DNA of 64,000 nucleotides, taken from contig JAPLSJ010000131.1 of NCBI GenBank assembly GCA_026398695.1, forward strand, positions 24,056 to 88,055, written 5' to 3'. This document shows, in pieces, positions 1 to 64,000 of this stretch. Origin of the DNA: Arenimonas sp. Its GTDB lineage: Bacteria; Pseudomonadota; Gammaproteobacteria; Xanthomonadales; Xanthomonadaceae. Positions within the stretch are counted from its first letter, which is position 1. Every line of letters begins with the position of its first letter. Position numbers and translations under genes: made by a program. The notes below the pieces were generated by a model. That model worked only from the letters and a program-made list of their open reading frames with translations. It did not search any database and was not told where the DNA came from.

Positions 1-35
1 CCGCGCACCGTCGTGTGGCGCGCGGGAGCGGGGCG

Positions 36-1661
36 TCAGGCCTCGGCCAGGGCCATCACTTCGCCGGCAGCGCGCAGGCCCGACAGGGCCGCACCTTCCA
101 TGAAGCCCTGCCACTCGTAGAAGCTGCTGGTGTGCTCGCCGGCGAACATCAGGTTGCCCACCGCCTTGCCCTCGTTGTGGGCATTGGTGGTGAAGTAGCC
201 GGGGCGGTTGCAGCTGTGCGAGCCCTTGCTGAGCGGATTGTTGGTCCAGTTCTCGACGTGGGCCAGGAGCGTGCCGGCGCCGTCGCGGGCCGCGGAGGCA
301 TTGGCGCCCGGCAGCACCTGGTCGAGGTTGCCCAGGAACGCACTGGCGTCGGCCTGCAGGGTGCTGGCGTTCATGGCGCGCGCCTGCGCACCGCCGAAGT
401 GGCCCGCCAGCACGGCGCGGGTGAGGCCCGAGTTGCCGGGGTTGGCTTCCCACGTGGACTGCAGGGCCGTGCGGTCGCTGAAGCCGGTGCCGCTGGCGCC
501 GTGGCGGGTCTTCCAGTAGGCCTGGTTGAAGCCGACCAGCAGCTTGCTGTGGTCGCCCATGTCGGTGGTCTTGATGGCCAGGCGCTTCCAGGCCGGGAGA
601 TCCAGGCTGGAGTGCAGCTCGATGTCGCGCAGCACGCTGAAGGGCAGGGTCATCACCACGGCCGGGTGGTCGGTTTCGACCGTGCGGCCCTCGGCGTCGA
701 ACACCAGCCGCAGCTTGCCGCTGCCCAGCTTGCGCACCGAGACCAGCCTGTGGCCCAGCGCAACCGGCGCCGGCAGGCGTTCGGCCAGCCCGGTGGCGAT
801 GGCGTCGTTGCCGCTTGCCACGCGCAGGCGCTGCGAGCCGCCGACGCCCAAGGGCGCCTGCTTGCTGCGGTTGTCGCCATAGACGAAGCGCAGGAAGCTG
901 ATCGAGCTCAGCTCGTCGATGCTGGCGCCGTATTCGGCCAGGTAGGCGCTGCCGATGACGTTGCGCAGCAGCGAACCCGCGCCGTGCAGCGTCAGGTATT
1001 CGTCCAGGCTCATGTAGTCGAACACCGCGTCGCTTTCGGAGAAGCGATCGGCGGTGGGGTGGCTCAACGCGCCCAGGTCTTCCTGGATGGACGACGCGAA
1101 GGCGCGGTATTCCTCGACCACCTGGGCCTCGGAATACTTGTGGCCACCGAAGTAGTAGTAGGCCGAGCCCGAGAAGGTGCTGTAGTCCTCGAGCGGCAGG
1201 CCCAGGTCGCGGGCGTAGCCAATCATGGTGTGGTGCGAGGCGCTGATGAACTCGGCGCCGCGCTCGGCCACCTGGCCCGGGAAGAAGCCCCGCAGGCTGG
1301 CCACGCGGCCACCGACGCGGTCGGCGGCCTCGTAGACGCGTGAATAAATGCCCAGGCGCGCCAGCTCCGTGGCGCAGGCCAGGCCGGCCATGCCGGCGCC
1401 GACGATGGCGACGTTGCCCGACAGCCTGGGGCGGATCGGCGTCAGGCGCGAGCCGGCGACGGCCGCCAGTGCGGCGGGTGCCATCGACCACGCCGCGGCG
1501 GTGGTGGTGGCGGCCAGTACGCCCTTGCCGAAATCACGCCGGCCCGGGTTGTGCGCTTCGCTCTGGCCAATGGCCTCTTGCGGGTTTTCGCCGGTGCGCT
1601 CGCAGCGCTCCGACAGGCGTGCCATGCGAAGCAATCTCGCCATCGTGTCACTGCGGCTCAT
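36..1661 (-). CDS. Tat-exported FAD-dependent amine oxidase
   Basis: Flavin monoamine oxidase family, 541 residues from the ATG at 1661. It should oxidise an amine to an imine with FAD; the substrate is not readable. A twin-arginine motif (RRDFGKG, about residues 41-47) precedes an Ala-rich hydrophobic stretch, so export to the periplasm is likely. The n-region before it is unusually long (40 residues). The dinucleotide-binding GAGMAG is at 88-93, followed by the family's VGGR, and the C-terminal FAD motif FAGEHTS is present. A GTG two codons upstream is also possible, but a G-rich SD-like run suits the ATG. The gene is preceded by a good sigma70 promoter. Any downstream partner lies beyond the left edge of the window. 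Confidence 0.9.
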   Translation of the reverse strand: MSRSDTMARLLRMARLSERCERTGENPQEAIGQSEAHNPGRRDFGKGVLAATTTAAAWSMAPAALAAVAGSRLTPIRPRLSGNVAIVGAGMAGLACATELARLGIYSRVYEAADRVGGRVASLRGFFPGQVAERGAEFISASHHTMIGYARDLGLPLEDYSTFSGSAYYYFGGHKYSEAQVVEEYRAFASSIQEDLGALSHPTADRFSESDAVFDYMSLDEYLTLHGAGSLLRNVIGSAYLAEYGASIDELSSISFLRFVYGDNRSKQAPLGVGGSQRLRVASGNDAIATGLAERLPAPVALGHRLVSVRKLGSGKLRLVFDAEGRTVETDHPAVVMTLPFSVLRDIELHSSLDLPAWKRLAIKTTDMGDHSKLLVGFNQAYWKTRHGASGTGFSDRTALQSTWEANPGNSGLTRAVLAGHFGGAQARAMNASTLQADASAFLGNLDQVLPGANASAARDGAGTLLAHVENWTNNPLSKGSHSCNRPGYFTTNAHNEGKAVGNLMFAGEHTSSFYEWQGFMEGAALSGLRAAGEVMALAEA

Positions 1662-1691
1662 AAACACCCACCCCCCTGAGTAGTATCGTTA

Positions 1692-1720
1692 GATATAGCG
1701 CGATAGCGGCGCTGCTTCAA
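1692..1720 (-). promoter_or_regulatory. sigma70-type promoter for the amine oxidase
   Basis: On the minus strand TTGAAG (1715-1720) is separated by exactly 17 bp from TATATC (1692-1697). It lies about 30 bp upstream of the amine oxidase start, in an AT-richer patch of an otherwise GC-rich region. Seen in sequence; activity is inferred. Confidence 0.55.
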
Positions 1721-1808
1721 GTCAGTAACGCTGCCCCCCATGGGCTTTTTCGGCACGGGAACCACGCCGTGGCCCCCGCCCCTGCGCGCGCCGGCGCCGG
1801 GCGCCGGG

Positions 1809-3017
1809 TCACGGCAGGTCATCGTTGACCAATGTGGCGCTGGCGGAGCCCCCCGCCGTGTAGCCCACGCCGGGCAGCACGGCCAGGACCACCGTCTCGT
1901 CCAGCTCGGCCACCGTGTCGGGCTTGGCGCGGATGCGGAGGGTGGCCGAGGTCGCGCCCGCGGGGATGGCCACCGTGGTGCGCGCCACCGTCCGTGCGCT
2001 GCCCTGCCAGGCCAGGTTCACCAGCGTGCCGGTGCCCAGCTTCGCGCTGCGGGTCACGGTGAAGACCAGGACGGTGCGGTCGTCCTCGGCCACGGCGGCC
2101 GGGCTCACCGAGGCCGACACCGTCGGCACCGCGCCGGCGTTGACGATGGCGGTGAACGTCCTGAGCTGGAAGTGCGTCCCGATGCCCGCGCTGCTGTCGG
2201 TGATCCGCAGCCTGACGGGATACTCGCCGGGCGAGGCCTGCGTGGTGCCGCTGAGCACGCCGTTGCCGGACAGCACGATGCCGGGCGGCAGGGCCGCGCC
2301 GGCCTCGAGCTGGAAGCGATAAGGCGCGACGCCGCCGGCGACTGCCAGGGCCTGCGAAAACGCCACGCCCTGCCGGATGTTGGCGCTGGCGGGGTCGATC
2401 GCCAGGGACGAGGGCGCCACGGTGCCGCCATACGCCTTGTCGGCGGAGGCTCCCGCGGCGTCCTTGGCGCGCACGACGAAATTGTACGGCCCGCGCTGGG
2501 TGGGCGTGCCCGACAGCAGGCCGGTCCGATCCAGGGCCAGCCCGGGCGGCAGCGCGCCGGACGCCAGCACGAAGGTATACGGCGCCCGGCCGCCGCTGGC
2601 CGACAGCGGCTGCTGGAACGCCGTGCCCGCACGCATCGCCGGCAGCGCGGCGGGCGCAGCGACGATGGACGAAGCGCCGCCCTGGAGGGTCACGCGCACG
2701 GTGATGAAGTCGCTGTTGTCGTCCAGCACCACGAAGGTGTCCGTGGCGCCGGCCGCCACTTCGCCGCCGCCGTGGCTGTACACGTAGCTGTCTACCGGCT
2801 CGCTGTCACCGGGGGTGGCCGTGCCGTGCACCGGTGCCCGCGCCACGAGGCCCAGGCCGAAGGAATGGCACTCGCCCATGTTCACTTTCACGCTGCCACC
2901 CTTGGCCACGGTCACGCTGCGCGTGGCGCAGCCCGGGTAGGTCGAGGGCTGGCCCACGGCCAGCGCGGCCGGAGACCACAGGCCGGCCAACAGCAGCAAC
3001 GACGCCCGGCCGATCAT
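1809..3017 (-). CDS. Secreted Ig-like/Calx-beta protein of unknown function
   Basis: 402 residues with a clear signal peptide (about 1-20, cleavage after AALA). The N-terminal part contains paired cysteines. Two putative-Ig repeats follow, each with the APY-F ... LPPG ... LSGT pattern (about 140-190 and 215-270), then a C-terminal Calx-beta-like module (about 295-400) ending in LVNDD. Such modules are typical of surface or secreted adhesin-type proteins. The start codon overlaps the purD stop as ATGA, which fixes the start and suggests translational coupling to purine synthesis, an odd pairing. The reading frame stays open upstream across purD, but that part is antisense-type noise. The precise role is unknown. 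Confidence 0.8.
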   Translation of the reverse strand: MIGRASLLLLAGLWSPAALAVGQPSTYPGCATRSVTVAKGGSVKVNMGECHSFGLGLVARAPVHGTATPGDSEPVDSYVYSHGGGEVAAGATDTFVVLDDNSDFITVRVTLQGGASSIVAAPAALPAMRAGTAFQQPLSASGGRAPYTFVLASGALPPGLALDRTGLLSGTPTQRGPYNFVVRAKDAAGASADKAYGGTVAPSSLAIDPASANIRQGVAFSQALAVAGGVAPYRFQLEAGAALPPGIVLSGNGVLSGTTQASPGEYPVRLRITDSSAGIGTHFQLRTFTAIVNAGAVPTVSASVSPAAVAEDDRTVLVFTVTRSAKLGTGTLVNLAWQGSARTVARTTVAIPAGATSATLRIRAKPDTVAELDETVVLAVLPGVGYTAGGSASATLVNDDLP

Positions 3018-4312
3018 CGCGCGCCCTCGTCGCGTTCGCGGGCGATCGCGCGCCAGCCGATGTCGTGGCGATGGAACTCGCCGTCCCAGTCGATGTTGGC
3101 CACCGCCAGGTAGGCGCGCTGCTGCGCCTCGGCCACGGTTTCGCCCATGGCACAGGCGCAGAGCACGCGCCCGCCGGCGGTCACCACCTTGCCGTCCCTG
3201 AGCGCGGTGCCGCCGTGGAAGACCTTGGCGCCGTAGCCCGGGTTGGCGCCCAGGCCGCTGATGACGTCGCCCATGCGCGGCGTGCCCGGATAATTCTCGG
3301 CGGCCATCACCACGCCCAGGCTGGGGCGTGCGTCCCAGTCGGCCTGCACCTCGTGCAGGCGGCCGTCGATCGCGGCGTCCACCAGGTCCATCAGGTCGCT
3401 GCGCAGGCGCAGCATCACTGGCTGGGTTTCCGGGTCGCCGAAGCGCACGTTGTATTCGATCACCTTGGGCGCGCCGTCGGCCGAGATCATCAGCCCGGCG
3501 TAGAGGAAGCCGGTGAACGGGATGCCGTCGGCGATCATGCCGCGCACGGTGGGCTCCACCACTTCGCGCATCACGCGTTCGTGCACTTCCGGCGTCACCA
3601 CCGGGGCGGGCGAATAGGCGCCCATGCCGCCGGTGTTGGGGCCGGTGTCGCCGTCGCCCACGCGCTTGTGGTCCTGCGAGGTGGCCATGGGCAGCGCGGT
3701 GCGGCCGTCCACCATCGAGATGAAGCTGGCCTCCTCGCCCTGCAGGAATTCTTCGATCACCACGCGCGCGCCGGCCTCGCCGAAGGCTTCGCCTTCGAGC
3801 ATGTGGATGATGGCGGCCTCGGCCTCTTCCACCGTCATGGCCACCACCACGCCCTTGCCCGAGGCCAGGCCGTCGGCCTTGATGACGATGGGCGCGCCGT
3901 GGTCGCGCACGTGCTGCAGCGCCAGCGCCACGTCTTCGAACACGGCGTAATAGGCGGTGGGGATGTTGTGGCGGGCGAGGAAATCCTTGGCGTAGGCCTT
4001 GCTGCCCTCGAGCTGCGCGGCGGCGGCGCTGGGCCCGAAGATGCGGCGGCCGTCGGCGCGGAACGCGTCCACCACGCCCTGCACCAGCGGCGCCTCGGGG
4101 CCGACCACGGTGACCGCGATGCCCTCGTCGGCAGCCAGCTGCAGCAGGCCCGCGATGTTGGTGGCGTTCACCGCCACGTTGCGGCAGCGCGGCTCGGTGG
4201 CCGTGCCGGCGTTGCCTGGCGCGACAATGACTTCGCTCACCCGCGGGGACTGCGACAGCTTCCACGCCAGCGCGTGTTCGCGACCGCCCGAACCAATGAC
4301 CAGTACCTTCAT
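3014..4312 (-). CDS. purD: Phosphoribosylamine-glycine ligase (GARS)
   Basis: 432 residues, the normal length for monofunctional PurD. It catalyses the ATP-dependent ligation of glycine to phosphoribosylamine in purine biosynthesis. The N-terminus MKVLVIGSGGREHALAWK and the SPRVSEV and PGNAGTA motifs are diagnostic. The ATP-grasp core and the GGMGAYSPAP segment (about residue 225) are intact. It lies downstream of purH with one small membrane-protein gene between, all on the minus strand and probably co-transcribed. Its stop overlaps the next gene's ATG. Confidence 0.98.
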   Translation of the reverse strand: MKVLVIGSGGREHALAWKLSQSPRVSEVIVAPGNAGTATEPRCRNVAVNATNIAGLLQLAADEGIAVTVVGPEAPLVQGVVDAFRADGRRIFGPSAAAAQLEGSKAYAKDFLARHNIPTAYYAVFEDVALALQHVRDHGAPIVIKADGLASGKGVVVAMTVEEAEAAIIHMLEGEAFGEAGARVVIEEFLQGEEASFISMVDGRTALPMATSQDHKRVGDGDTGPNTGGMGAYSPAPVVTPEVHERVMREVVEPTVRGMIADGIPFTGFLYAGLMISADGAPKVIEYNVRFGDPETQPVMLRLRSDLMDLVDAAIDGRLHEVQADWDARPSLGVVMAAENYPGTPRMGDVISGLGANPGYGAKVFHGGTALRDGKVVTAGGRVLCACAMGETVAEAQQRAYLAVANIDWDGEFHRHDIGWRAIARERDEGAR

Positions 4313-4343
4313 GCCGTGTTGCCCCGTGTGTTCGCCGGGCCGC

Positions 4344-4838
4344 TCACGCGCCCGACCCGCCCGGCTGGCAATCGCTTGCCGCCAGTGTGATGTCGAAGAA
4401 AAGCCGGCCCTGGGTGTCGAGGTAGCGGCGGCGAAGGGTGACGCCCTGGTCGATCAGCGCGCGCACGTCGCGGTTGGCGCAGAAGGGCAGCATCAGCGCC
4501 TTCTCGTCGCGGCGCGCCTGCTCGAAGCGCAGCTTGTCGCGGGACGCGGCGTCCAGGCCGATCCGCGTGCTGCGGATCACCATCACGATTTCGGTGCCCT
4601 GCAGCGTCACCGACTCCAGCACCAGGCCGTTGCCGTAGTCGCGCGGCAGGCCGCGCTGGAACTCGGCCACCACGGCCAGGCTGGCCACTTCCACCGGCCC
4701 CACCCGGGGCCCGCGCAGGTAGAGCCACGCGGCCCCGGCGATCACCGCACCGCCCAGCGCCAGCACCGCCCACGCCTGCCACGGCAGGCCGCGGCGGGGC
4801 GAAGGCGGGGGCGTGGCGTTGGCGGCGGGGCGCGTCAT
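4344..4838 (-). CDS. Small single-pass membrane protein, unknown function
   Basis: 164 residues with a Pro-rich cytoplasmic N-terminus, one transmembrane helix (about 20-41, [19 protein letters not shown]) and an extracytoplasmic domain of about 120 residues containing two cysteines. Its ATG lies 10 bp after the purH stop with GAGG at a good distance, and purD starts 31 bp downstream, so it is embedded in the purH-purD operon. No family is recognised with certainty. Its position between two purine genes suggests co-expression only, not a purine function. Confidence 0.8.
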
Positions 4839-4848
4839 GGCGGTGGCC

Positions 4849-6417
4849 TCAGTGGCGGAAGTGGCGGCGGCCGGTGAACACCATCGCCATGCCGGCTTCG
4901 TCGGCGGCGGCGATGACTTCGGCGTCGCGCATCGAGCCGCCCGGCTGGATCACCGCGGCGATGCCGGCCTGCGCGGCGGCGTCGATGCCGTCGCGGAACG
5001 GGAAGAAGGCGTCGGACGCCATCACCGAGCCCGGCACCACCAGCCCGGCCTCGTCGGCCTTGATGCCGGCGATCTTCGCGCTCACCACGCGGCTCATCTG
5101 GCCGGCGCCGATGCCCACCGTCTGCAGGTCGCGGGCGTAGACGATGGCGTTGGACTTGACGTACATCGCCACCTTCCACGCGAACAGCAGGTCGCGCAGC
5201 TGCGCCTCGCTGGGCGCCACCTTCGAGACGACCTTCAGGTCGGCGGCGGTGAGCGCGTCGGTGTCGGCGTCCTGCACCAGCAGGCCGCCGGCGATGCGCT
5301 TGTATTCGTAGCCGCTGGTCGCGCGCAGCTCGCCGCAGGCCAGCACGCGCACATTGGCCTTCTTGGCGAAGTGCGGCAGCGCGTCGGCGGCGATCGACGG
5401 GGCGATCACCACTTCAACGAACTGGCGCTTGAGGATCTCGGCGGCGGTGTCGGCGTCCAGCTCGCGGTTGAAGGCAATGATCCCGCCGAAGGCCGACGTC
5501 GGGTCCACCGCAAAGGCGCGGTCGTAGGCCGTCATCAGGTCGGCCGCCACGGCCACGCCGCAGGGGTTGGCGTGCTTGACGATGACGCAGGCGGGCGCGT
5601 CGAAGGCCTTCACGCATTCGAGCGCGGCGTCGGCGTCGGCCAGGTTGTTGTACGAGAGTTCCTTGCCCTGCAGGAAGCGCGCGGTGGCGACGATGCCCTG
5701 CGGCGCGTTGCGCTCCAGGTACAGCGCGCCGCGCTGGTGCGGGTTTTCGCCGTAGCGCAGCGACGACGCCAGGCCCAGCGAAAGGTTGAAGGTGTGCGGC
5801 CAGGCCTCCGGCGTGGCCGGATCGGCCGCGCGCGGCGACAGCCACTGGGTGATCTGGCCGTCGTAGGCGCTGGTGTGCGCGTAGGCCTTGGCGGCGAAGC
5901 CGCGGCGCTGGGCGGCGTGGGTGCCGCCGGCCTGCAGCGATGCAAGCAGCGCGGCGTAGTCGGCCGGGTCCACCACCACGCTGGTGCGGGCGTGGTTCTT
6001 GGCGGCGGCGCGCAGCATGGCCGGGCCGCCGATGTCGATGTTCTCGATGGCGTCGTCGTAGCTGCAGCCGGGCTGGGCCACGGTGGCTTCGAACGGGTAG
6101 AGGTTCACCACCAGCAGGTCGATGGGCGCGATGCCGTGCTGCGCCATCACCGCATCGTCCACGCCGTCGCGGCCGAGCAGGCCACCGTGGATCTTCGGGT
6201 GCAGGGTCTTTACCCGGCCGTCCATGATTTCCGGGAAACCGGTGACGTCACTGACGTCGGTGACCGGGATGCCGGCTTCACGCAGGGCCTTGGCGGTGCC
6301 GCCGGTGGACAGCAGGTCCACGCCCAGCGCGGCCAGGCCGCGGGCCAGGTCGACCACGCCGGTCTTGTCGGAAACGGAAAGCAGGGCGCGGCGGACGTTC
6401 TGGCGGTCGGGGGTCAT
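4849..6417 (-). CDS. purH: Bifunctional AICAR transformylase / IMP cyclohydrolase
   Basis: 522 residues, the expected length. The N-terminal MGS-like cyclohydrolase domain begins with [12 protein letters not shown] and includes STGGTAKAL. The C-terminal transformylase domain carries the KHANPCGVA active-site motif and the GAGQMSRV segment. It performs the last two steps of IMP synthesis. The start is supported by GAGGTG upstream of the ATG. It follows fis on the same strand, but a long perfect inverted repeat (6455-6541) separates the two genes. Confidence 0.98.
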
Positions 6418-6454
6418 CGGGCACCTCGTGGGGAAGCCGCGATTATACCGGCAG

Positions 6455-6541
6455 GAAAACCGGGGTCAGAGCCCGATTTTGTGCGAGACGCGGCTACCTC
6501 GTCAGTGAGTCGCCCAAAATCGGGCTCTGACCCCGGTTTTC
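6455..6541. repeat. Inverted repeat with 27-bp perfect arms (REP-like)
   Basis: Arms at 6455-6481 and 6515-6541 are perfect reverse complements with a 33-nt spacer. The arm core reads CCGGGGTCAGAGCCCG flanked by A and T runs. The right arm ends inside the fis stop codon. In RNA it would form a very stable hairpin between fis and purH. The GGGGTCAGAGCCC type of arm resembles short mobile REP/RAYT-associated repeats of xanthomonads and relatives (recollection, not searched). It may also terminate or attenuate transcription. Confidence 0.85.
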
Positions 6542-6818
6542 AGGCCAGGTCGTAGGACTTGAGCTTCTTGCGCAGGGTGGCGCGGTTGATGCCCAGGCAG
6601 GCGGCGGCGCGGCTCTGGTTGCCTTCGCAGTAGCGCATCACTTCGGCGAACAGCGGCGCCTCGATCTCGCGAAGCACGACCTCGTACAGGTCGTCGAGTT
6701 CGCAGCCGTTGATGTCCTGCAGGTAGCGCCGCACGGAGCGGGCAACGTGGTCACGCAGCGGGGTGTGGCCGGTGGCGTGGCTCGGGGACTCGGCACGCGC
6801 AACGTGTTGGGCATTCAC
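6540..6818 (-). CDS. fis: DNA-binding protein Fis
   Basis: 92 residues, a normal Fis length. This small nucleoid-associated regulator bends DNA and acts on rRNA promoters and site-specific recombination. The C-terminal helix-turn-helix [19 protein letters not shown] is strongly conserved. No ATG is available in frame near the N-terminus. The start is the GTG at 6818, with GGAG about 10 nt upstream. It follows prmA and a DUF3426 gene and precedes purH. In many relatives dusB sits next to fis; it is absent here. Confidence 0.95.
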
Positions 6819-6902
6819 TTCGGGGAAGCTCCGGAAAGGTTGTGTCCGCTTCCTTGCGGGCCCCGGGCCGATGCCTGAGGGGGGAGGCAGTCTACGTCAA
6901 AG

Positions 6903-6938
6903 TTTTCCGCCGTGCGACCTGAGATTTTCCGCCGCGCG
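6903..6938. promoter_or_regulatory. Two direct repeats upstream of fis
   Basis: TTTTCCGCCGTGCG (6903-6916) and TTTTCCGCCGCGCG (6925-6938) differ at one base and are spaced 22 bp apart, about two helical turns. They lie in the 142-bp gap between the DUF3426 gene and fis. This arrangement suits a dimeric or cooperative regulator binding one DNA face. No protein can be assigned. Confidence 0.45.
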
Positions 6939-6960
6939 GCGGGCCATCGACGGTCTGGTT

Positions 6961-7494
6961 TCAGTAGAAATCGAAGGTGAACGCCACGGCGCGCTTGCCC
7001 GGATCCAGGATTTCCAGCGTGGCGATCACCGACTGGCCGGGCTCGATCAGGCGCGAGGCGGGCGGGCTGCCCAGGTACTCGGCCGGTTCGAAACGGCGCA
7101 GGCCCAGCGCCTGGCCGTCGAGGTCGTGCAGCGCCACTTCCATCAGCGGCCAGGCCTGCGGCCAGCGCGCGTCGTTGCGGAAGCTGGTGGTGACCAGCAG
7201 GGTGCCGGGCGCGGTGGGGTGCGGCCGCACCTCGCGGTTGGTGACGCGGAACGCATCGGGTTCATGCCAGGGCGGCAACGAGCAGCGCAGCAGCCCGCAG
7301 ACGGTTTCAAGCTGTGGCCGCCACGCCGGGTCGCGGGCCAGCCGCGCGCGGTCGGCCAGCACCAGCTGCAGCATCAGCCCGGCCGCGAGGCCCAGCGCCA
7401 CCAGCCACCAGCCCCACGGCAGCGGGCGGGCGGCGGCGGGGGTGTCGGCGGTGGCGGCGAAGCGGGGGGTGCGGGGGGGCATGGGGGAAAGCAT
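6961..7494 (-). CDS. DUF3426 membrane protein
   Basis: 177 residues from the ATG at 7494. A Pro/Ala-rich N-terminus is followed by one transmembrane helix (about 27-47) and a soluble domain with the paired-cysteine CGLLRCSLP motif typical of DUF3426 proteins, which in related genomes follow prmA. The ATG at 7482 is an alternative but lacks an SD; GAAG precedes 7494. The in-frame extension beyond 7494 overlaps prmA and is ignored. Function is unknown. Confidence 0.85.
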   Translation of the reverse strand: MLSPMPPRTPRFAATADTPAAARPLPWGWWLVALGLAAGLMLQLVLADRARLARDPAWRPQLETVCGLLRCSLPPWHEPDAFRVTNREVRPHPTAPGTLLVTTSFRNDARWPQAWPLMEVALHDLDGQALGLRRFEPAEYLGSPPASRLIEPGQSVIATLEILDPGKRAVAFTFDFY

Positions 7495-7501
7495 AGCCAC
7501 T

Positions 7502-8404
7502 TCAGCGGCGACGCACGCCCGTGATCCGCATCCAGTCGCCGTCCTGCACGGCTTCGAGGTCGTCGAACCACGCCGCATAGCGCTCCAGCAGCGGGCCTTC
7601 CTGGCCGTGCAGGATGCCCGACAGCGCGATGACGCCGCCGGGCGCGACGCGCGCCGCCAGGGTCTCGGCCAGGGCATCGAGGGCCGAGGCCAGGATGTTG
7701 GCGACCACCACCGGGTAGGTGGCGGCGGGTTCGGTTTCCGGGGAGTACACGCTCAGCAGGTCGCCCACGCCGTTGCGTTCGGCGTTGTCGGCGCTGGCGG
7801 CCAGGGCCTGCGGGTCGTTGTCCACGCCCACCGCGCGTTCGGCGCCCAGCTTGAGCGCGGCCAGCGCGAGGATGCCCGAGCCGCAGCCGAAATCGAGCAC
7901 GGCCTTGCCGCGCAACACCAGCGAATCAAGCCAGCGCAGGCACAGCGCGGTGGTGGGGTGGGTGCCGGAACCGAAGGCCAGGCCCGGGTCGAGCCGCACG
8001 ATCACGGCGTCCCTGGCTTCCGGCGGCGCTTCCATGTTCCAGGGCACGATCCAGGTGCGGCGGCCGAAGCTCAGCGGCACGTACTGGTCCATCCACGCCC
8101 GCTCCCAGTCCTGGTCGGCCACCTCGCGGAAGTCGGCCTGCGAGAGGTCGATGCCGTCGTCGAACGACTCCAGCGCGTGCAGCACCAGGTCGGGCAGGGT
8201 GTCGCCCGGGAACAGCGCGATCATCGTGATTTCCGGCCACAGCGGCGTTTCGCCCACGCCCGGTTCCAGCACGGCCTGCTCGTTGGGCGTGGCGGCGTCG
8301 GCGTCCATCAGCGTCACGGACAGCGCGCCCAGGTCGTTGAGGGCGTTCTCGACGCGGTGTTCGTCGTCGGCGCGGCAGCGCAGGGAGAGTTCGATGAAGG
8401 GCAT
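7502..8404 (-). CDS. prmA: Ribosomal protein L11 methyltransferase
   Basis: 300 residues. It trimethylates several amino groups of ribosomal protein L11 using S-adenosylmethionine. The N-terminal substrate-recognition domain is followed by [13 protein letters not shown] (about 140-152) and the SAM-binding DFGCGSG (171-177). It is the first gene of the prmA - DUF3426 - fis - purH series. The gap to eptA upstream is 55 bp. Confidence 0.97.
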
Positions 8405-8459
8405 GTTGGGCAGCGGCGGGAATGAGCCGCCATTGTCGCATTCCCGGGCCCGGCGGGCC

Positions 8460-10112
8460 TCAGGCCGGGGCGCAGCCGGCCAGGGCGTCGAGTTCCGGGC
8501 GGTAGGCGGCGGTCTGCAGGTTCAGCAGGCCCAGCACGGTGTGGAAGAAGTGGTCGTGGCTGATGGCCGCGCCGCTGCGGGCGGTGGCGCAGCCGGTGTC
8601 CAGGCCGCGCCAGTCCAGGAAGGGCCGTGACGTCCACAGCAGCATCGGCACCTGGGTCTGTTCGTCGGGGGCAAGCATGTACGGGGCGCCGTGCAGGTAC
8701 ATGCCGTTCTCGCCGGTGGACTCGCCGTGGTCGGACACGTACAGCAGGGCCGATGCGCGCTTGGACGCGTTCTGCTCGAGCAGCGTCACCAGGCTGGCCA
8801 ATACGTGGTCGGTGTACAGGATGGTGTTGTCGTAGCTGTTGCGGATCTGTTCGGCGCTGCATGACTGCAGCGCCACGCTGTCGCAGGTGGGCGTGAACCG
8901 GCGGAATGCGGCGGGATAGCGCTTGAAGTACGCCGGCCCGTGGCTGCCCAGCTGGTGCAGCACATAGACCTTGTCGCCCGAATCGCGGGCCAGTTCGGCG
9001 CGCAGGTGCTGCACCAGGATTTCGTCCAGGCAGCCGTCCACGTCGCACAGGCCGGTGCTGTCGAAGTTCGCCATGTCCTCTTCGCGCTGGCGGGTGGCGA
9101 TGCCCTTGCTGCCGGTGTTGTTGTCTTCCCATTCCACCGCGAAGCCGGCATGGGAGATCACGTCGAGCAGGTTCTCGGATGAGTTCGCCGCTGATTCGCT
9201 GTAGCCGGCGCGGCCAAGGTTGGAAAACATGCACGGCAGCGACGTGGCGGTGTTGGTGCCGCAGCTCGAGACGTTGCCGAAGTAGGTCACCCCGCGCGTG
9301 GCCAGCTCGGGGTTGGTCTGGCGCGCATAGCCGCCAAGGCTGAAGCTGGCCGCGCGCGCGGATTCGCCGATCACCACCACCAGCAGCCGCGGCCGCGCGT
9401 CGGGATAGCGGGTGCCGCCGCGTGCGTCCCGGCCGAGCGCGGCCGCGATCACCGGTACGGCCGGCGCACGGTGCTTGGCGTAGCCGCGCACCGCGTTGAA
9501 CAGGTTGCCCGGCGTGGCCAGGTGGCGCAGCTGGGCGTGGTTGCGCGCGGTGGATGCCATCTCGCGCGAGAACGGCAGCACCGCCAGCCCGATCAGCGCC
9601 AGCGCGCCGAGCATCATCAGTGCACGCGACAGCAGCTCACGCGGCCACGCACGATACTCGACCCGCACCCACCACAGCGCCGCAGCCGGCACCACGCCCA
9701 GCACGACCAGGTAAACCACCATCTTCCACGACAGCCACTGGGCGCCCTCGCGCGCGTTGGTTTCCAGCACGCTCTGCAGTGCGTGGCGGTCCACCACCAC
9801 GCCGTAGCTGTCGATGAAGTACGCCGCCGCGGCCGACAGCGCAAGCACCAGCGTCAGCGCCGGGCGCTGCACGAACCGCCACGCCACCAGCGACAGCAGC
9901 AGCACGTTGAAGCCCACCATCAGGGCGCCCGCCGCCACCAGGAACAGCGCGCCGCGCAGGCCCGGCGGCAGGTCCGCCGCCGCCAGGTGCTTCCAGAAAC
10001 CGGCGCTGTAGACCAGGGCGAAAAGCACCGAAACGATCGCCGTCAGCTGGTTCGCCGACAGCGTGAGGCGCTTGCGCGGGATCGACTTCGTGGCTTTGCC
10101 GCGGAACAACAT
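8460..10112 (-). CDS. eptA: EptA-family lipid A phosphoethanolamine transferase
   Basis: 550 residues, the size of EptA/MCR enzymes. About five N-terminal transmembrane helices (residues 20-180) precede a periplasmic sulfatase-fold domain. The catalytic features are visible: zinc-ligand Glu250 in VVIGESARA, the nucleophile region SCGTNTATS (Thr288 by alignment), SDHGES and QLGSHGP. Many cysteines in the periplasmic domain fit the disulfide-rich family. The enzyme adds phosphoethanolamine to lipid A, which lowers cationic peptide binding. It is a chromosomal gene among housekeeping genes, so transfer is not suggested. No two-component regulator is adjacent. Confidence 0.93.
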
Positions 10113-10255
10113 TCAGCACCATCCCACATACGCCGGCCCAGTGCGGGCGATGCGGCATCTTGGGCGGCTGGCATTAAGACAGCCTTAGGCGCATGTTCGG
10201 ATGGCGTTAACGAAAGCGGCCTTCACGCCGCGTTTATTTTCACCAAGGCGCCGCG

Positions 10256-11095
10256 CTAGCCGTCGGGCAGGCGATCGTCTTCGATGTCGAAGCGCACGCT
10301 CACCACCGCCTGGCCCGGCCCCGGTTGATCCGCAGGCAGGGCCACGCGCCAGCGGCGCGCGGCGTTCACGGCGGCCTTGTCCAGCACGATGCTTCGCGAG
10401 CTTTGGTGAACCCACGCGTCGCGAACCTCGCCGCAGGCGTTGAAGGCCAGCGCGATCCAGACCACGCCTTCGCTGCTTCGCGCCAGGGCCACCGGCGGGA
10501 AGCGCGGCGCGGGCATGTGCACCGGGCCGGGTTCGCAGGGTCCGTCGGTGAGGATGCGAAGCCACTGCGCCCAGTTGGCCTGCTGCGTGGGGCGCGGTGG
10601 AAGCAGTTCGGCCAGTTCGCGCCGAAGCGCCAGGCAGTCGCCGGCGTCGTCGTCGCAGTAGATCTGCACGTTCACCCGGTACGGCGGCGTTTCGGAAAGC
10701 ACCAGCCGCCAGGCCGCGTGCGGCAGGTCCGCACCCTCGCGCGCCTGGAATCGCCACTGACCGGCGTACTCGCCTTCGTCGGCGCTGAGTTCGACGTAGG
10801 GGAGCGGCGCCGTCGGGTTCTCGGAAAGCCGCACCGCCATGGTGGACACCCCCACCGGCTCGGTCAGGTAAGGCCGGCCGGAGCGCAGCACGGCGTCCCA
10901 TGCCGCCGCCAGTTCGGACGGTGGCCTCGGCGGGCCCACTGCCAGCCAGTCCGGCAGCGCCGGGGCCGCGTCCTGCAAGGCGGCCGGGGTTGGCGCCGGG
11001 GCCGCGGTTTGCGCGTTCGCCGCGGTCGCGGCGAACGCGCCCAGCATCAGCAAGGCTGCGCGCGCAAGGTTCGGTGCCGCCGCGCCAGGAGCCAT
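10256..11095 (-). CDS. Exported protein with C-terminal TonB-like domain
   Basis: 279 residues from the ATG at 11095, which is preceded by GAGG lying across the accC stop. The N-terminus is a cleavable-looking signal peptide (to about residue 29, ANAQ) rather than a TonB anchor helix. The last 80 residues (PRFPPVALARSSEGVV ... AARRWRV) match the TonB C-terminal fold. There is no Pro/Lys spacer, so it is unlikely to be a classical energy transducer. A periplasmic TonB-fold protein of unknown role is more likely. It appears co-transcribed with accB and accC, for which no reason is visible. Confidence 0.8.
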   Translation of the reverse strand: MAPGAAAPNLARAALLMLGAFAATAANAQTAAPAPTPAALQDAAPALPDWLAVGPPRPPSELAAAWDAVLRSGRPYLTEPVGVSTMAVRLSENPTAPLPYVELSADEGEYAGQWRFQAREGADLPHAAWRLVLSETPPYRVNVQIYCDDDAGDCLALRRELAELLPPRPTQQANWAQWLRILTDGPCEPGPVHMPAPRFPPVALARSSEGVVWIALAFNACGEVRDAWVHQSSRSIVLDKAAVNAARRWRVALPADQPGPGQAVVSVRFDIEDDRLPDG

Positions 11096-11099
11096 TGCC

Positions 11100-12467
<1,368 letters not shown>

Positions 12468-12478
12468 GGGCGTGGCCT

Positions 12479-12949
12479 TCAGCTGATGACGAACATGGGC
12501 TCGTCGAACTCGATCGGCTGGCCGTTCTTGACCAGGACAGCGCGAACGGTGCCCGAGACATCGGCTTCGATCGGGTTGAACATCTTCATCGCTTCGATGA
12601 TGCCCAGGGTGTCGCCGGCCTTCACCGACTGGCCCACCTTCACGAACGGCGGCTTGTCGGGGCTCTGGGACTCGTAGAAGGTGCCGACCATCGGCGAGCG
12701 CACGGTGTGGCCATCGGGCACGTCCTTGGTGGACTTGCCCACGGCGTCGGCCGACAGCGCCGGGGCCGGCGCGGCGGGCGCCGCGGGACGCGGGGCTTCA
12801 ACTTGCTGCACGGGCGCCGGGGCGGCCATCACGGTGCCGCGCGGCACCCGGGCCAGGCGCACGGACTCCTCGCCTTCCTTGATTTCGATTTCGGCGAGGT
12901 TGGATTCCTCGAGCAGGTCGATGAGTTTCTTGATCTTGCGAAGGTCCAT
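12479..12949 (-). CDS. accB: Biotin carboxyl carrier protein of acetyl-CoA carboxylase
   Basis: 156 residues. The N-terminal helical region [16 protein letters not shown], an Ala/Pro-rich linker (about 42-70) and the C-terminal biotinyl domain are in the usual order. The biotin-accepting lysine is Lys122 in EAMKMF. It is paired with accC immediately downstream. aroQ lies 46 bp upstream on the same strand, the arrangement aroQ-accB-accC common in gammaproteobacteria. Confidence 0.99.
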
Positions 12950-12995
12950 GCCGGCCTCGTCTTGGTGTTGTGGAAAGGGGGAAGGGCGGCCGGGC

Positions 12996-13457
12996 TTACG
13001 CGCCGGCCGGGGTGCCGCCGGTGGACAGCCGCTTGATGGCCGCCTCCAGCGCGTAGGAATAACTGTCGGCCCCGAAGCCGCTCACCACGCCCAGCGCCAG
13101 GCTGGAGAAATAGCTGTGCTGGCGGAAGGGCTCGCGGGCGTGCGGGTTGGAAAGGTGCACTTCGATGAAGGGCAGGGCCACGGCCGCCAGCGCGTCGCGC
13201 AGGGCCACCGATGTGTGCGTGAAGGCGGCCGGGTTGATCAGGATGAAGGCGGTGCCGTCGCGGCGGGCGGCCTGCACCCGGTCCACCAGCACGTGCTCGG
13301 CGTTGGACTGGAAGCTTTCCAGCGCATGGCCGGCGGCCTGGGCGCGTTGGGCCAGCCGCTGGTCGATGTCCGCCAGCGTGGCATGGCCATAGATGCCCGG
13401 CTCGCGTTCACCGAGCAGGTTCAGGTTGGGACCATGCAGTACCAGGATCTTCGCCAC
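12996..13457 (-). CDS. aroQ: Type II 3-dehydroquinate dehydratase
   Basis: 153 residues from a GTG start, giving the canonical N-terminus (M)[16 protein letters not shown] strong GGGGAGGT Shine-Dalgarno lies just upstream of this GTG and decides it against the longer in-frame extension to 13493. The catalytic tyrosine lies in GIYG (Tyr23). [10 protein letters not shown] and [11 protein letters not shown] carry the other active-site residues. The enzyme dehydrates 3-dehydroquinate in the shikimate pathway. Confidence 0.96.
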
Positions 13458-13562
13458 GCCGACCTCCCCAGGGGAGGCACAGTCTGCCGGCAAGCCGGGG
13501 ACCTGTCCAGACGATACCCGCGACTTCGCGGATTTTAACGGGCGTTTGAATTCCCGTTGGCG

Positions 13563-14117
13563 CTAGTCCGCAGCCCAGCGGCGCACCGCTTCGGCGTCCG
13601 GGAAGGCGCCGTAGTGTGTTTTCACCAGGCGGCCCTGTGCGTCCAGCAGCACGGTGTAGGGCAGGATGCCACGGGCATTGCCCAGCCGCACCGAGCTGTC
13701 GGCCAGGCCGGCGGTTTCCAGCAGCAGCGGGAAGGCCACCGGCACCTGGCGCTGGAAGGCCAGCGCGTCTTCGCGGACGTCGAGCGCGATGCCGATGACT
13801 TGCACGCCGTTGGCACCCTGTTTCGCGGCGAAGGCGTCGAGTGCCGGCATTTCCTCGCGGCACGGGCCGCACCAGCTGGCCCAGTAGTTGATCAGGCGCG
13901 GCCGGCCGGGGCCCGAGACGGTGAAGGGTTCACCGCTCTCGAGTTCGGGCAGGACCAGCAAGGGCAGCAGGTCGCCTTCCTTCACCACCGTGACGCCCGG
14001 CGGCGGCGCCTTTTCGGCGGGGATCAGCACGCGATGGCCGAGCCACCAGCCCAGCCCCGCGCTCACGGCGGCCAGCACCGCGATGGCCACCCAGGTCAAA
14101 ACGGCCTGGCGATTCAT
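13563..14117 (-). CDS. TlpA/DsbE-like periplasmic thioredoxin
   Basis: 184 residues. An N-terminal membrane anchor or uncleaved signal (about 7-29) is followed by a thioredoxin domain with active site WCGPC (Cys83, Cys86) and the cis-proline region GILPYTV. It begins one base after the dsbD stop (TGA C ATG), so the two are surely co-expressed. DsbD most likely supplies electrons to it. Roles of the family include cytochrome c maturation and general periplasmic disulfide reduction; which applies cannot be decided here. Confidence 0.92.
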   Translation of the reverse strand: MNRQAVLTWVAIAVLAAVSAGLGWWLGHRVLIPAEKAPPPGVTVVKEGDLLPLLVLPELESGEPFTVSGPGRPRLINYWASWCGPCREEMPALDAFAAKQGANGVQVIGIALDVREDALAFQRQVPVAFPLLLETAGLADSSVRLGNARGILPYTVLLDAQGRLVKTHYGAFPDAEAVRRWAAD

Positions 14118-14118
14118 G

Positions 14119-16260
14119 TCAGCGCGCGGCCTCGGCGAGGGCCTGTTCCACCGTGGCCTGGGTCAGCACGGCCGGCAGCACCACCGGCTCGCCCTGGCGC
14201 GGGTAGACCACGTACAGCGGCACGCCCACGGCGCCGTGCGATTCGAGGAAGGCGGTGATTTCCGGGTCCACGTCGGTCCAGTCGCCCTTCATGTAGACGG
14301 CGCCGGCGGCGTCGAGCGCGGTGCGGAAGCCGTCGCGGGCCAGCACGGTCTTTTCGTTGGCCTTGCAGGTGACGCACCAGTCGGCGGTCATGTTCACGAA
14401 CACCACGCGGCCGTCGCGGCGCAGCTGCGCCAGGGCGTTGGCCGAGTAGGCCACCACGCCGGTCTCGGCGGCCGCGGCGCGCTCGGGCGTGGGCATGCGC
14501 TGCACCATCACCACCGTCCACAGCGAGGCCAGCACCAGGCCGGCGGCCAGCACGCGGGGCAGCATGCGCTCGCGCCAGCTTGCCTTTTCCCACCACCACA
14601 GGCCCAGCGCCAGCACCACCGCGCCCACCAGCACCAGGCCAATGGCGTCGGCGCCGCGCTGCTTGGCCAGCACCCACAGCAGCCACACCGCGGTGAGGTA
14701 CATCGGGAAGGCCAGCACCTGCTTGAAGGTGTCCATCCACGCGCCCGGCCGCGGCAGGCGGTCGGCCAGCGCCGGCACGAAGCCAATCAGCAGGAAGGGC
14801 AGGGCCAGGCCCAGTCCCAGGAACACGAACACCAGGATCGCCACCGCCGGCGAGGCCGCGAACGCGAACGCCAGCGCCGTGCCCATGAACGGCGCCGTGC
14901 AGGGGCTGGCCACCACCACCGCCAGCACGCCGGTGAAAAAATCACCCGCCGGGCCGGACTTCTCGGTGAGCGACTGGCCGGTGCCGGCCAGCGAGGCACC
15001 GAAGGTCACCACGCCCGACATCGACAGCCCGATCGCCACCATCACCAGCGCCAGCGCGGCGATGACGCCCGGCTGCTGCAGCTGGAAGCCCCAGCCCAGC
15101 GCCAGGCCGGCCTGCCGCAGCGCCAGCGCGATCGCGCCTACCGCGGCGAAGCTGGCCAGCACGCCGGCCGTGTACCACAGCGCCTGGCGCTTGGCCTGGC
15201 CGCCGCCCTGCGCCAGCGACACCGCCTTGAGCGACAGCACGGGCAGCACGCAGGGCATCAGGTTGAGGATCAGGCCGCCGCCCAGGGCCAGCAGCAGCGC
15301 CGCCCACAGCGGCGTGGCGTCGCGCACGGGCGGGGTTTCGCGGGCGTCGGCGCTGGCCGTGTCGCTGGCCAGCGTGCCGCCGGCGGGCAGCTGCAGGGCC
15401 ACGGTGCGGGTCATCGGCGGGTAGCAGATGCCTTCTTCCTGGCAGCCCTGGAAGGTGACCGTGAGCGTGGCCGGCATCGCGCCGGTGTCGGTGCGCAGCA
15501 CGGGCAGCGGCACGTCCACGGCGTCGAAATAAACCTGCACGTCGCCGAAGTGTTCGTCGAAATGCGGCTTGGACGGCGGCCAGGCAATGGCGCCGGCGCG
15601 CGCGCCCGTTGCCTCCAGCAGCACCGTGGTGCGGTCGCGGTAAACGTAATAGCCCGGCGCCGGCGTGAAGCGCAGCAGCAGCTGGTCGGGCGTGTCCACG
15701 ATGGCTTCGAACTGGAAGGCCTGCGCTTCCGGCAGCGGCAGTCCCTCGCTGGCGCCCGGCGTGGCCGGCCCGCCGAACAGGTCGCCGCCGCGCGGTGCGT
15801 CCAGCGAGATCAGGCCGCCGGCCGGCGCCGCGACGCCCGCAGGCAAGGCGATGGTGAGCACCTTGGCATGCGGCGGGTAGCAGATGCCCACGTCGGCGCA
15901 GCCCTGGTACTTCACCTTCACCTGCACCGTGTCGGCGCTGGCCGTGCCCTCGAGGGTGCCGGTGACCGAGCTGCGGTAGGTTTCCACGTCGCCGAAGAAT
16001 TCGTCGGTGTAGGCGTTGCCCTTGGGCAGCGCCAGCGGACCCGACGCGGTGAAGCCGGCCTGCGGCTCGGCGCCCATGCGGTGCCTGTAGAGGTAATACC
16101 CGTCGGCGATCTTCCAGGTGAATTCCAGCCGGCCGCGGTCGCTGGCCTGCGCGGTGAGCGCGAAGGCTTCGTCGATGGGCAGCAGGTCTTCCTCGTCCAA
16201 GGCCTGGGCGGCCGGGGAAAGCAGCAGTGCGGCCGCCAGGGCCAACAGCCAACGGGTCAT
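14119..16260 (-). CDS. dsbD: Thiol:disulfide interchange protein DsbD with duplicated N-domain
   Basis: 713 residues, longer than the roughly 565 of E. coli DsbD. A signal peptide (1-20) is followed by two tandem N-terminal DsbD domains: GYYLYRHRM ... QGCADVGICYPP (about 40-142) and GYYVYRDRT ... QGCQEEGICYPP (about 190-294). Each has the redox cysteine pair (Cys121/127 and Cys273/279). The membrane domain (about 318-590) has Cys337 in LMPCVLP and Cys454 in ASPCTAP. The C-terminal thioredoxin domain has CVTC (Cys629/632). It transfers electrons from cytoplasmic thioredoxin to the periplasm. The duplicated acceptor domain is the unusual feature. Confidence 0.97.
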   Translation of the reverse strand: MTRWLLALAAALLLSPAAQALDEEDLLPIDEAFALTAQASDRGRLEFTWKIADGYYLYRHRMGAEPQAGFTASGPLALPKGNAYTDEFFGDVETYRSSVTGTLEGTASADTVQVKVKYQGCADVGICYPPHAKVLTIALPAGVAAPAGGLISLDAPRGGDLFGGPATPGASEGLPLPEAQAFQFEAIVDTPDQLLLRFTPAPGYYVYRDRTTVLLEATGARAGAIAWPPSKPHFDEHFGDVQVYFDAVDVPLPVLRTDTGAMPATLTVTFQGCQEEGICYPPMTRTVALQLPAGGTLASDTASADARETPPVRDATPLWAALLLALGGGLILNLMPCVLPVLSLKAVSLAQGGGQAKRQALWYTAGVLASFAAVGAIALALRQAGLALGWGFQLQQPGVIAALALVMVAIGLSMSGVVTFGASLAGTGQSLTEKSGPAGDFFTGVLAVVVASPCTAPFMGTALAFAFAASPAVAILVFVFLGLGLALPFLLIGFVPALADRLPRPGAWMDTFKQVLAFPMYLTAVWLLWVLAKQRGADAIGLVLVGAVVLALGLWWWEKASWRERMLPRVLAAGLVLASLWTVVMVQRMPTPERAAAAETGVVAYSANALAQLRRDGRVVFVNMTADWCVTCKANEKTVLARDGFRTALDAAGAVYMKGDWTDVDPEITAFLESHGAVGVPLYVVYPRQGEPVVLPAVLTQATVEQALAEAAR

Positions 16261-16371
16261 GCGGAGTCTCGGGTGGGGGCGGGTCCGGCCAGGCGTTCCC
16301 GACCGGACTCTACGACCGCCAGTATCCCCGGAAGTTCGTCGCCAAGGCGAGAACGCCCCCGGCGGCGACCC

Positions 16372-16737
16372 TCAGGACCGGTCGGTCATGGCCTCCACGA
16401 AGTCCACCAGCGGCTGCTGCTCCGGGCTGCGCAGGGAGCGGAACGCCACCAGCAGCCGCTCCTCCAGCCCGCACTGGGCGTAGAAGTTGAGCATCATCGC
16501 CGGCGTCTCCTCGTCGCCGCCGATCCAGCGGCCGCCGCGGCCGGTGGCCAGCCATTCGAAGCTCACGGCGGTGGCCATGGCGATCTTGGCCATGTTGTCG
16601 GTGGTGGGCTTGGCGCCGTCCTTGCGCTCCCACTGCGCCACGGCGCTGCGGGCCACGCCCACGGCAATGGCCAGTTCGGACTGCGACATCTCGGCGCCTC
16701 GGCGCGCCTGCCTGATGCGGTTGAACAGAATCGTCAT
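16372..16737 (-). CDS. XRE-family transcriptional regulator
   Basis: 121 residues. The N-terminal Cro/C1-type helix-turn-helix (about 7-60, with MSQSELAIAVGVARSAVAQWE) is well formed, followed by a C-terminal region of about 60 residues that may dimerise. It sits between dsbD and the nuclease gene, transcribed alone on the minus strand. Its target is unknown. Similar small regulators are common as orphans in this family. Confidence 0.87.
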   Translation of the reverse strand: MTILFNRIRQARRGAEMSQSELAIAVGVARSAVAQWERKDGAKPTTDNMAKIAMATAVSFEWLATGRGGRWIGGDEETPAMMLNFYAQCGLEERLLVAFRSLRSPEQQPLVDFVEAMTDRS

Positions 16738-16936
16738 CGGTGTTTCCCCGGAAATACATCAATCGCACACCGCCGCGTCGCTTTGCATCGACGTCGTCGT
16801 GATCGCCGGGAACCGGAGCAAGTCCGCATGCGGCCTCCCCTGAGGACCGTGCGGCATCCGATGCCCGAGCAGGTTGGCCTGCGCGTGTTCGCGTCAGGCC
16901 GGCAGGGCTGCTGCCGTCAGTATTGCGGCAACCCGC

Positions 16937-17005
16937 ACCCTGCCCCGATTGTAGGGGCAGGGTCCGGTGTCCGTGCAAGCCAGGCCTGGGGCCCGGCTTG
17001 CACGG
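16937..17005 (-). terminator. Tandem hairpins after the endonuclease gene
   Basis: Two strong hairpins follow the nuclease stop codon (17010). One has an 11-bp stem, 16971-16981 with 16995-17005. The other has a 10-bp stem, 16937-16946 with 16954-16963, and a 7-nt loop. Neither is followed by a U tract, so they may be factor-assisted terminators or 3' stabilisers. The rest of the 272-bp gap (16738-17009) shows no gene. Confidence 0.5.
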
Positions 17006-17009
17006 TGTT

Positions 17010-18770
17010 TCAGTTGAGGCTGCAGGTGGCCGGCTTGGCCGAGGTGAACAGCGACGCCGTGGCCCACTCGGGGTGGTCGATGAACGGGTTGCGGTTGCCC
17101 TGGAAGCTGTAGATCACCTCGTTGCGCCCGCGCTCGGCGGCGTCCACCGGGTCGGCCTGGTGCCAGGCCAGCAGGGTGGACATCAGGCCCATGTAGGCCG
17201 GCGACGCCGAGGTGATGACGATCTGCGCGCGGTTGTCGGTCAGCTCCAGGTCCGGCTCGGTCTGGCCGGTGGTCGGGTGCAGGCCGCCTTCGTAGCGGAT
17301 GGCCATGTAGAGGATCGCGCGCGCCATGTCGCCCTTGCGCTTGCCCCACACTTCGAACGAGCCGCTGTTGCCGTCCGGACCCTTGAACCAGTTCGAGTTG
17401 CCCGGGTACACGCCGCTGCCGCCGCCCCGGCCGTTGTTCACCTCGGTGACGCGCTCGCCGCACTGGGCGCTGAGCGCGCAGTCGGCATAGGGCTTGTTGC
17501 CACGGTCGGCGTTGTAGCCGGTGTCGGTGAGGTAAAGCATGTGGGTGTCGGTGTACGGCGAGTGGGGCAGGCCCAGGTTGCCGGTGGCGCTGCCGAAGCC
17601 CAGCGAGTTGGGCCAGGTGTGTTCGCGGTTGTAGGTGATGCCGGTGCCGGTGCCCGCGCGCTCGCTGCCCTTGGCGAAGCTGCGGTTGCGGTAGGCGTCC
17701 AGGATGCGGCCGGCGTTGTTGGGATCCTCGTCGGCGATTTCCAGGATCGACCAGGCGCTGGTGCCGGTGCCGCTGTACGGGTACGCGGTGTGGCCGCGGA
17801 TGGTGGCGTGCAGCGAGCAGCGCAGCTGCGAGGCGCTGGAGGTGTTCACGCGGCTGTAGTAGCCCGTCTGCGCGGCCTCGGCGACGGTGAAGCCGACCGT
17901 GGCGTTCTGCGCGAGCTTGGCGCCGCCGGCGTCGGTGACCTGCGTGGCCACCACGGTGAGGGTGCAGGTTTCGCCGCTGCGCAGCGCCGTGTTGGTGCTG
18001 ATCAGGAAGCTGCTGCCGCTGGTGCCGCGGGTCAGGGCCACGTTGCCCGACAACGAGCACTGCAGGGTGATGGCGCCGGTGCCCAGGGTGACCGACTCAC
18101 TGAAGCTCACGCTCAGGTCGCCCGAGGCCGGGAAGCCGGTGGCGCCGTTGGCCGGCGTGGTGCCGGTGACGGTGGGCGGCGGATTGGGCGCGCTCACCAC
18201 CTGGCTGTTGTTGCAGGCGTTGAACTTCTGCGTGGCCGAGGCGCGCCAGGTGAAGCCGGCGTAGCCGGTGGCGGTGCCGCCCAGCTGCAGGGACGTGCCG
18301 GCGGCCGTGCTGTTGGTTTCCGACACCGGCAGGTTGACGCTGGTGCGCCCCGCGGCCGGGCCGTTGGAGGCCTTGATGGCGCCTTCGTAGCTCAGGAACT
18401 GCACCACCTGGCCGCTGGCGTTCACCAGGGCGAAGCCGTCGTTGGCGCCGTTCTGGATGCCGTTCACCGGGTAGGTGACCGTGGCCACGCGCACCGTGGC
18501 GCCGCAGGCCACCAGGCTGCCCGCGGGCACCAGGTCGTTGTCGTAGTAGGTGGCGGCCGTGGTGGAGCTGGTGCCGTTGTACAGATAGATGCGGTAGCCG
18601 CTGAGCGATTCGCCGGCAGTGGCCATCACCTCGACGCGCTCGCCGGTGTCGCCGGACGCGGTGCTGTCGTCGTAGTGGATTTCGTTGATGAACACTTCGG
18701 CGCGGGCGCCAAGCGGGGACAAGGCAGCGCAAAGCGCCAGGGCGGCCAGGCCGCGGTGGGTCATCGACAT
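17010..18770 (-). CDS. Secreted endonuclease I with lamin-tail and Ig-like domains
   Basis: 586 residues from the ATG at 18770, chosen because GGAG lies 8 nt upstream; the frame opens six codons earlier. Order: signal peptide (to about 24), lamin-tail domain (from VFINEIHYDD), a linker, an Ig-like Big_5/SwmB-type domain beginning PPTVTGTTPANGA, then an endonuclease I domain. The catalytic His-Me motif NREHTWPNS and the following SPYTDTHMLYL region are intact. The C-terminal segment has the family's GNRNPFIDHPEW. It should be an extracellular DNase/RNase used for nutrient acquisition or biofilm DNA. A perfect CRP/Clp-type site lies 74-89 bp upstream of the start. Confidence 0.92.
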   Translation of the reverse strand: MSMTHRGLAALALCAALSPLGARAEVFINEIHYDDSTASGDTGERVEVMATAGESLSGYRIYLYNGTSSTTAATYYDNDLVPAGSLVACGATVRVATVTYPVNGIQNGANDGFALVNASGQVVQFLSYEGAIKASNGPAAGRTSVNLPVSETNSTAAGTSLQLGGTATGYAGFTWRASATQKFNACNNSQVVSAPNPPPTVTGTTPANGATGFPASGDLSVSFSESVTLGTGAITLQCSLSGNVALTRGTSGSSFLISTNTALRSGETCTLTVVATQVTDAGGAKLAQNATVGFTVAEAAQTGYYSRVNTSSASQLRCSLHATIRGHTAYPYSGTGTSAWSILEIADEDPNNAGRILDAYRNRSFAKGSERAGTGTGITYNREHTWPNSLGFGSATGNLGLPHSPYTDTHMLYLTDTGYNADRGNKPYADCALSAQCGERVTEVNNGRGGGSGVYPGNSNWFKGPDGNSGSFEVWGKRKGDMARAILYMAIRYEGGLHPTTGQTEPDLELTDNRAQIVITSASPAYMGLMSTLLAWHQADPVDAAERGRNEVIYSFQGNRNPFIDHPEWATASLFTSAKPATCSLN

Positions 18771-18843
18771 CCGGTAACTCCAGTGCAAGGTTTGGAGGGG
18801 GGACTGCGGTGCCCGTGCCGGGCGGCCGATTGTGCCAGTGATT

Positions 18844-18859
18844 TGTGACAGCCGTCACA
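18844..18859. promoter_or_regulatory. Perfect CRP/Clp consensus site
   Basis: TGTGA-N6-TCACA, exact on both half sites, within a longer 8-bp perfect dyad (18842-18849 with 18854-18861). It lies upstream of the secreted endonuclease start at 18770. In xanthomonads the CRP-like protein Clp uses this consensus and controls extracellular enzymes. A CACAAT -10-like box (18829-18834, minus strand) would put the site near -30, so the sign of regulation is uncertain. Confidence 0.7.
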
Positions 18860-18870
18860 AAGGGCCGGGA

Positions 18871-18888
18871 ACGGGGTCAGGTCCACTT
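18871..18888. repeat. Possible solitary half of a GGGGTCAG-type repeat
   Basis: ACGGGGTCAGGTCCACTT shares the CGGGGTCAG core with the arms at 6455-6541, but no matching opposite arm is found in the following 130 bp. It lies between the CRP-type site and the toxin-antitoxin genes. It may be a decayed REP-like element, or chance. Confidence 0.35.
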
Positions 18889-19016
18889 ATTCCGGCGCGT
18901 TTGGCGCCGTTTCGCCAACGGGAGCGTATTTCGTACACACACACGGGCGTCCTCACTCGCTCGGCAAGGTACTGACGTCGTATAGTCGTCTTATTGACGC
19001 GACCGGGAAACTGGCC

Positions 19017-19310
19017 ATGAGCAAAGAAGCCGTTTTCACCATGAAGCTCGAGCCGGAGCTTCGGGACGATTTCATGGCCGAAGCTCAGGCCAGCCACCGT
19101 CCTGCCTCGCAGATCCTGCGCGAGCTGATGCGGGAGTACGTGCAGCGCCAGCGCGAGGCGCGCGAGTACGACCAGTTCCTGCAAAGCAAGGTGGCCGAAG
19201 CGCGCGCGCAGGTTCGCGCGGGTGACTACGCCAGCGCCGACGGGGTGGAACTTCGCGCAGCCCAACGCCGCACCCGGCTCCATGGCAAGGCCGGTAGTGC
19301 CGATGCATGA
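19017..19310 (+). CDS. Ribbon-helix-helix antitoxin
   Basis: 97 residues. The N-terminal beta strand and two helices (KEAVFTMKLEPELRDDFMAEAQ ... SQILRELMREYV) read as a MetJ/Arc-type DNA-binding domain. The charged C-terminal tail (about 50-97) would wrap the toxin. Its stop overlaps the toxin's ATG (ATGA), the classical type II toxin-antitoxin arrangement with the antitoxin first. A TATAGT -10-like box at 18981-18986 with nearby GTCGT repeats may be the autoregulated promoter. Confidence 0.83.
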   Translation: MSKEAVFTMKLEPELRDDFMAEAQASHRPASQILRELMREYVQRQREAREYDQFLQSKVAEARAQVRAGDYASADGVELRAAQRRTRLHGKAGSADA

Positions 19311-19591
19311 AGGTGTTCTGGTCCTCGGCGGCGGAACGGGATCGCGCCGATATAGTTGACGTCATCGGACTCGACAACCCCCTGGCCGCCATCCGCATTG
19401 ACGAGTTGTTCGCCGCGGCCGCGAGCAGGCTGGTGCAGCATCCAATGCTCGGGCACTCAGGTTTTGTCCCCGGCACCCGCGAACTGATCCCGCACGAAAG
19501 TTATCGGCTGGTCTACGAAGTGGAGGGCGACGTCGTATGGATTCTGGCGCTGGTGCACACGGCACGAGCCTGGCCCGCAAGGCAGGAATGA
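19307..19591 (+). CDS. RelE/ParE-family toxin
   Basis: 94 residues, the usual length. The C-terminal pattern YRLVYEVEGDVVWILALVHTAR is characteristic of the RelE/ParE fold, preceded by PGTRELIPHESY. Members are gyrase poisons (ParE) or ribosome-dependent mRNases (RelE). Its RHH partner makes a ParDE-like pair more likely, but the target is inferred only. It is coupled to the antitoxin by a 4-bp overlap. Confidence 0.85.
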   Translation: MKVFWSSAAERDRADIVDVIGLDNPLAAIRIDELFAAAASRLVQHPMLGHSGFVPGTRELIPHESYRLVYEVEGDVVWILALVHTARAWPARQE

Positions 19592-19622
19592 AGCGGGTTT
19601 GTCCAAAGGCAGGGTGCTGCGC

Positions 19623-20195
19623 ATGAAAGCTTTTGCGGGGGTCTTGCTATTGGCTCTGTGCGTAGCTTGCGTTTCAACGGGAAATGGAAAGGAAGGGGTC
19701 GTGTACCTGCCGCGTGTCGTGGCCTTGGACGATGACGTCCACTACCCAGACCCGCTCCACTACGGCGGCGAACCGCCGGAAGACCTTCAGGAAGCAGTGA
19801 CAGTTCTATTGCAGTCGATGAAGTTGACGCCGCGCGCCTTGCGGGGGTCGGACGCTTGTGACTTTTCCGACATTGACGATCTTGAGCTACGGTTTGGGCA
19901 GTGTCTCGAGGTCGCCTGCGAACGCGTACCCAGGACTTCGCGAGAGAAAGGGTGTGGCTACCTGGTGCGGGTTGCCGATTGGTACGAGTCAGAATGGTTG
20001 GGCGGTCTTTGCAGGATGCAGTCTGAACCCCGGTCCGGGACGTTGCCGAGATGGTTCCGGGGTCGCGGGATAGACCAGTGCCATTCAATGAGCACGGCCA
20101 TCTCCGTTTCGCTTGCGCAATCATTGGTTGGAGGCAGCAAGGATGAAGCAGCGCTTCTGGCAATCCTGAAGTCCGGGCAGTCGGGTGGGCAGTGA
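19623..20195 (+). CDS. Putative small lipoprotein, unknown function
   Basis: 190 residues from the ATG at 19623; an in-frame TTG at 19599 would add eight residues. The N-terminus is a short signal with a lipobox-like LCVAC (Cys18 or so). The body has no recognised domain but contains several cysteines (CDF, CLEVACE, CGY, CRM, QCH) that could form disulfides outside the cytoplasm. Codon use is less GC-biased than in its neighbours, and it sits next to the toxin-antitoxin pair, which suggests an accessory insertion. I do not recognise it. Confidence 0.6.
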   Translation: MKAFAGVLLLALCVACVSTGNGKEGVVYLPRVVALDDDVHYPDPLHYGGEPPEDLQEAVTVLLQSMKLTPRALRGSDACDFSDIDDLELRFGQCLEVACERVPRTSREKGCGYLVRVADWYESEWLGGLCRMQSEPRSGTLPRWFRGRGIDQCHSMSTAISVSLAQSLVGGSKDEAALLAILKSGQSGGQ

Positions 20196-20373
20196 TGGAG
20201 GCGTCCGGGCGAGGGTTGAATCGGATCGGCCGCCGTACGTGCCTTTGGTCCTGAGCCCCCAACGTGGGCTGCACCTGGGGTAGCCCCCGCCCGCCGAGCG
20301 CTTGAAAGGTGCCTTCCCGGCCCCATTGAGTCGGGGTCGCCCGGCTTCCTGTCCCCAAGCCGTGCGCGTATCA

Positions 20374-20400
20374 TTGGCACTCACCGGGGCCGAGTGCTAA
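20374..20400. promoter_or_regulatory. CIRCE element (HrcA operator)
   Basis: TTGGCACTC-N9-GAGTGCTAA, one mismatch from the canonical TTAGCACTC-N9-GAGTGCTAA. It lies 48 bp upstream of groES. Heat-shock repressor HrcA binds this inverted repeat, so groESL is very likely HrcA-controlled. hrcA itself is not in the window. The rest of the 20196-20447 gap shows no gene. Confidence 0.93.
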
Positions 20401-20447
20401 TACATTCGGCCATGTTGTTGAATTTATTGGAATAACGAGGAATACCC

Positions 20448-20735
20448 ATGAACATCAAGCCGCTCTACGACCGCGTGGTCATCAAGCGTATGGAAGAAGA
20501 AAAGATGTCCGCTGGCGGCATCGTCATTCCGGATTCGGCCACCGAGAAGCCGATCAAGGGCGAAGTGATCGCCGTTGGCGCCGGCAAGGCCCTGGACAAC
20601 GGTTCGACCCGCGCCCCGACCGTGAAGGTTGGCGACAAGGTGCTGTTCGGCAAGTACGCCGGCACCGAAGTGAAGGTCGACGGCCACGAGATCCTGGTGG
20701 TCAAGGAAGACGACATCCTCGCCATCCTCGGCTAA
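20448..20735 (+). CDS. groES: Co-chaperonin GroES
   Basis: 95 residues, standard length. [14 protein letters not shown] and the mobile-loop segment [15 protein letters not shown] are diagnostic. It caps the GroEL ring during ATP-driven protein folding. The start is preceded by ACGAGGAA. It is first in the groES-groEL operon behind a CIRCE element. Confidence 0.99.
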
Positions 20736-22454
<1,719 letters not shown>

Positions 22455-22484
22455 GTCCCGCCGTACCGCGCACTTCGCAAGACG

Positions 22485-22510
22485 AAAGGCCCCGCTCCGG
22501 CGGGGCCTTT
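22485..22510 (+). terminator. Terminator hairpin after groEL
   Basis: A perfect 10-bp stem AAAGGCCCCG / CGGGGCCTTT with a 6-nt loop starts 30 bp after the groEL stop. The U-rich part is short (TTT then CACG), so termination may be partial. Confidence 0.8.
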
Positions 22511-22531
22511 CACGTTTCAGGGCCCCAGTCC

Positions 22532-22615
22532 CCCTGTCGCGCCAACGAAGGGCCCGACAGGGTGGTCGCGCAGCCGCCTGCCCTTCGTTTGACCGGGAAG
22601 ACCACGCGTGATAAT
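22532..22615 (+). promoter_or_regulatory. Promoter with overlapping dyads for the TonB-dependent receptor
   Basis: A -35-like TTTGAC/TTGACC (22588-22594) and a -10 GATAAT (22610-22615) precede the receptor gene. Just upstream are two crossing inverted repeats: CCCTGTCG/CGACAGGG (22532-22539 with 22555-22562) and AACGAAGGGC/GCCCTTCGTT (22544-22553 with 22580-22589). The last arm touches the -35 box, as an operator would. The regulator is unknown; no Fur-like box is obvious. Confidence 0.5.
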
Positions 22616-22652
22616 CCGGTCCTTGCCACCCCATCGAGCTCAGGAGAATTCC

Positions 22653-25070
22653 ATGCGTCGTCACCCGCTGACCCTGGGCCTGCTTGTCGCCCTCGCCGCA
22701 CAACCCGCGCTGGCACAGGACGAGCCCGCCGATCAGCAGGAAGCGGCCGTCCTCGACACCATCGTCGTCACCGGCACCCGCGCGGCCAATCGAACCGTCG
22801 CCGAGTCCACCGCGCCGATCGACGTCATCACGCCCGAAGTGCTGCAGGCAACCGGCACCACCGAACTGGCCACTGCGCTCTCGCGGGCCCTGCCTTCCCT
22901 GAACTTCCCGCGCCCGGCCATCACCGACGGCACCGACGCCGTCCGCCCCGCACAGCTGCGAGGCCTGGCGCCCGATCAGGTCCTGATCCTGGTCAACGGC
23001 AAGCGCCGCCACACCACCGCGCTGATCAACCTCAACGGCAGCCAGGGTCGCGGCTCCTCGCCGGTGGACCTGAACGCGATTCCGATCGCCGCCATCCAGC
23101 GCGTGGAAGTCCTGCGTGACGGGGCCTCCGCACAGTACGGATCCGACGCCATCGCCGGCGTGATCAACGTCGTGCTCAAGGGCAGCGGCGAGGGCGGCAG
23201 CATCGCCGCCAATGTCGGCCAGTACAGCGCCGGCGACGGGCGCGGTTACCAGGCGCAGGGAGATGCCGGCTTCGGACTGGGCGCCAGCGGCACGCTGCAC
23301 CTCGCCGGCGAATTCGCCGACAGGGACCAGACCGATCGCGCGCGGCCCTACGTGCTGGCACCGGGCGTGGTCGTCCGTCCGATCACCGCCCCGCCGCCGG
23401 GCGAAGTGGTGCAGCGCTACGGCGACCCGGAAATCCAGCAGTACGCGCTCTCGGCCAATGCCGCACTCGACGTGGACGACGCGCTGACCTTCTACGGCTT
23501 CGCCACCGCCAGCCGCCGCGACGCGCTGTCCAACGGCTTCTATCGCACCGCCGCCGACACGCGCAACGTGCCGGCCATCTACCCCAACGGGTTCCTGCCG
23601 CAGATCCGCAACATCGCCGAGGATCGCGGCGCGGTCCTGGGCATGCGCGGGGTGATCGGGTCGGACTGGAACTTCGACATCAGCTACAACTACGGCAACA
23701 ACGACCTCAGCTTCGATGTCGAGAACAGCCTCAATCGCAGCCAGGGTGCGGCTTCGCAGCGCGATTTCTACGCCGGTGCGCTGGAGATTTCCCAGCATGT
23801 GTTCAACATCGACGCCAGCAAGGGCTACGACGTGGCCTGGATGGACTACCCGCTCAACGTGGCGGTCGGCGTCGAATGGCGCGGCGAGGAATTCACCCAG
23901 TCCGCAGGCGAGCCCAACTCGTACCTCAATGGCGGCGTGCTGCTCGGCGGCAACCCGACGCCGTCCGGCTCGCAGGTATTCCCCGGCTTCCGACCGTCGG
24001 ATGCCGGCCAGTTCGACCGCCACAGCTATGCGGCCTACCTGGACGTCGAAATGCCGTTCACCGAGGCTTTCACTCTGGCCGCTGCGGTGCGGGCCGAGGA
24101 ATACAGCGACTTCGGCAACACCACGTCGGGCAAGCTCTCGGCCCGCTACGCCTTCGGCGACGCGGTCGCGCTGCGCGGCACGGTGGCCAGCGGCTTCCGT
24201 GCGCCGTCGCTGCAGCAGCAGTTCTTCCGTTCCACCGCCACCAACTTCATCGGCGGCGTGCCCTTCGACATCCGCACCTTCCGCGTCAACGACGCCGCCG
24301 CCGTCGCGCTCGGCGCGGAGCAGCTCAAGGCCGAGGAATCCACCAACCTCAGCCTTGGCCTCGTGCTCACGCCGATGCAGAACCTCTACGTCACCATCGA
24401 TGCCTACCGCATCGACGTCGACGACCGCATCGTGCTGTCGGAAAACCTCACCTCCACCGCGGTTCGCGCCTTCCTCAACGCCACCGTGGACCCGTCCATT
24501 GGCGGCGGCCGCTACTTCACCAATGCCATCGACACCCGCACCCGCGGCATCGACGTGATCGGCACCTATCGCTGGGAACTGGCCGACAGCACGCTCGACC
24601 TCACCGCGGGCTACAACTACAACAAGACCGAGGTGGAACAGATTGCCGCCAACCCTGCGGCCCTGGTCGCTATCGACCCGACCGCGGTGCGCATCGGCCG
24701 CGTCGAAGTGGGCCGCCTGACCGTCGGCGCGCCGCGCGACAAGTTCCAGCTCGGCGGCCTCTGGAGCGTGGGCGACTGGAAGTTCAGCGCCAACGCAACC
24801 CGCTTTGGCGAGTTCACCGTGCTGTTCGGCAACAATCCGGCCGACACCTCGCGCGACCAGACCTTCGACCCGCAGTGGACGCTCGACCTCTCGGGCAGCT
24901 ACGCGCTTGGCAACTGGGACTTCACCCTGGGCGCCGACAACCTGCTCAACAAGTATCCGGATGAGGTGCTCTTCCCCAACTCCACCAACGGCCAGCTGCC
25001 CTACAGCGCGTCCTCGCCCAACGGCTTCAACGGCGCCTACGTGTACGGACGCATCGGCTACAGCTGGTAA
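22653..25070 (+). CDS. TonB-dependent outer membrane receptor
   Basis: 805 residues from the ATG at 22653, preceded by AGGAGA. The signal peptide ends near ALAQ (about 23). A TonB-box-like DTIVVTGTR (about 36-44) is followed by the plug domain (PIDVITPEVL ... VEVLRDGASAQYGSDAIAGV) and a long beta-barrel ending in the C-terminal aromatic GYSW. It imports a substrate across the outer membrane using proton-motive energy delivered by TonB. Substrate is not readable. No FecI/FecR pair or transporter is adjacent. It stands alone between groEL and a convergent gene. Confidence 0.95.
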   Translation: MRRHPLTLGLLVALAAQPALAQDEPADQQEAAVLDTIVVTGTRAANRTVAESTAPIDVITPEVLQATGTTELATALSRALPSLNFPRPAITDGTDAVRPAQLRGLAPDQVLILVNGKRRHTTALINLNGSQGRGSSPVDLNAIPIAAIQRVEVLRDGASAQYGSDAIAGVINVVLKGSGEGGSIAANVGQYSAGDGRGYQAQGDAGFGLGASGTLHLAGEFADRDQTDRARPYVLAPGVVVRPITAPPPGEVVQRYGDPEIQQYALSANAALDVDDALTFYGFATASRRDALSNGFYRTAADTRNVPAIYPNGFLPQIRNIAEDRGAVLGMRGVIGSDWNFDISYNYGNNDLSFDVENSLNRSQGAASQRDFYAGALEISQHVFNIDASKGYDVAWMDYPLNVAVGVEWRGEEFTQSAGEPNSYLNGGVLLGGNPTPSGSQVFPGFRPSDAGQFDRHSYAAYLDVEMPFTEAFTLAAAVRAEEYSDFGNTTSGKLSARYAFGDAVALRGTVASGFRAPSLQQQFFRSTATNFIGGVPFDIRTFRVNDAAAVALGAEQLKAEESTNLSLGLVLTPMQNLYVTIDAYRIDVDDRIVLSENLTSTAVRAFLNATVDPSIGGGRYFTNAIDTRTRGIDVIGTYRWELADSTLDLTAGYNYNKTEVEQIAANPAALVAIDPTAVRIGRVEVGRLTVGAPRDKFQLGGLWSVGDWKFSANATRFGEFTVLFGNNPADTSRDQTFDPQWTLDLSGSYALGNWDFTLGADNLLNKYPDEVLFPNSTNGQLPYSASSPNGFNGAYVYGRIGYSW

Positions 25071-25185
25071 GTGGCGGAAGGCGCCACGCCGCGGATTCCC
25101 GGCCTGCCGGGGTGTTCGCCAGCAGCGCCGGGCGGCATGGCCTTCCGGCCCGTTATCAACCCGGGTTGGTGAACCCAGCCCCGGG

Positions 25186-25977
25186 CTACTGCCAAGGCAG
25201 GTTGGGTTTGCACACCGAGTTGTCCGAGGTGGAACGCTCGCAGGCTTTCATGGTTTCGTCACGCGAATTCTTGGTCGACTCATACTGCGAATACTGAGGC
25301 TGCCCTTTGCAGTAAAGATCAAGCAGGTCCATGCGTTTCTGGGTCATGTACAGCAACACCTGCATGCCTGGAACCACCGCTGGAATGCTTGTGCCCATGA
25401 CAATGCTCTGCGTATTGGGATTGCGTGCGTTGATGTCCTTGAATTCAATTTCTTGCGCGTCCAGCTCCCGTTGACAGCTCTCGAAGCCATCCCGATTGCC
25501 TGCTGCGGCGCTTTCCTTGCCAGAAGCATCTGCCGAGGCTGTTTCCAAAGTGTCACTTGCATTGGACAGGGTGGGGGAGCCTGCAGGAATGGCGTTGCCA
25601 TTCTTCAACTTTGACAATCGCATTCTGGCATTACAGGCATTCAACCTTAATGCTGCCATTTCCTCGGCGGTATAGGGCTTGTCGGTTACCGAATTGATCG
25701 TGACCGTGCCAAGCTGGGTCATCAGTTCAATCATTTCCGCGTCATTCACGGCTTCCAACTCGTCGACCGCGTCGCTCATGGTTTGCAGTTCAGAATCGGT
25801 CAAGGTTTTGGCTTTTTCCTTGGCGCCGGGAGCCAGGGCTTCGTATTCGTCCAGGCAGCCGGCAAGGTAGTATTTGATGACTTCCAGTGTTGCAGCATTC
25901 GTCTGTGGTGCGAATGTGGAAATTCCGATAGTCACGAATGTGGTCGCGGCAACGAGACGGATCTTGCTGAAACCCAT
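25186..25977 (-). CDS. Secreted protein of unknown function
   Basis: 263 residues from the ATG at 25977, which has AGGAGA upstream; the frame opens further but without an SD. A signal peptide (MGFSKIRLVAATTFVTIG ... NAA, about 29 residues) precedes a helical, Glu/Ala/Asn-rich region with six or seven cysteines. Lower GC and different codon use from the flanking genes suggest recent acquisition. No known domain recognised. It converges on the TonB receptor gene across a 115-bp gap that contains only short dyads. Confidence 0.72.
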   Translation of the reverse strand: MGFSKIRLVAATTFVTIGISTFAPQTNAATLEVIKYYLAGCLDEYEALAPGAKEKAKTLTDSELQTMSDAVDELEAVNDAEMIELMTQLGTVTINSVTDKPYTAEEMAALRLNACNARMRLSKLKNGNAIPAGSPTLSNASDTLETASADASGKESAAAGNRDGFESCQRELDAQEIEFKDINARNPNTQSIVMGTSIPAVVPGMQVLLYMTQKRMDLLDLYCKGQPQYSQYESTKNSRDETMKACERSTSDNSVCKPNLPWQ

Positions 25978-26401
25978 GGGCCTTCTCCTGGACGTCGGTT
26001 CGGATGGGTGGGACGGAGCGGGCACCGGGATACGAACCGCCCGACATGTGGTTTCCTGCTCACTGGGGCGATGGTATCGCCACCCCACGAACAGCACCAT
26101 GACCCGTCACATCCGCCCGCCAATGGGTCCACGTTTCGGAACCGGCCGGCTGTTCAAACGGCCGGACCCGGCTCTCTGAGCGGTTCGGGCCACGAGACCT
26201 TTTTTATTCCCATCCAAGACGCCGTCGCCATTCTTCGCAGGCGACCCGCGGGTCACGCCGCGGGAACGCGCCGTGAAGACGTCGGTACGACTAGACTGCG
26301 GGGCGCCGGCGATTGCGCCACGCGGGGTGCTTGCGCTTCCCTCACGGCCATGAGGGCAACCTCTCGCCCCGTCCTCATTCCTGACAAGAAAGGTAACTGC
26401 A
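25978..26401. other. 424-bp gap without a recognisable gene
   Basis: Frames here are short or antisense-type. Visible structure: a 7-bp hairpin CCGGCCG/CGGCCGG (26142-26148 with 26159-26165), and a run of T at 26200-26206 that is not directly preceded by a strong stem. The right part should carry the promoter and RBS (AAAGGTAAC) of the small membrane protein starting at 26402. No tRNA cloverleaf is seen. Confidence 0.5.
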
Positions 26402-26761
26402 ATGCCCAAGACAACGTTGATCTTCGCGATTCTGCTGGTTGCCCTCGGTGCGGGTGCGTTTGGCGTTTCGTCGAGCCGCACCGCGCTTCTGCCCGCCTAC
26501 GTGGGCCTGGTTCTCGGGCTGCTTGCCGCGCTGGCCCTGGCCTTTGAGGGCGCACGCAAGCATCTAATGCACGTGGCCGCCATGGCCGCGCTGTTGGGCG
26601 CGCTTGCGCCCGCCGCGGCGCTGGCCATCCGTGCCGCGAAAATGAGTCCGCTGGCACTGGGCGTCAACCTGGGCATGCTGCTGCTGTGTGCGACGCTCGT
26701 TGCCCTGATGGTGCGCTCATTCATCGCCGCCCGTAGTGCCGGATCCATCGGGCTGGGCTAA
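26402..26761 (+). CDS. Small four-helix membrane protein, unknown function
   Basis: 119 residues, nearly all hydrophobic. About four transmembrane helices are visible (about 5-25, 28-48, 55-75, 83-108) with short polar loops. AAAGG lies 8 nt upstream of the ATG. No catalytic motif is seen. It ends three bases before the remnant of a terC gene, so the deletion that truncated terC abuts it. Confidence 0.75.
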   Translation: MPKTTLIFAILLVALGAGAFGVSSSRTALLPAYVGLVLGLLAALALAFEGARKHLMHVAAMAALLGALAPAAALAIRAAKMSPLALGVNLGMLLLCATLVALMVRSFIAARSAGSIGLG

Positions 26762-26764
26762 GCT

Positions 26765-27271
26765 TTGGCAGGGCCGCGCCGCACCTGTTGGCGCCCCATT
26801 GGCCTGTTCCTCATCGCCAAGGCAGTCAATGAAATGCACGGCAAGCTGGAAGGTCCCGACGGATCTTCCGCGGCCCCGAAGCAGGTCGCGTTCGCCGTCG
26901 TCATCCTGCAGATCATGGTGCTCGACATGGTCTTTGCCCTGGATTCGATCATCACCGCGGTGGGCATGACTTCGTACATCAGCGTGATGGTGATAGCCAT
27001 CCTGGTTGCAACTGCCGTGATGGTGTTCCTTGCCAAGGCCATCCACGAGTTCGTGCAGCGGCATCCCACCGTGAAGATCCTGGCGCTGTCCTTCCTGCTG
27101 CTGATTGGCGTGGTGCTGATTGCCGACGGCATGGGCCAAGCGGTGCCGAAGGGCTATCTCTACTTCGCGATGGCGTTTGCAGTGTTCGTCGAGCTGCTGA
27201 ACATCCGCTACCGCAAAGTCAGTGCGCCGCCCGTTTCGCTGCACGAGGTCATCCGCGAGACGAAACCCTGA
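26765..27271 (+). pseudogene. 5'-truncated TerC-family membrane protein
   Basis: From about 26801 the frame matches the C-terminal two thirds of TerC/YgjT-type proteins: GLFLIAKAVNEMHGKLEG, then VLDMVFALDSIITAVGM with the family's conserved acidic residues in transmembrane helices, and a C-terminal FVELLNIRYR. TerC proteins are usually about 240 residues. Here roughly the first 80, including two or three helices, are missing and only a TTG plus ten unrelated codons precede the homology. The remaining frame is intact, so the loss looks recent. Function would be metal-ion or tellurium-related transport in intact relatives. Confidence 0.75.
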
Positions 27272-27404
27272 GCAGCCGGCGCCCGGTTCACTGGGCGCCA
27301 GGCCTGACGTCCGTGGCCCGCCGCCCGCCTTCTTTGGCGGAAGGTGCGGGCGCGGCTATGCTTGGGCGGCGGGGCCGTGGGCGCCCCATGACCGGGGGAC
27401 TTCG

Positions 27405-29420
27405 ATGAAGCAGTGTGTGCTGATGGTCTTGTTGGCGGCGGCGCCCGCCGTGGCGGGGGCGGCGCAGCCTTTCACGGCCGAGCGCAGCTGGGAAATCCAG
27501 CGCATCGGCAACCCCGAGGTGTCGCCCGACGGCCGGCACATCGTGGCGCCGGTGTCGCGCACGGTGATGGCCGACGACAAGCTGCTGTCGGACCTGTGGC
27601 TGTGGAGCAGCGACGGCAGCGTGCAGCGCCCGCTCACCGGCGACCCGGCGTCCGAAGCCACGCCGCGCTTCAGCCCCGATGGCCAGACGCTGGCCTTCGT
27701 CGCCCAGCGCGACGACGACAAGGCGCCGCAGCTGTACCTGATGCCGATCGCCGGCGGCGAAGCGCGCCGGCTCACCACCTTCGCCACCGGCGTGTCGGTG
27801 CCGCGCTGGATGGGCAACGGCAAGCTGGTGTTCGCCTCGCGGGTCTGGGCCGACCTGCCGCTGGACCAGCAGGCCAAGCGCCTGAAGGAGCGCGAAGAGT
27901 CGAAGATGAAGGCGCAGGTCTGGGACGCCGGCCCGTTCAGCGTCTTCGACACGCTGATCGACGACCGCCAGGGCCACGTGTTCTCGGTGGACGTGGCCAC
28001 CGGCGCCGTGGCGTCGCTGACGCTGGGTCGCGGGCTGCAGCTGCCGCGCTTCTCGCAGGGCTTCGATGGAACGTTCGACGTTGCCCCGGACGGCAGCGAG
28101 ATCGCGCTCACCGCCGACAGCAACCCGGCCGTGAACATCGACGACATCGACGTCTACCGGCTGCCGCTGGCCGGCGGCGAGCCGCGCAACCTGAGCCAGG
28201 GCAACGCCGGCACCGACGGCAACCCGCTCTACAGCCCCGACGGCCGCCACCTGGTGTTCCTGCAGCAGCGCATCCCGGGCTTCTACGCCGCCAAGGCGCG
28301 GCCCATGCTGCACGACACCCGCAGCGGCGGCACCCGCGAACTGCACGCCGACTGGGACCGCAGCGCCTCGGGCCTGGCCTGGTCGCGCGACAGCCGCACG
28401 CTGTACGGCGCGATTGACGACGCCGGCACCACGCGCGTCTACGAACTGCCGCTGAGCGGCAAGCCGCGCGCCATCACCGGCGAGTCGTCCTTCAGCGGCC
28501 TGTCGGTCGCATCCGGCGCGATCGCCGCCGTGCGCCAGAGCTTCACCGAGCCGCCGACCCTGGTGAGCCTGGACCCGCGCCGCGGCAGTGCGCGCAAGCT
28601 GTCCACCCTCAACGACGCGCTGATGGCCGATACGGCGATGGGCACGTTCGAATCGGTGACCTACGCCGGCGCCAAGGGCGAGGACATCCAGATGTGGGTG
28701 AACTACCCGGCGGGCTTCGACCGCAGCAAGAAGTACCCGGTGTACGTGGTCATCCACGGCGGTCCGCACAACGGCGTCGTCAACGCGATGCAGTTCCGCT
28801 GGAACGCCCAGGTGTTCGCCAGCTGGGGCTACGTGGTGATCCAGCCCAACTTCCACGGCAGCTCGGGCTTCGGTGAGAAGTTCACCGACTCCATCAATCC
28901 CGAGTGGGCGCAGATGCCCTACGAGGACGTGATCAAGTCTGCCGAGTGGGCGGCGTCGCAGCCCTGGGCCGACGCCGACCGCATGGTGGCCGGCGGCGGC
29001 AGCTACGGCGGTTACCTCACCTCGGTGATCCTGGGCCGCGAGCACCCGTTCAAGGCGCTGGTGGCGCACGCCAAGGTCTACAACCTCTACACGCAGTACG
29101 CGGCCGATTTCGCCGCCACCGTGCCGCGCTTCGGCGGCTTCTGGGAAGAGGGCAACCGCGAAATCACCGACCGCAACTCGCCGCATCTCTCGGCCGGCAA
29201 CTTCAAGACGCCCACGCTGGTGATCCACGGCCAGCGCGACCTGCGCGTGCCGGTGAACCACGGCATCGAACTGTTCCAGACCCTGCTGGTGAAGGGCGTG
29301 CCCACGCGCCTGGTGTATTTCCCGGACGAGAACCACTGGGTGCTCAAGCCGCAGAATTCCGTGTTCTGGTATTCCGAGGTCCGGCGCTGGCTGGACCAGT
29401 ACAACCCGCCGGCGAAGTAG
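27405..29420 (+). CDS. S9 family prolyl oligopeptidase-type peptidase
   Basis: 671 residues from the ATG at 27405 (GGGGGA upstream); the longer frame from 27222 is not supported. A signal peptide (to about 20, AGAAQ) indicates export. A WD40-like beta-propeller (about 30-410, with repeated SPDG segments) precedes an alpha/beta hydrolase domain. The catalytic triad is visible: Ser533 in GGGSYGGYL, Asp612 in GQRDLRVP, His644 in DENHWV. It is an acylaminoacyl- or dipeptidyl-peptidase-like enzyme, probably periplasmic. It stands alone. Confidence 0.95.
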   Translation: MKQCVLMVLLAAAPAVAGAAQPFTAERSWEIQRIGNPEVSPDGRHIVAPVSRTVMADDKLLSDLWLWSSDGSVQRPLTGDPASEATPRFSPDGQTLAFVAQRDDDKAPQLYLMPIAGGEARRLTTFATGVSVPRWMGNGKLVFASRVWADLPLDQQAKRLKEREESKMKAQVWDAGPFSVFDTLIDDRQGHVFSVDVATGAVASLTLGRGLQLPRFSQGFDGTFDVAPDGSEIALTADSNPAVNIDDIDVYRLPLAGGEPRNLSQGNAGTDGNPLYSPDGRHLVFLQQRIPGFYAAKARPMLHDTRSGGTRELHADWDRSASGLAWSRDSRTLYGAIDDAGTTRVYELPLSGKPRAITGESSFSGLSVASGAIAAVRQSFTEPPTLVSLDPRRGSARKLSTLNDALMADTAMGTFESVTYAGAKGEDIQMWVNYPAGFDRSKKYPVYVVIHGGPHNGVVNAMQFRWNAQVFASWGYVVIQPNFHGSSGFGEKFTDSINPEWAQMPYEDVIKSAEWAASQPWADADRMVAGGGSYGGYLTSVILGREHPFKALVAHAKVYNLYTQYAADFAATVPRFGGFWEEGNREITDRNSPHLSAGNFKTPTLVIHGQRDLRVPVNHGIELFQTLLVKGVPTRLVYFPDENHWVLKPQNSVFWYSEVRRWLDQYNPPAK

Positions 29421-29447
29421 CCGCGGCGGCCGATTTGATCCATGTCA

Positions 29448-29480
29448 GGCCCGTCTGCCGCTCCGGGGGCAGACTGGGCC
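29448..29480 (+). terminator. Hairpin after the S9 peptidase gene
   Basis: GGCCC-GTCTGCC (29448-29459) pairs with GGCAGAC-T-GGGCC (29468-29480), giving a 12-bp stem with a one-base bulge and an 8-nt loop. It lies 28 bp after the peptidase stop and 22 bp before the next start. No U tract follows. Confidence 0.45.
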
Positions 29481-29501
29481 GACTCAACCGGGAACAACAC
29501 C

Positions 29502-29693
29502 ATGAAAACCAACGTTGGCGGCATCGATCGTGGTCTCCGCATCGCCGTGGGCGGCGGCCTGATCGCCTGGGCCGCGGCCTTTGACGGCCCGGCCCTGGCC
29601 TACCTGGGCGTGATTCCCCTGCTGACCGGCGTGTTCGGCATGTGCGGCCTTTATTCGCTGCTGGGCATCAACACCTGCCGCATCAAGGACTGA
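29502..29693 (+). CDS. DUF2892 (YgaP-like) small membrane protein
   Basis: 63 residues with the DUF2892 signature: N-terminal VGGIDRGLRI, two transmembrane helices and FGMCGLYSLLGINTC near the C-terminus with two cysteines. Some relatives are fused to rhodanese domains; here it is free-standing. The weak GGGA upstream supports the ATG at 29502. Its 3' end overlaps the convergent RidA gene by 11 bp. Confidence 0.88.
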   Translation: MKTNVGGIDRGLRIAVGGGLIAWAAAFDGPALAYLGVIPLLTGVFGMCGLYSLLGINTCRIKD

Positions 29694-30183
29694 TCGGCCG
29701 CACGGCGGTCACTTCGATTTCCACCAGGAAGCCCGGGTTGGCGAGCCCGGCCACCTGCATGGTGGAGCGCACCGGCAGCTTGGGCTGTGACTGCGTGCCG
29801 AAGAACTCGCTGTAGCCCTTCATGAAGCCGCCGAAATCCATCCGGCCTTCCATCGCCGGGTCGCCGACCAGGAAGACCTGCATCTTCACCACGTCGCCCA
29901 TGGTCAGGCCCAGGCCCTTGAGCTGGGTTTCGATGGCCTTGAGCACGCTCACCGTCTGCGCCTGGGTGTTGCCGTAGGCGGCGACGGTGTTGGCGGGCGC
30001 AGCGGCGTCGGCCACCGGCGGCACCATGCCGCTGAGGTACACCGTGGTGGCGCCCGCGGGCACTTCCACCGCGGCGGCGATCGGGAAGGTGCTGTTGTTG
30101 GGCAGCTTGTGGCGCACGACTTCGCCTGCGCAGGCAAACGTCGGGGCCAGGACCATCAGCAGGGCGGCGGCGGACTTGATCAT
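29683..30183 (-). CDS. Exported RidA/YjgF family imine deaminase
   Basis: 166 residues with an N-terminal signal peptide (MIKSAAALLMVLAPTFACAG, about 20), unusual for the mostly cytoplasmic RidA family. The RidA fold follows, with the substrate-binding arginine in PVRSTMQV (Arg139) and the conserved VEIEV near the C-terminus. RidA enzymes hydrolyse reactive enamines/imines to ketones and ammonia. Its ATG overlaps the cytochrome c stop (ATGA). With the amine oxidase upstream in the same operon, it probably hydrolyses the imine product in the periplasm (inference). Confidence 0.93.
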   Translation of the reverse strand: MIKSAAALLMVLAPTFACAGEVVRHKLPNNSTFPIAAAVEVPAGATTVYLSGMVPPVADAAAPANTVAAYGNTQAQTVSVLKAIETQLKGLGLTMGDVVKMQVFLVGDPAMEGRMDFGGFMKGYSEFFGTQSQPKLPVRSTMQVAGLANPGFLVEIEVTAVRPISP

Positions 30184-30641
30184 TCCGGGGTTCCTTTCTG
30201 GGGGTGGAGTGCCTTCACTTCGGCGGCCGTGATCGGGTCGCGGTAATCGTTGCCGAAGTTCGTGCGGATGTGGTTGATGACGTTGGCGACCTGCACATCG
30301 GTGAGGAACACCGGCTCGAAGTACGGGCCGATGGTGCGCTCGGGCGAGAACGCGGGCATGTTGCGCCGGCCACCCAGGATCACCACCGCCATGTAGCGCG
30401 ACGAGGCCATGTTGGCATTGCCGGCGAAGGCCGGGTAGCTGCCGCCACCGACCGCGCCCTTGCCGTCGGGCATGTGGCAGCCCTGGCATACCTGGGCGTA
30501 GATTTCGGCGCCGCTCGTGGTGCCCAGGTTGCCCTCGGGCGGCGGCTCGGGCGCCGCCTCGTCGGCCAGCACCGGGGCGATGGCCAGCGCCAGCAGGCAC
30601 AGCGCGGCGGTCCAGCGGGAGCGGTGTTTGCGCGCGGTCAT
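30180..30641 (-). CDS. Periplasmic c-type cytochrome, partner of the amine oxidase
   Basis: 153 residues. Signal peptide (about 1-27, ending LADE) and one haem-attachment motif CQGCH (Cys52, Cys55, His56), with Met95 in NMPAF as the likely sixth ligand, a class I cytochrome c. Start and stop overlap both neighbours by 4 bp (ATGA), so it is translationally coupled to the amine oxidase upstream and RidA downstream. The likely role is to accept electrons from the reduced flavin and pass them to the respiratory chain. Confidence 0.95.
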   Translation of the reverse strand: MTARKHRSRWTAALCLLALAIAPVLADEAAPEPPPEGNLGTTSGAEIYAQVCQGCHMPDGKGAVGGGSYPAFAGNANMASSRYMAVVILGGRRNMPAFSPERTIGPYFEPVFLTDVQVANVINHIRTNFGNDYRDPITAAEVKALHPQKGTPE

Positions 30642-32245
30642 GCGGTGGCTCCCGACAGGGCCTTGTGGTGCAGGCGGCCGATGGCGTCGATGGCCGAGGT
30701 GACCGCGCCCTCCTGCCAGGCCGGCAGGTACGAGGCATGTTCGCCGGCCAGCACGATGCGGCCGTCGATGGCGCACAGGTTGTCGTAGTGCTGGTCGCGC
30801 GTCTCCTGGGTCCACAGCGCGAAGCAGCCCATCGCGCCGGGCGCACGGTGCCAGGCCAGCGACACGCCGTTGTCGAACTCCTGGTCGTACTGCGGGTGCA
30901 GCTGGCGGCCCTGGCGCACCGCTTCGCGCACGCGGTCGGCGGCCGACAGCGAGGTGAAGCGCGCCGCGTCCTTGCCCCACAGGTAGCCGCCCAGCAGCAC
31001 GCCCTTGCCCGGCGCGTGGTAGCCGGTGCTGGGGTAGCCGATGTTGCCGATGGGCTGGTTGGTGTAGCTGATGCCGCCGTAGATGTGCTCGTCCTGTTCC
31101 CAGAAGCGGCGCTTGAACTGCAGGCCCACCTTCACCGCGGCCGCGTAGGGCAGGGCGTTGATGGCGTCGGCCATGGGCCGGCCGACGTTCATCGGCAGCT
31201 GGCCCAGGATCGACAGCGGCAGCGTGCACACGCACCAGTCGGCGCTGGCGGTCTGGCGGCTGCCCGGCTGGGTGGTGTCTTCGAAGGTGGCGCGCACGCC
31301 GTTGCCGTCCTGGTGGATGTCCACCACCTTGGCATTGAAGCGGATCAGGCCCTTGAGCTCGTGCGCGAAGGCTTCGGCGATGCGGTCCATGCCGCCCACG
31401 GGCTGCAGCAGCGTGCTCTGCATTTCATACAGGTCGCCGATGGGCAGCGAGAACCAGAGCTTCGAGTCGAGCATCTGCTTCAGGCCCACCGGCTGCGATG
31501 GCACCGGGCGGCCGCCGAGGCCGCCGCCGGGGTCGCGCTCGAAGCCACGGCGTTCGCTCGACATCAGGTTGCGGGAATACTTGAAGTCATCGTCCAGCGC
31601 GCCCCACCAGCGCAGCGACTCGAGCAGTTTTTCCTGGTCTTCGCGCTCCAGCGGCGCGTCGAGCTTGCCGCCCTGGGTGGCCTTGGCCAGCAGCTCGGCC
31701 ACGTGGCCCTGGTAGTCGGCCTTGACCGCGCGGTGGCGCTGCGGTTTGCCGTCGAAGGCGTCGGTGTGGTGCAGCAGGGCCTGGTGGTTCACCTGCACGA
31801 AGTTTTCCAGCGGCACGCCGAACTGGCGGCAGTAGCCCAGGATGCCGTGGTGGTGGTGCGGCAGCCGCCACGGGCCGGGGTTGATGTACAGGCCGGGGTC
31901 GAACTGGCAGTGCTGGGTTTCCCCGCCCAGCTCGGTGTAATGCACGCCGCCGCGCAGCGTGAGGTTGCGGCCGCCGGCGCGCGCGGCGTATTCGAGCACC
32001 TGCACTTTGTAGCCGGCCTTGCGCAGCTCGTACGCGGCCACCATGCCGGCGATGCCCGCGCCCAGCACCAGCACCGACGCCCCGGGCGGCGCCGCGCCCA
32101 GCTGCGGCGTTCCGCTGAAGGTGGATTCCTCCGCCAGGCCCAGGCTGGCCATGGCCTGGTACATCGCCGCGCTGCCCGCGCTAAGCCCGATCATGCGCAG
32201 CAGACGCCTGCGCGTCATGCCTTCCGCCATTGCGCCGCTCTTCAT
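30638..32245 (-). CDS. Tat-exported flavin amine oxidase (probable dehydrogenase)
   Basis: 535 residues from the ATG at 32245. A twin-arginine signal (TRRRLLRMIG, about 10-20) directs export with FAD bound. GAGIAG and LEYAARAGGR form the N-terminal dinucleotide-binding region. INPGPWRLPHHHHG resembles L-amino-acid/amine oxidase substrate regions. LAGEHASYLPAWQEGA is the C-terminal FAD motif. Stop overlaps the cytochrome c start. The flavin-oxidase-plus-cytochrome arrangement recalls NicA2/CycN, where cytochrome c rather than oxygen is the acceptor. The substrate is unknown; a MAEG start 15 bp downstream is possible. Confidence 0.93.
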   Translation of the reverse strand: MKSGAMAEGMTRRRLLRMIGLSAGSAAMYQAMASLGLAEESTFSGTPQLGAAPPGASVLVLGAGIAGMVAAYELRKAGYKVQVLEYAARAGGRNLTLRGGVHYTELGGETQHCQFDPGLYINPGPWRLPHHHHGILGYCRQFGVPLENFVQVNHQALLHHTDAFDGKPQRHRAVKADYQGHVAELLAKATQGGKLDAPLEREDQEKLLESLRWWGALDDDFKYSRNLMSSERRGFERDPGGGLGGRPVPSQPVGLKQMLDSKLWFSLPIGDLYEMQSTLLQPVGGMDRIAEAFAHELKGLIRFNAKVVDIHQDGNGVRATFEDTTQPGSRQTASADWCVCTLPLSILGQLPMNVGRPMADAINALPYAAAVKVGLQFKRRFWEQDEHIYGGISYTNQPIGNIGYPSTGYHAPGKGVLLGGYLWGKDAARFTSLSAADRVREAVRQGRQLHPQYDQEFDNGVSLAWHRAPGAMGCFALWTQETRDQHYDNLCAIDGRIVLAGEHASYLPAWQEGAVTSAIDAIGRLHHKALSGATA

Positions 32246-32311
32246 TCCCTGTCCCCTGGGGAGGCCGCCGATAGGGCGGCCAAGGTGAAACATACTCCTG
32301 AAACCACGCAA

Positions 32312-32400
32312 AACCCCCGGCACTCCGGCCGCACGCCGGTGGGTCCAGCCGCATCCCGGCCCTTCTGCTAGTGTCGACACGCAAGGATCGGCCGGGGGTT
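32312..32400. promoter_or_regulatory. Divergent regulatory region with long-range inverted repeat
   Basis: The 160-bp gap between the divergent amine oxidase operon and kinase gene contains 10-bp arms AACCCCCGGC (32312-32321) and GCCGGGGGTT (32391-32400). The right arm covers the kinase Shine-Dalgarno region. Between them is the perfect palindrome GTGTCGACAC (32371-32380), next to a -10-like TAGTGT. A transcript containing both arms would hide the kinase RBS. Speculative. Confidence 0.4.
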
Positions 32401-32405
32401 GGGGT

Positions 32406-34802
32406 ATGAAAACTTCGCTCGAAATCCAGGTGTTGCAGCTGTTCGAGCAGGCGCTGGCCCAGCCCGCCGCCGAGCGCATGGCCTGGCTGGCCGGGCAGGC
32501 CCTGGGCGATGACGTGCTGGCGCGCGTGGTGCGCCTGCTGGACGCCGAGCGCGCCGCCACCGCCGTGATTGAACAGACTGCCTTGGCGCCGGACGACGTG
32601 GCGCCCGAATTCCCCAAGGTGGGCGAGCGGCTTGGAAACTATGAGCTGCTCAGGCCGCTGGAAGCCGGCGGCATGGGCGTGGTGTACCTGGGCCGCCGCG
32701 CCGACGACGTCTACGAGCAGCAGGTGGCGATCAAGCTGGTGCGTCCGGTGCACCTGCTGGCGGCCGCCGATTTCCGCCGCCAGCTGATTTCGCGCTTCGA
32801 GGACGAGCGCTCGATCCTGGCGCGCATGAGCCACCCCAACGTGGCGCGCATCCTGGACGGCGGCAGCACCGCCGGCGGCATTCCCTATCTGGTGATGGAA
32901 TACGTCGACGGCGTGTCGCTGACCGACTACTGCCGCAACCAAAAGCTCGACGTGCCGGCGCGCCTGGCGCTGTTCTGCAAAGTCTGCGACGGCGTGCAGG
33001 AGGCGCATCGCCACTTGATCGTGCACCGCGACCTCAAGCCCGACAACATCCTGGTCGGTGCCAATGGTGAGCCGCGCCTGCTCGATTTCGGCATCGCCAA
33101 GATCCTCGAACAGGAGCCGCTCAACGCCGACAAGGGCACGTCGCTTTCTGCCATGACGCCCGCCTACGCCAGCCCCGAGCAGGTAAGGCAGGAAGCGCTC
33201 ACCACCAGTTCCGACGTCTATTCGCTGGGCGTGGTGCTGTACCAGCTGCTGGCTGGCGTGCGTCCCTACGAGCTGGCCGGCCTGCGGCCGGCCGAAGCCG
33301 AGCACCTTGTCTGCGAAACGCTGCCCGAGTCGATGCACAAGATGCTGGACAAAGCGGCGATCACCGACGGCGAGCGCAAGCTGCGCCGCAGCCAGCTGGC
33401 GCCGGACGTGGAGCGCATCGTCGCCAGGGCGATGCACAAGGAGTCGGCGCGGCGCTACGGTTCGGCGCAGGAGCTGGCCGACGACATACGCCGCTACCTG
33501 TCCGGCCAGCCCGTACAGGCACACCCGGATTCAGTGGGCTACCGCGCGCGCAAGTTCCTGGGCCGCCATCGCATCGGTGCGGCCGCGGCGACGCTGGCGC
33601 TGGCGGCCATCCTCACCGCCAGCGGCGTGGCGTTCTGGCAGGCGGGCCAGGCGCGCCGTGCGGCCAGTGACATGGGTGAGATCAACGGGTTCCTGATGGA
33701 CGTGCTGCGCATGTCCAACCCCTACGAAACGGCGGGCGAGCTGAGCCTCAGCGATGCCGTGGACAGCGCCCTGGTGCAGGTGGACAAACGCTTCGCCGGG
33801 CGCCCGGCATTGTCCGCGGGCGTGCGCTTCGCGCTGGGCTACAGCATGCTCAGCCGCAACCAGCTGGCCCTCGCCGAGCCGCAGCTGGCGCTGGCGCTGG
33901 CCGATAGCCAGGCGTCGATGGGCGCGCAGGCGCTGCGCACCCTGCAGATCCGCGAGGCCATCGCCCAGCTGCGCATCGCCCAGGGCCGCACGAAGGAAGC
34001 CGAGGCCGACCTGCTGTCGGTGCTGGCCGACATCGAGGCCAGCGGGCAGACAGCAGATCCGCTGTACCTGCTGGTGCTCAACAACATCGGCCAGCTCTAC
34101 CTCGACCAGGAGCGCTACCCGGAGGCCCGCAGCTACCTGGAGAAGGCGCGCGCGCAGCCGGAGCCCAAGGCCGGCACGGCATCAGCCGACACCCGGGCCA
34201 TCCTGGTGTCCAACCTGGCCTACGTGGCCCATGGGCTGGGTGAGCTGGACCAGGCCGACCGGTTGTTCGACGAGGCCGAGGCCGAGTTCCGCAAGGTGCG
34301 CCCCGGCGGCAGCGCCGAGCTGGCGTCGCTGATGAACAACCGCGCCTTCCTGCTGGACGAACAGGGCAAGGCCGACGAGGCCTACGCCCTGCGCCAGGCC
34401 TCGCTGGCGATGCGCGAAGCGGCGCTGGGCGGCGAACATCCCTCGCTGGTGCCGCCGCTGATGGACCTGGCGCAGAGCGCCCTGATGCGGGGCGACGCGG
34501 AAGTGGGCCTGGCCCTGGCCACCCGCGCCGTGGCCATTTCTCGCACGGCGTTCCCGCAGCCCCATGCCGACACCGTGTTCGCCCTCGGCATCCAGGCCGG
34601 CGCGCTGATCAACAACAAGCGCTTCCTCGACGCGGGTGAAGCCATCAGCCTCGCCGAAGCCGATCTGGCCCGGCTCGACGCGCCGCCGGAGTACATCGTG
34701 CAGGGCATCGGCTACGTGCGGCAGGGCCTGTGCAAGCGGCCGCGCACGCCGCCGGTGCCTTCCTGCGCCGGCATCGAGCCCACGGAGCCCGCCCTGCCCT
34801 GA
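32406..34802 (+). CDS. Transmembrane Ser/Thr protein kinase with TPR-like repeats
   Basis: 798 residues. A short N-terminal helical region (1-70) precedes a Hanks-type kinase domain (about 78-345): glycine loop EAGGMGVVYLG, Lys110 in VAIKL, catalytic HRDLKPDN (Asp209), DFG (227-229) and the APE-like ASPE. One transmembrane helix follows (about 391-411), then a C-terminal half (about 430-780) of helical TPR-like repeats with typical alternation of Ala, Tyr and Leu. The layout is common in xanthomonads, with the repeats on the periplasmic side as a possible sensor. Its substrate is unknown. It is divergent from the amine oxidase operon. Confidence 0.93.
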   Translation: MKTSLEIQVLQLFEQALAQPAAERMAWLAGQALGDDVLARVVRLLDAERAATAVIEQTALAPDDVAPEFPKVGERLGNYELLRPLEAGGMGVVYLGRRADDVYEQQVAIKLVRPVHLLAAADFRRQLISRFEDERSILARMSHPNVARILDGGSTAGGIPYLVMEYVDGVSLTDYCRNQKLDVPARLALFCKVCDGVQEAHRHLIVHRDLKPDNILVGANGEPRLLDFGIAKILEQEPLNADKGTSLSAMTPAYASPEQVRQEALTTSSDVYSLGVVLYQLLAGVRPYELAGLRPAEAEHLVCETLPESMHKMLDKAAITDGERKLRRSQLAPDVERIVARAMHKESARRYGSAQELADDIRRYLSGQPVQAHPDSVGYRARKFLGRHRIGAAAATLALAAILTASGVAFWQAGQARRAASDMGEINGFLMDVLRMSNPYETAGELSLSDAVDSALVQVDKRFAGRPALSAGVRFALGYSMLSRNQLALAEPQLALALADSQASMGAQALRTLQIREAIAQLRIAQGRTKEAEADLLSVLADIEASGQTADPLYLLVLNNIGQLYLDQERYPEARSYLEKARAQPEPKAGTASADTRAILVSNLAYVAHGLGELDQADRLFDEAEAEFRKVRPGGSAELASLMNNRAFLLDEQGKADEAYALRQASLAMREAALGGEHPSLVPPLMDLAQSALMRGDAEVGLALATRAVAISRTAFPQPHADTVFALGIQAGALINNKRFLDAGEAISLAEADLARLDAPPEYIVQGIGYVRQGLCKRPRTPPVPSCAGIEPTEPALP

Positions 34803-34978
34803 GCCGCGCTGGCCGCCGGACTGCGCGAATCGATTTGCCGAGGGGCGGGCCTGGCGCTGGCGGGCTGCGGCGTCGCCAAGGGCCAGCGGTCCGGTGCAGA
34901 CTAGCCGGAGGCCGTCGTCCGTCGCGGCCATGGCTTTCGAGCCATCCTGGCACTGTCATCCAAGGGATTGGACCCACC

Positions 34979-36043
34979 ATGAGCCGCGTTGCCGACAGCG
35001 AACCAGGGGCCCGGCTTTCGGGCAGGCTGGCCGATGCGTGGAGTTCGGGCCGGAACAACTTCGGCCTGATCCGGCTGTGCGCCGCCTGGCTGGTGATCTG
35101 GTCCCATGCCTGGGCCATCACGGGTACGCCGGGCACTGACCTGTTCGGCCGCTTCTCGACCCGTTCGGCCGGCGCGCTGGCGGTGGACGTGTTCTTCCTC
35201 GTCAGTGGCTTCCTGGTCGCGGCCAGCCTCCAGCGCGGAACGGTGCGCCAGTTCCTGCTGGCGCGCGTGCTGCGCATCTTCCCGGCGCTGATCGCCTGCA
35301 TCGGGCTGACCGTGCTGGTCCTTGGCCCGCTGCTGACCACATCAGGCACCTATTGGCGCGAGCCCGGCACCTGGAACTACCTGTGGTCGAACGCCACGCT
35401 GTGGCGGGCCGAATTCTTCCTGCCGGGCGTCTTCGAGACGCTGCCGCGGACCGCCGTCAACGGCTCGCTTTGGACACTGCCGATCGAAGGCCGGCTCTAC
35501 CTGCTGCTGCTGGTTGCCGGGCTGCTGGGTGCGCTGGCGCCGCGGCGCTTCGTTGGACTCTGGCTGCTGGCGATCATCGGCGCGGGTGCCTGCGCCTGGT
35601 GGCAACGGCCCCTGCCCCAGCATCTGGAGTACCTGTTCTGGGCGACGGCCTTCTTCATCACCGGCAGCCTGTTCTGGATCGTGCGTGACCGGGTGGTGCT
35701 GAAGCCCTGGCTGCTGGTGCCGCTGTTCGCAGCGGCTGTGTTGCTGCGCGGAAGCCCCTGGTTCGTGCCGGCCTACTTTGCCGCCGTTGCCTACGGCACG
35801 TTCTGCCTGGCTTTCCTGGCCCGGCTGCCTGTCATCGACCGGACCGACTTGTCTTATGGGCTGTACCTCTACGGCTGGCCGATGCAGCAGTTGGCGCTGT
35901 TGCTTGGCGCCACCAGCGTGATGGCAAACACGCTGGTGGCGAGCGTCATGGCGCTGGCCTGCGCGGCACTGTCATGGTTCCTGATCGAGAAGCCTGCGCT
36001 GGCGCTGAAGCCTCGCCGGGCAGCGAGGCCAGCCGCCGCCTGA
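34979..36043 (+). CDS. Acyltransferase 3 family membrane protein
   Basis: 354 residues from the ATG at 34979 (AAGGGA upstream). About ten transmembrane helices. The N-terminal RLCAAWLVIWSHAW carries the family's histidine in the first helix, and GALAVDVFFLVSGFL is the second diagnostic motif. The protein transfers acyl groups (often acetyl) to sugars of surface polysaccharide or LPS. The substrate is unknown and no polysaccharide cluster is adjacent. The preceding 176-bp gap shows no gene. It converges on an RND permease gene 12 bp downstream. Confidence 0.92.
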   Translation: MSRVADSEPGARLSGRLADAWSSGRNNFGLIRLCAAWLVIWSHAWAITGTPGTDLFGRFSTRSAGALAVDVFFLVSGFLVAASLQRGTVRQFLLARVLRIFPALIACIGLTVLVLGPLLTTSGTYWREPGTWNYLWSNATLWRAEFFLPGVFETLPRTAVNGSLWTLPIEGRLYLLLLVAGLLGALAPRRFVGLWLLAIIGAGACAWWQRPLPQHLEYLFWATAFFITGSLFWIVRDRVVLKPWLLVPLFAAAVLLRGSPWFVPAYFAAVAYGTFCLAFLARLPVIDRTDLSYGLYLYGWPMQQLALLLGATSVMANTLVASVMALACAALSWFLIEKPALALKPRRAARPAAA

Positions 36044-36055
36044 GCGCGCCGGCGA

Positions 36056-39000
36056 TCAGGCCGGGCGGTGTCGGGTGAACCGCCGCGTGAAGTCTTCCAT
36101 CGCCGCGAAGGCCGCCGGGATCACCACCAGGCTCAGCAGGGTGGACGTAATCAGTCCGCCGATCACGGCCACGGCCATGGGCTGGCGGAAGGCGGCGTCG
36201 GCACCGAAACCCAGGGCGATCGGCAGCATGCCGGCGGTCATGGCGATGGTGGTCATGATCACCGGGCGGGCGCGCTTGCGGCAGGCGTCCACCAGGGCGT
36301 CGTGCATGCTCATGCCGTGCTGGTCTTCGGCGATGACGGCGTAGTCCACCAGCAGGATCGAGTTCTTGGTGGCGATGCCGATCAGCATCAGCAGGCCGAT
36401 CAGCGCCGGCAGCGACAGCAGCGTGCCGGTGATGAGCATCAGCCCGAACGCGCCGCCGGCCGACAGCGGCACCGCCATCAGGATGATCAGCGGGTGGCTG
36501 GCGTGGTTGAACAGAAGCAGCAGCACCGCATAGACGCAGAACAGCCCGGCGGCCATCGCCAGCGCGAAACCGACGAAGAGTTCGACGAAGATTTCCGAGT
36601 CGCCGGTGTTCTGCACCTGCACGCCCGGGGGAAGCCGCTGCAGCGAAGGCAGCTTTTCCACCTCGGCCATCACGTCGCCCAGCGGGCGGCCGTTGAGTTC
36701 GGCGGTGAAAGTGATGTTGCGCTGGCGGCCGAAGCGGTTGACCTGCGACGGGCCGGTGCCGGCGCGGATGTCCGCCACGGCCGACAGCGGCACCGTGCCG
36801 CCCTTGGCGCTGGGCACGCGCAGCAGCGACAGCAGCGCCTCGTCCGACAGCGCGTCCTGTTCCAGGCGCACGCGGATCGGCACCTGGCGGTCGGGCAGGT
36901 TGAGCTTGGCCAGGCGCTGGCGGAAATCGCCGCTGGTGGCGATGCGCGCGGCTTCGGCGATGTCCAGCGTGGACACGCCCAGGTCGGCGGCGCGCCGCGC
37001 GTCCGGCACGATCACCAGCTCCGGGCGCAGCAGCGAGGCGGTGGAGCTGATGGTGCCCAGGCCCTGGATCGAGCGCAGGTCGCGCTCGAATTCGCCGGCG
37101 GCCTGGTACAGGCGCACCGGGTCGTCGCCGCTGAGCACCAGCATCAGCTGCTCGCCGGGCTCGCTGCTGAGGAAGCGCTGGCGCACGCCGGGCAGTTGTT
37201 CCAGCCGCTCGCGCACTTCGCGCTCGAGCTCCTTCTGCGAGCGCTTGCGATCGCTGTCCGGGCCCCAGTCGAGCACCATCGTCACCTTGCGCACTTCGCC
37301 GATGCCGTTCACGGCCGGGTCGCCCAGGTCCAGCACGCCGCCGACGGTGGCGTAGGCCTGGCGCAGTTCGGGCATGTCCTTGATCAGCGCGCGGGCGCGC
37401 TCGCTCATCGCCGCGGTCTGGTCCAGGCGCGCGCCCGGCGGCAGCTCCAGGCTCAGGTTGCTGCGGCCCAGGTCGGAGCCTGGGATGAAGGTGGCCGGGA
37501 TGAAGGGCAGCAGGCCCAGCGAGCCGATGAACATCAGCAGCGCCAGCCCCAGGGTCTTGAAGCGGTTGGCCAGCGCCCATTCCACCAGCACCAGGTAGCG
37601 CTTCATCAGCGCCGATTCCTTCTCGGCGTGCGGCTTGGGCTTGAGCTGGTAGGCGGCCATCATCGGCGTCAGCAGGCGCGCCACCATCAGCGAGAACAGC
37701 ACCGCCGTGGCCGCGGTCCAGCCGAACTCCAGGAAGAACTTGCCGGCGATGCCGGGCATGAAGGCCACCGGGATGAACACGGCGGCCAGCGTGGCCGAGG
37801 TGGCGATCACGGCCAGGCCGATTTCATCGGCGGCTTCGGTGGCGGCCTGCTTGGGCGACTTGCCCATGGCCAGGTGGCGGTCGATGTTCTCCACCTCCAC
37901 GATGGCGTCGTCCACCAGGATGCCCACCACCACCGCCAGCGCCAGCAGCGTGATCATGTTGAGGCTGAAGCCGAACAGCCAGATGGCGCCGAAGGTGGGG
38001 ATGATGGACAGCGGCAGCGCCAGCGCCGAAATCCACGTGGCGCGCCAGTCGCGCAGGAACCACCACACCACCAGCACCGCCAGCAGCGCGCCTTCCCACA
38101 GCATGGTCATGGACGAACTGAACGACGCGCGCACCTCGTCGATGGCGGTGCTCACCAGCTTGAACTGGATGCGCGGGTTTTCCGCCTGCAGCGCCTTGAT
38201 GGCTTCCTCGATGCCTTCGCCCACTTCGATCTCGCTCGAGCCGCGCGTGCGGCTGATGCCGAAGCTCACCACCGGCTGGCCGTCGATCAGCGCCAGCTGG
38301 CGTCGTTCGGCGTGGCCGTCGGTGATCGTGGCTAGCGCCGACAGCGGCAGCTGGCGGCCGTCGGGCAGCACGATCGGGAACTGTTCCAGGGTCTGCGCGC
38401 TGTCCACGGTGCCGACGGCGCGGATGGCCTGCTCGCTGCTGCCCTGGGTGGCGCGGCCGCCCGAGCGCTCCACCTGCGAGCGCGCCAGCTGCGCCGACAC
38501 TTCGCCGGCGGTGATGCCGTACGCCGACAGCACGCCCGGGCGCAGGTCCACCTGCACCTCGCGGGTGATGCCGCCGCTGCGCACCACGGTGCCCACGCCG
38601 CGCACCGAGAACAGTTTCTTGGTGACGTCGTTGTCCACGAACCAGCTCAGCTCGTCCTCGCCCAGGCTGTCGGACGCCACGGCGTAGGTGACCAGGGTGC
38701 CGCCGACGATGTCGATCTTGGCGACCAGGGGTTCTTCGACGTCGGCCGGCAGGTCGGCGCGGATGCGCGTGACGGCGTCGCGCACTTCGTCCAGCGATTC
38801 GTTGAGGTCCTTGCCGATGCGGAACTCCACGAACGTGGTGGACGAACCTTCGGTGACCGCGCTGACGAGCTTGTTGATGTCCGGCAGGCTGGCCACGGAG
38901 TCTTCGATCTTGCGCGTGACTTCGGTCTCGAGCTGGCTCGGCGTGGCGCCGGGCAGCACCACGGTGACGGTGACGCCGGGGTAGGACACGTCCGGGAAGC

Positions 39001-39106
39001 GCGACACGGCCAGCTGGCGGTAGCCGAACAGCCCCACGATGGTCAGCAGGATGAACAGCAGGATCGCCGGCAGCGGCCGGTTGATGGACCAGGCGGAGAA
39101 ATTCAT
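36056..39106 (-). CDS. RND efflux permease
   Basis: 1016 residues, full length. Starts MNFSAWSINRPLPAILLFILL with the first transmembrane helix, and has two large periplasmic loops and twelve helices overall. Helix 4 carries GILVDDAIVEVENI, the proton-relay aspartates. TM10-12 contain ATKNSILLVDY and RPVIMTTIAM. It exports drugs or other toxic compounds together with the membrane-fusion protein encoded 4 bp upstream. No outer-membrane channel gene is adjacent; a TolC gene lies at 53616. Specificity unknown. Confidence 0.97.
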   Translation of the reverse strand: MNFSAWSINRPLPAILLFILLTIVGLFGYRQLAVSRFPDVSYPGVTVTVVLPGATPSQLETEVTRKIEDSVASLPDINKLVSAVTEGSSTTFVEFRIGKDLNESLDEVRDAVTRIRADLPADVEEPLVAKIDIVGGTLVTYAVASDSLGEDELSWFVDNDVTKKLFSVRGVGTVVRSGGITREVQVDLRPGVLSAYGITAGEVSAQLARSQVERSGGRATQGSSEQAIRAVGTVDSAQTLEQFPIVLPDGRQLPLSALATITDGHAERRQLALIDGQPVVSFGISRTRGSSEIEVGEGIEEAIKALQAENPRIQFKLVSTAIDEVRASFSSSMTMLWEGALLAVLVVWWFLRDWRATWISALALPLSIIPTFGAIWLFGFSLNMITLLALAVVVGILVDDAIVEVENIDRHLAMGKSPKQAATEAADEIGLAVIATSATLAAVFIPVAFMPGIAGKFFLEFGWTAATAVLFSLMVARLLTPMMAAYQLKPKPHAEKESALMKRYLVLVEWALANRFKTLGLALLMFIGSLGLLPFIPATFIPGSDLGRSNLSLELPPGARLDQTAAMSERARALIKDMPELRQAYATVGGVLDLGDPAVNGIGEVRKVTMVLDWGPDSDRKRSQKELEREVRERLEQLPGVRQRFLSSEPGEQLMLVLSGDDPVRLYQAAGEFERDLRSIQGLGTISSTASLLRPELVIVPDARRAADLGVSTLDIAEAARIATSGDFRQRLAKLNLPDRQVPIRVRLEQDALSDEALLSLLRVPSAKGGTVPLSAVADIRAGTGPSQVNRFGRQRNITFTAELNGRPLGDVMAEVEKLPSLQRLPPGVQVQNTGDSEIFVELFVGFALAMAAGLFCVYAVLLLLFNHASHPLIILMAVPLSAGGAFGLMLITGTLLSLPALIGLLMLIGIATKNSILLVDYAVIAEDQHGMSMHDALVDACRKRARPVIMTTIAMTAGMLPIALGFGADAAFRQPMAVAVIGGLITSTLLSLVVIPAAFAAMEDFTRRFTRHRPA

Positions 39107-39110
39107 CGGC

Positions 39111-40190
39111 TCACTCCGCGGTGGCGGCGACGACGCGCACGCGGTCGCCGTCGGACAGGAAACCGGCGCCTTCCACCACCACGCGTTCGTCGGCCTGCAC
39201 GCCGTCGGTCACTTCCACCAGGCTTTCCTGGCGGGCGCCGAGGGTGACGCGGCGCTGTTCCACCACGTCGCCTTCGCCCAGCACGAACACGTAGCGGTAG
39301 CCGTCGCGCTCGACGATGGCCTGGTCGGGCAGCGTGCGCGCGGGTTTCGCGCCGAGCACCAGGTCGCCCTGGGCATACGTGCCGGCGCGCAGTGCGCCGG
39401 GCGCGGGCAGGTCCACGTAAACGGTGCCGGTGCGGCTTTGCGCATCCAGCGCGGGCGACACCACGCGCACGGTGCCTTCCACCGGCGCACCGTCCGGGCC
39501 CACCAGGCGCGCTTTCGCGCCCGGGGCCAGCTGGATCAGTTCGCTCTCGGGCAGTTCGGCGCGCCACTCCAGGCGGCCGTCGCGGATCAGGCTGAGCAGT
39601 TCGGTGCCGGCCGACACGACCTGGCCGGGCTGCACATTGCGCTGCGAAATGACGCCGGCGTGCGGGGACGCCAGCGTGGTGAAGCCCAGCCGCAGGCGGG
39701 CGTTCTCCAGCTGGGCCTGGGCGGTCTGGCGCTGGGCCTGGGCGCCCAGTTCGCCGGAGATCAGCTGGTCGGCCTCGCTGTCGGCGATCAGCTGCTCGCG
39801 CTTGAGGCGCTCACCGCGGCGCGCGTTGGCGCTGGCCACGGCCAGGGTGGCATTGGCCTGGGCGAGGGCCGCCTCGGCCTGCCTGAGTTCCATCGCCAGG
39901 CTGCGGTCGTCGAGCCGAAGCAGCGGTTGGCCGAGGGTCACCACGTCGCCCACCTCCACCAGCACCTGGGAAACGCGCTGGCCGGACAGCTCCACGCCCA
40001 GCGACACCTGTTCCCAGGCCGCGACCGAACCCGAGGCGGTGATGCGGCGCGGCAGGTCCTGCTGGGTCGGCGTGGCCACGCTCACCGTGAGGCTGGGTTG
40101 GCTGGTGGCGGGCGCGGGATCCTTGGCGCACGCGGCCAACACCAGGCAGAGCAGCAGGACCAGCGGGCGCGCGACGGGGAAGCGGGTCAT
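39111..40190 (-). CDS. RND efflux membrane fusion (adaptor) lipoprotein
   Basis: 359 residues. The N-terminus ends in a lipobox LAAC (Cys about 21), so it is probably lipid-anchored to the inner membrane on the periplasmic side. Barrel-sandwich halves, an alpha-hairpin rich in Ala/Gln (about 95-165) and the beta-barrel follow in usual order. It bridges the permease 4 bp downstream and an outer-membrane channel. Start supported by upstream position; it is divergent from mgtE. Confidence 0.95.
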   Translation of the reverse strand: MTRFPVARPLVLLLCLVLAACAKDPAPATSQPSLTVSVATPTQQDLPRRITASGSVAAWEQVSLGVELSGQRVSQVLVEVGDVVTLGQPLLRLDDRSLAMELRQAEAALAQANATLAVASANARRGERLKREQLIADSEADQLISGELGAQAQRQTAQAQLENARLRLGFTTLASPHAGVISQRNVQPGQVVSAGTELLSLIRDGRLEWRAELPESELIQLAPGAKARLVGPDGAPVEGTVRVVSPALDAQSRTGTVYVDLPAPGALRAGTYAQGDLVLGAKPARTLPDQAIVERDGYRYVFVLGEGDVVEQRRVTLGARQESLVEVTDGVQADERVVVEGAGFLSDGDRVRVVAATAE

Positions 40191-40314
40191 GGGGGATGGG
40201 CCGGAGGGAACAATGGCGGGATTGTCTCAAACGCCGGGCCACGTGGGCGTGAGCGTGGGAATGTCCGGTGGGCTACCCTTAAGCCGTTATTTCCTGCGTC
40301 TTTCGGAGAGCAAA

Positions 40315-41529
40315 GTGAGCGAAGCGACCAACGGCCCGTCCGCACCGCCAACCCTGGCCAAGCGTGTCGCCTCCCTCGACACCCAGACCGCGCTCAAGCG
40401 GCTCGACAGCATCGACCCGGCCGAAATCGCCCGCATGCTGGCCACCATGCCGCCGGCCCGCGCCAACAGCCTGCTGGCCGCCATGGAGCCCGACTGGCGC
40501 GCCCGCATCATGGCCGCCGCGCCCGCCGGCACCGACTGGCGCGACGGCCAGCGCTACGCCGAAGGCACCGTGGGCCGCCTGCTCGAGGATCCGCCCGCGC
40601 TGTTCACCTCCGGCACGCCGGTGTCGGTGGCCATCGAAACCCTGCGCGAGGTGGTCAAGCAGCGGCTGGTCACCTACCTGTGGGTGGTGGATGCCCAGCA
40701 GCACCTGCTGGGCGTGGTGGCCTTCCGGGACCTGCTGTACGCCGACCGCGAGCGCGCGCTCGACGACATCATGATCCGCTCGCCTTTCGCCCTGCGTCCG
40801 AAGACGCTGCTGGTGGACGCGATGCGCGAAGTGGTGACGCGCCACTACCCGGTCTACCCCGTGTGCGAGGAAGACGGCCGGCTGGTGGGCCAGGTGCGCG
40901 GGCAGGTGCTGTTCGAACAGCAGGCCTTCGAGATCTCCGCACAGGCCGGCGCGATGGTCGGCGTGGAGAAGGAAGAGCGCCTGGCCACGCCGCTGTGGCG
41001 CGCCTTCCGCTTCCGCAATCCGTGGCTGCTGGTGAACCTGCTCACCGTGTTCGTGGCGGCGGCGGTGGTGGGCTATTTCGAGGACACCATCAACCGCGTG
41101 GTGGTGCTGGCGATGTTCCTGCCCGTGCTGGGCGGGCAGAGCGGCAACCTCGGCTGCCAGGCGCTGGCGGTGATGCTGCGCGGCATGACGCTGGGCGAGC
41201 TGCGCGGCATGGGCGTGGCCAGGCTGGTGGCGAAGGAAGGCCTGCTGGGCCTGCTCAACGGCGCGGTCACCGGGCTGCTGGCCGGCGTGGCCATGTACTG
41301 GGTGGTGGCGCGGAGCGGTGGTTCGGACGCGCTGCTGCTGGGCGTGATCACGCTGGTGGCGATGGCCGTGAGCTGCATGGTGGCGGGCCTGTCCGGCTCG
41401 CTGATCCCGGTGGTGCTCAAGCGCCTCGGCGCCGACCCCGCCACCGCCTCCAGCATCTTCCTCACCACCATGACCGACGTGGTCAGCATGGGCAGTTTCC
41501 TCGGCCTGGTGACCTGGCTGGTGCTCTGA
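40315..41529 (+). CDS. mgtE: Magnesium transporter MgtE
   Basis: 404 residues from a GTG start with GGAG 4-5 nt before it; an upstream ATG at 40261 lacks an SD. N-terminal superhelical domain (with DPAEIARMLATMPP), a CBS pair (about 85-195) that senses cytosolic magnesium, then a five-helix membrane domain with PVLGGQSGNLGCQ and the DVVSMGSFLG segment. It forms a dimeric, magnesium-gated channel in the inner membrane. Slightly shorter N-domain than in classical 450-residue MgtE. Confidence 0.95.
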   Translation: MSEATNGPSAPPTLAKRVASLDTQTALKRLDSIDPAEIARMLATMPPARANSLLAAMEPDWRARIMAAAPAGTDWRDGQRYAEGTVGRLLEDPPALFTSGTPVSVAIETLREVVKQRLVTYLWVVDAQQHLLGVVAFRDLLYADRERALDDIMIRSPFALRPKTLLVDAMREVVTRHYPVYPVCEEDGRLVGQVRGQVLFEQQAFEISAQAGAMVGVEKEERLATPLWRAFRFRNPWLLVNLLTVFVAAAVVGYFEDTINRVVVLAMFLPVLGGQSGNLGCQALAVMLRGMTLGELRGMGVARLVAKEGLLGLLNGAVTGLLAGVAMYWVVARSGGSDALLLGVITLVAMAVSCMVAGLSGSLIPVVLKRLGADPATASSIFLTTMTDVVSMGSFLGLVTWLVL

Positions 41530-41624
41530 TTCCTGTACCGGCCGGTGCATGTTGCGCTGCAACGTGCAACGTCCCCCGACGCCGGGCCACGATGCTTGCG
41601 CTTCCGACGTGGGGGAGGGAGCTG

Positions 41625-41666
41625 AAGGCCCGCAGCTGCATCAGCGCTGCGGGCTTTCTTTTTTTC
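41625..41666 (+). terminator. Intrinsic terminator between mgtE and glnE
   Basis: A 9-bp stem GCCCGCAGC (41628-41636) with GCTGCGGGC (41646-41654), extendable by three weaker pairs, is followed by a T-rich run (TTTCTTTTTTT). It is the best intrinsic terminator in the window. It lies 95 bp after mgtE; the gap before it has no gene, though a short untranslated or small RNA cannot be excluded. Confidence 0.88.
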
Positions 41667-41696
41667 CGCGCCCGGCGCGCGTGACAGAATCAGCCC

Positions 41697-44483
41697 ATGC
41701 CTGCGCCCCCGTCCCTCGACCCCGTCCTGTCCGCACTGGTGGAACGTGCCCTTGCGCGGCTGGTCGAGCGCGCGCCCGGCGCTTTGGCCTCGCCCGCGCG
41801 CCGCGACGCCCTGGCGCGGCTGGCGCTGTGCAGCGACTTCGCCATCGACACGCTGTGCCGCCAGCCCGAACTGCTCGACTCGCTGGACGCGCCGTTCGCC
41901 GCGCCGCCCGCGCTGGACCCGGGCCATGAAGCCGATTGGCCGGCCCGCCTGCGCCGCTGGCGCGCCGGCGAATCCACCCGGCTGGTGTGGCGCGACCTGC
42001 ACGGCGTGGACGACGTGGACGCCACCCTGGCCGGCAGCAGCCGCATCGCCGACGCCGCGCTGCAGACGGGCCTGGCGGCGCTGTCGGCGTCGCTGGCCGA
42101 ACGCCACGGCGTGGTGCGCGACGCCGGTGGGCGCCAGCAGTCGCTGGTGGTGTTCGGGCTGGGCAAGCTGGGCGGCAGCGAACTGAACTTCAGCTCCGAC
42201 GTCGACCTGGTCTACGCGTTTCCCGAGCACGGCCAGAGCGACGGCGCGCGCCCGCTCGACGCCGAGGGCTGGTTCACGCGGCTGGGGCAGCGCCTGGCCC
42301 AGCTGCTCGGCGAAGCCACCGCCGACGGCTTCTGCCACCGCGTCGACCTGCGGCTGCGGCCGTTCGGCGCCAGCGGCCGGCTGGTGCTGAGCTTCGGCGC
42401 GATGGAGCAGTACTTCCAGCGCGAGGGCCGCGACTGGGAGCGCTACGCCTGGATCAAGGCGCGACCGGTGGCCGGCGACATCGCCGCGGGCGAGGCGCTG
42501 CTCGAGTCGCTGCGGCCGTTCGTCTACCGGCGCTACCTCGACTACAGCGCGCTCGACGGCCTGCGCGAGATGAAGTCGCTGATCGCCGCGCAGGTGCAGC
42601 GGCGCGAGTTGGCCGAGGACCTCAAGCTGGGCCCCGGCGGCATCCGCGAAGTGGAGTTCCTGGTGCAGGCGCTGCAGCTGATCCGCGCCGGCCGCGAGCC
42701 GGCGCTGCGCGGGCGGTCGCTGCTGCCCACCCTGGCCGCGCTGGCCGACGCCGGCCACGTCGCGCCCGCCACGGCCGACCGGCTGGCCGCCGCCTACCGC
42801 GCGCTGCGCCGGCTGGAGAACCGCGTGCAGATGCTCGGCGACCAGCAGGTGCACGCCCTGCCTGACGATCCGCTGGGGCGCCTGCGCATCGCCCGCGCGC
42901 TGGGCTACGCCGACACCACGGCCATGCTCGATGAGCTGGACGGCCACCGCAGCGTGGTGGCCGAGGAATTCGCCGGGCTGCTCGAGGCGCGTGGCCGGCG
43001 CCGCGCGCCCGTCAATGCCATGGTGGACTACTGGCGTGCACTGCCCGACGGCGGTGATGCGCAGGTGCTGGCCGACGCCGGGTTCGCCGATGCCGCGGGC
43101 CAGGACGCCGCACTGCGCGACTTCGCCCGCACGCCGGCGGTGCGCGCGCTGTCGGGCCGCGGCCGGCAGCGGCTGGACACCGTGCTGCCGGAACTGCTGG
43201 CGGCCGCGGCGCGCAGCGATGCCCCCGACGCGTCGCTGCCGCGCGGCCTCGCACTGCTTCAGGCCATCACCCGCCGCACCAGCTACCTGGCGCTGCTCGA
43301 GGAACAGCCCGCGGCGATGGCCCGCCTGGCCGACGTCACCGCGCGCAGCGCCCTGCTGTCCGAACGCCTGGCGGCGCACCCGCTGCTGCTCGACGAGCTG
43401 CTGGACTCGCGCGCCGCCGGCCCGGTACCCGACGAAGCGCAGGTGACGGCCCTGGCCGCCGCCGTGCCGCACGCCGGCGACACCGAGGCCGCGCTCAATG
43501 CCCTGAACGAGCTTCGCCAGGCCATCGGTTTCCGCGTCGGCCTGGCCACGCTGGGCCAGCGCCTGCCTGCCGGCGACGCCGCGCACCGCCTGGCCGCGCT
43601 GGCCGAGGGCCTGCTGGTGGCGACGCTGGACGTGGCCGAGGCCGACATCATCGCCGCGCACGGGCGGGTGCCCGGTGCCGGGCTCGCGGTGCTGGGCTAC
43701 GGCAGCCTGGGCGGGCGCGAGCTGGGCTTCGGCTCCGATCTCGACCTGGTGTTCCTGCACGACGCTCCCGTCGACGCCAGCTCCGACGGCGTGCGCCCGC
43801 TGGACGCGGGCCGCTACTTCGCGCGGCTCGCGCAGCGCCTGGTCAGCCTGCTCGGCACGGTGACCGGCGCCGGCAAACTCTACGAAGTGGACGTGCGCCT
43901 GCGGCCCGACGGCGCCAAGGGCATGCTGGTGTCGAGCGTGGAAAGCTTCGCCGACTACCAGCGCCAGCGCGCCTGGACCTGGGAGCGGCAGGCGCTGGTG
44001 CGCGCGCGGCCGATCGCCGGCGCGGCGCGGGTGCAGGCGGCGTTCGAGGACATCCGCGAACAGACGCTGTGCCAGCCGCGCGACCACGACACGCTGCGCG
44101 CGGACGTGGTGGCGATGCGCCGGCGCATGCGCGGCGAGCTCGACCGCAGCCATGCCGGTCGCTTCGACCTCAAGCAGGGCGAGGGCGGCCTGGTGGACCT
44201 GGAGTTCCTGGTGCAGGCGCTGGTGCTGGAACACGCCGCGGCGCATCCGTCGCTGGTGGTGCCGCGCGACACGCCCGGCCTGCTGGCGGCGCTCGGCGAG
44301 GCGGGCGTGCTGCCGCCCGGCGACATCGCCGCGCTGCTGCAGGCGCATGCGCTGATGCTGGGCCTGGGCCTGGACTGCACGCTCGACCAGCGCCCGCGCC
44401 TGGTGCCGCCGGACGAAACGCTGGACGCCGCGCGCGCCGTCGTCCGCGACGCCTGCGCCGCCCGCGGCCTTGCGTTCTACTGA
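41697..44483 (+). CDS. glnE: Glutamine synthetase adenylyltransferase/deadenylylase
   Basis: 928 residues, expected size. Two nucleotidyltransferase domains, the N-terminal deadenylylase ([18 protein letters not shown], aspartates 168/170) and the C-terminal adenylylase ([18 protein letters not shown], aspartates 681/683), flank a helical regulatory region. It switches glutamine synthetase off and on in response to PII. Its stop codon forms half of a TGATCA shared with the convergent gene's stop. Confidence 0.98.
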
Positions 44484-45437
44484 TCAGCGCGCGAGGCGGG
44501 CCCGCACTTCGGCGGCCACGCGCGCGGTTTCGCGCAGGGGCTCGGCGGCGTAATCCTCGGGGTGCTTGCCGAGCGCGCGGATGCGGCCGCGGCGCAGCAG
44601 TTCGTCGAGGTATGACTTCACGCGGCCGGTGGCCCGGCCCGGCTCGGCCACGTACACCGGCGCCGACGTGGCGCAGGCTTCCGACACCATGTTCACCGAA
44701 TCGGGCGACACCACGATGCGCTCGGCCCAGGCCAGTGCACCGGCATACGGGTTGGGGCCGTCGCCGTCGTCGAACCAGCGCAGTCCGGGCGTGTCCGCCC
44801 AATACGCGCGCGACAGCTGCGCCAGCAGCGGCGGCGTGCGCCGCGAGCCGATCACCAGCAGGCTGCCGCCCGATGTCGCCAGCCAGTGCTCGAGCCGCGA
44901 CTGCATCACTTCGAACGCGCCGCGGTCGAAGCGCACCGCTTTCGTGCGGCCGCCCAGCAGCACCACCGTGCGCGGCGACGGCAGCTCGCCCAGCGCGGGA
45001 AAGGCGGCGCGCGCGTCCTGCAGCCACGCCTCGTCCACCGGGTGGAGGCTGCCGCACAGCGTGACGACGTTGGCGCCGCGCAGCCCGTCATGTTCGGGCG
45101 CGACCACCAGGTTCCAGTGCGCCGCGTCCAGGCGCGGGTCGAGCACCTGCACCGTGCGCGCGCCGCGTTCACCCAGCAGGCGGGTGGCCAGCGCGGCGCG
45201 ACGGCCGCAGCCGATCGCCAGCGCGGGCGGTTCGGCCAGGGCCTGGCGGAAGGCATCGCCAAACGCACGTTCGCTGCCCGGCAGCCGGCGCGGCGCCAGC
45301 CAGGACCAGGGTGCGGCGGTGTCTAGCGGCCACTCGCGTGGCTGCGGGGAAAGGGCCTGGGCCAGGGCCAGCACCTGCCGGCGATGGCCGGCGGCGCCGT
45401 CGTGCAGGGCCCAGCAGGCATCGGAAGCGTTCGGCAT
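44484..45437 (-). CDS. ELM1-family protein (glycosyltransferase-like)
   Basis: 317 residues. The N-terminal WALHDGAAGHRRQVLALAQAL and later PRTVVLLGG and VSPDSVNMVSEAC match the bacterial 'mitochondrial fission ELM1 family'. The family has a glycosyltransferase-B-like appearance and is often found near LPS genes. It abuts glnE tail to tail with no intervening base. A cell-envelope sugar transfer role is inferred from family and neighbourhood only. Confidence 0.87.
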   Translation of the reverse strand: MPNASDACWALHDGAAGHRRQVLALAQALSPQPREWPLDTAAPWSWLAPRRLPGSERAFGDAFRQALAEPPALAIGCGRRAALATRLLGERGARTVQVLDPRLDAAHWNLVVAPEHDGLRGANVVTLCGSLHPVDEAWLQDARAAFPALGELPSPRTVVLLGGRTKAVRFDRGAFEVMQSRLEHWLATSGGSLLVIGSRRTPPLLAQLSRAYWADTPGLRWFDDGDGPNPYAGALAWAERIVVSPDSVNMVSEACATSAPVYVAEPGRATGRVKSYLDELLRRGRIRALGKHPEDYAAEPLRETARVAAEVRARLAR

Positions 45438-45460
45438 GCCCGGAGGGTAGCCGGAAAACC

Positions 45461-45488
45461 GGCGGCACCGCGAGGTCGCGGTGCCGCC
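45461..45488 (-). terminator. Terminator hairpin of the secreted-protein gene
   Basis: A 13-bp perfect stem (45461-45473 with 45476-45488) begins 8 bp after the stop codon at 45497. On the minus strand GGTTTTCC follows shortly, so a short U tract is available. It separates this gene from the ELM1-like gene start at 45437. Confidence 0.7.
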
Positions 45489-45496
45489 GCCGGGGA

Positions 45497-46315
45497 TCAG
45501 TCACCGGTGATGCGGGTGCCGAAGTTGATGTTGGCGTTGTCCACCATGCGCGCCTGGCCACTGATGCTCAGGGTGATGGTGATGGGCTTGCGGAAGAACT
45601 GCGTGGCCTGCGCCTCGGTGAGGCCGTACTGGTCCACCAGCGACGCCTTGCTGACCAGGCCGCCGATGCACATGCGCGTGCTGGTGAGGGTCTCGGACTC
45701 GAAATAGCCCGGCTCGACCAGCTTGGACTTGGCGAAGGCCGTGAGCGGCAGCTCGAGCTGCCCGCCGAACGCCACGCCGGTGCTCGGGTTGATCAGGGCC
45801 GGGTCGTCCAGCACTTCGCTTTCGATGCGGTAGCGCGGCGTGGCGCGGAAATTGGCGATCTGCGCGGACAGCGTGTCGTTGGCGAAACGGTAGCTGACGA
45901 TCGGCGTCTGCCAGTGGCACAGCAGGGTCTGGCTGCTCTTGCCGGGCAGGGTGATGCTGGCCAGGTCCACGGCGTTGAAGACGGTGGTGGCCGGCGCCGG
46001 GTTCAGCGTGACGCAGTTCGGGTCGGCGGGTTCGCCGGCCGGCGGCGTGCAGTCGGTGGAAAGGTAGACGAAGCCCGACATCAGGCCGAGCCACTTCACG
46101 GGCTTGCCGAACGAGCCGGCGTCGCCGACTTCCTCGACGGTGACGGCGGCCGGGCTGATGCGGCCGGCCTTGGCGGCGCGGTCGGCGCGGGCGGCGGCGA
46201 GCTTGCCGGCGCCCTTGGAATCGGCCACGGAGGGCGAGCGGAAGGTGTCGTCGGCCGAGGCCGGTGCGGCAAGGCCAGTCGCCAGGACGGCCAGGAACAG
46301 GGTGCTGCGGATCAT
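45497..46315 (-). CDS. Secreted protein of unknown function
   Basis: 272 residues from the ATG at 46315, chosen because GGAGA lies five bases upstream; the ATG at 46327 contributes part of that SD. Signal peptide ([22 protein letters not shown], about 22). The mature part is beta-rich with four or five cysteines and ends FGTRITGD. I recognise no family. It has its own terminator and is divergent from the nitroreductase gene, with 226 bp between that hold both promoters. Confidence 0.78.
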
Positions 46316-46541
46316 GCGAGTCTCCATGCACGGGGTCGCGCGCCGGATGGCGCGTCGAAGGCCGGCGCACGGGGACGCGCTGGGCCTGTTTCCTTTCACG
46401 GAAATAGGCGGGTGGATCCGGCCGTCCTCGACGGCAAGCGCAACGATACGTTGCGTAACTCCCGGCTGCGTTGCAGCTACGGTGTCACTACACTCCCTTC
46501 ATTCGCCTGCCGTCACCTTGGGGGCTTACCTTGGAGCCACC

Positions 46542-47144
46542 ATGAACCAGCCGCTGAACGCCGCCGCCCTCGACCAGCTGTTCCTGCAGGCCCGCACCTT
46601 CCGCGGCTCCTCCCAGGCCTGGCGGGACACCCCGGTTACCGACGACCAGCTCGCCCAGCTCTACGACCTGATGCGCATGGGGCCCACCAGCGCCAACTGC
46701 TCGCCCGCCCGCATCGTCTTCGTGCGCTCGGACGAGGCCCGGGAGAAGCTGCGCGACGCGCTCAACCCCGGCAACGTCGAGCAGACCATGGCGGCCCCGG
46801 TGACGGCGATCATCGGCCAGGACATGGCCTTCTACGATCACCTGCCGCAGCTGTTCCCCTACGCCGACGCCCGCAGCTGGTTCGCCGGCAACCCCGCGGC
46901 CATCGAGGACGCGGCCACCCGCAACGCCAGCCTGCAGGGCGCCTACCTGATCCTGGCGGCCCGTGCGATCGGCCTGGACTGCGGCCCGATGTCGGGCTTC
47001 GACCGGGCGAAGATGGACGCCGCCTTCTTCGCCGGCACCGCCGTTACGACCAACTTCATCTGCAGCCTCGGCTACGGCAACCGCGACACCCTCACCCCGC
47101 GCGGCCCGCGCCTGTCCTTCGACCAGGCCTGCCGGATCGCCTGA
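46542..47144 (+). CDS. RutE-like nitroreductase (malonic semialdehyde reductase family)
   Basis: 200 residues. The motifs [27 protein letters not shown] and [12 protein letters not shown] closely follow RutE/YdfN-type FMN nitroreductases. RutE reduces malonic semialdehyde in uracil degradation, but no other rut gene is nearby, so another aldehyde or nitro substrate is possible. TTGGAG precedes the ATG. It lies 23 bp upstream of the YceI gene and is probably co-transcribed with it. Confidence 0.92.
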
Positions 47145-47167
47145 TCCCCTTTCCAGGAGAAACGCCC

Positions 47168-47743
47168 ATGTTCGCCCGCCGCCTCGTCCTCGCCACCCTG
47201 ATCGCCGCCGCTTCGTTCTCCGCCCAGGCGGCCGACAAGTACGACATCGACCCGACCCACACCCAGGTGCAGTTCACCTACAACCACTTGGGCTTCTCGA
47301 ACATCACCGGCCGCTTCGACGAAGTGACGGGTGAATTCCTGTTCGACGCCGCCGATCCCACCCAGTCCAGCGTCAGCATCACCATCCCGGTTTCGAGCAT
47401 CAGCACCGGCGTGGCCAAGCTCGACGAGCACCTGCTCAAGGCCGACTTCTTCGACGCCGCCCAGTTCCCGACCGCCACCTTCAAGAGCACCGGCGTCACC
47501 GCCGCGGGCGAAGGCAAGCTGGCCGTGGCCGGCGACCTCACCATCCACGGCGTCACCCGCCCGGTGGTGCTGGACGTGACCATCAACGGCATCGGCGAGC
47601 ACCCGATGCGCAAGGTCCCGGCCGCGGGCTTCGACGCCAGCGCCCGCATCAAGCGCAGCGACTTCGGCGTGGGCGCCTACGTGCCGGCCGTGTCCGACGA
47701 GGTCACCCTCTCGATCACCGTCGAAGCCACCAAGGCCAAGTAA
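47168..47743 (+). CDS. YceI-family periplasmic lipid-binding protein
   Basis: 191 residues, with signal peptide (cleaved after QAA, about 21). The YceI pattern is clear: YDIDPTHTQVQFTYNHLGFS at the N-terminus and DLTIHGVTRPVVLDV in the second half. YceI proteins form a lipocalin-like barrel that can bind a polyprenoid; many are base- or stress-induced. CCAGGAGAAA gives a strong RBS. A palindromic REP-like hairpin follows the stop by 12 bp. Confidence 0.95.
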   Translation: MFARRLVLATLIAAASFSAQAADKYDIDPTHTQVQFTYNHLGFSNITGRFDEVTGEFLFDAADPTQSSVSITIPVSSISTGVAKLDEHLLKADFFDAAQFPTATFKSTGVTAAGEGKLAVAGDLTIHGVTRPVVLDVTINGIGEHPMRKVPAAGFDASARIKRSDFGVGAYVPAVSDEVTLSITVEATKAK

Positions 47744-47755
47744 GCCCCGCAATCC

Positions 47756-47783
47756 TGTGGGAGGGACTGAAGTCCCTCCCACA
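47756..47783. repeat. REP-like palindrome after yceI
   Basis: TGTGGGAGGGACT (47756-47768), GA, AGTCCCTCCCACA (47771-47783): 13-bp perfect arms. The GTGGGAGGGACTTCAGTCCC type of palindrome is, from memory, a common interspersed repeat in pseudomonads and xanthomonads. Located just after the stop codon, it may also protect or terminate the transcript. Confidence 0.75.
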
Positions 47784-47860
47784 TTCCCGTCCAAGGGGCG
47801 ATGCCCCAGCCTGGCGCCGGCGGGTGTAAAATCGCCGCCTGCCTCCTGGGAATACCCGCC

Positions 47861-48064
47861 ATGTCGCGTACCGACACTGCCACCGGCCGCGCGCCGGCCA
47901 ACGCCGAGCGCCGCTACGAAGTCACCCGCGCGCAGCTGCCGCTGTCGTGCCCGACCCCGGCGATGGCCCTGTGGAACTCGCATCCGCGCGTGTACCTCGC
48001 CGTGGAAGCCACGGGCAGCGCCACCTGCCCGTACTGCGGCGCCGTCTACGTGCTCAAGGACTGA
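47861..48064 (+). CDS. CHCC zinc-finger domain protein
   Basis: 67 residues. C...H...CPYC arrangement (LSCPTPAMALWNSHPRVYL ... ATCPYCGAVYVL) is the zf-CHCC motif, also found in mitochondrial NDUFS6. Bacterial members are small and of unknown function. The ATG at 47861 is the natural start; the longer frame runs through the intergenic region. The next gene starts 20 bp downstream. Confidence 0.9.
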   Translation: MSRTDTATGRAPANAERRYEVTRAQLPLSCPTPAMALWNSHPRVYLAVEATGSATCPYCGAVYVLKD

Positions 48065-48084
48065 GGGCGGGGCGGGGCATCGCC

Positions 48085-49194
48085 TTGCGCCGCCTGACCG
48101 TCGTGCAACTGCTGCCGTCGCTGCACAGCGGCGGCGTCGAACGCTCCACCCTCGAGATCGCCGCGGCCCTGGTGGCCGCCGGGCACCGGTCCGTCGTGAT
48201 TTCCGCAGGCGGCCGGCTGGTGCCGGCGCTGGTGGAGGGCGGCAGCGAACACATCACGCTGCCGATCGGCCGCAAGTCCCTGGCGGCGTTCGCGGTGATG
48301 CGCCGCCTGCGCGCCGCGCTCGCGGTGCTGCGGCCCGACATCGTGCATGCGCGCTCGCGGCTGCCGGCCTGGCTGGCCTGGTTCGCGCTGCGCGGCCTGC
48401 CGGCGCCGCGGCCCCGCTTCGTCACCACCGTGCACGGCATGAATTCGCCGTGCCTCTACAGCGGCGTGATGCTGCGCGGCGAGCGCGTGGTGTGCGTATC
48501 GGACACCGTGCGCCGCTACGTCGACCGGCACTGGCCCGAGGCCGACCATGGGCGCCGCGTGGTGATCCCGCGCGGCATCGACCCGCGGGCCTTCCCCCGG
48601 GGCTTCGCGCCCGACGCCGACTGGCGCGCGCGCTTCGCTGCCGACTGGCCCGCACTGCAGGGCGGGCGCCTGCTGCTGATGCCGGGTCGCGGCACGCGGC
48701 TCAAGGGCCACGCCGAAGCCATCGAACTGCTGGCCACGCTGCGCGCCGCCGGCGAAGACGCGCGCCTGTGGCTGCTGGGCGCGGACGAGCCGGGCCGGGA
48801 GGCCTACCTGGCCGAACTCCGCGCGCTGGCCGGGCGGCGCGGCGTGGCCGCGGCGCTGGTGATCAGCGCGCCGCGCAGCGACATCCGCGAGGCCTACGCC
48901 GTGTCCGACCTGGTGCTGCAGCTGTCGGGCAAGCCCGAAGCCTTCGGCCGCACCGTGGTGGAGGCGCTGGCCATCGGCCGGCCGGTGCTGGGCTGGGACC
49001 ATGGCGGCGTGGGCGAGCTGTTGGGCGCGCTGTACCCGGCGGGCCGGGTGCCGCTGGGCGACGCCGACGCGCTGGCGGCGGCCGCGCGGCGCCTGCTTGC
49101 CGCGCCGGCGCCCATGCCGGTTACCATCCCGCACACCCTGGCGGCGATGCAGTCCGCCACACTGGAACTCTATGACCGCCTCGTCGCCGACTGA
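48085..49194 (+). CDS. GT4-type glycosyltransferase
   Basis: 369 residues from a TTG start at 48085, the only plausible start near the conserved N-terminus LTVVQLLPSLHSGGVERST, with GGGGCGGGG upstream. The N-domain has HARSRLPAW and VHGMNS; the C-domain has PRGIDP, PGRGTRLKGH and the nucleotide-sugar region SGKPEAFGRTVVEALAIGRPV. It likely adds a sugar to LPS core or another envelope glycan. It overlaps the next gene, an O-antigen-ligase-like protein, by 23 bp. Confidence 0.88.
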   Translation: MRRLTVVQLLPSLHSGGVERSTLEIAAALVAAGHRSVVISAGGRLVPALVEGGSEHITLPIGRKSLAAFAVMRRLRAALAVLRPDIVHARSRLPAWLAWFALRGLPAPRPRFVTTVHGMNSPCLYSGVMLRGERVVCVSDTVRRYVDRHWPEADHGRRVVIPRGIDPRAFPRGFAPDADWRARFAADWPALQGGRLLLMPGRGTRLKGHAEAIELLATLRAAGEDARLWLLGADEPGREAYLAELRALAGRRGVAAALVISAPRSDIREAYAVSDLVLQLSGKPEAFGRTVVEALAIGRPVLGWDHGGVGELLGALYPAGRVPLGDADALAAAARRLLAAPAPMPVTIPHTLAAMQSATLELYDRLVAD

Positions 49195-50434
49195 AGCCAG
49201 CCTGCGTTGGGCCCCGTGGTGGGTGCTGGCGTTCGTGGCGCTGTGGCCGCTCGTCGGCCCGGCGGAGCTGGTGCTGTCGCTGGGCGCGCTGGTGGCCCTG
49301 GCCGTGCTGGCGATCCATCGCTTCCGCGGCGGCATGGCGCTGCTCAGCCGCGAGTCGTGGGCGCTCACCACCGTGCTGTTCGCCAGCTACTGGCTGCCCG
49401 AGCTGCTGTCGTCGCCCGACGCGGTGAACGGCCGGCGCGCGCTGCGCGAATCGCTGCTCGACCTGCGCTACCTGCCGTTCCTGTGGCTGGTGGCGATCGC
49501 GGTGGCCAACGAGCGCGGGCGCCGGCTCACGTTCGCAGGCATCGCCACCCTTGCGGTGCTGTGGACGGTGGACGGCCTGGCGCAGGCGCTCACGGGCTGG
49601 AGCCTGGGCGGTTACGCCAGCGCCGACCGCCTGAGCGGCGTGTTCGGCGCCGACAACCTCAAGCTGGGCCTGGTGCTGGCCAGCCTGGCGCCGTTCCCGC
49701 TCAAGTTCGCCGCAAAGCGCCTGGGCATGGCCGGTTGGCTGATGATGGCGGCGGCGCTGGGCCTGGTGGTGCTGCTGGCGGGCGCACGCGCGTCGTGGGT
49801 CACGCTCACCCTGGTGCTGGCGATCAGCGGCTGGCAGCAGTTCGGCAGCAAGCGCGCGATCGCGCTGCTGGGCATCGGCGGCCTGATGGTGTTCGCGCTG
49901 TCGATGGCGTTCTCGGACAAGTTCCAGGATCGCGTGGAGCGCACCGGCGCGGCGCTGGACGGCGGCAGCGAGGGGCTGAACTTCGCGCTGTCGGGCCGGC
50001 TGTCCATCTGGCGCACGGCGGTCGACATGGCCGTGGCCAATCCGGTGAACGGCGTCGGCGTGCGCGGCTTCCGCGATGCCTACGCCACCTATGCCGCCAA
50101 GGACGATCCGTGGCTGGCCGACGTCAAGCATGGCGCCGGGTACCACGCGCACCAGATCGTGCTCGAGGTGTTGAGCGAAACCGGCGTCATCGGCCTGCTG
50201 CTGTGGCTGGGCGGCGCCGCGCTGGCCTGGCGCGCGTGGCGCTTCGCCTCGCCCGAAGGCCGTGAACGGGCCCGCGCGCCCGCCCTGGCGCTGCTGGTCA
50301 CGGTATTCCCGTTCAACACGCACCTGGCGTTTTATTCGACGTTCTGGGGCGGACTGACGCTGCTGCTGGCGGCGCTGTTCGCCGGCAGCCTGCTGTCGGA
50401 CCGACGGGCGGACGCGCCGTCCGGCCCGGGCTGA
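49172..50434 (+). CDS. O-antigen ligase/polymerase (WaaL/Wzy-like) membrane protein
   Basis: 420 residues, about eleven transmembrane helices. The Wzy_C-type segment includes GRLSIWRTAVDMAVANPVNGVGVRGF and the periplasmic His in HAHQIVLEVLSETG, as in WaaL. It should join O-antigen or another glycan to the lipid A core at the periplasmic face, or polymerise it. The start lies inside the glycosyltransferase gene, so the two are translationally coupled. An LpxL-type gene follows after 11 bp. Confidence 0.9.
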   Translation: MTASSPTEASLRWAPWWVLAFVALWPLVGPAELVLSLGALVALAVLAIHRFRGGMALLSRESWALTTVLFASYWLPELLSSPDAVNGRRALRESLLDLRYLPFLWLVAIAVANERGRRLTFAGIATLAVLWTVDGLAQALTGWSLGGYASADRLSGVFGADNLKLGLVLASLAPFPLKFAAKRLGMAGWLMMAAALGLVVLLAGARASWVTLTLVLAISGWQQFGSKRAIALLGIGGLMVFALSMAFSDKFQDRVERTGAALDGGSEGLNFALSGRLSIWRTAVDMAVANPVNGVGVRGFRDAYATYAAKDDPWLADVKHGAGYHAHQIVLEVLSETGVIGLLLWLGGAALAWRAWRFASPEGRERARAPALALLVTVFPFNTHLAFYSTFWGGLTLLLAALFAGSLLSDRRADAPSGPG

Positions 50435-50445
50435 GCGGCGCCCCG

Positions 50446-51324
50446 ATGCGCTGCCTGTTCACGGTGCCGCTGGCCTGGGGGGCGAAGGTCGTGGCCCGCC
50501 TGCCCCAGCGCGCGCTGCTGGGCCTGGGCCGTGGCACGGCCTGGCTGGCCTGGCCGCTGCTGCGCAAGCGGCGCCGCATCGCAGCCATCAACATCGCACT
50601 GTGTTTCCCCGGGCTCGATGCGCAGCGGCAGGCCGCGCTCGTGCGCGAAACCCTGGTCAACACGGTGGTCGGCGTGTTCGAGATGATGCGCGCGTGGTAC
50701 GCGCCGTCCGCCACGCTGGCCGGCATGGTGCGCATCGAAGGCATCGAACACCTTCGCGCCGCGACGGCGCAAGGCCGCGGCGTGATGCTGCTGTGCGGCC
50801 ATTTCACCCACGCCGAACTCGCGGCGCGCCTGCTGGGCGAAGCACTTGGCCATCCCTTGCGCGGCATCATCCGCCGCTACAACAACCCGTGCCTGGAACA
50901 GTGGTTCAGCCAGGCCCGCCGCCCGGTGTTCGGCACCACCCTGGCCAAGCGGGACGTGCGTGGCCTGCTGCGCGCCCTGTCGGATGGCGAGGTGGTGTTC
51001 TACGCGGCCGACCAGGACTTCAATTTCCAGCATGCCTTCGTGCCGTTCTTCGGCGTGACGGCCGCCACGCTGGCGGCAACGCCCGACCTGGCGCGCCGCG
51101 GCCGCGCCACGGTGCTGCCGTTCTGGTTCCGGCGCGAGGACGACGGCCGCTACCTGCTGCGGATCGAGCCATGCTGGCCGGGCTGGCCCAGCGGTGACCC
51201 GGAGCGCGACGCCGCGCACTACATGCAGGCGCTCGAAGCGGCCGTCCGCGAGAGCCCCGGCCAGTACCTTTGGGCGCACCGTCGATTCAAGACCCGGCCA
51301 CCGGGCGAGCCGCCGCTGTACTGA
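50446..51324 (+). CDS. LpxL/HtrB-family lipid A acyltransferase (copy 1)
   Basis: 292 residues. N-terminal hydrophobic region and a catalytic HX4E motif His119-FTHA-Glu124, then ADQDFNF and FVPFFGV, all typical of late lipid A acyltransferases that add secondary acyl chains from acyl-ACP. It is last in the glycosyltransferase - ligase - acyltransferase series. It ends exactly where a second LpxL-family gene, on the other strand, ends. Confidence 0.93.
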   Translation: MRCLFTVPLAWGAKVVARLPQRALLGLGRGTAWLAWPLLRKRRRIAAINIALCFPGLDAQRQAALVRETLVNTVVGVFEMMRAWYAPSATLAGMVRIEGIEHLRAATAQGRGVMLLCGHFTHAELAARLLGEALGHPLRGIIRRYNNPCLEQWFSQARRPVFGTTLAKRDVRGLLRALSDGEVVFYAADQDFNFQHAFVPFFGVTAATLAATPDLARRGRATVLPFWFRREDDGRYLLRIEPCWPGWPSGDPERDAAHYMQALEAAVRESPGQYLWAHRRFKTRPPGEPPLY

Positions 51325-52233
51325 TCAGCCGTAGCGGCGCTTGCTGCCGTCGGGCTGGCGCTTGAAGCGCTGGTGCAGCCACAGGTACTGCGTCGGGCAG
51401 CGCCGCACCAGGGCCTCCAGCGCGGCCATCACGCGCGCGGTGTCGGCGGTGGCGTCGGTGCCGGGGAAGCCTTCCAGACGGGGCAGGATCTCGATGCGGT
51501 AGCGGCCGTCGGGCAGGCGCTCATGGAACAGCGGCAGCACCGCTGCGCCCGAAAGCCTCGCCAGCTGGTGGGTGGACGTGAGGCTCCAGGCCGGGCGGCC
51601 GAAGAAGGGCACGAACACGCTGTCGCCGCGCCGCGTTTCCTGGTCGGGTGCGAACCACAGCAGGCCGCCCTGCTTGAGGTGGCGGATGGCCGGGCGCAGT
51701 TCGTCGCGCGAGAACATCGCCACCGCGTGCCGCAGCCGGCCGCGCTTCACCGCCCACTCCATCGCCGGCTCCTCGTGCGGCCGGTACATGCCCGCCAGCG
51801 GGATGCGCCCGCACAGCAGGCGCATGCAGATCTCCAGGGTGGTGAAGTGCGCCGACACCAGGATCACGCCGCGTCCGCCTTCGCGCGCCTTGGCCAGGTG
51901 CTCGAGCCCCGTGAGTTCGCACTCGGACGCCGCCGGCAGCCGCCCCCACCACGCCCGCAGGAACTCGAACGCGCCCAGGCCGAGCTCACGGAAATTGGCC
52001 TTCAGCAGGTCGGCGCGTTCGGCGTCGGTGAGTTCGGGGAAGCACAGCGCCAGGTTGGTGGCGGCCACCCGCCGACGCGAGCGCAGCAGGTGGAACATCA
52101 GCCAGCCCAAGCCCGGGCCCACCGCGCGCTGCAGCCGCAGCGGCCAGCGCGCCACCGTCCAGCCCAGGCCGATCAGCGCCCAGGCGGGCCAGCGGCGGGG
52201 CGACAGCGGCGGCGGTGGGAGGGTTGGGGCCAT
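51325..52233 (-). CDS. LpxL/HtrB-family lipid A acyltransferase (copy 2)
   Basis: 302 residues. Pro-rich start, one hydrophobic segment, catalytic HX4E His129-FTTL-Glu134, then APDQETRRGDSVFVPFFG. It is clearly paralogous to the gene facing it (51324) but diverged; the two may add different secondary chains, as LpxL and LpxM do. The stop codons of the two genes abut as TGATCA. Upstream it is divergent from waaA. Confidence 0.93.
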   Translation of the reverse strand: MAPTLPPPPLSPRRWPAWALIGLGWTVARWPLRLQRAVGPGLGWLMFHLLRSRRRVAATNLALCFPELTDAERADLLKANFRELGLGAFEFLRAWWGRLPAASECELTGLEHLAKAREGGRGVILVSAHFTTLEICMRLLCGRIPLAGMYRPHEEPAMEWAVKRGRLRHAVAMFSRDELRPAIRHLKQGGLLWFAPDQETRRGDSVFVPFFGRPAWSLTSTHQLARLSGAAVLPLFHERLPDGRYRIEILPRLEGFPGTDATADTARVMAALEALVRRCPTQYLWLHQRFKRQPDGSKRRYG

Positions 52234-52292
52234 GCCCGGCCATTCTATCCGCTGGCGCCGCGCCGCCGGGCAGGTCGGGTATCCTTCCGCGC

Positions 52293-53597
52293 ATGCATCT
52301 CACCTTCGGGCAGCGCTTACTGTTGGGCCTGTATTCGCTGGTCCTGCATCTCGCCTTTCCGGTCACCCTCTACCACCTCATCTGGCGCGGCATGCGCCAG
52401 CGCGAGTACCTGCAGCGGTGGCCGGAGCGCTACGCCTGGCTCGACGGCAAGCTCGACCTGCACGACACCCTGTGGGTGCATGCGGTGTCGGTGGGCGAAG
52501 TGCTGGCCGCGCGGCCGCTGGTGGATGCGCTGCTGGCCGCGCATCCCGGCCGCCCCGTGCTGGTCACCACCATCACGCCCACCGGGTCCGAGCGCGTGCG
52601 TGCGCTGTGGGGCGACCGGGTCCAGCACGTCTACCTGCCCTACGACCTGCGCTCGATGGTGCGGCGCTTCCTGGACCGCGCGCGGCCGGCGATCGCGGTG
52701 ATCGTCGAGACCGAGATCTGGCTCAACCTCTACGTCGAGTGCGGCCGCCGCGGCATCCCGCTGGTGATGGTGAACGCGCGACTGTCGGAGCGTTCGCTGC
52801 GCGGCTACCTGCCGGTGCAGGCGATGGCGCGGCTGGCGATGAAGGCGGTGACCCAGGTGGCCGCGCAGTCCAACGCCGATGCGGCGCGGCTGGCCCGCAT
52901 CGGCGCCGACCCGGCGCGCATCGTGGTCACCGGCAACCTCAAGTACGACCTCACCCTGCCCGACGGCGTTGGCGCCCAGGCCGAGCGCTGGCGCGAGGCC
53001 TGGGGCCGGACCCGCCCGGTGTGGATCGCCGCGAGCACCCACCCGCCCGAAGAGGACGCGGTGCTGGAGATCCATGCGCGCCTGCTCGATCGCCATCCCG
53101 ACGCGCTGCTGCTGTGGGCGCCGCGGCACCCGGAGCGCTTCGCACCGGTCGCCGAGTCGGCGGCGGCGCTTGGCATGCGCACGGCCACGCGGCGCGCGGA
53201 CACCCTGCCGGGGCCCGGCACGCAGGTGTTCGTGATCGACACGCTGGGCGAACTGCTGCGGTTCTTCGCGGCGGCCGACGTGGCCTTCGTCGGCGGCAGC
53301 CTGTGCGAGGTGGGCGGCCACAACGTGCTGGAGCCCGCGGCGCTGGGCGTCCCCAGCGTGGTGGGGCCGCGCACGTTCAATTTCGCCGAGGTCACGCGCC
53401 GGCTGCGCGACGCCGATGCCCTGCGGCAGGCGCCGGATGCGGCGGCGGTGGGGGATGCGGTACTGGCGCTGCTGGACGACGAGGCCACGCGCGCGCGCAT
53501 GGGCGAGGCCGGGCGCCGGCAGGTGTCGGAACTTTCCGGAGCGCTGGGGCGGACCCTGGCGCTGATCGATGGCCTGCTGGAGGACCGGCGCGCCTGA
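52293..53597 (+). CDS. waaA: Kdo transferase (3-deoxy-D-manno-octulosonic acid transferase)
   Basis: 434 residues. N-terminal membrane anchor (about 5-28), WVHAVSVGEVLAARPLV with the catalytic glutamate, ETEIWLNL, and C-terminal AFVGGSLCEVGGHNVLEPAALG identify WaaA (KdtA). It transfers Kdo to lipid IVA from CMP-Kdo in LPS inner-core synthesis. Divergent from an LpxL gene, the next enzyme class in the pathway; it converges on tolC. Confidence 0.97.
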   Translation: MHLTFGQRLLLGLYSLVLHLAFPVTLYHLIWRGMRQREYLQRWPERYAWLDGKLDLHDTLWVHAVSVGEVLAARPLVDALLAAHPGRPVLVTTITPTGSERVRALWGDRVQHVYLPYDLRSMVRRFLDRARPAIAVIVETEIWLNLYVECGRRGIPLVMVNARLSERSLRGYLPVQAMARLAMKAVTQVAAQSNADAARLARIGADPARIVVTGNLKYDLTLPDGVGAQAERWREAWGRTRPVWIAASTHPPEEDAVLEIHARLLDRHPDALLLWAPRHPERFAPVAESAAALGMRTATRRADTLPGPGTQVFVIDTLGELLRFFAAADVAFVGGSLCEVGGHNVLEPAALGVPSVVGPRTFNFAEVTRRLRDADALRQAPDAAAVGDAVLALLDDEATRARMGEAGRRQVSELSGALGRTLALIDGLLEDRRA

Positions 53598-53615
53598 GCG
53601 CGCCGGCGGGGCCGC

Positions 53616-55028
53616 TTACAGCGTGCCGTCGTTGTCGAGCGCGGACTCGGCGTCGTTCACCAGCACGCGGTTCACTTCCTGCAGGTCGGCCAGGGCGATG
53701 GTGCCGCCGGCCTGCTTGAGGCGCAGCAGGTTCACCAGGAACGCGTGGCGCGAACGGGCGTACTCACGCTGGGCCTGGAACAGCGCCTGCTGGGTGATCA
53801 GCACGTCGACGATGGTGCGGGTGCCCACTTCCAGGCCGGCTTCGCTGGCCTCGTACGCGGCCTGGGCCGACACCACCGACAGGCGGCGCGCCTCGACCTC
53901 GGCCGAGCCGGCGCCGAGCGAACGCTGGGCGTTGCGGGTCTGGCGGATCACCGAGCGGCGCTCCTGTTCCAGCGCGTCGGCGGTGGCGTCGCGGTTGTGG
54001 ATGGCCTGGCGCACGCCCGACTGGGTGGCGCCGCCGGCGAAGATCGGCACGTTCAGCGTCACGCCCACGCGGGTGGACTGGCTGGAGTTGTCGAAGCTGT
54101 TGTTGCTGGCAACCGGCGAGAAGATGTCGTTGCTGCCGTCGCCGTCACCGTCGCTGTAGCTGGCCGTGAGGCCGAGCGAGGGCAGGTGGCCGGCGCGCGC
54201 GGTGGCGACGTCCTTCTCGGCGGCGGTGACCGCCAGTTCGCGGGCCAGCAGGGTGGGGTTGGATTCCATCGCCACGGCGACCCAGTCCTGCTCGATCAGC
54301 GAGGTCGGGTCGGCCGGCTTGTAGTCGGCGGCCAGGCCCTTGATGCCTTCGACCGGCTTGCCGGTGATCTCGGCCAGGGCTTCGCGGGCGTCGTCGAGCG
54401 CATTGGCGGCGGCGATGGCGTTGGCGCGGGCGGTGTCGAAGCGGGCGCGGGCTTCATGCACGTCGGTGATCGGGGCCAGGCCCACTTCCAGGCGCTTTTC
54501 GGCCTGGTCGAGCTGGCGCTTCACCGAGCGCTCTTCGGCGCGCGAGGAAGCCAGCGTCTCGATGGCGGTCAGCACGTTGAAGTAGGCGTCGGCCACGCGC
54601 ACCAGCAGCGCGTCGGACGCGGCCTTGTATTCGGCCTGCGACTGCGCCGAGCGGGCCTTGGCGGCGCTCAGGCGGGTGTAGGTGGCGTGGTCGTAGATGC
54701 TCTGGCGCAGGCTGATGGACCAGCCGGTGTTGGTGTTCTCGCTGCTGGATACCGAGGGCGGCTGCACCACGGTGCCGAAGGCCTGCGAGCCGCTGCTGTC
54801 GCTTTCGGTGCGGCTCCAGCTGGCGCTGCCGTCGATCTGCGGCAGCAGCTGCGCCCGGTTCTGCACCACGCCCTCGCCGATGGCCAGGCTGCGCGACTCG
54901 GAGGCCGCCAGCACGGGGTCGCTCAGGCGCGCCAGCTCGTAGGCTTCCAGCAGGTCGGCGGCACCCGCGGTGCCGGCGGTGCCGGCCAGCAGGATGGCGA
55001 GGGAGAGGGGGCGGAGGCTCAGGCGCAT
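53616..55028 (-). CDS. tolC: TolC-family outer membrane channel
   Basis: 470 residues from the ATG at 55028; the longer frame overlaps pcm and is not used. Signal peptide (about 1-23, AGAA) then two structural repeats of long Ala/Gln-rich helices with strand segments, e.g. ADAYFNVLTAIETL and VPIFAGGATQSGVR. It forms the outer-membrane trimeric duct for RND pumps and type I secretion. The gene lies 22 bp after pcm, an arrangement conserved in Xanthomonas relatives. It can serve the two RND pumps in this window. Confidence 0.96.
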   Translation of the reverse strand: MRLSLRPLSLAILLAGTAGTAGAADLLEAYELARLSDPVLAASESRSLAIGEGVVQNRAQLLPQIDGSASWSRTESDSSGSQAFGTVVQPPSVSSSENTNTGWSISLRQSIYDHATYTRLSAAKARSAQSQAEYKAASDALLVRVADAYFNVLTAIETLASSRAEERSVKRQLDQAEKRLEVGLAPITDVHEARARFDTARANAIAAANALDDAREALAEITGKPVEGIKGLAADYKPADPTSLIEQDWVAVAMESNPTLLARELAVTAAEKDVATARAGHLPSLGLTASYSDGDGDGSNDIFSPVASNNSFDNSSQSTRVGVTLNVPIFAGGATQSGVRQAIHNRDATADALEQERRSVIRQTRNAQRSLGAGSAEVEARRLSVVSAQAAYEASEAGLEVGTRTIVDVLITQQALFQAQREYARSRHAFLVNLLRLKQAGGTIALADLQEVNRVLVNDAESALDNDGTL

Positions 55029-55050
55029 GGGTGGGTCCTGGTATCTGGGG

Positions 55051-55704
55051 TCAGAAAGCGAAGTGCGGCGCGGGCGCGGCGCCGTGCAGGTAGGGGACGT
55101 CGGTTTCGAACAGGCTTTCGCGGTGGAAGCCTTCGCCGCGGCGCGTGATGCGCAGCGCTTCCTGCACCGGCGACTGGCCGTGGATGACGAACAGGCGGCC
55201 ACCCGGCTTGAGCCAGGCGCCGAAACGCTCGGGATCGGTGGCCACGGCGCCGGTGACGCAGATGGCGTCGAACTGGCGGCCCGGCTGCCAGGCGAACACG
55301 TCGGCGCATTCCAGGCGCACGTTGGTGATGCTTTCGGCGGCCAGCCGGCCACGCGTGCGTTCGATGAAGTCGGCATGGCGGTCGATGCTGACCACGTCGC
55401 GGGTGAGTGCGGCCAGGCAGGCGGTGACGAAGCCCGAGCCGGTGCCGATTTCCAGCACTTCGTCTTCCGGCGCCAGCGACATGGCCTGCAGCATGCGGCC
55501 TTCGACCACCGGCTTCATCATCACTTCGCCGTGTTCGAGCGGCAGCGGCAGGTCGGCGAACGCCAGCTTGCGGTGGCGCGGCGGCACGAAGTCCTCGCGC
55601 TGCACGGTCATCAGCACTTCAAGCACGCGCGGGTCCAGCACGTCCCAGGGACGGACCTGCTGTTCGACCATCGCAAAGCGGGCCTGCTGGAAATCAATGG
55701 GCAT
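55051..55704 (-). CDS. pcm: Protein-L-isoaspartate O-methyltransferase
   Basis: 217 residues from the ATG at 55704 (MPIDFQQARFAMVEQQVRPWDV). SAM motif EIGTGSGFVTACLA at about residue 98 and the family's DVLDPRVLEVL N-terminal segment. It repairs isoaspartyl residues in aged proteins, although some of these short variants may have other substrates. Upstream is a 213-bp gap without a gene, then a TetR gene. It is co-transcribed with tolC. Confidence 0.92.
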   Translation of the reverse strand: MPIDFQQARFAMVEQQVRPWDVLDPRVLEVLMTVQREDFVPPRHRKLAFADLPLPLEHGEVMMKPVVEGRMLQAMSLAPEDEVLEIGTGSGFVTACLAALTRDVVSIDRHADFIERTRGRLAAESITNVRLECADVFAWQPGRQFDAICVTGAVATDPERFGAWLKPGGRLFVIHGQSPVQEALRITRRGEGFHRESLFETDVPYLHGAAPAPHFAF

Positions 55705-55917
55705 GACGAAAGGACCTTGGAAGCGCGGGGGTGGTGATTTTACGCCCCGGCCGGCACCCCGCGGAAGGCGCGGCGCTGGCCCGGGCGCCGCGGGAGCGGA
55801 AGGCTGCAAGCCCGCGGGGGAGATGCCCGCATGGCCACAGGATGCTGTCCGGGCCCGCGTTGGCCGTAGTGCCATTAGTCACCGGGACGGTGTGCACGGT
55901 GGGCGAAGGCCGCGTAT

Positions 55918-56580
55918 TCACCGGCGGCCCGGGCCGTAGGCGCGCAGGAAAAGGTCCACCGTGGCGTCCACGTGGGTGTCGATGTCGGCGGCCGAAAAGC
56001 GCTCGGGGCAGCCGCACAGCAGGCGCGCGTGGTACTCGCCCTTGAGCAGGCAGAAGAACTGCGACGCGGCCAGCGCGCAGTCGGGCACGCGCAGTTCCCC
56101 GGCGGCGTCTTCGGCCTGCAGGAACGAGGCCAGGGCCTCCTGCGTGCGCTTGGGGCCCGCTTCCCAGAACAGCTTGGGCAGGTGCGAGTCTTCGGGCAGC
56201 TGGCGCGACATGATGCGGTGGACCGAGATGGCCTCGTCGCTGGTGATCAGGCGGAAAAAGGCGTGGGCGATGCGCGCCAGCTGGCCGCGGATCGGGCCCT
56301 CGAAGCGGGCCACGAACAGGTCGGAAGGCAGCAGGTCTTCGCACTTGGCCTTCACGGCCTCGACGAACAGCGTGTCCTTGTCCTGGTAATGGCTGTAGAC
56401 CGTCAGCTTGGACACGCCGGCCGCCTGGGCGATGGCGTCCATGCTCACGCCGTCGTAGCCCCGGGCCGGGAACAGCGCCTTGGCCGCGTCCAGGATGGCG
56501 GCGCGCTTCTCGAGGTCCTTGGGCCGGCCAGGGGCGTTGGGGCGCGCCGGGACGGGGACGGTGGGGGCGGTCTGGCTCAT
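55918..56580 (-). CDS. TetR-family repressor
   Basis: 220 residues. N-terminal helix-turn-helix (about 24-70: AAILDAAKALFPARGYDGVSMDAIAQAAGVSKLTVYSHYQDK) and a ligand-binding C-terminal domain of the AcrR/TetR_C type. Divergent from the RND adaptor gene, the standard position for its repressor. Starts within an AT-rich bidirectional promoter. Confidence 0.93.
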   Translation of the reverse strand: MSQTAPTVPVPARPNAPGRPKDLEKRAAILDAAKALFPARGYDGVSMDAIAQAAGVSKLTVYSHYQDKDTLFVEAVKAKCEDLLPSDLFVARFEGPIRGQLARIAHAFFRLITSDEAISVHRIMSRQLPEDSHLPKLFWEAGPKRTQEALASFLQAEDAAGELRVPDCALAASQFFCLLKGEYHARLLCGCPERFSAADIDTHVDATVDLFLRAYGPGRR

Positions 56581-56583
56581 GTC

Positions 56584-56623
56584 GATATTATTATTGAACT
56601 TGTCGGTTTGGTAAAGATAATAT
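56584..56623. promoter_or_regulatory. Divergent promoters and likely TetR operator
   Basis: Toward the adaptor gene: TTGAAC (56594-56599) and GATAAT or TAATAT (56616-56623), spacer 16-18. The opposite strand also offers TTTACC and TAATAA-type boxes with a 16-bp spacer toward the TetR gene. The segment is strikingly AT-rich and has imperfect terminal dyad symmetry (ATATTATT with GATAATAT). Binding by the neighbouring TetR protein is inferred. Confidence 0.6.
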
Positions 56624-56654
56624 ACCCCCAGTCCAGTAAATAGATGACTCCCGC

Positions 56655-57803
56655 ATGAGCGCCATCGCCCTGTTTCCCCGCGTCCTCCTCCTCACCGGTG
56701 CGCTTGCGCTGGCGGCCTGCGGCAAGCAGGCGCCCGACGAAGGCCCCGCGCGGCCCGCGATGGTGGTGCAGGCCGGCGCGGCCGACGCCAACCTGAGCGT
56801 CTACGCCGGCGAAGTGCGCGCCCAGTTCGAACCGGCGCTGGCCTTCCGCATCGGCGGCAAGATTTCCCGGCGCCTGGTGGACGTGGGTGAACTGGTGAAA
56901 AAGGGCCAGCCGCTGGCCGAACTCGACGCCGCCGACGTCGGCCTGCAGCTCGAGGCCGCGCGCGCCCAGCTGGCTTCGGCCGAATCGGACCTGGGCCTGG
57001 CCACGTCGGAGCTGGAGCGCTACAAGAGCCTGCTCGACCGCCAGCTGGTCAGCAAATCGCTCTACGACGCCCGCGTCTCGGCCAAGCAGGCCGCCGAGGC
57101 GCGCGTGCGCCAGGCGCAGGCCGAAGCCCGCGTGTCGGGCAACCAGGCCGCGTACGCCGTGCTGCGTGCACCGGCCGATGGCGTGATCGCCCAGCGCCTC
57201 GCGGAAGCCGGCCAGGTCGTGGCGGCCGGACAGACCGTGTTCGTGCTGGCCGAGGAAGGCCAGCGCGAGGTGGCCATCAGCGTGCCCGAGCAGAGCGCCG
57301 CCCTGTTCACCCCGGGCCGCGAAATGGCGGTTGAGCTGTGGTCGCAGCCGGGCAAGCAGTTCCCGGCGCGGCTGCGCGAAATCGCGCCGGCGGCCGACTC
57401 GCAGGCGCGCACCTTCGCTGCGCGGGTGAGCTTCGACCCGGGCGCCGTGCGCACCGAGATCGGCCAGAGCGCGCGCGTGTTCGCGCTGCAGCAGGGCGAG
57501 CGCGGCCTGGCGGTCCCGCTGCCGGCGCTGTCTGAAAAGGACGGCAAGCCGGCGCTGTGGGTGGTGGATCCGGTGAAGTCGACGGTGAGCCTGCGGCCCG
57601 TGGTGGTGGGCGCCTACGGCGAGACGCAGGTGCCGGTGCTGTCGGGCCTGGAGCCCGGTGAATGGGTGGTGGCCGCCGGCGTGCACCTGCTGCTGAGGAC
57701 CCGCCGTTCACCTTCAAGATCATGGTGGTGCGTACCTACTGGCCGGGCGCCACGGCCGAGGAAGTGGCCCGTCAGGTCACCGACCGCATCGAGAAGGAAG
57801 TGA
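56655..57803 (+). CDS. RND efflux adaptor lipoprotein, C-terminus disrupted
   Basis: 382 codons. Lipobox LAAC (Cys22), then GEVRAQFEPALAFRIGGK, a helical hairpin (about 95-165), PADGVIAQRL and a beta-barrel: a normal adaptor up to GEWVVAAGVHLLL (about residue 344). After that the frame runs out of phase through the start of the permease gene and adds about 38 unrelated Arg/Pro-rich residues. An intact relative would end about 15-20 residues after GVHLL. The junction with the permease looks like a deletion. Confidence 0.85.
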   Translation: MSAIALFPRVLLLTGALALAACGKQAPDEGPARPAMVVQAGAADANLSVYAGEVRAQFEPALAFRIGGKISRRLVDVGELVKKGQPLAELDAADVGLQLEAARAQLASAESDLGLATSELERYKSLLDRQLVSKSLYDARVSAKQAAEARVRQAQAEARVSGNQAAYAVLRAPADGVIAQRLAEAGQVVAAGQTVFVLAEEGQREVAISVPEQSAALFTPGREMAVELWSQPGKQFPARLREIAPAADSQARTFAARVSFDPGAVRTEIGQSARVFALQQGERGLAVPLPALSEKDGKPALWVVDPVKSTVSLRPVVVGAYGETQVPVLSGLEPGEWVVAAGVHLLLRTRRSPSRSWWCVPTGRAPRPRKWPVRSPTASRRK

Positions 57804-60685
57804 TGGAGACCGGGCGCTACGAGTACGTGCGCTCGTATTCGCGCCCGGGCGAGTCCCAGGTGATGCTGATGTCGAGCGACAAGCTGCTGTCCAGGGACTT
57901 GCCGCAGCTTTGGTACGACGTGCGCAAGAAGGTCGGCGACATCCGCCAGACCCTGCCTGCGGGCGTGGTGGGGCCGTTCTTCAACGACGAATTCGGCGAC
58001 ACGTTCGGCAACATCTACGCCCTGTCGGGCGAGGGCTTCGACTACGCCACGCTCAAGGACTACGCCGAGCGCATCGAGCTCGAGCTGCACCGGGTGCCCG
58101 ACGTGGGCAAGATCGAACTGCTGGGCCTGCAGGACGAAAAGATCTGGATCGAGCTGTCCAACACCAAGCTGGCCACGCTGGGCGTGCCGCTGGCGGCGGT
58201 GCAGCAGGCCGTGGACCAGCAGAACGCCATCGCCCCGGCCAGCTTCTTCGAAACGCCCACCGACCGCGTGCAGCTGCGCGTGTCGGGGCGGTTCGACAGC
58301 GTGCAGGAAATCGCCGACTTCCCGATCCGTGTCGGTGACCGCAGCTTCCGGCTGGGCGACGTGGCCGACATCAAGCGCGGCTTCGCCGATCCGGCGGCGC
58401 CGCGCATGCGCTTCATGGGCGAGAACGCCATCGGCATCGCGGTGGCCATGCGTGCAGGCGGCGACATCATCCGCCTGGGCGACGTGCTGGACAGCGAGTT
58501 CGCGCGCCTGCAGGAAAGCCTGCCGGTGGGCATGACGCTCAAGAAGGTGTCCGACCAGCCGGCGGCCGTGCGCGCCGGCGTGGCCGAGTTCGTGCAGGTG
58601 CTCGCCGAGGCGGTCATCATCGTGCTGCTGGTGAGCTTCTTCTCGCTGGGTTTCCGCACCGGCCTGGTGGTGGCGCTGTCCATCCCGCTGGTGCTGGCCA
58701 TGACCTTCGCGGCCATGCACTACTTCGGCATCGGCCTGCACAAGATCTCGCTCGGTGCGCTGGTGCTGGGGCTGGGCCTGCTGGTGGACGATGCCATCAT
58801 CGCGGTGGAAATGATGGCGGTGAAGATGGAGCAGGGCTACAGCCGCATGAAGGCGGCGGCCTTCGCCTACCAGTCCACGGCGTTCCCCATGCTCACCGGC
58901 ACGCTGGTGACGGCGGCGGGCTTCCTGCCCATCGCCACGGCGGCGTCGAGCACGGGTGAGTACACGCGGTCCATTTTCCAGGTGGTCACCATCTCGCTGA
59001 TCCTGTCGTGGATCGCGGCCGTGGTGTTCATCCCGTACCTGGGCTACAAGCTGCTGCCCACGCCCAAGCCGCACGGTGACGGCCCCGCGCACGACCCCTA
59101 CGCCACGAAGTTCTACCAGCGCGTGCGCGCCTGGGTGACCTGGTGCGTGCGCTTCCGCAAGACCGTGATCGTGGTGACGGTGGCGGCGTTCGTGGTTTCC
59201 ATCCTGATGTTCCGCTTCGTGCCCCAGCAGTTCTTCCCGTCCTCGACGCGGCTCGAGCTGATGGTGGACCTGGAGCTGGCGGAAGGCGCCTCGCTCCACG
59301 CCACCGAGGAAGTGGCCAGGCGGCTGGAGGCCGAGCTGGCCAAGCGCAAGGACGTCGAAAGCTACGTGGCCCACGTCGGCACCGGCAGCCCGCGCTTCTA
59401 CCTGCCGCTGGACCAGAAGTTCCCGCAGGCCGGCTTCGCGCAGTTCGTCATCCTGACCAAGGACATCGAATCGCGGGAATCGGCGCGCGCCTTCCTGATC
59501 AAGCTGTTCGACGAGAAGTTCAACGACGTGCAGGCGCGCGTGGCGCGCCTGGAGAACGGTCCGCCGGTCGGCTTCCCGATCCAGTTCCGCATTTCGGGCG
59601 AGCATCCCGACGAAGTGCGGCGCCTGGCCTACCAGGTGGCCGCGAAGGTGCGCGCCAACGAGGCCGTGACCAACGTCAACCTGGACTGGGACGAGCCCAG
59701 CAAGGTGGTGCGCCTGCAGATCGACCAGGAGCGCGCGCGCGTGCTGGGCATCAGCTCGGCCGAGGTGGCGGCGTTCCTGCGCGGCTCCCTGTCGGGCACG
59801 CCCGTGAGCACCTATCGCGACGGCAACGAGCTGATCGAGATCCTGCTGCGCGGCCCGCAGCGCGAGCGCGAGCAGCTGAGCCTGCTGGGCAGCCTGTCGG
59901 TGCCCGCCGGCAATGGTCGTGCGGTGCCGCTGTCGCAGATCGCCACGCTGGAATACGGCTTCGAGGACGGCATCATCTGGCACCGCAACCGCCTGCCCAC
60001 CATCACCGTGCGCGCCGACATCTACGGCGAGAAGACCCCGCCCAGCGTCACCGCGGAAATCCTGCCCACGCTGGAGGAGATCCGCGCCTCGCTGCCCAAC
60101 GGCTACCTGCTGGAAACCGGCGGCACCGTCGAGGACTCCGGCCGCGGCTCGCGCTCGGTGGCCGCGGGCGTGCCGCTGTTCGTGCTGGTGGTGATGACCC
60201 TGCTGATGCTGCAGCTGCGCAGCTTCCCGCGCACCATCATGGTGCTGATGACCGCGCCGCTGGGGCTGATCGGCGTGGTGGCCTTCCTGCTGGTGTTCCG
60301 GGTGCCGTTCGGCTTCGTGGCCATGCTGGGCACCATCGCGCTGAGCGGCATGATCATGCGCAACTCGGTGATCCTGGTGGACCAGATCGAACAGGACATC
60401 GCGTCCGGCCATGCGCCCGCGCAGGCCGTGGTGGAGGCCACCGTGCGCCGCTTCCGGCCGATCGTGCTGACCGCGCTGGCGGCGGTGCTGGCCATGATCC
60501 CGCTGTCGCGCAGCGTGTTCTTCGGGCCGATGGCCGTGGCCATCATGGGCGGCCTGATCGTGGCCACGGCGCTGACGCTGCTGTTCCTGCCGGCGCTGTA
60601 CGCCGCCTGGTTCCGCGTGCCGTCACCGCCCGCCACGCCGGCCAACACGACGCCGGGGCCCGTCGCCTTCGACTCCGCGCCGTAG
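57662..60685 (+). CDS. RND efflux permease lacking its N-terminus
   Basis: The frame is intact for 1007 codons, but family homology begins only at EDPPFTFKIMVVRTYWPGA (about residue 15). Normal permeases have about 40 residues before this, including the first transmembrane helix. Helix 4 GLGLLVDDAIIAVEMM and all later helices are intact. An ATG at 57662, inside the adaptor gene and with GGAG upstream, could still start translation of 14 unrelated residues. Either the pump is crippled by a deletion of roughly 150-200 bp or this is a sequence or assembly error. Confidence 0.85.
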   Translation: MGGGRRRAPAAEDPPFTFKIMVVRTYWPGATAEEVARQVTDRIEKEVMETGRYEYVRSYSRPGESQVMLMSSDKLLSRDLPQLWYDVRKKVGDIRQTLPAGVVGPFFNDEFGDTFGNIYALSGEGFDYATLKDYAERIELELHRVPDVGKIELLGLQDEKIWIELSNTKLATLGVPLAAVQQAVDQQNAIAPASFFETPTDRVQLRVSGRFDSVQEIADFPIRVGDRSFRLGDVADIKRGFADPAAPRMRFMGENAIGIAVAMRAGGDIIRLGDVLDSEFARLQESLPVGMTLKKVSDQPAAVRAGVAEFVQVLAEAVIIVLLVSFFSLGFRTGLVVALSIPLVLAMTFAAMHYFGIGLHKISLGALVLGLGLLVDDAIIAVEMMAVKMEQGYSRMKAAAFAYQSTAFPMLTGTLVTAAGFLPIATAASSTGEYTRSIFQVVTISLILSWIAAVVFIPYLGYKLLPTPKPHGDGPAHDPYATKFYQRVRAWVTWCVRFRKTVIVVTVAAFVVSILMFRFVPQQFFPSSTRLELMVDLELAEGASLHATEEVARRLEAELAKRKDVESYVAHVGTGSPRFYLPLDQKFPQAGFAQFVILTKDIESRESARAFLIKLFDEKFNDVQARVARLENGPPVGFPIQFRISGEHPDEVRRLAYQVAAKVRANEAVTNVNLDWDEPSKVVRLQIDQERARVLGISSAEVAAFLRGSLSGTPVSTYRDGNELIEILLRGPQREREQLSLLGSLSVPAGNGRAVPLSQIATLEYGFEDGIIWHRNRLPTITVRADIYGEKTPPSVTAEILPTLEEIRASLPNGYLLETGGTVEDSGRGSRSVAAGVPLFVLVVMTLLMLQLRSFPRTIMVLMTAPLGLIGVVAFLLVFRVPFGFVAMLGTIALSGMIMRNSVILVDQIEQDIASGHAPAQAVVEATVRRFRPIVLTALAAVLAMIPLSRSVFFGPMAVAIMGGLIVATALTLLFLPALYAAWFRVPSPPATPANTTPGPVAFDSAP

Positions 60686-60702
60686 CGGGGATCAGGGGAT
60701 TA

Positions 60703-60782
60703 CGTACCAGGTATATTTATTGGGCCCTCGGGCGCCGGCCGCCCGGCCGTCACCCGAGGGCCCAATAAATATACCTGGTACG
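60703..60782. repeat. Inverted repeat with 30-bp perfect arms
   Basis: Arms 60703-60732 and 60753-60782 are perfect reverse complements around a 20-nt GC-rich loop. The arms mix an AT-rich outer part (GTATATTTATT) with a GGGCCCTCGGG inner part, unlike the local composition. It starts 17 bp after the RND permease stop and ends 26 bp before the TPP riboswitch. It is probably a small mobile REP/MITE-like element. It can also act as a terminator for the pump operon. Confidence 0.85.
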
Positions 60783-60793
60783 ACTTCTTGGCT

Positions 60794-60799
60794 TAGAAT
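60794..60799 (+). promoter_or_regulatory. Possible -10 box for thiC
   Basis: TAGAAT about 10 bp before the riboswitch core. The matching -35 position (about 60771-60776, ATACCT) would lie inside the right arm of the palindrome and is a poor match. The promoter is therefore weak, extended by another factor, or rebuilt by the insertion. Confidence 0.35.
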
Positions 60800-60807
60800 C
60801 GCCCCAA

Positions 60808-62854
<2,047 letters not shown>

Positions 62855-62971
62855 CGCGGACGGGTCGCGGCCTCCCGGCCGCGGCCCTGGCGTGCGGCCG
62901 CGCAAAGGCCCGGTGGTAGGATCGGCACACGGTGCGCGAGGCGTGCCGCAGGCCCCGGAGCCGACTCCGCC

Positions 62972-64000
62972 ATGAAACTGCCGCATCCCTTCGTACAACT
63001 TCCGCTGCTGTTCGACGCCGGCCGGCTGGAGGCCGAGATCGCGGCGCTGGGCGAGGACGCGTGGCTGCCGCACCCGCAGGGCTTCCCCGGCAACTCGATG
63101 CTGCCGCTGATTGCCTGCGAAGGCTCGGCGCAAGACGAATCGTTCGCCGGCCAGATGGCGCCCACGCCGCACCTGCAGCGCTGCCCCTACCTGCGCGACA
63201 CCATCGCCGCGCTGGGCGTGGTGGCCGGCCGCACGCGCCTGATGCGCCTGTCGGGCCACGCCGAAGTCACCCGCCACGCCGACCAGGGCTACTACTGGGC
63301 CGACCGCGTGCGCGTGCACGTGCCCATCGTCACCCAGCCGACCGTGCGCTTCGACTGCGACGACACCCACACGCACATGGCCGCCGGCGAGTGCTGGATC
63401 TTCGACACCTGGCGCCAGCACCGCGTGCTCAACGACGACACGCGCTCGCGCATCCACCTGGTGGTGGACACCGTGGGCAGCGAGTCGTTCTGGGAGCTGG
63501 TGGACCGCGGCCGCACCCACCACGGCGAAGTGCTGACCGTGCCCTGGAACCCGCGCCGCATCGAGCCTTCCAGCGGCGCCCCGCTGCCCATCGCGTTCGA
63601 GCGCGACGCCCTGCCGGTGGTGATGACGCCGTGGGAGATGGCCGACCGCCTGCGCTTCCTTTTGTCGGAAGCCGAGCCCGGTGCCTCGCTGGGGCCGGCG
63701 CGCGCGCTCACCGAGCGTTTCCTGCGCCATTGGCGCTGGCTGTGGGCGCAGTGGGGCAGCCGTCCCGATGGCTGGCCGGTTTACCGCCAGGCGGGGGAGG
63801 CCTATTTGGCCGAGCTGCTGCGCCTGGTGGGAAAGACGGCGCTGGGCAACGAGCTGGGCCTGGTGGGCGCGGTCAGCATGGTCGTGCGGCGCGTGGCGGT
63901 GTCGGGCCAGGAGGCGCTGCCTGCCGGCGGTGCCGCTGCCGCCGCGCCGGCCAGTGCACCGGCCCCGCGCGCCGCGCCGCCGCCGCCCGCGCCGATGCCC
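62972..64000 (+). CDS. Aspartyl/asparaginyl beta-hydroxylase-domain protein, 3' end missing
   Basis: 343 codons are visible and the frame is open at the window edge. The N-terminal 220 residues carry the 2-oxoglutarate/iron hydroxylase pattern: SGHAEVTRHADQGYYWADRVRVHVPI, then AGECWIFDTWRQHRVLNDD and RSRIHLVVD, supplying the iron-binding histidines and the 2OG arginine. A less conserved helical region follows and, from about residue 315, an Ala/Pro-rich linker that suggests another domain beyond the edge. Relatives can be fused to a sulfotransferase-like or other domain. GGAG stands 12 bp before the ATG. Confidence 0.87.
   Translation, partial: MKLPHPFVQLPLLFDAGRLEAEIAALGEDAWLPHPQGFPGNSMLPLIACEGSAQDESFAGQMAPTPHLQRCPYLRDTIAALGVVAGRTRLMRLSGHAEVTRHADQGYYWADRVRVHVPIVTQPTVRFDCDDTHTHMAAGECWIFDTWRQHRVLNDDTRSRIHLVVDTVGSESFWELVDRGRTHHGEVLTVPWNPRRIEPSSGAPLPIAFERDALPVVMTPWEMADRLRFLLSEAEPGASLGPARALTERFLRHWRWLWAQWGSRPDGWPVYRQAGEAYLAELLRLVGKTALGNELGLVGAVSMVVRRVAVSGQEALPAGGAAAAAPASAPAPRAAPPPPAPMP

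What the first reader, a model, noticed from the sequence alone, without database searches (positions are those of the whole stretch)
29683..32245. Coupled periplasmic amine oxidase - cytochrome c - RidA operon
Three genes overlap by ATGA at both joints, so they are made together. All three products carry export signals: Tat for the flavoenzyme, Sec-like signal peptides for the cytochrome and for RidA. The flavin amine oxidase would make an imine; the CQGCH cytochrome would take its electrons instead of oxygen; the RidA, with its conserved Arg139, would hydrolyse the imine before it does damage. A flavin amine oxidase that uses a cytochrome c is known for NicA2/CycN. A dedicated exported RidA as third partner looks like a self-contained amine-respiring module that I do not know as a described system.
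Basis: partly seen in the sequence, partly recalled or inferred. Interest (0 to 1): 0.78.

Follow-up and report, generated by a model that had tools for sequence, protein, structure and literature searches.

The report
Exported amino-acid dehydrogenase with imine-clearing helper
This is a three-gene operon of a kind already published in 2016 from a sugarcane bacterium, predicted to oxidise L-amino acids outside the cytoplasm, likely pass the electrons to its own cytochrome c, and likely clear the reactive imine with an exported helper enzyme.

Summary
In detail: three minus-strand genes (30638-32245, 30180-30641, 29683-30183), joined by two ATGA overlaps, encode a Tat-type flavin amine oxidoreductase, a one-haem cytochrome c and a Rid protein, each with an export-like N-terminus. 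It is not an undescribed system. The same order with homologous genes (flavoenzyme 51% identical) is the lao-cccA-ridA operon of Gluconacetobacter diazotrophicus (2016), where lao mutants lose auxin production from tryptophan. [quoted passage not shown] The "RidA" belongs to subfamily Rid3 by nearest solved relatives and by its Ile hallmark. In a supported clade of 43 enzymes (window included) the cytochrome is always adjacent and the Rid in 33. I read it as an L-amino acid:cytochrome c dehydrogenase with a dedicated exported Rid3 imine deaminase. Electron transfer, substrate, export and imine hydrolysis are inferred, not shown. What is fresh is modest: a likely in vivo job for Rid3, and another probable cytochrome-c-using lineage among flavin amine oxidases.

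The parts
30638..32245 (-). L-amino-acid-oxidase-type flavin amine oxidoreductase (lao), 535 aa
   Evidence: 51% identical to the G. diazotrophicus lao product
32195..32215 (-). twin-arginine motif TRRRLLR (residues 11-17) of the predicted Tat signal
   Evidence: sequence; similar motifs in relatives
30180..30641 (-). c-type cytochrome (cccA), 153 aa, Sec-like signal, one CQGCH and a conserved Met95
   Evidence: C52, C55, H56, M95 in 43 of 43 clade members
30474..30488 (-). haem-binding motif CQGCH (residues 52-56)
29683..30183 (-). Rid3-subfamily imine deaminase (named ridA in the published operon), 166 aa, predicted signal peptide
29767..29769 (-). codon of the catalytic Arg139 of the Rid protein
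   Evidence: conserved in 33 of 33 clade members that have the gene

Best explanation
The three genes are a member of the lao-cccA-ridA operon type described in Gluconacetobacter diazotrophicus, and they are predicted to form an exported L-amino acid dehydrogenase that would pass its electrons to the co-encoded cytochrome c while an exported Rid3-type imine deaminase would likely hydrolyse its imino acid product. Step by step: the folded FAD enzyme would leave by Tat, the cytochrome and the Rid by Sec (inferred from the N-termini). The enzyme would oxidise the alpha-C-N bond of L-amino acids, with Arg127 and Tyr421 holding the carboxylate (inferred from conservation). FADH2 would be reoxidised one electron at a time by the cytochrome, which would feed a haem-copper oxidase (inferred; the genome encodes such oxidases, cytochrome c maturation proteins and TatC). 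Rid3 would speed hydrolysis of the imino acid to keto acid and ammonium. The Rid is a helper that some lineages lack; the cytochrome is the constant partner.
For: Homology of all three genes, in the same order, to the G. diazotrophicus operon: 51% / 612.9 bits, 83.0 bits, 149.2 bits. In that species lao insertions cut indolic compounds by 95% and lowered cccA and ridA transcripts (PMC5053998, abstract and passages). Best solved relatives of the flavoenzyme are LAAOs. Arg127, Lys372 and Trp510 in 43 of 43 and Tyr421 in 40 of 43 clade members, the kinds of residue that PMC9331233 (passages) names for LAAOs. Cytochrome adjacent in 43 of 43 members of a clade with SH-aLRT 99. A second clade of three carries a different CxxCH protein in the same slot, between enzyme and Rid. 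Tat plus adjacent cytochrome predicts cytochrome-using dehydrogenases in other branches, with kinetics (PMC12224317). Two Rid3 proteins hydrolyse LAAO-made imines of Leu, Gln, Phe, Met and His in vitro (PMC5619798). Rid and enzyme co-occur: 19 genomes with both, 4 enzyme only, 3 Rid only, 174 neither, of 200 (Fisher 7e-20, which treats related genomes as independent). Own genome: COX1 family 3 matches, cytochrome c assembly family 3, TatC 1.
Against: No biochemical test of this enzyme's acceptor or substrate exists in what I read; the 2016 paper describes LAAO with O2-type chemistry and H2O2 and only suggests a role for the cytochrome. The lysine near the flavin that O2-using LAAOs share is kept (43 of 43), so residues alone do not exclude O2 use. 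The Rid is absent next to 10 of 43 clade enzymes. Nine of those ten genomes were searched whole: five hold no Rid3-like match at E 1e-8 (G147, G174, G515, G273, G335) and four hold one only beside a second enzyme copy (G120, G100, G544, G454), so the Rid is not essential. A Rid of this type also occurs without the enzyme in 3 of 200 genomes. The operon is patchy: 23 of 200 genomes of the order and 2 of 5 of the genus in the sample have the enzyme. Export is not measured.
Confidence: 0.74

Rival explanations
1. A periplasmic O2-using L-amino acid oxidase that makes H2O2 (for auxin formation, defence or nitrogen scavenging); the cytochrome would only feed a peroxide-removing or unrelated electron path, and Rid clears the imine.
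For: Closest solved relatives are enzymes named L-amino acid oxidases and the flavin-side lysine is conserved. The 2016 paper describes LAAO chemistry with H2O2. The extracellular Chlamydomonas LAO1, paired with a RidA, makes H2O2 (PMC10805672, passages).
Against: Cytochrome adjacent in 43 of 43 clade members, with a 4-base overlap in 21 of 22 order relatives. [quoted passage not shown]
Confidence: 0.17
2. A NicA2-like amine dehydrogenase for alkaloids, polyamines or aromatic amines.
For: Same superfamily, Tat-type N-terminus and adjacent cytochrome.
Against: Best solved match is R. opacus LAAO, and NicA2 is not among the 60 rows shown of 94. The Arg at the carboxylate-binding place is invariant in 56 of 56 enzymes aligned and the Tyr is kept in 53 of 56.
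Confidence: 0.05
3. The Rid protein acts on something other than the enzyme's imine product, and its neighbourhood reflects co-regulation only.
For: Rid absent beside 10 of 43 clade enzymes and present without the enzyme in 3 of 200 genomes. Imino acids also hydrolyse spontaneously (stated in PMC4433059).
Against: Rid accompanies the enzyme with the usual cytochrome, with a different one, and with none, including a pair that looks cytosolic. Catalytic Arg and Glu invariant in 33 of 33.
Confidence: 0.12

Closest known systems
lao-cccA-ridA operon of Gluconacetobacter diazotrophicus PAL5 (GDI2456-2454; PMC5053998)
   Same: Same gene order; all three products homologous (51% identity; 83 and 149 bits); Tat signal on the flavoenzyme; published as an operon.
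   Different: There it is tied to auxin production from tryptophan; I know of no such phenotype for the window's organism. The cytochrome's and Rid's roles were left as hypotheses.
NicA2/CycN, Pnao and other cytochrome-c-using flavin amine oxidoreductases (PMC12224317)
   Same: Tat-exported flavoenzyme next to a Sec-exported cytochrome c.
   Different: That survey started from NicA2 BLAST hits; its held text has no occurrence of LAAO, imine or RidA. The window's enzyme is of the LAAO branch and carries a Rid gene.
Rhodococcus opacus L-amino acid oxidase (2jae)
   Same: Closest solved relative (292 bits, residues 50-529), shared carboxylate-binding Arg and Tyr.
   Different: Used as an O2 oxidase; no cytochrome partner known to me (recalled, not searched).
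Rid3 proteins PFL_1385 and PSPTO_3006 (9bkc, 9bka; PMC5619798)
   Same: Nearest solved Rid relatives (131.8 and 127.4 bits); listed as Rid3 with imine deaminase activity.
   Different: The passages read name DauA as a possible partner, not a periplasmic LAAO; in the solved PSPTO_3006 chain only 10 residues precede the matched core, so it looks unexported.
Chlamydomonas LAO1 with LAO2/RIDA (PMC10805672)
   Same: Extracytoplasmic L-amino acid oxidase paired with a Rid protein.
   Different: Eukaryote, makes H2O2; no cytochrome gene is mentioned for the cluster in the passages read.

Membership tests
lao-cccA-ridA operon (G. diazotrophicus type) | order flavoenzyme - cytochrome c - Rid on one strand, tightly spaced | tested here: met
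lao-cccA-ridA operon (G. diazotrophicus type) | each product homologous to its counterpart | tested here: met
   612.9, 83.0 and 149.2 bits; enzymes in one clade, SH-aLRT 99
lao-cccA-ridA operon (G. diazotrophicus type) | needed for indole-3-pyruvate / auxin formation from tryptophan | not testable with these tools
   published for G. diazotrophicus
L-amino acid oxidase branch of flavin amine oxidoreductases | closest relatives are LAAOs | tested here: met
   2jae 292 bits, then vertebrate-type LAAOs at 105-138 bits
L-amino acid oxidase branch of flavin amine oxidoreductases | Arg and Tyr at the substrate carboxylate, Lys at the flavin, Trp at the amino group | tested here: met
   R127, Y421, K372, W510; features from PMC9331233; which R. 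opacus residues these are is recalled
L-amino acid oxidase branch of flavin amine oxidoreductases | oxidises L-amino acids with O2 to give H2O2 | not testable with these tools
   needs purified enzyme
cytochrome-c-using flavin amine dehydrogenases (NicA2/CycN kind) | Tat signal on enzyme and adjacent cytochrome c with Sec signal | tested here: met
   signals by motif and hydrophobicity only, no predictor run
cytochrome-c-using flavin amine dehydrogenases (NicA2/CycN kind) | falls in the published clades 1-3 around NicA2 | tested here: inconclusive
   no tree with NicA2 was built; NicA2 absent from the 60 rows shown of 94 PDB matches
cytochrome-c-using flavin amine dehydrogenases (NicA2/CycN kind) | reoxidised far faster by its cytochrome than by O2 | not testable with these tools
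   kinetics
RidA subfamily (sensu stricto) | reaches the cut-off of NCBIfam TIGR00004 (Rid family detoxifying hydrolase) | tested here: not met
   39.5 bits against 106.25
RidA subfamily (sensu stricto) | active-site Tyr | tested here: not met
   Ile35 at that place, by the criterion in PMC4433059; the alignment to RidA's Tyr is by eye
Rid3 subfamily | Ile in place of the active-site Tyr, with Arg and Glu kept | tested here: met
   I35 in 32 of 33, R139 and E155 in 33 of 33; criterion from PMC4433059
Rid3 subfamily | closest characterised relatives are Rid3 | tested here: met
   9bkc and 9bka, 131.8 and 127.4 bits, next match 33 bits; subfamily
Rid3 subfamily | imine deaminase activity | not testable with these tools
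   shown for two relatives in vitro

The most novel reading that the evidence does not exclude
Rid3 is an exported imine deaminase whose in vivo job is to serve periplasmic L-amino acid:cytochrome c dehydrogenases, a separate and widespread dehydrogenase lineage in the L-amino acid oxidase branch; loss of export in one lineage took the cytochrome with it and left a cytosolic oxidase-Rid3 pair.
Probability: 0.5. Interest if true: 0.52.

Novelty: new member of a known kind. Interest (0 to 1): 0.36.

Why it matters
If right, bacteria can respire on external L-amino acids without making H2O2, which would revise the 'L-amino acid oxidase' label for part of a large protein family (7554 relatives at E 1e-20 among the 7999 candidates scored; what share has the cytochrome was not counted there) and for the auxin operon of a crop endophyte. 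It also gives Rid3, whose in vivo substrates were stated to be unknown in 2015 (PMC4433059, passage), a partner that can be tested at the bench.

Tried and rejected
Polyamine or aromatic amine substrate: dropped because of the LAAO affinity and the carboxylate-binding residues. 'Undescribed system': dropped. The third protein being a RidA: dropped. A missing Rid lying further away: the four order loci without it were re-read over 12 kb each and had none. No structure prediction was run, since sequence already placed all three families. A paper search from 2021 on for the mechanism listed no paper with at least five of its six terms.

Searches were translated with coordinates off by a few bases and are out of frame; their proteins P0002 and P0003 were not used. 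In one search the automatic search for the twin-arginine or the Rid start picked a wrong place in some rows (for example L019, L021-L023, L038, L060); one search is used only to look at single rows, never for a count. In some searches only part of the first look's candidates was scored in each genome (7 and 3 at most), so a missing match there is weaker evidence than a found one.
Full report
OBSERVATION. The three genes lie on the minus strand at 30638-32245 (flavoenzyme, 535 aa), 30180-30641 (cytochrome, 153 aa) and 29683-30183 (Rid, 166 aa); the two joints are ATGA overlaps. Pfam confirms Amino_oxidase, Cytochrom_C and Ribonuc_L-PSP, each over its cut-off. The flavoenzyme begins MKSGAMAEGMTRRRLLRMIG..., a twin-arginine pattern; the cytochrome and the Rid begin with short N-terminal stretches followed by hydrophobic runs. 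No signal-peptide predictor was on hand, so export is a reading of sequence, helped by a crude hydrophobicity script.

IT IS A PUBLISHED OPERON. A paper search listed Rodrigues et al. 2016 (PMC5053998; I read the abstract and passages). In Gluconacetobacter diazotrophicus, lao (GDI2456), cccA (GDI2455) and ridA (GDI2454) form an operon; Tn5 insertions in lao cut indolic compounds by 95%, and in the mutant tested by RT-qPCR transcripts of all three genes fell; the paper notes a Tat signal on the enzyme, kinship to R. opacus LAAO, and, from OperonDB, the same organisation in Caulobacter crescentus and Xanthomonas species. Using the paper's lao primer I fetched that locus and compared it with the window: the flavoenzyme is 51% identical over residues 9-530 (612.9 bits), the cytochrome matches at 83.0 bits and the Rid at 149.2 bits, in the same order.

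THE FLAVOENZYME IS AN LAAO TYPE. Among solved structures the best match is Rhodococcus opacus L-amino acid oxidase, 292 bits, followed by vertebrate-type LAAOs at 105-138 bits; NicA2 is not in the 60 rows shown of 94. In the alignments, Arg127 and Tyr421 stand at the carboxylate-binding Arg and Tyr, Lys372 at the flavin-side Lys and Trp510 at the amino-group Trp; that LAAOs keep such residues is stated in PMC9331233 (passages), while which R. opacus residues they are is recalled. Across relatives Arg127, Lys372 and Trp510 are invariant in 43 of 43 of the window's clade and in 13 of 13 outside it; Tyr421 is kept in 40 of 43 and 13 of 13. Another pocket position, Phe475, varies, so I do not predict which L-amino acids are preferred; tryptophan is the one with genetic support, in G. 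diazotrophicus.

THE THIRD PROTEIN IS RID3. It falls well short of the NCBIfam model TIGR00004 (39.5 bits, cut-off 106.25). At E 1e-5 only four solved sequences match: PFL1385 (131.8 bits), PSPTO3006 (127.4 bits), then two at 33 and 31 bits. Hodge-Hanson and Downs 2017 (PMC5619798; abstract, passages and two sections) list PFL_1385 and PSPTO_3006 as Rid3 and show that they hydrolyse imines made by a snake-venom L-amino acid oxidase from Leu, Gln, Phe, Met and His; for Phe the leftover trapping rate was 3 with either Rid3 against 16 with RidA and 21 with none. Niehaus et al. 2015 (PMC4433059; passages) give the Rid3 hallmark, Ile for the active-site Tyr with Arg and Glu kept, report that RidA or sometimes Rid3 genes cluster with flavin amine oxidases, and say that nothing is known of in vivo substrates of Rid1-3. 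The hallmark holds here: Ile35 in 32 of 33, Arg139 and Glu155 in 33 of 33. PFL1385 also aligns through part of the window protein's N-terminal hydrophobic stretch.

DISTRIBUTION IN THE ORDER. In 200 genomes, 23 (own included) have the enzyme at E 1e-30, in 25 matches; in the genus it is in 2 of the 5 sampled, own included, so it is patchy. Of the 24 non-own loci, 22 have the cytochrome directly downstream and 18 the Rid; the two without cytochrome are the distant matches at 41% and 35% identity. The enzyme-cytochrome overlap is 4 bases in 21 of those 22 (starts chosen by a simple rule). The second joint is less fixed: a 4-base overlap in 4 of 18, otherwise gaps of 1 to 48 bases. Four loci lack the Rid even over 12 kb. 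Searching the Rid in the same 200 genomes at E 1e-15 finds it in 22: 19 have both, 4 enzyme only, 3 Rid only, 174 neither. Fisher's test gives 7e-20 but counts related genomes as independent. In the three Rid-only genomes no enzyme lies in the 5-15 kb read around the gene. In these searches only part of the first-look candidates was scored per genome (7 at most for the enzyme), so absences are softer than presences.

DISTRIBUTION IN THE PHYLUM. In 398 genomes, 27 (own included) have a match at E 1e-60, in 31 matches (3 candidates scored per genome at most). I examined all 30 non-own matches: 29 as delivered loci and the last as L098. The cytochrome model matched beside 19 of 30 and the Rid model beside 21 of 30. 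Three more (L051, L052, L055) carry a different CxxCH protein between enzyme and Rid. Two of the Rid-less ones (L056, L057) have a Rid about 3 kb away on the same strand; I counted them as without. A quick tree of 56 enzymes (own, 24, G. diazotrophicus, 30) puts the window and G. diazotrophicus in a clade of 43 with SH-aLRT 99: the cytochrome is adjacent in 43 of 43 and the Rid in 33 of 43. The three with the different cytochrome form their own group. Ten others lack a cytochrome in what was read: a group of eight, and the distant pair L024 and L025. In that group of eight, L059 has charged residues in the would-be signal (its near-twin L058 was printed only up to that point), and in both the Rid starts 12 residues before its conserved core, so that enzyme and Rid look cytosolic; the other members keep a twin-arginine-like N-terminus without an adjacent cytochrome, so export and cytochrome do not go together everywhere. 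The tree is of the quick kind, with long branches (L024, L025, L055, L098), and cannot tell gain from loss.

HOW IT LIKELY WORKS. Akram et al. 2025 (PMC12224317; abstract, passages and one section) showed with kinetics that Tat signal plus adjacent cytochrome c predicts flavin amine oxidoreductases that use cytochrome c and react poorly with O2. That survey began from NicA2 hits, and its held text has no occurrence of LAAO, imine or RidA. Applying the rule to this branch, I infer an L-amino acid:cytochrome c dehydrogenase. The cytochrome has one haem motif and a Met conserved in 43 of 43 (Met95, a likely axial ligand). The own genome (89% complete) has three COX1-family matches, three cytochrome c assembly matches and one TatC. 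Shown: gene order, homology, conservation, co-occurrence, and, in the paper, the G. diazotrophicus phenotype. Inferred: export, substrate, electron acceptor, imine hydrolysis by this Rid. The Rid is a helper, since 10 of 43 loci do without it: of the nine such genomes searched whole, five hold no Rid3-like match at E 1e-8 and four only one beside a second enzyme copy; the tenth (G351) was not in that search.

AGAINST. The 2016 authors describe LAAO with H2O2 while suggesting a role for the cytochrome; the flavin-side Lys of O2-using LAAOs is kept; I read no kinetic data for this branch. The listings of my searches showed no earlier paper linking exported Rid3 with such operons, but the library holds only open-licence PMC papers and I opened six of them.

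VERDICT. A real, conserved but patchy operon, already described in another bacterium; a new member of a known kind. The useful additions are the Rid3 assignment, the constancy of the cytochrome against the variability of the Rid, and the different cytochrome in the same slot in a separate group.

Noticed in passing
L071, L072, L073 (G533, G406, G541): Between the flavoenzyme and the Rid sits a different ORF of 206-220 codons with CxxCH, not found (or only at 15.7 bits) by the cytochrome model of the main clade: the cytochrome slot is filled by another kind of protein.
   Followed up: partly
L058, L059 (G480, G537): Enzyme-Rid3 pairs without cytochrome in which both proteins seem to lack export signals; their Rid is 86% identical to the PSPTO3006 fragment.
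   Followed up: partly
L036, L039, L043, L045: The Rid N-terminus has a Cys after a hydrophobic run (lipoprotein-like), suggesting a membrane-anchored Rid in these lineages.
   Followed up: no
L064 and L068 (G273, G335): A further CxxCH-bearing ORF of about 500 codons lies upstream of the enzyme on the same strand, and no Rid was found.
   Followed up: no
L065 (G351): Two enzyme-cytochrome sets face each other; in one the order is Rid-cytochrome-enzyme.
   Followed up: no
window 27402-29420 (+): S9-family peptidase (PF00326, 181 bits) with a signal-like N-terminus just beyond the operon's 3' side; if exported it could release amino acids for the dehydrogenase.
   Followed up: no
window 29442-29693 (+): Small YgaP-like membrane protein (PF11127) whose 3' end overlaps the Rid gene's end by 11 bases, convergent.
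   Followed up: no
window 32406-34802 (+): Serine/threonine kinase with TPR repeats, divergent from the operon across about 160 bases.
   Followed up: no
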